A stretch of DNA of 40,675 nucleotides from Synechococcus sp. TMED19 (GTDB lineage Bacteria; Cyanobacteriota; Cyanobacteriia; PCC-6307; Cyanobiaceae), in NCBI GenBank assembly GCA_002168155.1, contig NHBY01000010.1, forward strand, positions 73,854 through 114,528, given 5' to 3'. The position numbers were made by a program, and so were the translations under genes. How positions within the stretch are numbered: position 1 is the stretch's first letter; each line of letters opens with the position of its first letter. The notes beneath the pieces were generated by a model, which saw only the letters and a program-made list of their open reading frames with translations, did not search any database and had not been told where the DNA came from. Shown piece after piece: positions 1-40,675 of the stretch.

Positions 1-558
1 CTGCCTGCCGCCAGCGTGCTGGCCGGAACCGACGAGACGCTGCTCGTCGAAATCCAACAGCAGCTCAGTAGTGAACAACTCAGGCTCTATCGCAATACTG
101 ATCCCCGAGGAACTGAGCTGGCGGGTGGTCTCAAAAACGTGATGGCCATTGCCGCTGGCATCTGCGACGGCCTTGCCCTGGGTGCCAACGCTCGGGCCTC
201 GTTGCTGACACGAGCGCTGGCGGAGATGGCCTTGGTGCTTGAGCAGCAAGGTGGCCGCGCTGAAACCCTCTACGGCCTTGCCGGCATTGGCGATCTGATG
301 GCCACAGCCACAAGCCCATTGAGCCGGAACTATCGCTATGGCTGTTATCTGGCTGAAGGTCTCAGCAGCGAAGCTGCGCTGCAGAAGGTTGGTGCCACCG
401 TTGAAGGTCTGCCCACCTGTATGGCCCTCTGTCAGATGGCAACCGAACATGACTGGCAGTTACCCATCGCCAGCAGCGTTCTGGATTTGATTCTGGGTCA
501 GCTCAAGCCAGCCGAAGCACTACGACAGCTCATGCGCCGAGAACTGCGCAGCGAATGA
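1..558 (+). CDS. gpsA: Glycerol-3-phosphate dehydrogenase [NAD(P)+], C-terminal part (5' end outside window)
   Basis: Open reading frame from base 1; GpsA-type C-terminal domain motifs (TELAGGLKNVMAIAAGICDGL, GLAGIGDLMATATSPLSRNYRYG, VGATVEGLPT). Confidence 0.93.
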   Translation: MPAASVLAGTDETLLVEIQQQLSSEQLRLYRNTDPRGTELAGGLKNVMAIAAGICDGLALGANARASLLTRALAEMALVLEQQGGRAETLYGLAGIGDLMATATSPLSRNYRYGCYLAEGLSSEAALQKVGATVEGLPTCMALCQMATEHDWQLPIASSVLDLILGQLKPAEALRQLMRRELRSE

Positions 559-1418
559 TCAACAGCGTGGGACAAGGGGTCAGGATTGCCGCGGTTGATG
601 CCTTCACCACGAAGCCGCTGAGCGGAAATGGGGCCGCTGTAGTGCTGTTAGAGCAACCAGCTGATGACGAATGGATGCAGCAGCTGGCCGCTGAACTGAA
701 CCAGTCGGAAACCGCGTTCTTGTGGGCTGATTCAGGGACATGGCGCCTGCGCTGGTTCACACCCACCTGTGAAGTTCGGCTGTGCGGTCACGGAACCCTT
801 GCGGCGGTTGTGGCTTTGCAGGGCTGGGGGCTGCTGGTTCAGGGGCAGACCTACCAACTTCACACCTTGAGCGGAGCACTGCAGGTGGAACTCAACGCAC
901 CGGGTAAGGCCAGTGTTGATCTACCAAGCGGCGATCTGCTGATTCGCGACGAGGAAGCCTGGATGTCCAACGCCGTTGGGGGAAAACCCCAGCAGTGTTG
1001 GACATCGTTGCTGGGTTACGGCGTCATGTTGCTGCCGCCGACGGCCGACCTGGAATCTCTTGACCCTGATCACAGCGGCTGGGCCAAAGGGCCTGAAGTC
1101 GGCTGGGTCGTTATGCAAGACGGGACAGATGATTACGACTACAGACTGCGCTTTTTTGCCCCTGGCCTGGGACTGAGGGAGGACCCGGTGACCGGTTCAG
1201 CCCATTCCTTGGTGGCACCGTTGTGGTGCCGTCGACTGGCCAAAACGACAGTGAGAGGTTGGCAGCCCTCACATCGTCCCGGAGGTCTCTGGGCGACACC
1301 GCTGAACTCCGGCATGATCCGTTTGCAAGGGTCAGCTGTGGTCCTCTGGGACGGACGTTTGCAGCAGCAACCGGTCTGCACTACTCCACTCTCATGGCGA
1401 CGCAAAAGCACCGATTGA
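555..1418 (+). CDS. PhzF family isomerase/epimerase-like protein
   Basis: DAFTTKPLSGNGAAVVLL...NQSETAFLW...RWFTPTCEVRLCGHGTLAA and EDPVTGSAHS are PhzF-family motifs; ATGA overlap with gpsA. Confidence 0.9.
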   Translation: MINSVGQGVRIAAVDAFTTKPLSGNGAAVVLLEQPADDEWMQQLAAELNQSETAFLWADSGTWRLRWFTPTCEVRLCGHGTLAAVVALQGWGLLVQGQTYQLHTLSGALQVELNAPGKASVDLPSGDLLIRDEEAWMSNAVGGKPQQCWTSLLGYGVMLLPPTADLESLDPDHSGWAKGPEVGWVVMQDGTDDYDYRLRFFAPGLGLREDPVTGSAHSLVAPLWCRRLAKTTVRGWQPSHRPGGLWATPLNSGMIRLQGSAVVLWDGRLQQQPVCTTPLSWRRKSTD

Positions 1419-2374
1419 ACCGATGTCTCGGTACTTGGCGTGGCCGCCTGCCAGACATGTTGTTGTTGTTGACGCCCTTGGCACTCAGCACGTTGCTGGT
1501 AACGGTTGTGGCGCCTCTTCTCAGCGCCCGCAGGACTGAGCCCAGCAGCGAAATCATCGACGCTCTTCTGAAGGAGCCGCAGCAAGCCTCCATGAGCTCT
1601 GCAGTTCCTACACCTCCTGCGGATCTGGCCATCCCGAGGAAGCAGCGAGCCGATCCCGCTCTCGAGATCCGCGTGTTGCTGCAAAAGGTTCCCGCCCGTG
1701 TGATGCTCGCTGCATCCGGGACTCCACCGCTGCAAAGGACGGATGGGAATCCGTGGAGAACCCCCCAAAAAGGGCAGGCGCTGTCGTGCCGCAAAGGCGC
1801 TCTCACTCTGGGCAACACGCGCGGGCCTGCTGAACTGTGGCTGCAGCCAAGAGCAGGTATCGCAACAGCCGTCGGACCTAACCGCTATCGCGGTCGTTTT
1901 CGCTTCCTTTGTCAGGGGCAGATGATGCGCGTCATCAATCACATCCCCCTGGAGGACTACATCGCATCTGTGGTGGGGGCCGAAATGCCATCGCATTGGC
2001 ATCAACAAGCTCTGCAGGCCCAGGCCATTGCTGCTCGCTCCTATGCCATGGCTCATCTGGCTAGACCAGCAGATCGGCACTGGAACCTGGGTGACACAAC
2101 GCGTTGGCAGGCCTACAAGGGTCTGGCCAGTGAAAGTTCACGAGGACGCGAGGCTGCGGGAGCGACCAGGGGACTGATCCTCAGCGTTGATGGTGGGATT
2201 GTCGAAAGCCTTTATGCAGCAAACCGTCAGCTCAGCCTGGAAGCCCATGGACGGCTAGGGGCAAGCATGAGCCAACACGGGGCCCGAGAACTAGCTGAGA
2301 AGGGGTATCGCTACACCCAGATCCTCGCGACGTACTACCCCGGTGCGAGCCTGTCTCGGCTGGAGCGCCGTTGA
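1394..2374 (+). CDS. SpoIID/LytB domain protein, secreted or membrane-anchored
   Basis: Motifs YRGRFRFLCQ, VINHIPLEDYIASVVGAEMPSHWHQQALQAQAIAARSYA and SQHGARELAEKGYRYTQILATYYPG; start chosen at internal ATG 1394 ahead of a hydrophobic segment (ORF opens at 1223). Confidence 0.85.
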   Translation: MATQKHRLNRCLGTWRGRLPDMLLLLTPLALSTLLVTVVAPLLSARRTEPSSEIIDALLKEPQQASMSSAVPTPPADLAIPRKQRADPALEIRVLLQKVPARVMLAASGTPPLQRTDGNPWRTPQKGQALSCRKGALTLGNTRGPAELWLQPRAGIATAVGPNRYRGRFRFLCQGQMMRVINHIPLEDYIASVVGAEMPSHWHQQALQAQAIAARSYAMAHLARPADRHWNLGDTTRWQAYKGLASESSRGREAAGATRGLILSVDGGIVESLYAANRQLSLEAHGRLGASMSQHGARELAEKGYRYTQILATYYPGASLSRLERR

Positions 2375-2380
2375 AGCCCC

Positions 2381-3205
2381 ATGGAGAGCCTTGCCCAGCA
2401 ATCTGTAGTGGTGCAGGGATCAGCCCTGGCCTCAGGTGCGCTGGTGCCTCTACAGACCGATCTTCTCGAGCTGCCATCTGTTGAACCGTTTGTCGTGCGG
2501 AGGCTGTTGAGTGCGACGCCAAAGCATCTGCAGCGTGCTGGACCGAAACCGAACCCTTTCCTTCCTTGCGATCCTCGACTGGAGGTCTGCAATCTCGATG
2601 AGCATGTGGTCCTGCTGAATAAATACCCAGTTCAACCGGGACACCTGCTGCTGATCAGCAAGGAGTGGAAACCACAGACCGGATGGTTACAGGCGATTGA
2701 TTTCAGGGCCTTAGTTGAGATTTGGACTGCACAACCAGGCCTGTGGTTCTTCAACAGCGGCCCCGATGCCGGGGCTAGTCAGCCCCATCGCCATGTGCAG
2801 TTGCTGCCGAGAATGGAGAACGAGCCACGTTGTCCGATGGAGGCGACGTATCTCAAGCTTCTCGCTGGAGAGAAGCCGACACATCAATGGCAACAACGAC
2901 TGGCGTGCCGGCGCCTGAGGGGGGTCTCAACGCTGCAGCCAACTGAGCTACATGACATCTACCTTGAGCTGGCTTTTGCCTTGGGTTTAGGAAGTCCTGA
3001 GAGAGAGGAAAAACCACTGATTCCCCACAACATCCTGATTTCAGACGGTTGGATGGTGATGGTGCCAAGAGGCCGGGAAGCCCACGCTGGGTTCAGCATC
3101 AATGCCCTGGGCTTCGCGGGATATCTGCTTGCGACCAGACAGTCAGACGTGCCCTGGCTCGAGCGTCATGGCCCAGGCCAACTGCTCGATCAGGTCAGTG
3201 CCTGA
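2381..3205 (+). CDS. ATP adenylyltransferase / Ap4A phosphorylase family protein
   Basis: NKYPVQPGHLLLISKEWKPQTGWL and NSGPDAGASQPHRHVQLLP (HIT-like HxHxQ-type motif) resemble Ap4A phosphorylase. Confidence 0.88.
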   Translation: MESLAQQSVVVQGSALASGALVPLQTDLLELPSVEPFVVRRLLSATPKHLQRAGPKPNPFLPCDPRLEVCNLDEHVVLLNKYPVQPGHLLLISKEWKPQTGWLQAIDFRALVEIWTAQPGLWFFNSGPDAGASQPHRHVQLLPRMENEPRCPMEATYLKLLAGEKPTHQWQQRLACRRLRGVSTLQPTELHDIYLELAFALGLGSPEREEKPLIPHNILISDGWMVMVPRGREAHAGFSINALGFAGYLLATRQSDVPWLERHGPGQLLDQVSA

Positions 3206-3212
3206 AACAAGT

Positions 3213-3491
3213 TCACGAAGAGCTGACCTCGTCGCGTTGCATCTGTCCTTCAAGGGTGCTGATCGATGCGTTCACAGCCGCAAGCTGCCGTTCAACGGCA
3301 TCACGCCAGCCTTTGAGCATGTGCAATTTGCGGCGCTGGTGCCTTGCGCGTGATTCATCCGAAAAGGCGTCGGATAGGCAACAGCCAGACAGGGGGAACA
3401 TGTCAATATGGGCGCGACGCGCTCGTTCTAGCTCGGAGCTCGTCAACTCTGTTGTCTTTTGCCTTGGACCTGTGACGTGCGCAGCTCGCAA
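3213..3491 (-). CDS. Small conserved hypothetical protein
   Basis: 92-aa ORF filling the gap between its neighbours; coherent amphipathic composition (SELERARRAHIDMFPLSGCCLSDAFSDESRARHQRRKLHMLKGWRDAVERQL). Confidence 0.55.
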   Translation of the reverse strand: MRAAHVTGPRQKTTELTSSELERARRAHIDMFPLSGCCLSDAFSDESRARHQRRKLHMLKGWRDAVERQLAAVNASISTLEGQMQRDEVSSS

Positions 3492-3567
3492 GGCCCTATC
3501 AGGGATTTATTTCTCTCTGGACAGAAGAAAATCTGCAGCAACAGCACCTAAGTCTCAACTGGGACGC

Positions 3568-5166
3568 ATGTTGAGAGGGATCAGCCTCGTGAGTCCCATG
3601 CGCCCCCTTTGTCTGGCCGCCGCCGTTGTACTCGGAGCTGCACCCGCAGCCTGGGCCGATGTCGCCCTAATGGCCGGCCAGCGGGCTATACCGCTGCGAG
3701 GGGAGTTCAACGCAGTACCCGTGCTGCACTCCAATCAGCCGGAAGAGGTGGTCGGGCCAGGAATATTGGTGAGCACAGCCCAGGGCTCCGCCACGGCGGA
3801 AACTGGAGAGGTGCTGCGCAATGCCGAGTACACCTTCAATGGTGACTTCGGAATTCACGCCCACCACAAGTACTACCCCAAGGACAAGGCCAGGCTTGGT
3901 ACTGCACGGTTGCGGGGGACCCTGACGATCGCCGCCATCGCCATCAACCCGGGCAACCAGGACGTTGAGCTGGTCCTGGACCGTGGTTCAGTCAAAAACA
4001 GCTTTCAGGCTCCTTACAAAGCCAATGGCCTAATGGGCGTAAAGGCCCAGGGGCACCGCCCCTGGAATGCCGGCCCTGGAGATGCCACCTCTGTTCAAAT
4101 GCTGCGCGGGAATCTTGATCGAGACCTGCCTGAGCGTGTGGTTATCCCGGCACGCAGCCGCATCGTGCTCTTTACAACCAAGCTGCCGGCGCGGGGCATT
4201 GCCAACGCCCTGGTCAAAGGGAGAAGCAGCGGTCCTTTCCAGATGGCCGTTGTCGCGGCAGAGGACCCACGCACGGAATCAGACCTGCTGGCCGTATTGG
4301 ATGCAGGACGCCTTGCAGATGGTCGCGTTTACCTCGACAAAGTGGACAAGATCGTCAGGCGCGAGGTGTTCTCTCGCGTTGCTGGTGTGGCCATCGGTGA
4401 CCGCTATCAGGCCAACGTTGCCCATGACCTACGCCACTTCCCACTTCACGTCCCGCTGACAACCACCACCCGGCACCACTTCGGCACCGGAGAAAATCAG
4501 GTCAATTCCCTGGCGAGCCGCATGCGCGACTCATCCCTCGACAACGTGGGCACCTATGGGGTGCGCTACGACATTGACCTCGAGCTGGTCGGAGAAGGCA
4601 TGCATCGATTGATGCTCAGCCACCCCACATTTTCCGGAAAACAGTTCACCGCCTTCCGCGGCACCATTGGCATCAGCGAGGGTGATAGTTACGAGGAAGT
4701 GCATGTCGGAATGCGTTCAGGTCAGAGCCTTGAGCTCAAAAGCCTGCAACTCAGCACCGATCGTTCCCGCAAGGTTCGGGTGAGCCTGGTCTATCCCGCC
4801 GATGCAACCCCCGGGCATCTTCTGAGTGTTGTGCCTGACAGCCAGCTGGCATCTCTCCGACGGAAGGAGACCCTCATGGAAACAGCACGTCAGACAGCCG
4901 CTGCAATGCCAATGGCAGTCATCGCTCCACCTCAGCCAGGCCAGGCACAACTGAAAAAAAATCCTGTTGACGTGCTGCGGAAGACCAATGAGGTGAAGCA
5001 AGAGGAACAGCCTGACGCTGTAGTTGCCGCCGACCCAATAGCACCACCCGCTATAGATCCAAGTGCACCTCCTGTGCTGCCCCAAGGCAACTGGCCACCG
5101 GGTGCACCTGCCATGGTGGATCCAACTAGGACGATCAAGTTGATGCGCAACTGGTTGGGTCGATAG
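3568..5166 (+). CDS. DUF3370-like secreted protein
   Basis: Signal peptide (MRPLCLAAAVVLGAAPAAWA), then GEFNAVPVLHSNQPEEVVGPGILVSTAQGSA...FNGDFGIHAHHKYY; Pro-rich C-terminus. ORF opens at 3049, but that extension overlaps the upstream CDS, so the start was set to ATG 3568. Confidence 0.75.
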   Translation: MLRGISLVSPMRPLCLAAAVVLGAAPAAWADVALMAGQRAIPLRGEFNAVPVLHSNQPEEVVGPGILVSTAQGSATAETGEVLRNAEYTFNGDFGIHAHHKYYPKDKARLGTARLRGTLTIAAIAINPGNQDVELVLDRGSVKNSFQAPYKANGLMGVKAQGHRPWNAGPGDATSVQMLRGNLDRDLPERVVIPARSRIVLFTTKLPARGIANALVKGRSSGPFQMAVVAAEDPRTESDLLAVLDAGRLADGRVYLDKVDKIVRREVFSRVAGVAIGDRYQANVAHDLRHFPLHVPLTTTTRHHFGTGENQVNSLASRMRDSSLDNVGTYGVRYDIDLELVGEGMHRLMLSHPTFSGKQFTAFRGTIGISEGDSYEEVHVGMRSGQSLELKSLQLSTDRSRKVRVSLVYPADATPGHLLSVVPDSQLASLRRKETLMETARQTAAAMPMAVIAPPQPGQAQLKKNPVDVLRKTNEVKQEEQPDAVVAADPIAPPAIDPSAPPVLPQGNWPPGAPAMVDPTRTIKLMRNWLGR

Positions 5167-5192
5167 GCTCCGGCGCAGAGCGCGATTCTCTT

Positions 5193-6161
5193 TTGTCAGC
5201 AGAAGACGAAACAAAGAGAGTCAGCCTCGAGTTGCGGAAGGACACGATTCAGCGTCTTGATGAGCTGCGGAAGCAATGGTCCCTGCGAAGCCGGGGCCAG
5301 GCGATCCAGAGGATGCTGGATACGGTCCTTAGCGACCTCGAGCAGGACCCTGAGGATGACGAGGAGACCCTGAGAGATACGGCGGAAGAGCATCTGGAAG
5401 GTGCCATCGTTCTGGTCTCCGGCGGGGAAGAAAGCGAAAAAGAAACAGACTGCGCCTCTGAGGGGGCACCCCGTGGACTGGGGATTGACCTTCCTGGCTT
5501 TGTTTCTAAAAGAACCACTCAGCTACGAAAGAGCCTTCAAGAACCGCGGTTAAGCGAGGCGCAAGCCGGCGGTGAGCGCTTCTCAGTGATGGATGAGGAC
5601 CATCTCGCTCAGGCGGTCCGGGCCGTCCAGCAACATTGGATGACCCTCTACGGAAGTGAGCCCAACTCTGCAGTTCTTGAAGCCGCCGTGTACTGGCTGA
5701 GCCATGAGATCTGGCCAGGCGCCGACGCAGCCGAGGGAAAGCCATTCACATGGAATGCTTTGCAGCAAGTGATGCTGGGTTACGCACCCGGATGGGAAAT
5801 CAGAGAGGCCAGTGTTGACCGTGTCGTGGTTGCTGCAGGAGTGTTAGAAGATCCATTCAGTGCCGCAGAGCTCCCAGGACGGGTGCCTTCATTGGTTGGC
5901 CGGATGGTCCAACGCTTGAGAAGACGACGACGAGGTTCTCCATTCCTCGACCTGCAGAGCACGATGAGCACCCAGGGATCACTGAAGATGCTTGGACTTC
6001 CAACAGCCGCTGGCCACAAGCTCACACTTGCGGAAATCAGAGAGGCCTATCGGCAGAAGGCCCTAGCCAATCACCCGGATGCTGGCGGAAACGCAGAAGA
6101 AATGCGCCGCCTCAATGAGGCATACCAGCTACTGAAACAGCGTTTCGTGCGTCGCGACTGA
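5193..6161 (+). CDS. Protein with RHH/CopG-like N-terminus and C-terminal J-domain
   Basis: N-term TKRVSLELRKDTIQRLDELRKQWSLRSRGQAIQRMLDTVL resembles a ribbon-helix-helix; C-term LTLAEIREAYRQKALANHPDAGGNAEEMRRLNEAYQLLKQR has the HPD motif of J-domains. TTG start. Confidence 0.82.
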   Translation: MSAEDETKRVSLELRKDTIQRLDELRKQWSLRSRGQAIQRMLDTVLSDLEQDPEDDEETLRDTAEEHLEGAIVLVSGGEESEKETDCASEGAPRGLGIDLPGFVSKRTTQLRKSLQEPRLSEAQAGGERFSVMDEDHLAQAVRAVQQHWMTLYGSEPNSAVLEAAVYWLSHEIWPGADAAEGKPFTWNALQQVMLGYAPGWEIREASVDRVVVAAGVLEDPFSAAELPGRVPSLVGRMVQRLRRRRRGSPFLDLQSTMSTQGSLKMLGLPTAAGHKLTLAEIREAYRQKALANHPDAGGNAEEMRRLNEAYQLLKQRFVRRD

Positions 6162-6390
6162 GGCACAATCTGAGTCCTGGCAGTAGACCAAGACAAGATG
6201 CCTGAGCCTGGAGTCAAGCGGAGGTCGGCTCACGCCCCAAGCGACCGTATTGAATCAAGCCGATGGAACGCAGGCGAATCAATCGGCTTCAATTCAGCAA
6301 GGCAGCTCTAATGACAACAACAGATGGTCGAAATCTGGGGACTGCTGTGATTGACCAGGACAGGAACAGGTGTCGCAGCACATAAACCTT

Positions 6391-6438
6391 CTTGGCAAAG
6401 AGCGATGCAGCGAGCACTGCAATGCGCGGTTAGCCAAG
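6391..6438. repeat. Interrupted inverted repeat (nested stem-loop)
   Basis: CTTGGC...GCG.TGCAG-cgagca-CTGCA..CGC...GCCAAG. Confidence 0.7.
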
Positions 6439-7011
6439 AACGCCTATGCACATCAAGCATCTCATTCAGGACGCAACCCTAGTCCCATGAAGATCCAATA
6501 CAAAGACACACAATAACTGCAACAATCTCCCGCCTCGGAAATCACTCCATTGCATGCTGCCAAATTTGAGCCCTGAGCGATCCACGGCTCAACCAGGGCG
6601 CACTGCAACTGCTCCAACATCTGACCGGAAAAGGAACCTGGACAGAAGCTGATCACACGCAAGAGAGGTCCCCAATGAGCGGAATGCAGGCCGCCAAACA
6701 TGGTTAATGGTGACAGGGGAAATAAATCGCGGAGCGAGCAACGACGAACAACCAGCCAAACCACATGCAGCTGGCCCACATGAGACTTACAAATAGCCCG
6801 AAGGCAGGTCTATCCTGAGACGCTTGCGAATAGTTTGATGGTGTCCTTTTTGGCGCAGAGGCAAAAGGGCAGGATGATCCCGCAAGAGGCGAGTAGAGAG
6901 TCTGTCCTGTCTCAGAAAAGACTGCTTATGCGTCTCGCAGAAAGTCCTAAGCCGGACAATCGGGAGTCAGCGCATGGCTGAATAATCGATAAAAACGTGA
7001 TTCTTGTTTGA

Positions 7012-7054
7012 CGGGTTGGGCACTATTCGGCGGTGTGCCCGGCCAAAAAACCCG
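7012..7054. repeat. Interrupted inverted repeat
   Basis: CGGGTTGGGCAC ... GTGCCC-ggccaaaa-AACCCG. Confidence 0.65.
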
Positions 7055-7181
7055 AAATCAAGAATTCCAGATTGTGAGCACAAAATTGGTCCAGAGCGGA
7101 TGTCCAGGGCAATTGGACAACACCACGGACGCCGCCCAAGTCCCTTGCTACAGTGGACATTTACCTAGTTCATTCAAGTAC

Positions 7182-7208
7182 GCGTACCTGTGTTTGACAC
7201 AGGTACGC
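7182..7208. repeat. Perfect inverted repeat, 12-bp arms with 3-nt spacer
   Basis: GCGTACCTGTGT-TTG-ACACAGGTACGC read directly. Confidence 0.95.
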
Positions 7209-7293
7209 AGGCCCTATGCCCCATCGCCCAACCCCTTCAGCAAGGAGCAAAGGCGTAACCGACAAAAGAGCGGAGGCAAGTCCAATGCAACCC

Positions 7294-7319
7294 GCCTGGG
7301 ACTCATCTCGAGTCCAGGC
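7294..7319. repeat. Inverted repeat, 10-bp stem with one bulge
   Basis: GCCTGGGACTC-ATCTC-GAGTCCAGGC read directly. Confidence 0.9.
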
Positions 7320-7621
7320 AAGAGATACAGCTAAGACCAAGGCGTCCCAATTCATACAGGCAAGACACGCAACAGCGCGATCGATTGGCAGTCGAGCCAG
7401 AGTCTTCACTCAGCAAAGCAAATGCGTTCAGGAAGCCTCAGGCGGGGAAGCTCTGGCGATTACGGCAAATCAGTGCAGCAGACGACCCATAAACAACTTT
7501 CTTGGAATGGACTCACCATGGGTCTAAAAAGTAGACCAGGTCGCAACAGTCGAGGAGAGGAAACGTACGTCCTCGTCATTCACCAATAAGAAGGGGAAGG
7601 CCAGAGGGCGGAAAACAAGGA

Positions 7622-7652
7622 ATTAAAAAGCCCCACCGTCTCAGGTGGGGCT
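7622..7652 (-). terminator. Rho-independent terminator of apcD
   Basis: On the minus strand AGCCCCACC-TGAGAC-GGTGGGGCT followed by TTTTAATT, downstream of the apcD stop; a second weaker hairpin lies at 7654-7677. Confidence 0.88.
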
Positions 7653-7696
7653 AAAGCCTGGACTTAAGCCAGGTCTTATGCGAGAGAGATGGACAA

Positions 7697-8191
7697 TCAA
7701 GTACTTGTCTGCATCCCTTGGATCAAATAGTCGAAGTAAGGACTCGCAACTCGTATGTCTTCAGGAGAAAGCAATGCCACCGATGCATCTTTGAGGCAAC
7801 GCATGGCCTCCACCATTCCCGGCATTGGTACGCCGAGGCTGTTGTACATCTCTCTGGCGCCGACTAGGCCAGTGTTCTCAATGAATCGTGTGCTGCCTGC
7901 AAGGACCCCGTAGGTCACGAGACGTAAATACCAGCTGTAATCACGCAGACATTGAGCACGCTGTTTCTGTCCGTAAGCATTGCCGCCAGGAGCGACATAT
8001 TCTGGCTTGCGGCCGAATAGCTGCTTTGCAGACTCATCAACGATTTTGCGTTCGTTGTCCGTCAGGACACGGGCCACACGGATGCGACCACTGCCATCGC
8101 TGAGATATGCCTCCATGGACTGCAGCTCCCCACTGGATGGGTAGCGCAGCTCATCGTCAGCTTGGAGGATCAGATCGCGTACAACGCTCAC
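7697..8191 (-). CDS. apcD: Allophycocyanin alpha-B subunit
   Basis: [90 protein letters not shown] match ApcD more closely than ApcA; bilin Cys in CLRD; GTG start. Confidence 0.92.
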
Positions 8192-8294
8192 CGCGGCACC
8201 GGAGCTGAAACCATTTTATCCAGATCGACCCCCATAACCGCTGAGCCAAACGGGAATTGGCGTCAGATGTAATGCCGATTGTTAGGGTCCAGGT

Positions 8295-9662
8295 GTGAGC
8301 ATCAAACCTGGCCACCCGAACCTTGTGCAGGTTCAGATCCGTGATCTGAGCTCTGATGGTGCCGGGATCGGTGAAAGCGAAGGCCGGGTGGTGTTTGTGG
8401 AGGGGGCTCTACCGGGCGAGTGGGTCGAAGCTCGCATCACCTCAGGCACTCGTGGACGTTTCTACGGGGAACTAAGGGAGATCAAGGAGAAGTCCCCAGA
8501 GCGGCGACAACCACCTTGCATCCTGGCAAGCGATTGTGGAGGCTGCAGCTTGCAGCACTGGGACGATTCAGCGCAGGTGCTCTGGAAGCAGCAGCGTCTG
8601 CAGCAACAGCTGCGTCGTATCGGTTCACTGGAACTGAACGTTGAAACGATTCAGGCCTCGGATCAACCGCTGGGATATCGCAACCGAGCAATCATCCCAA
8701 TACAACAGGGCCAAAGCGGCCTGCGCGCTGGCTTCTACAGGCGAGGTAGCCACAGCGTGGTGAACATGAACCACTGCCTTGTGCTGGACCCCAGGTTGGA
8801 TGAATTGATCGAGCCGATGAAGGCTGATCTCGATGAGTCGGGGTGGCCCATTTACGACGAGGAAGAACAGACAGGGTTGTTACGTCATCTGGTGCTGCGA
8901 GTGGGGGCTAACAGCGGTGAAATCCTGGCAGGGCTGGTGGCACGCGACGCTTCGTTCGATGGTGCTGAAGCCCTTGCCCAGCGATGGTTGGAGCGCTGGC
9001 CGCAGCTGGTCGGAGTTGTTTTGAACCTGCAGCCCAAATCCACCAACACCTTGTTGGGTCCAGTTGAGGTGCTGCTCGACGGGCGGCCATGGCTCATGGA
9101 GAGTTTTGCCGGCAGACGATTCCAGATCGCTTTGGACACCTTTTTTCAGGTGCACACCCATCAGGCTGAACGATTGGTTCAACTGCTCCGAGACGGACTG
9201 GACCTCAAAAAAGGCGAAGTGCTTGTCGATGGCTACTGCGGCGTAGGAACCCTTGGCCTTCCCCTCATTGAAGAGGGAATGCGTCTTATAGGCATTGAGC
9301 TCCACCCATCAAGCATTGAGAGAGCTCGCTGCAACGCCATGCTCAATGGCATTGAGAACGCCGAATTCCAAGCGGGGGCTATGGAGCGAAGCCTGCAGGA
9401 GGTATTGCCATTCACCGATGCCCTACTACTCGATCCACCGAGAAAGGGCTTAACCGAAGGCCTGTGCACGGCCATTGCAATGGAGCCACCAGAACGCGTT
9501 GCCTATGTGAGTTGCAACCCCTCGACACTGTCGAGGGATCTGGCCAGGCTCACAGCAACCGGATCTCTAAAAGTGCGATCGATTCAGCCCTTGGATTTTT
9601 TCCCCCAGACCACGCACACCGAAGCGCTGGCAATGCTGGTTAGACCCGCAGCTCAGCCTTGA
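8295..9662 (+). CDS. rlmD: 23S rRNA (uracil-C5)-methyltransferase, RlmD/RumA family
   Basis: N-terminal TRAM-like segment, CGGCSLQHW Fe-S motif, LVDGYCGVGTLGLPL SAM motif, LLDPPRKGL and VAYVSCNPSTLSRDL. Exact rRNA target not determinable. Confidence 0.9.
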   Translation: MSIKPGHPNLVQVQIRDLSSDGAGIGESEGRVVFVEGALPGEWVEARITSGTRGRFYGELREIKEKSPERRQPPCILASDCGGCSLQHWDDSAQVLWKQQRLQQQLRRIGSLELNVETIQASDQPLGYRNRAIIPIQQGQSGLRAGFYRRGSHSVVNMNHCLVLDPRLDELIEPMKADLDESGWPIYDEEEQTGLLRHLVLRVGANSGEILAGLVARDASFDGAEALAQRWLERWPQLVGVVLNLQPKSTNTLLGPVEVLLDGRPWLMESFAGRRFQIALDTFFQVHTHQAERLVQLLRDGLDLKKGEVLVDGYCGVGTLGLPLIEEGMRLIGIELHPSSIERARCNAMLNGIENAEFQAGAMERSLQEVLPFTDALLLDPPRKGLTEGLCTAIAMEPPERVAYVSCNPSTLSRDLARLTATGSLKVRSIQPLDFFPQTTHTEALAMLVRPAAQP

Positions 9663-12093
9663 ATTGACGTTGCAGAGCAGCGCGAACCTTCTCAACCAAT
9701 GGCTCTACCTGTTCATCACGCAATGTGGTCTTGACATCGCGAAAGCGGAGTCGAACGGCAAGGCTGCACTGACCAGCAGGAATTGGATCACCGCTGTAGC
9801 GGTCGAGAAGTTCAACGTGTTCCAGCAGATTGCCCCCGGCCTTTTTGATGACATTTAGGACAGCCCCAGCCTCGACTGAGTCCTCAACCACACAAGCAAT
9901 GTCGCGTTCACTGGCAGGCACAGTGGCGTAGGGCTTGAAGGCTGGGCAAGACCGATTAGTACGGGATGAAGCGGTCAGAACAGGAGCCAAGGCCAGATCA
10001 AAGAGCAGGCATCCAGCGGGTAGATCATGGGCTTCCGCGAAAGCGGGGTGGAGTTCACCAAAGACCCCGATTACACGGCCTTCCAGAACAATCGAAGCGG
10101 CTCGACCTGGATGCAGGGTTGAATCATCGATCAGACGTCGATCTTGCAAACAGAGCCCTAGTTCCTCAAAGGCCTGTTGCAGCAGGCCGCGACCATGGTG
10201 ATAACTGAGCTGATGACCTCCATCTGCTGCAGTCCAGCTCTCGCTGGATCGTTCACCTGCCAGCAGTCCGCACAGCCGTTCTTCTTCGCTGTACACACCA
10301 TCCGAATGATGGAACACCTTGCCGACTTCAAATCCCCAGAAACCACGCTGGGAGGCCTGAAGATTGCGTCTGGCGGCCTCCAGCAACGCCAGCCTTAACT
10401 CCGTACGCAGGTGTCCATAGTCAGCCAGCAACGGATTAGTCAAAGTCACCTGAGATTCACTGCCATCAGCGTCCTTTGGCACGAGGGAGAGATGGCTGAG
10501 TTCTTGCAGGCCGGCGTGTCGCAGAGCGGCCCGTAGTCGACGCAAAAGAAGCTGTGGCAGATCCATCCCGCCCGGCACGACCGGGTCTGGCAGATGACTG
10601 CAGAAACGATCAAAGCCGATAAGGCGACCGATCTCTTCGATCAAGTCCACCTCACGCAAGAGGTCATGGCTCCTAGAGGGGGGAACAACCACCTCCCAGG
10701 AATCCACCGTGCTGTCATCCTCAAGGTTTACGGCAACTGAGCAGCCCAGGCGCTGGAGGATCTCGACTACGACCTCATCTTCAATGGTGCCCTGAATGCC
10801 ATCGCTACCCGTGATGGGGCCAAGTAGACGATCGAGAGCGATTCGTCGAAGGACAACCGGCTTCTGATCAGGCGCTGGACTGCCAGCACACCAACGACCC
10901 TCAACCGTGGCACCGCAGAGATCCTGCAACAGGGCTGCAGCTCGATCAGCGGCTCGCAAAGTCAACGCCGAAGGGACACCACGTTCGAATCGCGCACTGG
11001 ATTCGCTTCGCAGCCCCGCTGATCTGCTGCTCCGGCGAATCTGCGTCGGTGCAAAAACGGCTGCTTCCAGCAGCACGCTGGTGCTGCCCTCATGCACGGA
11101 GCTTGCCTCACCGCCCATGACCCCAGCCAGTGCAACCGGCTCATCACCGTTAGTCACCAAGAGGTTGTCGGTAGTCAGTTCACGGGTTTCACCGTCGAGG
11201 AACCTCATGGCTTCGTGAGGCTTGGCCAACCGCAACGAGAAGCCGGATGCCGTCGAATCCTTGAGGCGGTCGCGGTCATAGGCATGCAGGGGCTGACCGG
11301 TCTCGAGCATCACCAGATTGGTGATGTCAACAACGTTGTTAATACTGCGCTGTCCAGCAGCATCGAGACGCTGGCGTAACCAATCGGGAGATGGCCCGAC
11401 CGACACACCGCTGAGGGCGGTGATCGTAAAGAGCTCACTGTTCTCGAGAAGACCTTTATCAATGAGGGGATCAGAGGTGGGGAGCGCCTTCACCTCTGGC
11501 TCATTGAGCTCAACCTCCTCAAGGACTGCCACCTCTCGAGCTATACCCAGCATTGAGAGGCCATCAGGGCGATTGGCAGTGATCGCCAGCTCAAAGATGC
11601 GATCAGTCAACCCAAGCAGAGGACCCACCGGTGAGCCAATCGAGGGCAGGGATTGACCGGACTCAGCAGCAACCTCGGCCAGATCCACCAGACCGTCTGA
11701 ACTGCTCTCCAGCCCCATTTCAGAGAGTGAACAGAGCATGCCGCAACTATCCACCCCACGAAGTTTTGCGGGCTTGATGGTCAAATCGACAGCAGGAAGA
11801 TGACTACCGACGGTGGCTACTGCCACATCCATGCCTTCGCGGACATTCGCTGCACCGCAGACAATCTGTAGTGGCTCACTGCTGCCTGCATCAACGCGGC
11901 AGACATTGAGTTTGTTGGCATCGGGATGGGGTTCCTTGCTCAGCACACGCCCGACCACGACCCCCTGGGCCCTGGCAGAGAGATCCTCATCTTCTTCAAC
12001 TTCAAAGCCCGCCATGGAGAGCCGTTCGGCCAGAACATCAGGCCCACTGCGAAACGGCACCAGCTCCTGAAGCCACTGCAGCGAAACGCGCAT
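9640..12093 (-). CDS. pheT: Phenylalanine--tRNA ligase beta subunit
   Basis: MRVSLQWLQELVPF, VVVGRVLSKEPHPDANKLNVCRVDAG, IVCGAANV, NRPDGLSMLGIAREVA, C-terminal FDX-anticodon-binding-like domain. ORF opens at 12141; start set at MRVSLQWL. Confidence 0.95.
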   Translation of the reverse strand: MRVSLQWLQELVPFRSGPDVLAERLSMAGFEVEEDEDLSARAQGVVVGRVLSKEPHPDANKLNVCRVDAGSSEPLQIVCGAANVREGMDVAVATVGSHLPAVDLTIKPAKLRGVDSCGMLCSLSEMGLESSSDGLVDLAEVAAESGQSLPSIGSPVGPLLGLTDRIFELAITANRPDGLSMLGIAREVAVLEEVELNEPEVKALPTSDPLIDKGLLENSELFTITALSGVSVGPSPDWLRQRLDAAGQRSINNVVDITNLVMLETGQPLHAYDRDRLKDSTASGFSLRLAKPHEAMRFLDGETRELTTDNLLVTNGDEPVALAGVMGGEASSVHEGSTSVLLEAAVFAPTQIRRSSRSAGLRSESSARFERGVPSALTLRAADRAAALLQDLCGATVEGRWCAGSPAPDQKPVVLRRIALDRLLGPITGSDGIQGTIEDEVVVEILQRLGCSVAVNLEDDSTVDSWEVVVPPSRSHDLLREVDLIEEIGRLIGFDRFCSHLPDPVVPGGMDLPQLLLRRLRAALRHAGLQELSHLSLVPKDADGSESQVTLTNPLLADYGHLRTELRLALLEAARRNLQASQRGFWGFEVGKVFHHSDGVYSEEERLCGLLAGERSSESWTAADGGHQLSYHHGRGLLQQAFEELGLCLQDRRLIDDSTLHPGRAASIVLEGRVIGVFGELHPAFAEAHDLPAGCLLFDLALAPVLTASSRTNRSCPAFKPYATVPASERDIACVVEDSVEAGAVLNVIKKAGGNLLEHVELLDRYSGDPIPAGQCSLAVRLRFRDVKTTLRDEQVEPLVEKVRAALQRQFKAELRV

Positions 12094-12195
12094 CGATCCT
12101 TGCCGGAAACCGGCGGATCCTACCGATGAGCCAATGTCCATCGGCTATGGTGGCGGATTGTCACACCGTCTCGCTCAAGCAGCGCACGTCCTTCC

Positions 12196-12390
12196 ATGGC
12201 CAAGAACAAGGGCGTCCGGATCACGGTCACTCTCGAGTGCACTGAATGCCGGTCCAACACTGATAAGCGTGCTCAGGGCGTGTCCCGCTACACGACTGAG
12301 AAAAACCGCCGAAATACCACCGAAAGGCTGGAGATCAAGAAGTTCTGTCCCTACGACAACAAGATGACTGTTCACAAGGAGATCAAGTGA
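12196..12390 (+). CDS. rpmG: 50S ribosomal protein L33
   Basis: [21 protein letters not shown]...[16 protein letters not shown]. Confidence 0.97.
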
Positions 12391-12397
12391 TCTCCTT
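12376..12397. repeat. Perfect inverted repeat across the rpmG stop codon
   Basis: AAGGAGATCA-AG-TGATCTCCTT (extends to 11 bp with the flanking C/G). Confidence 0.93.
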
Positions 12398-12421
12398 GGC
12401 CAGGTCAAATCAGTCCTGGCC
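12398..12421. repeat. Inverted repeat in the rpmG-rpsR gap
   Basis: GGCCAGG-tcaaatcagt-CCTGGCC. Confidence 0.85.
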
Positions 12422-12458
12422 GAATGACTGTTATTTACTACGTTCTTATTGATCTTCC

Positions 12459-12680
12459 ATGTCCAGCTCATTTTTCAAGAAGCGCCTTTCTCCGATCAAG
12501 CCCGGTGATCCGATCGATTACAAGGACACCGATCTGCTCAAAAAGTTCATCACTGAGCGCGGCAAGTTGCTTCCTCGCCGTATGACCGGCCTGACCGCGA
12601 AGCAACAGCGCGACCTGACCACCTCGGTCAAGCGTGCGCGCATTATGGCCCTGCTGCCCTTTGTGAATCCGGAGGGTTGA
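12459..12680 (+). CDS. rpsR: 30S ribosomal protein S18
   Basis: [63 protein letters not shown]. Confidence 0.97.
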
Positions 12681-12699
12681 TCACCCCCCGGTATCACTA

Positions 12700-14727
12700 G
12701 TGAAACCGGGTGATCTGGTCGGCCATCTTGCTCCGAATAGGGCCCCGCGCCTTGCCGTCATCTCGGAGGTGCTCAAGGGCAAAGTTCGTCTTGATTACGG
12801 TCGTGATGGCATCAGCGCCAAGCCAGTACCTCTTCGTGAATTGAGCTTGATCAGCTCAGCTGATGAGGACAGTACAGATGTAGAACAAGCACTGGCAGCA
12901 AAGCCCTTAGTTCCCCATCTCCTTGCCACAGCATGGCAAGAGGCTGTTTCTCGTCCGGATGCCGAGAAGGCACTTCAAGTCAGCAGTTTCTGCCACCTGC
13001 TTCGCAGCCGACCGGGTCTTGCCGACCGAGCTTCAGCATGGCTTGCTCTGCAGGGGACTCAAGATCTCTTTCGACTGCGCCGTGAGGAGATTGTCCCCCG
13101 CTGTGCTGAAGAACTAAGAACGATCCGAAAGGAGCGCCGTCGATCTCAGCTCCGTGAACACCAACAGCGACAGGTGCTCCAACGCCTGTCACAACGTCGT
13201 CCATTGGATTGGAGCCAATCTGATGACCTGACCAAGCGTGTCTTGGAGAAGCTTGAACGCTTGGCTGCTGCTGATGACCCAAGCCTTGTACAACTCGATC
13301 AGGACGTCAGCCAGGCGCTGACAACAGCAGGGTTCGACGGATCAGGCACCAGCCTACAAATGTTGCTGGTGGACTTGGAATTACTGAGCCCCGGGCAACC
13401 GCTGACCCTGTTCGGATCCGCTTGGCATAACCGTTTCCCTGATGACTGTCTAAGACAAGTCGAGGACTTATTAGATGGGACCCAATCATTTCCAGGGGAT
13501 GAATGCCGAAAAGACCTGTGCGCATTGCGCTGCTTTGCAATTGATTCGGCCGACACCCGCGAGGTGGACGACGCGGTGGGGATTGAACGTCGGGCCGATG
13601 GAAACCGGATTTGGATTCACATTGCCGACCCGCACCGATTGATACCTCCAGGATCACCTCTTGATCTAGAAGCCAGGCGGCGCGGCAGCACCCTTTATCT
13701 CAGTGGTGGCATGCAGCCAATGCTGCCTCTAACGCTGGCCGCCGGTCCACTCAGCCTTTTGCCAGGTCGCCGCCAACCTGCGGTCAGCATTGGCGTGCAA
13801 CTGAATGATCAGGGAGAAATCACCTCAATCGAAAGTTGTCGCAGCTGGATCAAGGTGTCTTATCGGCTCAGTTATGAAGACGCTGACGAGTTGATTGAAC
13901 TGGCGCCGCCAGAGGACCCAGACCTCGGCGATCTTCACTTATTGCTCGAGGGCCGACGTCGCTGGCGCCAGGGCCAAGGAGCTCTGCTGATGGATCAGGC
14001 CGAGGGACGGCTTTTCCGCAAAAGTGAGACGGACGAACTCCAGCTAGAGATCTGTGAACCAAGCCCAGCGCGTTTGCTTGTAGCTGAGGCGATGGTTCTT
14101 GCTGGTGCTGCCATGGCCGAATGGTGCAATCAACGTGCTCTTGCCATGCCCTATCGGGGCCAGCCCTTTGCTGATGCTGAGCGCATGGCTGCAGCAGAAC
14201 AATTTGAAGAAGGTCCTGTGCGCTGGGCTCATCAACGAGGAGCCCTGAGCCGGAGCCGTACGAGCTGTGTTGCTGAACCCCATCAATCCCTTGGGTTGCA
14301 GGCCTACCTGCAATGGACCTCCCCAATCCGTCGTTACGGCGATCTGCTCGCTCACCGCCAATGGCTTGCTCAGCAGGGTTTGTTGCAACCAGAGGCCACA
14401 CCGATGAGTAGCGATGAGCTGTCGCCGCTCCTAGAGAAGAGCGATCAACTGGCTCGGGAAGCAAGCCTTATCGCCAGGCAAGATCAACGGCAGGCTCTGC
14501 TGCAGTGGCTTGAGCAGGAGGGGCAAGGGCCTGGGCCTCACACCAGCATCCTGTTGCGTTGGCTGCGGGAGGATCTTCAGCTTGCTCTGGTGCGAGTGGA
14601 CGCCTGGGCCATGGACTTACCTGCGCGGGTGGAGGGCAGTGCAGTCCCCGGTGATGCGATTGGTGTTCAGGTCAGTGAGGTCAGTGCAGCAAACGACCTT
14701 CTGCGCCTCACGGCAACACCCTGTTGA
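12700..14727 (+). CDS. Ribonuclease II/R family exoribonuclease (RNB domain)
   Basis: RCFAIDSADTREVDDAVGIERRADG...IHIADPHRLI, RGSTLYLSGGMQPMLP, YLQWTSPIRRYGDLLAHRQ (RNB motifs); GTG start. Confidence 0.92.
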   Translation: MKPGDLVGHLAPNRAPRLAVISEVLKGKVRLDYGRDGISAKPVPLRELSLISSADEDSTDVEQALAAKPLVPHLLATAWQEAVSRPDAEKALQVSSFCHLLRSRPGLADRASAWLALQGTQDLFRLRREEIVPRCAEELRTIRKERRRSQLREHQQRQVLQRLSQRRPLDWSQSDDLTKRVLEKLERLAAADDPSLVQLDQDVSQALTTAGFDGSGTSLQMLLVDLELLSPGQPLTLFGSAWHNRFPDDCLRQVEDLLDGTQSFPGDECRKDLCALRCFAIDSADTREVDDAVGIERRADGNRIWIHIADPHRLIPPGSPLDLEARRRGSTLYLSGGMQPMLPLTLAAGPLSLLPGRRQPAVSIGVQLNDQGEITSIESCRSWIKVSYRLSYEDADELIELAPPEDPDLGDLHLLLEGRRRWRQGQGALLMDQAEGRLFRKSETDELQLEICEPSPARLLVAEAMVLAGAAMAEWCNQRALAMPYRGQPFADAERMAAAEQFEEGPVRWAHQRGALSRSRTSCVAEPHQSLGLQAYLQWTSPIRRYGDLLAHRQWLAQQGLLQPEATPMSSDELSPLLEKSDQLAREASLIARQDQRQALLQWLEQEGQGPGPHTSILLRWLREDLQLALVRVDAWAMDLPARVEGSAVPGDAIGVQVSEVSAANDLLRLTATPC

Positions 14728-16411
14728 TCCGCCACCAGGGCCCCCAGGGGTTGGGTTTACCAACAAGTGTTCGGCGCTTGCCGTGAGCCAGGGGCAATGA
14801 GCTCATCACTGCCGGTTCAAGCGTGATTAACGGCCAACGCTGACCATTGGGATCAACACCGAACCAGGCATCGTCTGAATCAATAGCGATCTCCATCGCG
14901 ACGAACTCTTCACCGGGCTCGGGCGGGGCCACAGCCGGTTGGATCGAGGGAATGGATCCATCGATGAGCTGTTCCTGCACAACTTGCCAGTTGGGGTCAT
15001 GCCATGCGAGATCCGCACATGCAGCCACAGCCACAGGTGCTTTGTTGTCTCGGATCAGAACGGCCTGGACCGCACGGGCCGGAAGTTCAGCAGGCAGGCA
15101 CGGCTTCTGGTGACAGATGGCCGCTGTCGCTCCAGCGGCCTGACCGATCTGCAGCAACAACGGTCCCAGCCGGGTGGCTCCATTGGCGATGTGAGAGACG
15201 CTGAAACCCTTTTCAGCCAGAAGCAGATTGGCGGCATCAGAGCCGTGCAGAGCAGCCAGTGGGATCGTGAAGGGAGTGCCGGTACTGCGCCCACCCCAAA
15301 TATGATGTTTAGGCTTTAGAGGCCAGTCCTCACCTGGATAGTGATGGTCATTGGCGTAGTTACCGACCGCCACCGCGGTTGAAGCATCATCGCCAGGGAA
15401 ACCTGGCAAAAGCATCAATTCATTGACAGTTGTCTGTCCGATGAGACGACGGGACTCACGCCAGTACGGCTGCAGTGCCAATGAGCCCCCTGGGTAGGCC
15501 TGCGAATCCTTTAACTGGGGGCCGCTGAGATCCTGCAGTGCAGCCAAGAATCTGCGGCTGTGATCCGCCATGGCTCGTAACTGATGCCTCGCCCTTTTCT
15601 GGCTACTGCTCAGACAGGCTGAAGGATCCTCATGCCAGTCATTGCCATCAAGAGGCCAATTCAGCATCAACAGTCCACCGGGAAGACGTCCGTAGCTGAG
15701 CAGTCGTTCCAGGTCAAAACGCTGAAGGCAACCTGAAAAGGGTGGTTGCGGTGTCTTATCGGTCCTCTGGACTGGATGCCAAGGACCCTCCCAGCGTGCG
15801 GTGAGAACCCATGTCGGTGACTGCAGCGGCTGATGAGCAAAAAACGGGTCGGATGCCAGGCGCTGCGCAGTCGGAGCGCTGGGTTCATTCCAGAGCTCAC
15901 GCGGTTCCCAGCCCTGTCGGTGGGGAAGCGAGGCCAAAGCCAGGCTGTCCGCCAATTCACTGCCATCTACCAACAGATCAAAGGCCACCTCCAGGGGTCC
16001 ATCAGGTCCATCCAGCACGGCGGAAAGCAAACGGTCTCCCTGTTGCTTCAATGCCGCCACTGGCGTGGATGGAAGCCAATGCAGCAGTGGCTCATCCTGA
16101 ACCCAGCGCTGCAGAACGGCTTCAGCAGCAGCTGGTGGAAACCCAAAACAGCTGACCCAATTTTGATCAAGCCCCTCGTCGAGATCCAGGCGCAACTGCC
16201 TGAGCAACGCTCCCCACAAACCCGTCTGCCAGGCGGCAAGTTCGTTGCCATCAGGAGCACTGACACCGCCTGCAGTGAGCATGCCCCCGAGCCATATGCC
16301 CGGGGTGACCAGGATCACCTCCACCCCTGTACGCGCCACCTGCAACGCAGCGGCCACTCCACCGCAGCCGCCGCCAAGCACAAGGACTGGGATCTGCTGA
16401 CGATCAGTCAC
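14708..16411 (-). CDS. FAD-dependent oxidoreductase
   Basis: N-term PVLVLGGGCGGVAAALQVARTGVEVILVTPGIWLGG dinucleotide-binding motif; RFFAAL...GFPGDDASTAVAVGNYANDHHYPG. Confidence 0.85.
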   Translation of the reverse strand: MTDRQQIPVLVLGGGCGGVAAALQVARTGVEVILVTPGIWLGGMLTAGGVSAPDGNELAAWQTGLWGALLRQLRLDLDEGLDQNWVSCFGFPPAAAEAVLQRWVQDEPLLHWLPSTPVAALKQQGDRLLSAVLDGPDGPLEVAFDLLVDGSELADSLALASLPHRQGWEPRELWNEPSAPTAQRLASDPFFAHQPLQSPTWVLTARWEGPWHPVQRTDKTPQPPFSGCLQRFDLERLLSYGRLPGGLLMLNWPLDGNDWHEDPSACLSSSQKRARHQLRAMADHSRRFLAALQDLSGPQLKDSQAYPGGSLALQPYWRESRRLIGQTTVNELMLLPGFPGDDASTAVAVGNYANDHHYPGEDWPLKPKHHIWGGRSTGTPFTIPLAALHGSDAANLLLAEKGFSVSHIANGATRLGPLLLQIGQAAGATAAICHQKPCLPAELPARAVQAVLIRDNKAPVAVAACADLAWHDPNWQVVQEQLIDGSIPSIQPAVAPPEPGEEFVAMEIAIDSDDAWFGVDPNGQRWPLITLEPAVMSSLPLAHGKRRTLVGKPNPWGPWWRINRVLP

Positions 16412-16472
16412 TATGGCCTCGCCCCACCTGAATCACCATGCTGCTCCGGATTCAGTCGGTAGGATCCAGGAG

Positions 16473-18008
16473 ATGACCAACACACTCACAACTCCCCTTT
16501 ATTACGTCAACGACAAGCCGCATATCGGCAGTGTTTATACAACGTTGGCAGTAGACACCTTGGCCCGCTTTGAGCGGCTCAAGGGGGAGGAGGTGATTTT
16601 CATAACAGGTTGCGATGAACATGGACAGAAGATTCAACGGACTGCTGCTAATCAGGGCGTAGAGCCCAAACAGCATTGCGATCTCATTAGCTCTCAGTTT
16701 GAGTCGAACTGGAAGGATTGGGGCATCAGCAATGACCGCTTTATTCGCACAACAGACCCCCGCCATCGCTCAATTGTTGAGCAGTTTTTTAAACGTGTTG
16801 AGGCTAATGGTGACATTATCCAAGGACGCCAGCAAGGGTGGTACTGCGTCGCATGCGAAGAATACAAAGATGATCCTGCCGATGCAGTAGACCCATTCTG
16901 CCCGATTCACAATCGTGCCCTGGAGTGGCGTGACGAAAGCAATCTATTTTTTCGACTGAGTCGTTATCAGAAACCGATTGAAGAGCTTATCTCTAGAGAT
17001 GGTTTTATCAGGCCCCTTAGTCGCCGTCATGAAGTCCAGCGCTTTGTTGAAGGTGGACTTAGAGACTTCTCGATCTCACGCCTAGATCTGCCCTGGGGGA
17101 TCCCGGTGCCAGGCCATGAAGGCCACACGTTCTATGTCTGGTTTGATGCTCTTCTCGGCTACATCACTGCCCTGCTTGATCCTGATGACGAGCCGGATCT
17201 CCAAACAGCAATCAGCCGTGGCTGGCCGTCCTCACTGCATGTAATCGGTAAAGACATTCTCAGATTTCATGCAGTCTACTGGCCTGCAATGTGCCTCTCT
17301 GCAGGAATTGAGCCACCTAAAGCGGTTTTTGGTCACGGTTTCTTGACTAGAGAAGGCCAGAAAATGGGTAAATCTCTGGGCAATACCATTGATCCGTCAC
17401 GATTGCTTGAACACTGTGGCGCAGATGCCGTCCGCTGGTACCTGCTAAGGGACATTCAATTCGGCGACGATGGCGATATCCAGCAACAACGTCTGCTAGA
17501 TCTGGTCAACAATGATCTTGCAAATACGATTGGCAATCTTGTCAATCGTACGGTAGCCATGTCCCGCAAATGGTTTGACGGGATTCCAGCACCATCATCT
17601 GCTCCCAACAATCAACACCCACTTGCCATTGCAGCCGAAGCTGCTATTCATCAGGCACCAAGTCACTATCAAGCTCTTGCCTTTCATCTTGCGGCTCAGG
17701 ATGTACTGCAACTAGCGATTGATGCCAATGGATATTTGAGCGAGAAAGCTCCGTGGAGTGCCATCAAAGATCCAAACAACCGTGATGCAGTTGCTGCCGA
17801 TCTGTATGCAGTACTGGAAACAGCCAGGCTGGTTGGGGTTTTGTTGGCTCCCCTACTGCCGGATCTCAGCCAGCGGCTGTTGACGCAGCTAGATCAACCC
17901 CCACTCGACTGGAACCGTGACGGTCGCTGGGGTCGGCTGAACGCAGGTCAATCACTGCCCGAACCGGTGCCTCTATTACAACGACTGGAGCTTGAGGAGC
18001 CGCTTTGA
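16473..18008 (+). CDS. metG: Methionine--tRNA ligase
   Basis: TTPLYYVNDKPHIGSVYTTLAVDTLARF, FITGCDEHGQKIQ, GHGFLTREGQKMGKSLGN (KMGKS signature). Confidence 0.96.
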   Translation: MTNTLTTPLYYVNDKPHIGSVYTTLAVDTLARFERLKGEEVIFITGCDEHGQKIQRTAANQGVEPKQHCDLISSQFESNWKDWGISNDRFIRTTDPRHRSIVEQFFKRVEANGDIIQGRQQGWYCVACEEYKDDPADAVDPFCPIHNRALEWRDESNLFFRLSRYQKPIEELISRDGFIRPLSRRHEVQRFVEGGLRDFSISRLDLPWGIPVPGHEGHTFYVWFDALLGYITALLDPDDEPDLQTAISRGWPSSLHVIGKDILRFHAVYWPAMCLSAGIEPPKAVFGHGFLTREGQKMGKSLGNTIDPSRLLEHCGADAVRWYLLRDIQFGDDGDIQQQRLLDLVNNDLANTIGNLVNRTVAMSRKWFDGIPAPSSAPNNQHPLAIAAEAAIHQAPSHYQALAFHLAAQDVLQLAIDANGYLSEKAPWSAIKDPNNRDAVAADLYAVLETARLVGVLLAPLLPDLSQRLLTQLDQPPLDWNRDGRWGRLNAGQSLPEPVPLLQRLELEEPL

Positions 18009-19174
18009 AGTTGCACAGTGTTCCATGGCCTCTGGCACTAGTCATTTTGTTGCTCTCCAGTTGCGCGCAACTTCAGCCACCCAAAGAGGAAGCTCGTCCA
18101 TTCCGATTTGAAAAACTGGATCTGACCCGGTCCGATGAGAATGGCCAACCTCTCTGGCGTCTGGTAAGTCCCCTAACCCGATATCAGCTTGAAGAACGAC
18201 GCTCTTCATTAAGTGATCCGGTGGCCACGATCTACAAAGAGGGCAAACCCCAGTACACGGTCACAGCATCGAAAGGCTTAGTGATTGATGACGGTGAACA
18301 TGTGGAACTTTTCGGTGGTGTCACCTTCCGAGTGCTGGATGAACGCCAGATTGTTGTACGAGCTGACCGTGTCTTCTGGCAACGTGAGTACGACATCATC
18401 AAATTTGAGGGCAATCCAACCCTGTTAGATCTGACACGGCGCGTTGTAGCCGGAGAAGCCAGATTTCACACTGACACCGACATGTTGTTTGCCTGGGAGG
18501 GGATCAACCTCAAAAGCTGGCAGGGCAACCGAGATGAATCACAACCTGCTTCGCTGGAACTGAATACTCAGCATCTGAACTGGAACACATCTGATGGGAA
18601 GCTCAATATTGACTCCCCGATCAAAGGTATTCAAAGGCCCACAGCTGACCGTTTGCGTCGTCTCTCATCTCCTTCAATGTCAGGAAATACACGACAGGAG
18701 TGGTACGACTTCAATGCTCCGGTACTCATCAGTGAGGAAGCAGAGTCCCTCAACATTCGTGCAGGCCGTTCTCGTTGGTGGGCAGCAGAACAGAGAATTA
18801 CATCCAGCGAGCCAGCGGAAGGAACAGTCAAGGAACTCAATGTCACAGGCAGTGAACTGGAAATCCTCCAGAAGGAGTCCCTGCTGCGAATTGGCCAAGA
18901 CTGCCGCTTAGTGCAACCCGATCAGGAGCTAACTGCAGAGTTGTGCAGCTGGAATTGGGGCAGTGGAGAGGTACTTGCTGAGGGAGGGGTGATCTTGCGG
19001 CGTGATGAATTGCAGCAGGTGACACGCTCCAGCCGGCTCGAAGGCGTGACAGGGGAAGACGGACGCATCACGTTTTCAGCTCCGGGGCAGAGGGTAAAGA
19101 CCCGCCTTCAGATTCAGGAGGAACAAGCGGTCCCTGGAAAACCACCTCAGGCAGTAACTCCAGTTGAGTTCTGA
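18005..19174 (+). CDS. LptC-like LPS export periplasmic protein
   Basis: Lipoprotein-like N-terminus (LALVILLLSSCAQ), then repetitive OstA/LptC-like beta pattern (LFGGVTFRVLDERQIVVRADRVFW); TTG start overlapping the metG stop. Confidence 0.75.
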   Translation: MKLHSVPWPLALVILLLSSCAQLQPPKEEARPFRFEKLDLTRSDENGQPLWRLVSPLTRYQLEERRSSLSDPVATIYKEGKPQYTVTASKGLVIDDGEHVELFGGVTFRVLDERQIVVRADRVFWQREYDIIKFEGNPTLLDLTRRVVAGEARFHTDTDMLFAWEGINLKSWQGNRDESQPASLELNTQHLNWNTSDGKLNIDSPIKGIQRPTADRLRRLSSPSMSGNTRQEWYDFNAPVLISEEAESLNIRAGRSRWWAAEQRITSSEPAEGTVKELNVTGSELEILQKESLLRIGQDCRLVQPDQELTAELCSWNWGSGEVLAEGGVILRRDELQQVTRSSRLEGVTGEDGRITFSAPGQRVKTRLQIQEEQAVPGKPPQAVTPVEF

Positions 19175-19811
19175 GTTTGCGAGCCCAACCCTCGATCCAG
19201 ACCTCATCACTGCGGCTAAAGCAGCGTGGCGACCAGCCACCGATGATCAGTACCCCCCTTCCGCCAAGGGGTTCCACGACTACGGCTGGTGTGTTCGGGG
19301 GCAAATAGCTGAATTCATCGCGCCCCGGGTACAGAGCCAGATTCACCAGCGAAATGGTCTGCTGCTTGTCCTTCGCCCGTTTCACGATCGGTCCTTCGCC
19401 GTAACCCCCGCTGGCCAGCACACCTCGCTTGAGCAAAACCCGTTGGTCCCAAACCAAAAGCATTGTTGAAGCAGGCGTTGCTGTTAAGAGCAGCGTGCTG
19501 CCCCACCCCATTTCCTGCTTTATGGAGTTGGGCATTGAAGCCACCAACAGCATTCCCTGAAAGCCGTCCAGTTCAACCTTCTCAGGGTCTTTTGGGTTGG
19601 CCTGGGTCCAGAGAATGGATACGAGGAGAAGAGCAACGGCCATGGCACCACTGAGCACGGAGGCTCTCTCAAACGCTGGTGGAACCGCACCAGTGGCCGG
19701 ATGAAACGTGGCCGCATTGATCACAGTCAGAACCAATCCAGTCAGCCCGCCGATCAATACCATCAAGGCCGGAGTACGCATAGATGAATCTGGGCCTCCA
19801 CAGGCTGCCAT
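19068..19811 (-). CDS. CCB2/CCB4-like cytochrome b6f cofactor-assembly (complex C subunit B) protein
   Basis: MVLIGGLTGLVLTVINAATF, GFQGMLLVASMPNSIKQEMGWGSTLLLTATPASTMLLVW, ILATYYPG-independent soluble domain with PPNTPAVVVEPLGGRGVLIIGGWSPRCFSRSDEVWIEGWA. Confidence 0.75.
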   Translation of the reverse strand: MAACGGPDSSMRTPALMVLIGGLTGLVLTVINAATFHPATGAVPPAFERASVLSGAMAVALLLVSILWTQANPKDPEKVELDGFQGMLLVASMPNSIKQEMGWGSTLLLTATPASTMLLVWDQRVLLKRGVLASGGYGEGPIVKRAKDKQQTISLVNLALYPGRDEFSYLPPNTPAVVVEPLGGRGVLIIGGWSPRCFSRSDEVWIEGWARKLRTQLELLPEVVFQGPLVPPESEGGSLPSAPELKT

Positions 19812-19854
19812 CTTGAGAGTTCATGGCTGAAATGAACTCATCCGCCTGATCCCA

Positions 19855-20283
19855 ATGACACCGGCGCAAGCCTTTGCCGCAATCTGTCTGGCAGCAGTAG
19901 CCAGTGATGGGGTGCTCGGACGCGATGAGGCCCGCAGCCTCCGCATCGAACTGGAATTCCGTACACCCTTCGTCTCCATGGACGAACAGGAGATGGCATC
20001 ACTCTTTGACAACCTGCTCGAGGTATGGCGTCAACAGGGCACCGAATCACTGGTCAGCCAGGCCGTTCCACACCTCGACCAGCGCCAAAGGGAAACGGCT
20101 CTTGCGGTGGCCATCCAGCTGGTACGCGCTGATCGCGTGTTGGAACCCGAAGAACTTGACTTCATCGCCAACCTTGCCGTCCAGTTGCAACTCCCAGAAG
20201 AGACCAGTACATCCATTCTTGGCGTCATGGAAATCCTGCATCGCGATGCTCTGGCACCAGAGCAAAGCGAAGGGGCAGACTGA
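19855..20283 (+). CDS. TerB-like (tellurite resistance TerB superfamily) protein
   Basis: AAICLAAVASDGVLGRDEARSLRIEL...LAVAIQLVRADRVLEPEELDFIANLAVQLQL pattern typical of TerB-like helical repeats. Confidence 0.75.
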   Translation: MTPAQAFAAICLAAVASDGVLGRDEARSLRIELEFRTPFVSMDEQEMASLFDNLLEVWRQQGTESLVSQAVPHLDQRQRETALAVAIQLVRADRVLEPEELDFIANLAVQLQLPEETSTSILGVMEILHRDALAPEQSEGAD

Positions 20284-20302
20284 TTCCAGCTTGTGACCTG
20301 GC

Positions 20303-20956
20303 ATGACCCGCTTGCTATTGCCTCTGGTGCTTTCGATGGCCCTCCTGATGCCAGCTGGCTCAGCATTTGCCGTCGCTGCTCAGGATTTTCAATTGCGAGC
20401 ACCGGAGGCCCATCTGATCGATGGGGCCGAAGTCCTGAGCCGCGCGACCAATGGTGAGCTTTCCAAACGCCTTGAGCATCTAGAGCAAGATCACATCAAT
20501 GCCAACCTGGTGACCCTGCGGCGCCTGGATTACGGCGTAGACATTGAAACCTTCGCTGAAGACCTTCTGCAGCGGTGGAAGGATGGCGAGGAAGGGTCTC
20601 TCTTGATCGTGGTTGAAACAGCAACCAACTCAGCAGCGATCAAAGCCGATTCCAGTGTTCAGCAGCGATTGCCGGATGCTCTTTTGGTGAGCACTGCCGA
20701 CGAGACAATGGCGTTGCCCCTGCGTGATGGCGATCGCTATCGCCAAGCCGTCAACGATGGTCTCAATCGACTAGAGACTGTTTTGGCCGGCGGCGAAGAC
20801 CCAGGTCCGCCGCTCGTGGCCGACACCCCGGAGCTTGTTAGCAACGTTCCGACCAAGGAGGAGACCGCTGAAAGCAAGGCCTGGGTCTGGATCAGCGTAT
20901 TGATGGTGCTCGGAACGCTTATTCCGATGGCCACTTGGTGGGTGTTCTCCCGATGA
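20303..20956 (+). CDS. TPM-domain (TLP18.3/Psb32/MOLO-1) membrane protein
   Basis: Signal peptide, LIDGAEVLSRATNGELSKRLEHLEQDHINANLVTLRRLDYGVDIETFAEDLLQRW...GSLLIVV, C-terminal TM helix. Confidence 0.8.
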   Translation: MTRLLLPLVLSMALLMPAGSAFAVAAQDFQLRAPEAHLIDGAEVLSRATNGELSKRLEHLEQDHINANLVTLRRLDYGVDIETFAEDLLQRWKDGEEGSLLIVVETATNSAAIKADSSVQQRLPDALLVSTADETMALPLRDGDRYRQAVNDGLNRLETVLAGGEDPGPPLVADTPELVSNVPTKEETAESKAWVWISVLMVLGTLIPMATWWVFSR

Positions 20957-20992
20957 TCATCGGCATGATGTGGCCATGACCCTGGCCGCGGC

Positions 20993-22132
20993 ATGGGATT
21001 GAACAACTGGCTCGGCGCCTTTTCTAAAGCTGACGCCCTTGAGCTCAGCAACGATCTGGAGCAGGCCTACGAAGCCGCCTTGATGATCCAAGGCCTTGAG
21101 CTGGAATATTTCAACGACCGACCGGTCCGCACCAATGTGGATTTAGGCCTTCCCCAGGCGACTCAAGTTCAGATCTTCCGTCGGTTCAGGTCGGCGATGA
21201 TTGTCTGCCGCGAGCTGATCAGCTCAATTGAGCGCCATCGGGGCGAGCTCGATAATCAGGAACTCAGGCAGTTGCAACTGATTGAGTCTGTTGTTCGCCG
21301 TTATCGCGGTAACGACAACCAAGGCCTATCGCAACGCCCTGATCCGCTACCACGCAGCTTGCTTGGTGTATTTGATCGGGTCCGAAACCAATTGGATCCC
21401 GAGGCAGAGGCCAACGTCGTGGCCGGTTTCCGCCGACGGCGAGATTCCACCTTGGTTTCTCTGCGGATCCTGCTGCTAATGGTCCTTGTGCCGCTTCTGT
21501 TGCAACAGATCTCACGCACCTACCTGATCTCACCAGTGGTTGATCAGATCGCCCCTGATGTTCCATTTCTCAGCTATACCAAGCCAAGGCTGCAGCAATC
21601 AGCTGTCGCCAGCTTGCGTGAATACAAAGCGGAGCTTGAATTTGCAGCCCTGTTGGAAGGGAAAAATGCACCATCAACTGAAGAGCTACGACTCAAGCTC
21701 AGTGAAAAGGCTGATGAGCTCAAGGATGAAGCGGACTCTGAGAGCACAACGGCGATTAAAAACGTCCTCGCTGACCTTGTCGCGACTGTCGGCTTTGTAC
21801 TTGTCTGCCTATTCGGTCGCGAGGAGATCCGTGTTCTTCGTGGTTTTTTTGATGAGGTGGTCTACGGCCTGAGCGATAACGCCAAAGCATTCGTCATCAT
21901 CCTCTTTACAGACATCTTTGTGGGATTCCACAGCCCTGAAGGCTGGACAGTGCTTCTGCAGGGGATCTCTTCGCATCTGGGCATTCCCGCGGAAGAGAAG
22001 TTCATAGACCTATTCATCGCCACCTTCCCTGTCATCCTGGCGACCATCTTTAAATACTGGATCTTCCGTTACCTCAACCGCGTCTCGCCGTCCTCGGTCA
22101 CCACCCTGCGTGGCATGAATGGCGGTGGCTGA
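20993..22132 (+). CDS. pcxA: Proton extrusion protein PcxA (CemA/CotA family)
   Basis: RRDSTLVSLRILLLMVLVPLLLQQISRTYLISPVVD, VLVCLFGREEIRVLRGFFDEVVYGLSDNAKAFVIILFTDIFVGFHSPEGW, TIFKYWIFRYLNRVSPSSVTTLRGMN. Confidence 0.93.
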   Translation: MGLNNWLGAFSKADALELSNDLEQAYEAALMIQGLELEYFNDRPVRTNVDLGLPQATQVQIFRRFRSAMIVCRELISSIERHRGELDNQELRQLQLIESVVRRYRGNDNQGLSQRPDPLPRSLLGVFDRVRNQLDPEAEANVVAGFRRRRDSTLVSLRILLLMVLVPLLLQQISRTYLISPVVDQIAPDVPFLSYTKPRLQQSAVASLREYKAELEFAALLEGKNAPSTEELRLKLSEKADELKDEADSESTTAIKNVLADLVATVGFVLVCLFGREEIRVLRGFFDEVVYGLSDNAKAFVIILFTDIFVGFHSPEGWTVLLQGISSHLGIPAEEKFIDLFIATFPVILATIFKYWIFRYLNRVSPSSVTTLRGMNGGG

Positions 22133-22685
22133 GCACCACCTCATCACCGGCCCCAGTCGAGGCGGCAAAAGCGAATGGGCCGAGCATCAGATTGCCTTAC
22201 TGGCTACTGGTCGCGAGGTCACGTATTTGGCTACAGGACCAGCTGCCAATGGCGATTCCAGTTGGGATGAACGTCTAGAGCGACATCGCCGTAGACGCCC
22301 TGACAATTGGACCCTGATAGAGGCCTCCAAGGCAAGCGCCGTCTGTGCTGTATTAACTGACGTTTCTCAAAAGCAACAACTCATTTTGCTGGATTCCCTT
22401 GGAGGCATCGTTGCCGCCGAACTTGGATCCGATCCTGTGAATTGGTTAAAAATGCAAGAGATGTTGATTGTCGCCATCAGGCAACGCAGCACCAGCGTGG
22501 TCATGGTGGCTGAGGAGGTTGGTTGGGGCGTCGTTCCGGCTACAGCCCTTGGTGGTCTTTTCCGTGATCGCAACGGGGAGTTTGTCAGGCGTTGCGCCGA
22601 TATCTCATCGCAACGTTGGTTGGTGGCCGCTGGACAAGCCCTGCCAATGCACGCCCTTGCACAGATCGTGCCCGCTCAACCCTGA
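22119..22685 (+). CDS. cobU: Adenosylcobinamide kinase / adenosylcobinamide-phosphate guanylyltransferase
   Basis: HLITGPSRGGKSEWAE P-loop, YLATG, RRRPDNWTLIEA, VAEEVGWGVVPATALGGLFRDRNG. Confidence 0.92.
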   Translation: MAVAEHHLITGPSRGGKSEWAEHQIALLATGREVTYLATGPAANGDSSWDERLERHRRRRPDNWTLIEASKASAVCAVLTDVSQKQQLILLDSLGGIVAAELGSDPVNWLKMQEMLIVAIRQRSTSVVMVAEEVGWGVVPATALGGLFRDRNGEFVRRCADISSQRWLVAAGQALPMHALAQIVPAQP

Positions 22686-22686
22686 A

Positions 22687-23142
22687 ATGCCTCAAATCGT
22701 TCTCGTCGAGCCTGAAATCCCTCCAAATACAGGCAATGTGGCGCGAACCTGCGCAGCGACAAGTACACCTCTGCATCTCGTCGAGCCCCTTGGGTTTGAA
22801 ATCAGCGATCGTCAGCTGCGCCGTGCTGGTCTGGATTACTGGCCCCATGTGCCACTTACACGCCACCGTGACTGGGATGCGTTCCTTGGCAGCCAGCAAC
22901 AACTCGGCGGTCGCCTCGTTGGCTTAAGCCGCCACGCGACCCTTTCATACCTGGATTGGGAGTACAGCCGGGATGACTGGCTTCTGTTCGGTTGTGAAAC
23001 ACGGGGGCTACCCGAACATGTGCGTGACATCTGTGATGTGTTGCTGCAAATCCCAATGCCTTGCGAAGCAGTGCGCAGCCTGAATCTCTCCGTTGCTGCG
23101 GGGGTCGTTCTGTTTGAAGCCAGACGCCAACTGCAAACCTGA
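22687..23142 (+). CDS. trmL: tRNA (cytidine(34)-2'-O)-methyltransferase, SPOUT family
   Basis: IVLVEPEIPPNTGNVARTCAATSTPLHLVEPLGFEISDRQLRRAGLDYW...LLFGCETRGLPEH...IPMPCEAVRSLNLSVAAGVVLFEA. Confidence 0.93.
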   Translation: MPQIVLVEPEIPPNTGNVARTCAATSTPLHLVEPLGFEISDRQLRRAGLDYWPHVPLTRHRDWDAFLGSQQQLGGRLVGLSRHATLSYLDWEYSRDDWLLFGCETRGLPEHVRDICDVLLQIPMPCEAVRSLNLSVAAGVVLFEARRQLQT

Positions 23143-23279
23143 GAAAACCCGTGGTTATCCAGTGGCCAGAGGATTGATCGACAGCTCAGCCCTTGTGGGT
23201 TTACCTACCACGAGTTAAATTTTGCGCGACCCCTGGATATCGGCTTCTCCGGTGGGGTTGTTCTCTGGATTGTCTGTCT

Positions 23280-24329
23280 ATGAAGCCCACGACGCTTTTC
23301 CTTCTTGGTACCTGTTCCTTTCCGCTTGCCCTGATGGCAGCAGCAGGTCTCCCAAGCTGGAGTCAGATGGGTTCTCTTGCTGATCTTCCGCCTATCCCCA
23401 CACCCCTGATCCCTCCCCCAGGCATCGATGAGGAGGTTTCCAACGACTTTGATTTCGATCTGAACGCCATTGATTCAGATCTGATCGTCGGCACTCATGA
23501 AGTAGCCGATGAAGAATCAGAACAGCAGCCTGCCAAGAGCGACGCTGAATTCCCTTCAACGCTCTGGATTCGTACTCAGCAAGATGTTGAAGTGGCTTAT
23601 CTTGCTGAAGAGTTGGACCTCTCTACCGAACGTCTGGCTCAGTTAAACGGTGTTGCTGCAGACCACTCTTTCGCTTCCAACACCTGGGTTTCTATTCCCA
23701 GCACCAGTGAAGGGAACCTTTTTATGGTCGCTTCTCTTGATGACAGCACCCTTCAGAAAGAGCGTCCGAATGATCTGACTCGTCAGCCTCTCTTGGCAAA
23801 AGTTTCAGCCTTGCGTTCGACTATGGCGAACGCCGCTATGGGTGCAGCTCATGCCCGTCGTGGAAGCTTGGCCATCATCCCAACCTCAAGTGGTGGCCTG
23901 AGTTGGCCCCAATTACCTGATTTTGGCAATCTCCGCCGTCCCGAACTCTCTGGATTCATCTGGCCAGCCAAAGGTTCATTGACATCCGGTTATGGGTGGC
24001 GCTGGGGCCGCATGCATAAAGGTATTGATGTCGCCAACAGCGTCGGCACTCCGATCGTTGCCGCCGCTGATGGCCGTGTTGTCTTCTCTGGATGGAGTTC
24101 AGGCGGTTACGGCTATCTCGTAGAACTCGCCCACATCGATGGCAGCAAGACCCGCTACGCCCACAACAGCCGTCTTCTAGTGCGTAAGGGCATGCAAGTC
24201 AGGCAAGGAACTCCCATTGCACGAATGGGCAGTACAGGGCGAAGCACCGGTCCACACCTGCATTTTGAAATCCACCGTCCCGGCCGAGGGGCCGTCAATC
24301 CAATACGCGTCTTGGCGTCTCGGGGTTGA
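23280..24329 (+). CDS. M23 family metallopeptidase with LysM-like segment
   Basis: IWPAKGSLTSGYGWRWGRMHKGIDVANSVGTPIVAAADGRVVFSGWSSGGYGYLVELAHIDGSKTRYAHNSRLLVRKG...GRSTGPHLHFEIH. Confidence 0.92.
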   Translation: MKPTTLFLLGTCSFPLALMAAAGLPSWSQMGSLADLPPIPTPLIPPPGIDEEVSNDFDFDLNAIDSDLIVGTHEVADEESEQQPAKSDAEFPSTLWIRTQQDVEVAYLAEELDLSTERLAQLNGVAADHSFASNTWVSIPSTSEGNLFMVASLDDSTLQKERPNDLTRQPLLAKVSALRSTMANAAMGAAHARRGSLAIIPTSSGGLSWPQLPDFGNLRRPELSGFIWPAKGSLTSGYGWRWGRMHKGIDVANSVGTPIVAAADGRVVFSGWSSGGYGYLVELAHIDGSKTRYAHNSRLLVRKGMQVRQGTPIARMGSTGRSTGPHLHFEIHRPGRGAVNPIRVLASRG

Positions 24330-24356
24330 TCATCCCTTAAACTCAAGGCCTGCCAC

Positions 24357-24430
24357 GGCTCGGTAGCTCAGCTGGTCAGAGCACAGGATTCATAACCCTG
24401 GGGTCGGGAGTTCAAGTCTCCCCCGAGCCA
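24357..24430 (+). tRNA. tRNA-Met (anticodon CAT), elongator-type; tRNA-Ile2 not excluded
   Basis: GGCTCGG...CCGAGCC acceptor stem, GCTCAGCTGGTCAGAGC D-arm, loop TTCATAA, GTTCAAGTC T-loop, A discriminator. Confidence 0.95.
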
Positions 24431-24447
24431 TTTCATTGGAAATCTAC

Positions 24448-24717
24448 TCAGCGCATTTCGATCGCATTCAGTCGCTCTCTAAAGCTGCTGGCCGTGCTCG
24501 CTGCTTCGGTCGTGGGACTGCGACGAGCCGTGCGGTTCTGATAGACGGGATGCTGAGGGCGAACTTCAACTGTTCGGTTATTCCGATTGATCTCGCTGGC
24601 TTCAGGCGATTTCGGACGAACGATGGGGTTTTTCTTGAGCTCATTCCGCAACTGGTTGAGCAGCCGAAAATGACCCGTGTTGTTGTATTTGCGCATCAAA
24701 GCCTGATCCCAAGCCAA
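24448..24717 (-). CDS. Small conserved hypothetical protein
   Basis: 89 aa, MAWDQALMRKYNNTGHFRLLNQLRNELKKNPIVRP; coherent protein-like composition and spacing. Confidence 0.65.
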   Translation of the reverse strand: MAWDQALMRKYNNTGHFRLLNQLRNELKKNPIVRPKSPEASEINRNNRTVEVRPQHPVYQNRTARRSPTTEAASTASSFRERLNAIEMR

Positions 24718-24793
24718 TCGCCTTTCTCATGTCGTGGATCACATCAGGCTACGTCGCAACGAAGGGGGTCCGTGTTAATTTTTCATTGCCCTT

Positions 24794-24826
24794 AGGCGAA
24801 CTCAGTCCGCATAAGCTGAGTCGCCT
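24794..24826. repeat. Inverted repeat upstream of the peroxiredoxin
   Basis: AGGCGAACTCAG-tccgcataag-CTGAGTCGCCT (11 bp with one bulge). Confidence 0.88.
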
Positions 24827-24843
24827 GATTCCACGCATCATCC

Positions 24844-25443
24844 ATGAGCAACGGCGTCTTCCGCGTTGGCCTGCAGGCCCCCGACTTCACCGCCACCGCA
24901 GTGGTCGACCAGGAATTTCAGGACATCAGCCTGACCCAGTACCGCGGCAAGTACGTGGTGCTCTTCTTCTATCCCCTTGACTTCACCTTCGTCTGCCCCA
25001 CTGAGATCACGGCGTTCTCTGACCGTTACGACGCCTTCAAGGCTTTGAACACTGAGGTGCTCGGGGTCTCTGTCGACAGCCAGTTCAGCCACCTCGCCTG
25101 GGTCCAAACCGATCGCAAGCAAGGCGGTCTTGGTGACATCAACTACCCACTTGTCGCCGACCTCAAGAAAGACATCGCCCGTGCCTACAACGTGCTCGAC
25201 GAAGAAGAGGGTGTGGCTCTGCGCGGTCTGTTCATCATCAATCCCGAAGGTGTGGTCCAGCACGCCACCATCAACAACCTCCCCGTTGGCCGCAACGTTG
25301 AGGAGACCCTGCGCGTGTTGCAGGCCTTCCAGCACGTTGAGTCGAACCCTGATGAAGTTTGCCCCGCCAACTGGACACCTGGCGACCGCACCATGAACCC
25401 TGATCCCGTTGGCAGCAAAGACTTCTTTGCCGCTGTTAACTGA
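24844..25443 (+). CDS. 2-Cys peroxiredoxin
   Basis: [48 protein letters not shown], and [10 protein letters not shown] resolving Cys. Confidence 0.96.
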
Positions 25444-26391
25444 TCAGAGCAGCGTCAGCTGACCACTGTCCGCATCGAGCCGGGCCCTGCGACCCATCGG
25501 CAGGGCCTTGTTTGGTCGTCCATGGCCAACGGGCAGGTCGCTGATCACCGGCACACCCAGATCACCGAAACGGTCCATCAGAACCTCATCGAGGCTTAGA
25601 TCGCCGGGGAACACATCACCAGGGTCTGGGCGCCAGCTGAAGCGGCCAATGCCCACCCCAGCGAGGTTCTGCAACAGTCCGGCTGTACTCCAGTGGGTCA
25701 GCATTCGATCCACTCGGTATGGTGCCTCTCCGGTGTCCTCCAGCACCAGCAGAGCTCCATCGAGACTTGGCATCCAGGGCGTTCCGATCAGGTGGGTTGC
25801 CACCGTGAGATTGCTCACCACCAGCGGGCCTTCCGCCACCCCACTGCGGCGTCCTCTCCCCTGCAAGGGAGCAACAGGTTCACCCATCAACAACTGACGG
25901 ACGCGCTCGTCCTTCCAACCGTGAATGCCGCCGAGCGAACCAGCGCTGAGCTGTGCCAGCAGCAACGCACAGTTGTCTGAAAAACCGACACACCAACGCG
26001 GTTGGGAAGTGGGCAAAAATCCGGCTTCCAGGCAGCGCGCTGCCCCCCAGCCACCGGAAATGCAGACCACACCGGCAGCAGCTGGATCATTCCAGGCCTG
26101 TCGCACTGCAGCAGCTCGATCAGAATCGGTGCCCGAGAAATAAGCCCACTGGCTCAGGGCCACCGAGGGGATGATCAGCTCAAGCCCCCAGCTGCTGTAG
26201 AGAGATTTCCAGCCTCGCTCCCCACTGAGGGTATCCCGATCAACCCATGTTCCCGGCGAAACGGCGATCAAGTTGTCGCCACGCCTGACCGGATCAGGCT
26301 GCTGCGAGAAAGCACGTACTGGGCGTTTCCAGGCCAGTGTTCCGCTGATCAGCGAGAGGCCAAGCAGCAACTCACGCCGATTCAGTTTCAT
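25444..26391 (-). CDS. LD-carboxypeptidase (peptidase S66 family)
   Basis: [21 protein letters not shown] Tat-like leader; [72 protein letters not shown]. Confidence 0.9.
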
Positions 26392-27041
26392 GCCAGCAGT
26401 GCCTTCAGCAGGGACTGACCGTCATCTCCACCAAGTAACGGGTCGCAGGCCCGCTCCGGATGAGGCATCAATCCGAGAACATTGCCTTGCGCATTGCAGA
26501 CTCCTGCCACATCAAGAACTGAGCCGTTGGGATTGCTGCAATAGCGCAGGACAAGTTGACCATTTTGCTCAAGTTCCACCAGTGTTTCGGGTGGACACTG
26601 GTAGCAGCCTTCGCCATGGGCGATTGGGAATGTCACCTTGGCGTCCTCCCCGTAGTCCTGTAAAAGACGACAGCTGCCAGGCATCACGGTTAGCTCGCAC
26701 GGCTCACAGATGAAATGCAGGCCGCGGTTGCGCGTCAGCGCGCCTGGCAGCAATCCCATTTCAGTGAGAATTTGGAATCCGTTGCAGATGCCAAGAACCG
26801 GGCCACCATCAGCGGCAAAAGCATGCACCGCATGCAACAACGGTGCATGGCCAGCAAGGGCTCCACAGCGCAGGTAATCGCCGTAACTGAAGCCTCCGGG
26901 CAAAACCACAGCGTCAATATCTTCAAGTCCGGTGTCCTCATGCCAGAGGAAGCGCGTGGGCATACCGAGGACGCCCTCGAGTGCCCAGGCCATATCCCGA
27001 TCGCAGTTGGAGCCTGGAAAGACAACGATACCGACGCTCAC
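26388..27041 (-). CDS. purQ: Phosphoribosylformylglycinamidine synthase subunit PurQ
   Basis: [62 protein letters not shown]; start set to GTG 27041 (ORF opens at 27107). Confidence 0.95.
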
Positions 27042-27298
27042 GCCTTCTGCTCCTCCAGGCTCATGGTCCAGTTCTCGGTGACGGGGTTGGCTAGCAGGCG
27101 GGCACACAGCAACTGAACCTGCTCACGGGCAAGGTCCTCACTATCGGCATCGAGACTCAGCTCGACGGCCTTACCGATGCGCAGGGTCTGTAGACCTTCG
27201 ACCCCAAGCCGGGCGGCCGCAGCGCGGGTGGCCTCCCCGGCAGGATCCAGAACCGACGGACGCAGCTGTACCTGCACCCGGGCATGAAAACGGGCCAA
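27038..27298 (-). CDS. purS: Phosphoribosylformylglycinamidine synthase subunit PurS
   Basis: [44 protein letters not shown]; start uncertain (TTG 27298 proposed; ORF opens at 27406). Confidence 0.9.
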
Positions 27299-27355
27299 GA
27301 AGAGATGGCGGATGCCTCGATCTTGCCAGCCGGTGCTGCCATTAGGGATTTTTTT

Positions 27356-27691
27356 GTGCATGGTGAAAAAAGATCGGCTGCTGTGGTGCCCCGACCTTTG
27401 TTTCACGTGCTGCTGCTCTCATGGCTGGTGGCCTTCAGCGGTGTCCGGGCCGCCGAATGCAACAGAGACACGGAGAGCTGGAAACCATGCCAGCTACACA
27501 TGGAAGAGCCAGGCAGCCGCTGGAGGATCACCATGCAGGGTGATCAATGGCAATTCAGCCATGACGGTAGTGGTGTGATCCAGATGCGTTCAAAGGACGA
27601 ACCGTGGCAGGCGGTGAGAGCTCGGTGGAGTGAATCAGGCGCTCTCTGCTGGGGGGATCTCTGTACCCGGGGCGAGATTCCCCTGGATTGA
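27356..27691 (+). CDS. Small secreted hypothetical protein
   Basis: Signal-like HVLLLSWLVAFSGVRAAEC followed by a compact domain (SRWRITMQGDQWQFSHDGSGVIQMRSKDEPWQAVRARWSESGALCWGDLC); GTG start uncertain. Confidence 0.6.
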   Translation: MHGEKRSAAVVPRPLFHVLLLSWLVAFSGVRAAECNRDTESWKPCQLHMEEPGSRWRITMQGDQWQFSHDGSGVIQMRSKDEPWQAVRARWSESGALCWGDLCTRGEIPLD

Positions 27692-27692
27692 A

Positions 27693-28739
27693 TCAACCCA
27701 ACATCAGCTCTTGAAGTTGGACCTGAAACGTCGCGCCATCGGGTTGATCACCAATAAGGACCAGCTGTAACTGATCTGGTGAACCCCCGTCGTTCTCATA
27801 CCAACACTCAAGCCGCTGACCAACGGCCTGAACCTGAAGGGGCAGCGACTTCCCTGCGATCGGCACCCGTCCTTTCATGCGGATCAGGCCCATGGGTCTG
27901 ATCGTCTTGCGGATAAGGGATTCCAGCGGTTCACGTTCCCAACTGCCCTGAAGTTCAACGCAAGTGGCAAGCAAGTCGGGATGACTGTGGTCGTGGTGAT
28001 GGTGCTCACCATCGTCATCAGCTCCAACGGGAGCAGCTCGATCAAGTCCCAACACCAGGGCGGGATCAATAACCCCACGCTGTATCGACAGATGGGGAGG
28101 ATTGTTCTCGATCGGCAACTGCTCAAGCTGAGTCTGCAACTGGGCCCTGGCTTGCTCAAGTTCTGAGGCACTGAGGAGATCAGCGCGGCTGATTAGCACC
28201 AGGTCTGCGACTTCCAGTTGTTCAAGGAAAAGATCCTCGATGGCGTCCTCATGATCGAGGCTGGGGTCGTTTGCCCGTTGCTGTTCCAGTGCTTCGGCAT
28301 CAAAAACGACGCGCTGTTGGGCTAGCGCTTGTCCATCAACGACGGAGACGACACCACTGACACGAGTGCGATGTCGGATCTCGGGCCAGTTGAAGGCCTG
28401 CAATAGAGGTTCGGGCAGGGCCAATCCACTGGTTTCGATAACGATTCCATCGAGTTGATCAGCACGCTCAAGCACCGTCTGCATCGTTGGCAGAAAGTCG
28501 TCCTGCACAGTGCAGCAGAGGCAGCCATTTGCCAGTTCCACAACTGCTGTTTCTTCCTCACAGATGCCGCACGAACGCAACAGTGCTCCATCGATTCCCA
28601 CTTCGCCAAACTCGTTGACGAGCACCGCGAGGCGTCGACCCGAGTTCTGCAGAAGGTGACGGAGAAGAGTTGTCTTGCCTGACCCGAGGAAACCGGTGAT
28701 CACGGTGACCGGGAGGCGGGTAGATCCAGTTGCCTGCAT
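27693..28739 (-). CDS. CobW/COG0523 family GTP-binding metallochaperone-like protein
   Basis: PVTVITGFLGSGKTTLLRHLL, NEFGEVGIDGALL, ELANGCLCCTVQDDF (CxCC motif), His-rich GEHHHHDHSHPD. Confidence 0.92.
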   Translation of the reverse strand: MQATGSTRLPVTVITGFLGSGKTTLLRHLLQNSGRRLAVLVNEFGEVGIDGALLRSCGICEEETAVVELANGCLCCTVQDDFLPTMQTVLERADQLDGIVIETSGLALPEPLLQAFNWPEIRHRTRVSGVVSVVDGQALAQQRVVFDAEALEQQRANDPSLDHEDAIEDLFLEQLEVADLVLISRADLLSASELEQARAQLQTQLEQLPIENNPPHLSIQRGVIDPALVLGLDRAAPVGADDDGEHHHHDHSHPDLLATCVELQGSWEREPLESLIRKTIRPMGLIRMKGRVPIAGKSLPLQVQAVGQRLECWYENDGGSPDQLQLVLIGDQPDGATFQVQLQELMLG

Positions 28740-29317
28740 CAGGCGATCACCATCGACCAGGCAAAGGCTGCTCCAATTCCGATCCAGATCCCGGCGAGCA
28801 GACGACGTCCTGAATCACCAAGCCAGGACTGAAGAGGAACAGCGACTTGCCGCACCAGCAGCAACAGGGCGCCCTGCGCCAGGAACAATCCCAGGAAATA
28901 TCCAATGAGTGGCGTGGGTTCGGCACCGATGATTGCGCCTCCAAGGAGCCAACCATGCAGCGCAAATGCTGGAAAGAGCAGTGCTCGGGGCAGGGTGCCG
29001 AGAACGACCAGACCTTCGAGCACGAGCGTCAATGAAACCAGCGCTTCTGCCGATAGTTCAAAGGCCTCGGGGATTGGCACAACCAAGGCAGTTGCCGAAC
29101 CAAGCAGACCGATGGCGAGCAGTGCAGGGAGCCAGCGTCGCGGCTGTTGCCAACTCACAAGGCTGAGGGCAATCAGGAACAACAGATGGTCAGGTCCAAG
29201 AAGGGGATGACCGATTCCGCTTAGCAGTCCCTGAATCGGGGTCAATGCGCCATCACCCATTCCGAAGGGGTGATGAGCCAGGACGAAGGGGAGCAACCCC
29301 ACAACGGCGTTAATCAT
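28739..29317 (-). CDS. HupE/UreJ family protein, probable cobalt transporter
   Basis: HPFGMGDGALTPIQGLLSGIGHPLLGPDHLLFLIALSL HupE-like N-terminus plus several TM helices; lies under a B12 riboswitch. Start at MINAVVG (ORF opens 29350). Confidence 0.88.
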   Translation of the reverse strand: MINAVVGLLPFVLAHHPFGMGDGALTPIQGLLSGIGHPLLGPDHLLFLIALSLVSWQQPRRWLPALLAIGLLGSATALVVPIPEAFELSAEALVSLTLVLEGLVVLGTLPRALLFPAFALHGWLLGGAIIGAEPTPLIGYFLGLFLAQGALLLLVRQVAVPLQSWLGDSGRRLLAGIWIGIGAAFAWSMVIA

Positions 29318-29351
29318 GCAAATCCGGTCCTCGCCGGGAAGATGGGTCAAG

Positions 29352-29468
29352 CGGCGGGCGTTCTGACTTACCTCAAAGAAGAGGGTTCACAGCTGCGGGA
29401 CAGCGCCGGATTCAAACCGGACTTTCCCCGTTACCTCCTCGGGCTGACACCCCGAGGAACCGGATTTT
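29352..29468 (-). promoter_or_regulatory. Cobalamin (B12) riboswitch
   Basis: Minus strand: CGGGGAAAGTCCGGTTTGAATCCGGCGCTGTCCCGCAGCTGTGAA ... AAGTCAGAACGCCCGCC, the conserved cobalamin riboswitch core and 3' box, directly upstream of hupE. Confidence 0.93.
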
Positions 29469-29488
29469 GACCTTATCACCGCTAAAGA

Positions 29489-29983
29489 TCAGCCACAGCG
29501 AAGGCTGTCTGATGTACTGACTCCGGTGACGGAATTAACACCGGTAGCCCGTTCGCAAAGCGCTTTGAGTTCGGGCTGATCCAGTACAGCATCAGTGAAA
29601 TCAGCTCCATCAATGCGAGCTTCACCAAAACGGCTGCGCAGGAGCATGCCGTTGTCAAACCGGGTCTGACTGAGGTCGGCACCATCAAAACGACTAGCGA
29701 AAGCAACCACATCACGCAGATCAGCGCCGGAGAGATCGGCCTCCTGAAGCTGGGTGGCGTTGAACACCACAAAGCGCATATCGGCTCCTGAAAAGTTGTA
29801 GCCCTTGAGATTCATTTTGAGGAATTCCTTCTCCTTGAGGTTGCGACCATGCATGTCCTGACTCAGATCCTGCATGGATTTGGCACCCCGCAGTTCCGGC
29901 GCTGTAATCGCCAACGCAGTTGGAGGAAGACCAAGAAGCAGCAAAAGTCCACTGCTGAGCAGGCAGATAAGAAGACGGCGCAT
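29489..29983 (-). CDS. Pentapeptide repeat protein with signal peptide
   Basis: Signal (RRLLICLLSSGLLLLLGLPPTALA), FSGADMRFVVFNATQLQEADLSGADLRDVVAFASRFDGADLSQTRF. Confidence 0.88.
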   Translation of the reverse strand: MRRLLICLLSSGLLLLLGLPPTALAITAPELRGAKSMQDLSQDMHGRNLKEKEFLKMNLKGYNFSGADMRFVVFNATQLQEADLSGADLRDVVAFASRFDGADLSQTRFDNGMLLRSRFGEARIDGADFTDAVLDQPELKALCERATGVNSVTGVSTSDSLRCG

Positions 29984-30041
29984 GGATCCCCGTAGGCTTG
30001 CTGCCACAAGGTATGGCAGCAGGGTTGCCTGTTGCGCTGCG

Positions 30042-30713
30042 ATGGCGTCGTCTTTGCGGGTGGTGGTGCCACCCCACCCCCTGGTGGCTCACTGGCTCAC
30101 CCTGCTCAGGGATCGGCAGACGCCATCTCCCCTGTTCGCCACGGCCATGAAGGAACTCGGCCGCTGGCTGACCTACGAAGCAATCCGTGACTGGCTCCCG
30201 ACCCAGGCCATTGAGGTGGAGACACCGCTGCAGGTCACCCAAGGTCAGGTTATTGACCCAACAGCGCCTTTATTGGCCGTTCCCTTGCTCAGGGCCGGCC
30301 TTGGGCTGTGGGCCGGTGGACAGGAGGTCCTTCCGCACGCACGTGTTGCCCACATGGGCCTGGTGCGAGATGAACAGAGCGCTGAAGCCAGCAACTACCT
30401 AGACCGACTGCCCAGTCGCATCGGCGAGAGGGTCGGCGTGGTGGTCTTCGATCCGATGCTGGCAACCGGGGGAAGCCTGGCAGTCGTTTTGAGGCGCCTT
30501 CAGCAACTGGGCGTGACAGGTCAACGACTGCGCGTCATCACCGCCCTGGCTGCAGCACCCGGTCTCAAGGCAATAGCAGAGGAATTTGACGATCTCAGTC
30601 TCTACACCGCCTGCATCGACCCTGAACTGGATGATCGCGCGTTCATCGTTCCAGGGCTTGGAGATGCCGGTGATCGTCTCTACGGCACCGAATCGGAGGA
30701 GTTCCTAACCTGA
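30042..30713 (+). CDS. upp: Uracil phosphoribosyltransferase
   Basis: LTLLRDRQTPSPLFATAMKELGRWLTYEA, LRAGLGLW, VVVFDPMLATGGSLAVVL, YTACIDPELDDRAFIVPGLGDAGDRLYGT. Confidence 0.95.
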   Translation: MASSLRVVVPPHPLVAHWLTLLRDRQTPSPLFATAMKELGRWLTYEAIRDWLPTQAIEVETPLQVTQGQVIDPTAPLLAVPLLRAGLGLWAGGQEVLPHARVAHMGLVRDEQSAEASNYLDRLPSRIGERVGVVVFDPMLATGGSLAVVLRRLQQLGVTGQRLRVITALAAAPGLKAIAEEFDDLSLYTACIDPELDDRAFIVPGLGDAGDRLYGTESEEFLT

Positions 30714-30732
30714 GTGCAGACCAGCCCAGACC

Positions 30733-31026
30733 ATGACTGACGAGAACGGCGGTTCAGGTTCACTACTGATCAGTGCTTTGACTGGTGCTGCCATAGGAGC
30801 AGCAGGCTTGAGTTGGTGGCTTCTGGCTCGGGCAGAACGGCGTCAAACCCTTAGTCAGCGGATCCGTCAGCTCGGCTCAATTGCTAGTGCAGAGCCCGGG
30901 AGCTCGACTTCTCTGCAGGGCCAGAACGGATCAGAGAGTCTCGAGGAACGCGTCCACAAGCTCAATCTGGCGATTGAGGATGTCCGCCGCCAACTGGAAG
31001 ACTTCTCTCCCGAAGTCAACGGCTGA
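30733..31026 (+). CDS. Small membrane-anchored hypothetical protein
   Basis: Single TM (LLISALTGAAIGAAGLSWWLLARAERR) plus coiled-coil-like C-terminus; between upp and ilvD on the same strand. Confidence 0.65.
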   Translation: MTDENGGSGSLLISALTGAAIGAAGLSWWLLARAERRQTLSQRIRQLGSIASAEPGSSTSLQGQNGSESLEERVHKLNLAIEDVRRQLEDFSPEVNG

Positions 31027-31064
31027 CACCCGGCTGAGAGGATCGAAACAGATCCAGCCATGCC

Positions 31065-32741
31065 ATGGCCGAACTTCGCTCCAGTGCCGTCACCCAGGGT
31101 GTGCAGCGCAGTCCCAATCGCGCCATGCTTCGTGCCGTCGGCTTCGGGGATGGTGATTTCAGCAAGCCGATTATCGGCATTGCCAACGGCTACAGCACAA
31201 TCACCCCCTGCAACGTCGGGCTGAACGATCTGGCCCGTCGCGCGGAGCATGCCGCCCATGCATCTGGTGGCATGCCGCAGATGTTCGGAACCATCACCGT
31301 GTCCGATGGCATCTCCATGGGAACTGAGGGCATGAAGTACTCCCTGGTGAGCCGAGAGGTAATTGCCGATGCAATCGAGACCGCCTGCAACGGCCAAAGC
31401 ATGGATGGAGTCCTAGCGATCGGAGGCTGCGACAAAAACATGCCCGCCGCCATGCTGGCCATGGCACGGATGAATATCCCTGGTGTGTTCGTCTACGGCG
31501 GCACGATCAAACCCGGAAAACTGGGCGGCTGTGATTTGACGGTAGTCAGTGCATTTGAAGCCGTTGGTCAACTCAGCAGCGGCAACATCGACGAAGAGCA
31601 ACTCACAGCGGTTGAAAAAAATGCGTGCCCTGGCGCCGGCAGCTGTGGCGGCATGTTCACCGCCAACACCATGAGCGCAGCCATTGAAACCATGGGGCTG
31701 AGCCTGCCCTACAGCTCGACGATGGCGGCCGAAGATCCTGAGAAGGCCGACAGCGCGGCACGGTCAGCGGAAGTTCTCCTCGATGCCGTCAAGGCCAACG
31801 TCCGACCGTTGGACCTACTGACGCGAAAAGCCTTCGAAAACGCCATCAGCGTGATCATGGCGGTCGGCGGCTCCACCAATGCAGTACTCCACCTTCTGGC
31901 CATTGCCCGTACGGCAGGGGTGGAGCTGAATATTGATGATTTTGAGCTGATCCGCGAGCGGGTTCCCGTGATCTGTGATCTCAAACCCAGTGGTCGCTAC
32001 GTGACTGTGGACCTCCATAAAGCAGGTGGCATCCCTCAGGTGATGAAACTCCTGCTCGATGCCGGTCTGCTGCATGGGGAATGTCGGACAGTGGAAGGCA
32101 AGACGCTTAACGAGCTACTGGCGGATGTGCCCTCAGCGCCGCCGGCGGAACAGGATGTAATTCGCCCCCTGAGCAATCCCCTCTACGCCAAGGGGCATCT
32201 GGCGATCCTGAAGGGAAACCTGGCCACGGAAGGAGCAGTTGCCAAGATCAGTGGTGTCAAGACACCTGCCCTCACAGGGCCCGCTCGGGTCTTTGAAAGT
32301 GAAGAGGACTGCCTCAAAGCAATCCTCAACAACACCATCAAGGCCGGTGATGTGGTGGTCGTCCGTTATGAAGGCCCCGTCGGAGGGCCCGGAATGAGGG
32401 AGATGCTTGCTCCGACTGCAGCGATCGTTGGCCAGGGGTTGGGTGACAAGGTGGCACTGATTACCGACGGTCGCTTCAGCGGGGGCACCTACGGCCTCGT
32501 GGTGGGACACGTCGCACCGGAGGCGGCAGTGGGTGGTGTCATCGGCCTGGTGAAGGAGGGGGACAGCATCAGCGTCGATGCCAATCAGAACCTCTTACAG
32601 CTCAATGTGAGCGAGGAGGAATTGCTACGCCGCAAAGGGATCTGGAAAGTTCGCACACCTCGCTACCGCACTGGAGTGCTGGGTAAATACGCCAGGTTGG
32701 TGAGTAGCAGCAGCCAAGGAGCTGTTACCGATCAGGGTTGA
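31065..32741 (+). CDS. ilvD: Dihydroxy-acid dehydratase
   Basis: [67 protein letters not shown]. Confidence 0.97.
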
Positions 32742-32742
32742 A

Positions 32743-33153
32743 TTAGGGCTCGCTCTCGATCAGCTCAGCCCGCAGCCTCCGAGCCAAGGTCTCCAGGGTG
32801 AGCCCATCGTCAGGACGGGAGCAGCTCAAACCACTGGTGCCATCCATCCAGACCGGATGGCGGCCTTGCCACAACATCGGCAGGGTCTCATCACTGGCCC
32901 AGGCCAGCTGGAGTGAGGGATCAGCGGCACTGCCGTAAATCTCCAGTTCCAGATCCTGAGACGAGCATCGACGGCCCTCGAGATCTCGAGCCTCCAACCG
33001 CAGGATCCAACTGTCAGCTGATTGCTCCTGAGGTACCACTGCATGCTGGAGCGGTGTTCGGCTCAGATCGGCGGCCCTGCAGATGCAACGCGTCAGCAGC
33101 TCAAGCCCTTCGGGGTCGTCAGCCACGGTTGGCAGCCAGGCCTGGGGCATCAC
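32743..33153 (-). CDS. Hypothetical protein
   Basis: 136-aa ORF, 4-nt overlap with the upstream CIA30 gene on the same strand. Confidence 0.65.
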   Translation of the reverse strand: MMPQAWLPTVADDPEGLELLTRCICRAADLSRTPLQHAVVPQEQSADSWILRLEARDLEGRRCSSQDLELEIYGSAADPSLQLAWASDETLPMLWQGRHPVWMDGTSGLSCSRPDDGLTLETLARRLRAELIESEP

Positions 33154-33734
33154 TCCACAGCCTCGATCCGCTGAATCTCAAGTCTTAGCGGACCTGCTCG
33201 GAAGCCAGGGTTCTGGCCCCCATCATCAGCGAAACGTGAATGCAGGATCTGTAGTCGATTGACTTGAGCTGGATCAAAACGCAATGGCAGTGAAACGGGT
33301 TTGGCCCGCAGGACCGGCCTCAGGTCCCGGAAGGGGATCACCACACGGGTGCTGCCGGAATCTTCCGTACTGAAGTCACTCACCCAGCGCAAACCACCTG
33401 GGATCATCTCGCCCAGCTGACCCGCCAGGTCAGCCACTGCAACCGCGAGCTTGTATCGCCTGCCATCGCCTTCGAGCTCAAGAACAAAAGCTGAGGCGGC
33501 AGAGAGATCAAGTGGTGGTTGCCAGCGAGGCGAGCGGCAACTGATGAAACCACCGCCTTCGGCGACGACATTGGCCTCCATCAGCAACCCAGAGGAACTC
33601 ACCGTGCAACTTCCCTGGCTGCGGCCACCCATGACCGTGTCGTTCAGGCTCTGCCAACCGCTGAAACCATCAGCGACCGCAATGATGGTCGCCACCAGCT
33701 CAGCGGAGACCAGCGCAAGCGGCTGCATCGGCAA
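33150..33734 (-). CDS. CIA30 (complex I intermediate-associated protein 30) family protein
   Basis: GFSGWQSLNDTVMGGRSQGSCTVSSSGLLMEANVVAEGGGFISCRSP, YKLAVA, VVIPFRDLRPVLRAKPV, VNRLQILHSRFADDGGQNPGFRAGPLRLEIQRI. Confidence 0.85.
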   Translation of the reverse strand: MPMQPLALVSAELVATIIAVADGFSGWQSLNDTVMGGRSQGSCTVSSSGLLMEANVVAEGGGFISCRSPRWQPPLDLSAASAFVLELEGDGRRYKLAVAVADLAGQLGEMIPGGLRWVSDFSTEDSGSTRVVIPFRDLRPVLRAKPVSLPLRFDPAQVNRLQILHSRFADDGGQNPGFRAGPLRLEIQRIEAVE

Positions 33735-34422
33735 GAATCACGATCTCGGAGCTGGGCTGGACGAGCTTGGCTGGCGTACGAGCTGGATCCTCCTCTGGAT
33801 CGAGAAGGCGCCCGAGGGCCTGTTGTTTGCCCTCGCCGGCAACCAGGAACACCACCTGACGAGCGGCTGAAAGCACCGGAGCAGTCAGGGTGATTCGAGG
33901 AATCCCCTTTCCCTCTCCTGTCGTAACCCACCGGTCACGAACTTCGGTGGCGGCTGTCCCAGGAAAAAGGGAGGCTGTGTGACCGTCATCGCCGAGGCCC
34001 AGCAGCACAAGATCGAGGACTGGTGGGCTGCTGCCACAGAGACGCTCGAGGGTGTTCGCAAAGGCGATCACCCCTTCTTCGACGCTGGGCAAATCCGTTG
34101 GGACTGGATGGAAACAGGCCGACGAACCGGGCCCCTCACCCATCAGGCTGCCGCGCACCATGCGGGCATTGCTCAGCTCATCATCAACGGGGACCCAGCG
34201 CTCATCGCCCATCAGCAGATCAACGCGATCCCAAGCCAGGTGTTCACGGCCGAGCTGGTGATATGTGGCCTCAGGAGTGGAGCCACCAGACAGGGCAATC
34301 TGGGCGCGATCGCGCTCAGCCAAGCTCAAATCAATCACTTGAGCAATGGTGTCGGACGCTCGCTGCGCAAGCGCAGCGCGATCAGCAAGCTGGACCAGTT
34401 GATATGTACTCACTGCAGCCAC
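33700..34422 (-). CDS. pgl: 6-phosphogluconolactonase
   Basis: IALSGGSTPEATYHQLGREHLAWDRVDLLMGDERWVPVDDELSNARMV, LVLLGLGDDGHTASLFPGT, RITLTAPVLSAARQVVFLVAG. Confidence 0.94.
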   Translation of the reverse strand: MAAVSTYQLVQLADRAALAQRASDTIAQVIDLSLAERDRAQIALSGGSTPEATYHQLGREHLAWDRVDLLMGDERWVPVDDELSNARMVRGSLMGEGPGSSACFHPVPTDLPSVEEGVIAFANTLERLCGSSPPVLDLVLLGLGDDGHTASLFPGTAATEVRDRWVTTGEGKGIPRITLTAPVLSAARQVVFLVAGEGKQQALGRLLDPEEDPARTPAKLVQPSSEIVILADAAACAGLR

Positions 34423-35828
34423 TCCGTGTGGAAAGCTCCGTCTTTGTCAGTGCGCTGGTAGGTATGTGATCCGAAGCAGTCGCGCATCGCCTGAACCAGA
34501 TTTTGAGGCAGGCGAGCCGTGCGATAGCTGTTGATGTAATCCAGCGTGCTGCTGAAACAGGGGACGGGAATACCAACTGAAGCGGCACCTGATACCACCT
34601 TGGCTAGGCCAGGAAGACGTTGGTTCACCTGCTCGGCAAACCAAGGGTCGAGCATCAGGTTGGAGAGCTGCGGGTCGGCATTAAAAGCGTCCTGAATTCG
34701 CTTGAGCAACTTGGCCCGGATGATGCAACCCCCTTTCCAGATCTGGGCGATCGAAGGCATGTGCAAGTTGTAGTCGAGGTCGCTCGAGGCGATACGCAAG
34801 AGCTCCATGCCCTGGGCATAGCTGGCGATGCAAGAGAGCACGACGGCATCCATCAGAGGCGACATGGAATCAGCAGGGCTACCCAGGTCGATGTCACTGA
34901 TGGCCGGGCCTTTAAGAACCTCCTCGGCCTTGACGCGCTGCGCCTTCATCGAGCTCATCACACGGCCGTTGAGAGAGGCATAGATGGTGGGCACAGAGGC
35001 GCCCATCTCCAACGCGGTCACCACAGTCCAGAGGCCTGTGCCCTTCTGACCGGCCTGATCCATGATTTTCTCCACGAGATCAGACCCGTCCTCAGGATCT
35101 TTAGTCCGCAGGCAGACCTCGGTGATCTCCACCAAATAGGAATTGAGCTCCTCGGTGGCGTTCCAGGCACCGAGCACATCTGCCATCTGCTCACCGTTCA
35201 TGCCCTTAACCCGCTTCATCAGGTCGTAGGCCTCAGCCAGGATCTGTTCGATGCCGTACTCAATTCCGTTGTGCACGGTCTTGACGAAATGGCCAGAACC
35301 ACCTGGACCGATGTAGGTGACGCAGGGACCGTCTTCCACCTGTGCAGCCATCTTGGTCACCAGGCTTTCAATGGCGTCATAGGAAGCCTTGGTGCCGCCC
35401 GGCATCATGCTGGGCCCCTCTAGGGCACCCTTGGCGCCACCAGAGACACCCATACCAATGAAGCCAAAGCTCTGACTCTCGAGCTTGGTGACTCGCCGCT
35501 CAGTGTCCTTGTATTCGGAATTGCCCCCGTCAATCAGCAGATCACCTTCTTCCAGATATGGGGAGATCTGATCGATGACCGCATCAACTGCTGGACCCGC
35601 CTTGACCATCATCAAGATGCGTCGGGGACGTTCCAGCTTGTCAACAAATTCCTGCAGGGAATAAGCGGCTTGGATCTGCTTACCGGCGCCCCGCCCGGCC
35701 ATGAAATCATCTGTCTTCTCACGCGTGCGGTTGTAGACGACGCTTGAGAAGCCATTGCTCTCAGCATTGAGGACGAGGTTCTCCCCCATCACCCCAAGAC
35801 CGATTAAACCGAAGTGTCCTTTGGACAT
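34410..35828 (-). CDS. gnd: 6-phosphogluconate dehydrogenase (decarboxylating)
   Basis: FGLIGLGVMGENLVLNAESNGFSSVVYNRT, LIDGGNSEYKDTERR, GFIGMGVSGGAKGALEGPSMMPGG, GQKGTGLWTV. Confidence 0.97.
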   Translation of the reverse strand: MSKGHFGLIGLGVMGENLVLNAESNGFSSVVYNRTREKTDDFMAGRGAGKQIQAAYSLQEFVDKLERPRRILMMVKAGPAVDAVIDQISPYLEEGDLLIDGGNSEYKDTERRVTKLESQSFGFIGMGVSGGAKGALEGPSMMPGGTKASYDAIESLVTKMAAQVEDGPCVTYIGPGGSGHFVKTVHNGIEYGIEQILAEAYDLMKRVKGMNGEQMADVLGAWNATEELNSYLVEITEVCLRTKDPEDGSDLVEKIMDQAGQKGTGLWTVVTALEMGASVPTIYASLNGRVMSSMKAQRVKAEEVLKGPAISDIDLGSPADSMSPLMDAVVLSCIASYAQGMELLRIASSDLDYNLHMPSIAQIWKGGCIIRAKLLKRIQDAFNADPQLSNLMLDPWFAEQVNQRLPGLAKVVSGAASVGIPVPCFSSTLDYINSYRTARLPQNLVQAMRDCFGSHTYQRTDKDGAFHTEWLQ

Positions 35829-35831
35829 TTT

Positions 35832-35873
35832 GCGCCGTGATACTGCCAGACCTCAGCAGTGTGGCCACGGCGC
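35832..35873. repeat. Inverted repeat adjacent to the gnd start codon
   Basis: GCGCCGTG ... CACGGCGC, perfect 8-bp arms; one arm ends 3 nt before the gnd ATG. Confidence 0.85.
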
Positions 35874-35915
35874 GCTTAAGCGGCTGCTAAGAGATGCTGT
35901 GATCAAGACAAGGGA

Positions 35916-37211
35916 TCAGATCACCATCCCGTCTGGAATGCAGGCATTCTTGTTAACCACCACGATTCCTCCTCTGATATAGAAGCCCTGATCAGAGCGG
36001 TCTGCTTCTTCAACGTGGTCCTTGTTGACGATCGTGACGTTGCTGCCGATGCGGACGTTCTTATCAAGAATCGCCCGACGAACAGTCGTCCCAGTACCAA
36101 CACCCATCGGGATGCCGCCGCGCTCCCGGACGATGGCCCTCTCTTCTGCTGATTCATAGAAATCAGCACCCATCACCAGGCTGTCCTGAAGCACGACCTC
36201 ATTTTCAATGCGGCTCCGCACACCCAGCACGCAGTGGTGAACGCTGCAGGCTTTGAGGATGGACCCCTCACCGATAATCGATTCAGTGATTTGAGCGTCC
36301 TGCAGCTTGGACGGGGGCAGGTAACGGTGACGCGTGTAGATCGGGAATTGCTTGTCGTAGAAGGAGAACGGAGGACGGGGTTGGGTAGTGAGAGCCAAGT
36401 TGGCCTCGTAGAAGGCTCGGATGGTTCCGATGTCCTCCCAGTAGTCATCAAACAGGTATGAGCGGAGCTTGAGGCCGTCATTAAGGGCCTTGGGGATGAT
36501 CTCCTTGCCGAAGTCAGTGGCCGTGGGGTTCTGGGCCAACAGGTTGAAGAGCACATCACGCTTGAACACGTAGATGCCCATCGAGGCCAAATAGGGGCGG
36601 CGGGCAGCCTCTTCAGGACTGAGGCCCATTGCGCCAGTATCAACCTTCATTTCCTGCAGCGCCTCACCCTTGGGCTTCTCGCGGAACTTGCTGATCCAGC
36701 CACCTTCATTGGTGTGCATCAACCCAAAGCTCTGAGCCTGCTCCTCGTCCACAGGAAGGGCTGAAACGGTGAGGTCAGCACCGCTGCTGCGGTGCTCGGC
36801 CACGAAAAGGCCGTAATCCATCCGGTAGAGCTGATCGCCGGAGAGGATCAGGACTTCATCAATGTCCCATTCCTGGAACAGCCATTCGTACTTGCGCACG
36901 GCATCAGCAGTGCCCTCGAACCAGCTAGGGCTCTCGGGGGTCTGCTGGGCAGCCAGAACCTCCACAAACCCCTGATCAAAACCTGAGGAGAGGTTGAAGG
37001 TCTGGGAAATGTGGCGGTTCAGAGAAGCGCTGTTGAACTGCGTCAGCACGTAGATCTTGTTGATCCCGCTGTTGATGCAGTTGCTGACTGGGATATCGAT
37101 CAGACGGTATTTGCCCGCCAGAGGGACAGCCGGCTTGGCACGCATCTTGGTGAGGGGATAGAGGCGCGTTCCTGCGCCACCTCCGAGAATGATCCCGAGA
37201 ACCCGCTTCAT
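35916..37211 (-). CDS. glgC: Glucose-1-phosphate adenylyltransferase
   Basis: [80 protein letters not shown]; start set at MKRVLG. Confidence 0.97.
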
Positions 37212-37313
37212 CCAATCCCCTGTAGCGCGGCCACTTTGGGGGATCGCCAGCGAATCCGGCAAGCAAAAGGAGCAAATCGGGCAGAACTTTGTGAGTCCCG
37301 CGCGTCCAGCCCC

Positions 37314-38618
37314 CTACTCAGAGGGGTTTCCGAGGTCGAACAGACGTTCCAGCGACTGCATGGTGGTCAGACGCTGAGAACGTGGCTGCGGAGCACGCAA
37401 AGCGGTCGTGGGGCCGTGCAGAATCTTGTTGATCAGTCCTTTGGTCAGTGCCTCGACCACCTTGCGCTCGCGATCAGAGAAGTCCGAGCCCATGCGGCTA
37501 AGAGCCTTAAGCAGTTCCTGCTCACGGATCTCCTCCATGTGGCGTCGAAGTCGGTTGATGGTGGGAACGGCCTCAAGCCCATCCCACCAGTCGATGAATG
37601 CCTGACGGTCCTCATCAAGCAAGACCTCCGCTTGCCGAGCAAGCTCCTGCCGCGCAGCAACATTGCGCTCCACCACCTCCTTGAGATCATCAACGTCGAA
37701 GCACTGCACAGCGGACGCCTCAGCGGCGTCGGCGCTGATGTTGCGAGGCACGCCGATATCAATGAGCATCAGCCGTTCAGAACGACTTGCGGCTTCGAGG
37801 CGGACACGGTCAATGATCGGTTCGTCAGCGCCTGTACTGGTGAACAGGAGCGATGACACCTTCAGCTGATCATCAAGGGCCTCAAGCCCACAACAGCTGA
37901 TGCCAAGATCTGGAAAGTCCGCTGCCAGGGATTCAGCTCTGGAGACCGTCCGGTTGACCAGGGTGACCCGCTTGGCACCCTTGGCCTGAAGGTGCTGGAT
38001 TAGCAGCCGGCCCATCCGGCCGGCACCCACCACTGCAACGGTTTCATCCGCCAGGGAGACCAGATCGTCAATGCCTTTCTCCTGGCCAACCTTGAGCTGG
38101 GCGAGTTCAACTGCAGCTGAACTGATCGAGACCGCACCGGAACCCAGGTTGGTTTCGCTGCGGACACGTTTGCCGGTACTGACAGCCTGATTGAGCAGGC
38201 GGTTGAGGATCGGCCCAATGGATTTGTGGTCCTGGCCGAGCCGATACATCTTCTTGACCTGGCTGAGGATCTGACCTTCCCCGAGCACAAGGCTGTCGAG
38301 ACCAGCACTCACCCTCAGCAGGTGCTGAATTGCCTCTTCATGGTGAAGCGCGAAGAGGTGGGGATGTAGATCATCCCCAGCCAAGCCGCTGTGGCTGGCC
38401 AAGAAATGTCGTATAGCGGCAACACCCTCATCGGGGTGACGCAGCAGGCTGTAGATCTCAAGCCTGTTGCAGGTACTAAGAATTGAGGTCTCCAGCACCT
38501 GCTCATTGGAGCGAAGTGTTTGGAGGGAGCTCTCCAAGGAGTGCTCTGGGATGCTCAGTCGTTCGCGGATCTCAACGGGAGCCGTGCGATGGCTGAGCCC
38601 TACGACGGCTAAATGCAT
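37314..38618 (-). CDS. hemA: Glutamyl-tRNA reductase
   Basis: MHLAVVGLSHRTAPVEIRERL, ILSTCNRLEIY, GLDSLVLGEGQILSQVK, VVGAGRMGRLLIQHL. Confidence 0.97.
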   Translation of the reverse strand: MHLAVVGLSHRTAPVEIRERLSIPEHSLESSLQTLRSNEQVLETSILSTCNRLEIYSLLRHPDEGVAAIRHFLASHSGLAGDDLHPHLFALHHEEAIQHLLRVSAGLDSLVLGEGQILSQVKKMYRLGQDHKSIGPILNRLLNQAVSTGKRVRSETNLGSGAVSISSAAVELAQLKVGQEKGIDDLVSLADETVAVVGAGRMGRLLIQHLQAKGAKRVTLVNRTVSRAESLAADFPDLGISCCGLEALDDQLKVSSLLFTSTGADEPIIDRVRLEAASRSERLMLIDIGVPRNISADAAEASAVQCFDVDDLKEVVERNVAARQELARQAEVLLDEDRQAFIDWWDGLEAVPTINRLRRHMEEIREQELLKALSRMGSDFSDRERKVVEALTKGLINKILHGPTTALRAPQPRSQRLTTMQSLERLFDLGNPSE

Positions 38619-38643
38619 GCGTCAGATCAAAAGGGCCGGAAAG

Positions 38644-38669
38644 CAAGGCTGAGCCTGAGCCCAGCCTTG
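38644..38669. repeat. Inverted repeat in the glpX-hemA gap
   Basis: CAAGGCTG-agcctgagcc-CAGCCTTG. Confidence 0.88.
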
Positions 38670-38682
38670 ACTATGCCAGAGC

Positions 38683-39687
38683 TCAGCGCAGGGCAATGCT
38701 CTGCGCGCCAGGCTTGATATGGACCGTATCGGTGAAGCGTGCGGAATCATCCAGGGTGCTGATCACGAGGCTGCTGGTGCGCACGCAATCACGTTCGAAC
38801 TTGACCCCGTTGAACAGCAGACCATCGGTGATACCGCTGCCGGCGAAGACGACGTTCTCGCCGGAGGCCAGTTCGTTGGCCTCATAAACCTTGTCGGGAT
38901 CGGCGATTCCCATTTCAGCCAGGCGGGCGAGATTGCCTTCACGGGTAAGGCCTTCCCATTCCTTGGTCATTGCGACAGCCGGGTCATAGACCAACTGGCC
39001 CTGGAAGTGACCGCCCAGTGCCCGCAGAGCGGCGGCAGAGATCACACCTTCCGGCGCAGCACCGATGCCCATTAGGCAGTGGGTGCCAGTGCCGGCGAAA
39101 CCACAGGCGATAGCAGCCTGCACATCGCCATCTGAGATGGGCTGGACACGAGCGCCGGTAGTACGAATCTCAGCGATCAGATCCTTGTGGCGGCTGCGGT
39201 CCATGACCACGATCACTAGATCAGAGACTGCAATGCCGAGGCACTCGCTGAGGATATTGATGTTCTCAGTGGCGCTCTTGCGGATGTCAACCTTGCCTTT
39301 AGCGGCCGGGGGCGCTGCCAGCTTCTTCATGTAGAAGTCGGGAGCGTTGAACAGACCACCGGTCTCGGAGGCAGCAAGCACAGCCATCGAGCCGCGTTGG
39401 CTGTTGGCACAGAGATTGGTTCCCTCACAGGGATCAACAGCGAAATCAACTCCGGGGCCGGTACCACTGCCAACTTCCTCACCGATGTAGAGCATCGGAG
39501 CTTCGTCCCGCTCACCTTCACCGATCACGATGCGGCCTTGCATATTGATCTGGCCCATGCGCTTGCGCATGGCCTCGACGGCAGCGGCGTCTGCTTCATT
39601 CTTGAGACCTTTACCGGTGAGCTCAGCGGATGCGATGGCGGCCTGCTCGACGACCTCGAGTATTTCTTGAATGAGCGTGCGATCCAC
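38683..39687 (-). CDS. glpX: Class II fructose-1,6-bisphosphatase / sedoheptulose-1,7-bisphosphatase
   Basis: [89 protein letters not shown]. Confidence 0.96.
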
Positions 39688-39759
39688 AGTGGCTGGGGCA
39701 AGGAACTGTTAAGCCAGGCTGGCCTGCGGCGAGCCAAAGCGGCCGTGACTGTATCAGTG

Positions 39760-39787
39760 TTGGATCTGCGGCGTCTCTACGTACAAT
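39760..39787 (+). promoter_or_regulatory. Candidate sigma-70-type promoter for rpe
   Basis: TTGGAT -16 nt- TACAAT, 23 nt upstream of the rpe ATG. Confidence 0.45.
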
Positions 39788-39810
39788 CAGCGCGCTTCAC
39801 GGGCCGCTTC

Positions 39811-40494
39811 ATGACCCAGAAATCCTTAGTCATTTCACCCTCGATTCTTTCTGCCGACTTCTCCCGGCTGGGTGAAGACGTCAAGGCAGTGGATCAGGCA
39901 GGCGCTGACTGGATCCACGTGGATGTGATGGATGGCCGCTTCGTGCCCAACATCACGATCGGACCGATGATCGTGGAAGCCCTACGCCCGGTCACCACCA
40001 AACCTCTTGACGTTCACTTGATGATCGTCGAGCCAGATAAATACGTGGAGGACTTCGCCAAAGCCGGGGCTGACATCATCAGTGTCCAGGTCGAGGCCTG
40101 CACCCACTTGCACCGCAACCTTGCCCAGATCAAGGATCTTGGAAAAATGGCCGGTGCAGTGCTCAACCCGGGCACTCCGATCGAGACCCTCGAGTACTGC
40201 CTTGAGCTTTGCGATCTGGTGTTGATCATGAGCGTGAACCCCGGATTCGGTGGCCAGAGCTTCATCGAGAACCAGGTCTCCAAGATCCGTGACCTGCGGC
40301 GCATGTGCGACGACAAGGGTGTTGATCCCTGGATCGAGGTCGATGGCGGCATCAAAGCCGGTAACGCCTGGAAGGTGATCGAAGCCGGAGCGAATGCGAT
40401 CGTCAGCGGTTCAGGCATTTTTAAGCAGGCGGACTATGCCGCTGCCATCGAAGGCATCCGCAACAGCCGTCGGCCTGAGCTAGCCGCCGCCTGA
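39811..40494 (+). CDS. rpe: Ribulose-phosphate 3-epimerase
   Basis: [68 protein letters not shown]. Confidence 0.97.
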
Positions 40495-40522
40495 ATTCAG
40501 GCCTGGATCTAAAACTCCGTTC

Positions 40523-40546
40523 AAGGGGCCTATTGGCCCCTTTTTT
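40523..40546 (+). terminator. Rho-independent terminator of rpe
   Basis: AAGGGGCC-TATT-GGCCCCTTTTTT. Confidence 0.93.
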
Positions 40547-40578
40547 CATGTCAGTTGCACCTGACGCTTGGTCAGCAA

Positions 40579-40675
40579 TCAGCTATCGAAGAACCAGCCA
40601 TAACTGTGGAGACCGATGCCCAGCAGATTTACGCCGATGTAACAGACACTGATCACAAAGAGTCCACCAACAGCG
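40579..40675 (-). CDS. ccsA: Cytochrome c biogenesis protein CcsA (heme handling), C-terminal fragment
   Basis: Minus-strand translation ...[31 protein letters not shown]; GVNLLGxGLHSYGW is the CcsA C-terminal signature. Runs off the window. Confidence 0.85.

Follow-up and report, generated by a model that had tools for sequence, protein, structure and literature searches.

What, if anything, is held in the long stretch between two convergent genes, a dnaJ-like gene and apcD, in a 40,675-nt piece of Synechococcus sp. TMED19 DNA (referred to as the window, i.e., the whole stretch that was analysed)? The original prediction described this stretch as a 1.5-kb gap without a convincing gene, and left three options for its content, i.e., one or more structured non-coding RNAs, a cis-acting DNA locus, or the remnant of a decayed gene.

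The dnaJ-like/apcD gap is devoid of genes and known RNAs

Ranking of the gaps in the window on the basis of a gene list curated by hand placed the 1,535 bp between the stops at 6161 and 7697 first, with a runner-up of 558 bp. The absence of a protein-like ORF was borne out, as the longest stop-to-stop frame of the gap spans 115 aa (a length that is reached by 66% of shuffles) and its six longest ORFs yielded nothing credible against Pfam. A gene remnant was ruled out by the Pfam result and by ORF lengths within the range of shuffles, and relatives were found to retain the gap but not its sequence, without any protein similarity that would point to decay. Likewise, a phage DNA comparison of the gap gave no match to known phage, and no promoter-like sites were seen within it.

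An Rfam scan, which had been proposed as a check, returned zero families above the gathering score for the gap. A known RNA was ruled out as well, the only weak Rfam match being located over the apcD terminator (anti-hemB, RF02837; 22 bits and below cut-off, window positions 7622–7689 on the minus strand), where it is probably a chance match. The apcD terminator itself, predicted at 7622–7652, was recovered (Table 1). Elsewhere in the window, a Cobalamin riboswitch (Rfam RF00174, 51.6 bits) was observed at 29339–29479 on the minus strand, with a minus-strand gene that is HupE-like by eye (28739–29350) immediately downstream of it.

Table 1. Features in and around the dnaJ-like/apcD gap (window positions).
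Feature	Position	Strand	Remarks
dnaJ-like (J-domain) gene	5193..6161	+	Pfam DnaJ; stop at 6161; kept neighbour of the repeat even without apcD
Gene-free spacer around the candidate site	6162..7696	.	Variable length, sequence not conserved
Candidate dif-type recombination site GCGTACCTG-TGTTTGACA-CAGGTACGC	7182..7208	.	12-bp perfect inverted repeat, conserved, single-copy
Putative left recombinase-binding arm GCGTACCTG	7182..7190	.	Nearly invariant, 37 host sites
Variable core TGTTTGACA, with putative strand-exchange region	7191..7199	.	52 distinct host cores
Putative right recombinase-binding arm CAGGTACGC	7200..7208	.	Nearly invariant, 37 host sites
Intrinsic terminator of apcD, separate from the candidate site	7629..7652	-	Stem and T-run
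apcD (allophycocyanin alpha-type), convergent neighbour	7697..8191	-	Pfam Phycobilisome; stop at 7697

A 27-bp inverted repeat is conserved within the gap

Five stem-loops had been listed in the gap, and of these the one at 7182–7208 proved exceptional and conserved, whereas the other four were not conserved in relatives. The original prediction had listed 7182–7208 among the others, without giving it prominence or a function. Its perfect 12-bp arms have a length that was attained in 0 of 60 shuffles, and its general pattern can be written as GCGTACCTG-N9-CAGGTACGC. An extended outer hairpin around the repeat was considered and dropped, the flanks being without clear covariation.

For comparison, 40 apcD neighbourhoods of the same family (Synechococcus, Cyanobium, Prochlorococcus) were examined. 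The dnaJ-like gene converges on apcD in 34 relatives, across gaps of 579–1,830 bp (median of 944 bp over 35 measured gaps, i.e., the 34 relatives and the window). Alignment of these intergenic regions, another of the proposed checks, showed that 37 of the 41 sequences contain the 27-bp element with no more than 3 mismatches, the remaining four being contig-end or broken-synteny cases. The rest of the gap is not conserved, barring two isolated short alignments. The option of a cis-acting DNA locus is thereby backed by the conserved repeat.

With up to 2 mismatches allowed, 82 of the 122 family genomes contained the 27-bp pattern, usually in one place each, while a reversed control pattern gave 8 places in 7 of these genomes; the extra weak places of the 27-bp pattern look like chance. 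The window's own genome contains one copy. An exact scan of genome contigs yielded at least 117 stretches, and among those listed 83 adjoin a dnaJ-like gene or apcD, the other 34 looking mostly like chance matches in unrelated bacteria. When the same sequence was searched in other cyanobacterial families, matches were at chance level only. Moreover, Prochlorococcus lineages that lack apcD still carry the repeat, a few hundred bases downstream of the dnaJ-like gene. The repeat is essentially single-copy per chromosome in marine and freshwater Synechococcus and in most Prochlorococcus.

Near-invariant arms around a variable core, as observed here, are expected of tyrosine-recombinase sites. The layout taken as typical of a dif-type site was a 6-bp central region between inverted arms of roughly 11 bp each; because the arms of the repeat are symmetric about the centre of the 27 bp, a spacer of 5 or 7 bp is implied, versus the usual 6. 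By eye, GCGTACCTG is unlike the E. coli dif arms (GGTGCGCATAA and TTATGTTAAAT, listed in PMC2410131).

The repeat is located at the replication terminus

The position of the repeat, almost opposite dnaN, corresponds to the replication terminus or skew switch. In the 26 genomes that are complete or nearly so, the repeat was separated from dnaN by 0.30–0.50 of the chromosome (median of 0.478), i.e., by at least 0.43 in 23 genomes and by 0.30–0.36 in three. Moreover, the keto-skew change point, searched over 400 kb, was located at –2.7, +17.6, +6.7, and +18.3 kb with respect to the repeat in four genomes, a proximity reached by 0 of 500 block permutations. GC skew by itself was weak and less consistent.

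A Xer-like recombinase accompanies the repeat

A PF00589 protein was found in 24/24 genomes tested, all of which encode a Xer-like tyrosine recombinase of ~390 aa with R-K-R-H-Y (G000:C41:29343–30512 in the window's genome) that is conserved across Synechococcus and Prochlorococcus; in several genomes, no other tyrosine recombinase was found. Residues R244, K271, R336, H359, and Y368 were invariant in 11 recombinase sequences, while the second-box His is replaced by Tyr333 (reference set R-K-H-R-H/W-Y). The protein matches Pfam PF00589 weakly, yet above cut-off, and the recombinase of the window's genome matches none of the NCBIfam XerC, XerD, XerA, XerS, and XerH equivalogs; for the L348 recombinase, weak NCBIfam XerA and XerS matches were obtained far below cut-off. 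A PDB sequence search with the recombinase gave no match. In a Foldseek comparison of its predicted structure (pLDDT 75, pTM 0.44) with solved ones, the top match was archaeal XerA (E 1.3e-5, with a low TM of 0.29), followed by Cre and an integron integrase. None of the 24 genomes, on the other hand, had an FtsK (PF01580) match that passed the cut-off (control genomes pass in 8 of 14 cases).

Orthologues of the recombinase occur at about 50% identity in many other cyanobacteria, albeit not in all, and the recombinase gene is situated on another contig than the site or hundreds of kb away from it. Two genomes (G029 and G076) contain neither the orthologue nor the site, and five (G007, G013, G090, G117, and G139) contain the orthologue and no site at 2 mismatches. 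Loci of such family members are L595–L597 and L599 (genus g9) and L593 (G007), and in G013 no dnaJ-like gene was present within 4.5 kb of apcD. The link between recombinase and site is correlational, and we infer that the ~390-aa protein may be the partner of the repeat.

On the basis of these sequence comparisons, we propose that the repeat at 7182–7208 is probably (with a rough probability of 0.85) a dif-type site for chromosome-dimer resolution at the terminus, on which one Xer-like recombinase would act in the absence of FtsK. This tyrosine recombinase would bind both arms of the repeat and synapse two sites within a chromosome dimer or catenane, after which strand exchange inside the core would yield monomers before division. 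Recombination at the repeat is, as such, predicted to occur. Many cyanobacteria are polyploid, which makes the need for dimer resolution less clear.

The arms of the repeat recur in uncultured viral contigs

The exact pattern was also present in at least 120 IMG/VR uncultured viral stretches, compared with 6 for the reversed control. The viral loci L192–L311 carry one site each (e.g., L250:1022–1048 and L279:8992–9018). Among the 120 matches listed, 57 loci encode a terminase of 578 aa that is closest, among named relatives, to T7-like cyanopodoviruses; other site-bearing loci have a different terminase that is related to cyanosiphoviruses. This 578-aa terminase led to 79 further contigs, about 10 of which (mostly those nearest the query) carry the site, about 0.5–1.3 kb past the terminase gene. 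No credible site was observed in the 16 records of isolated cyanophages that were checked. Viral arms were asymmetric more often than expected, and the paired positions 6/22 and 10/18 were anti-correlated in the viral copies. The viral cores were very diverse as well (86 distinct cores), and phage integration into the host dif by core identity was rejected, core sharing being not clearly beyond chance.

These shared arms would fit a reading in which the repeat merely acts as an attachment site (attB) for phages or mobile elements, without host purpose. A mere parasite target would, however, not persist as one terminal copy per genome throughout the family, and even streamlined genomes that have only one tyrosine recombinase retain the repeat. 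Moreover, viral and host cores match little above chance (3 shared versus 0.82 expected), and the viral loci are devoid of homologues of dnaJ, apcD, and the host recombinase, which makes attB a very unlikely explanation. In a further reading, for which the odds appear about even, the repeat would be the first dif-type site described in cyanobacteria and its partner a lineage-specific single recombinase without FtsK, while an uncultured cyanophage group would have taken up the arms of the site with cores of its own, so that the host recombinase would resolve phage genome multimers or maintain the phage as a circle.

Hairpin, fork-trap, and operator functions fit the repeat poorly

A perfect 12-bp hairpin between convergent genes could also be a structured RNA or a bidirectional terminator for both genes. 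However, T-runs are absent beside 7182–7208, apcD already has its own terminator, and the repeat tracks the terminus even where apcD is missing. Its arms are invariant rather than compensatory, and unpaired arm positions in viral copies are commoner than chance. With Rfam empty and nothing conserved beyond the 27-bp site, the structured RNA that was part of the original prediction did not hold up, and an RNA or terminator function of the repeat is barely plausible.

The terminus position and the conserved arms could in turn suggest a Ter-like replication fork trap, or a site for a MatP-like terminus-organising protein. Nevertheless, Ter sites are polar, non-palindromic, and present in several copies, and matS occurs in many copies, whereas the repeat is a single palindromic copy with a variable core, so that such a function would be hard to credit. 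Least probable of all, and close to negligible, is a transcription-factor operator, which would share the palindromic shape but is at odds with one copy per genome, placed between two gene 3′ ends in a gap without promoter-like sites.

High-light Prochlorococcus carries a related element

In high-light Prochlorococcus, an element that is related but has diverged (typically GTACTG-CCTTAAAGA-CAGTAC) is located about 370–440 nt past the dnaJ-like gene. Unlike in other lineages, its core hardly varies, and the element lies directly against the end of a convergent gene. Because of this invariant core and abutting gene end, the high-light assignment is held less firmly, and it is less certain that this element would be the same site. 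A match at 826,188 in MIT9312 was dropped, as it is not beside dnaJ and is conserved through the core like coding sequence. Around the high-light Prochlorococcus terminus site, several copies of an AT-rich dyad element (of the TAAGACTA...TAGTCTCATATAAGA type) were observed, i.e., at L382:18533–18579, 18706–18752, and 19226–19274 in Prochlorococcus MIT9312, with similar copies in L379 and L453.

In MED4, the candidate is located at 829,201–829,221, with an intact right half and a left arm that is partial only. This position falls within the published vesicle-DNA enrichment at 826–832 kb (PMC10913375), where a reanalysis of MED4 vesicle DNA reported strong enrichment from 826,000 to 832,000 with a top peak at the 'dif site' (PMC10913375). 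Since this 826–832 kb interval is centred on half of the MED4 genome (1,657,990), the interval may have been chosen without reference to a dif sequence.

Discussion

The archaeal XerA/dif system combines one recombinase, in the absence of an FtsK homologue, with one inverted-repeat site on each chromosome, within the termination region (Cortez et al. 2010, PMC2958812). Given that FtsK was not detected, the picocyanobacterial system would resemble archaeal XerA/dif, with its one recombinase and single inverted-repeat terminus site, more than E. coli XerCD/dif, and among solved folds, too, archaeal XerA comes closest to the picocyanobacterial recombinase as modelled. The archaeal dif site is 28 bp long (11-6-11) and has about half its bases in common with bacterial dif (PMC2958812), whereas the picocyanobacterial site is 27 bp long with arms that look unrelated; recombination was demonstrated in vitro for archaeal XerA/dif (PMC2958812) and is predicted for the picocyanobacterial repeat. 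With E. coli XerCD/dif, the repeat shares its single location at the terminus, the layout of two arms flanking a short centre, and a tyrosine recombinase, but it differs in arm sequence, in the lack of a detectable FtsK, and in having one universal recombinase that scores below every NCBIfam Xer equivalog cut-off. XerH/difH is a single-recombinase system acting on a terminus site. In XerS/difSL, too, one recombinase acts on the terminus site, but XerS depends on FtsK and its gene is located beside its site (PMC2958812), unlike the picocyanobacterial recombinase gene that lies far from the repeat.

An earlier genome-wide prediction assigned no dif site to the 5 cyanobacteria that it covered (Kono et al. 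2011, PMC3025954), and the lack of predicted cyanobacterial dif sites was still stated in 2019 (PMC6416890). According to the part of Smyshlyaev et al. 2021 (PMC8138268) used here, Xer is absent from some cyanobacteria, whose simple tyrosine recombinases include a separate 'Cyan' subgroup proposed as a stand-in for Xer. The picocyanobacterial recombinase may belong to this subgroup, for which that part of the paper describes no target site (PMC8138268). In the open-access literature that was searched, no report of the picocyanobacterial repeat was found.

The repeat is probably the long-missing chromosome-separation site of picocyanobacteria. Together, the candidate site and its recombinase make FtsK-less dimer resolution testable in the most abundant photosynthetic cells, and the repeat provides studies of replication and of vesicle DNA with a fixed marker of the terminus. 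The presence of the same arms in cyanophages, in turn, calls for an explanation.
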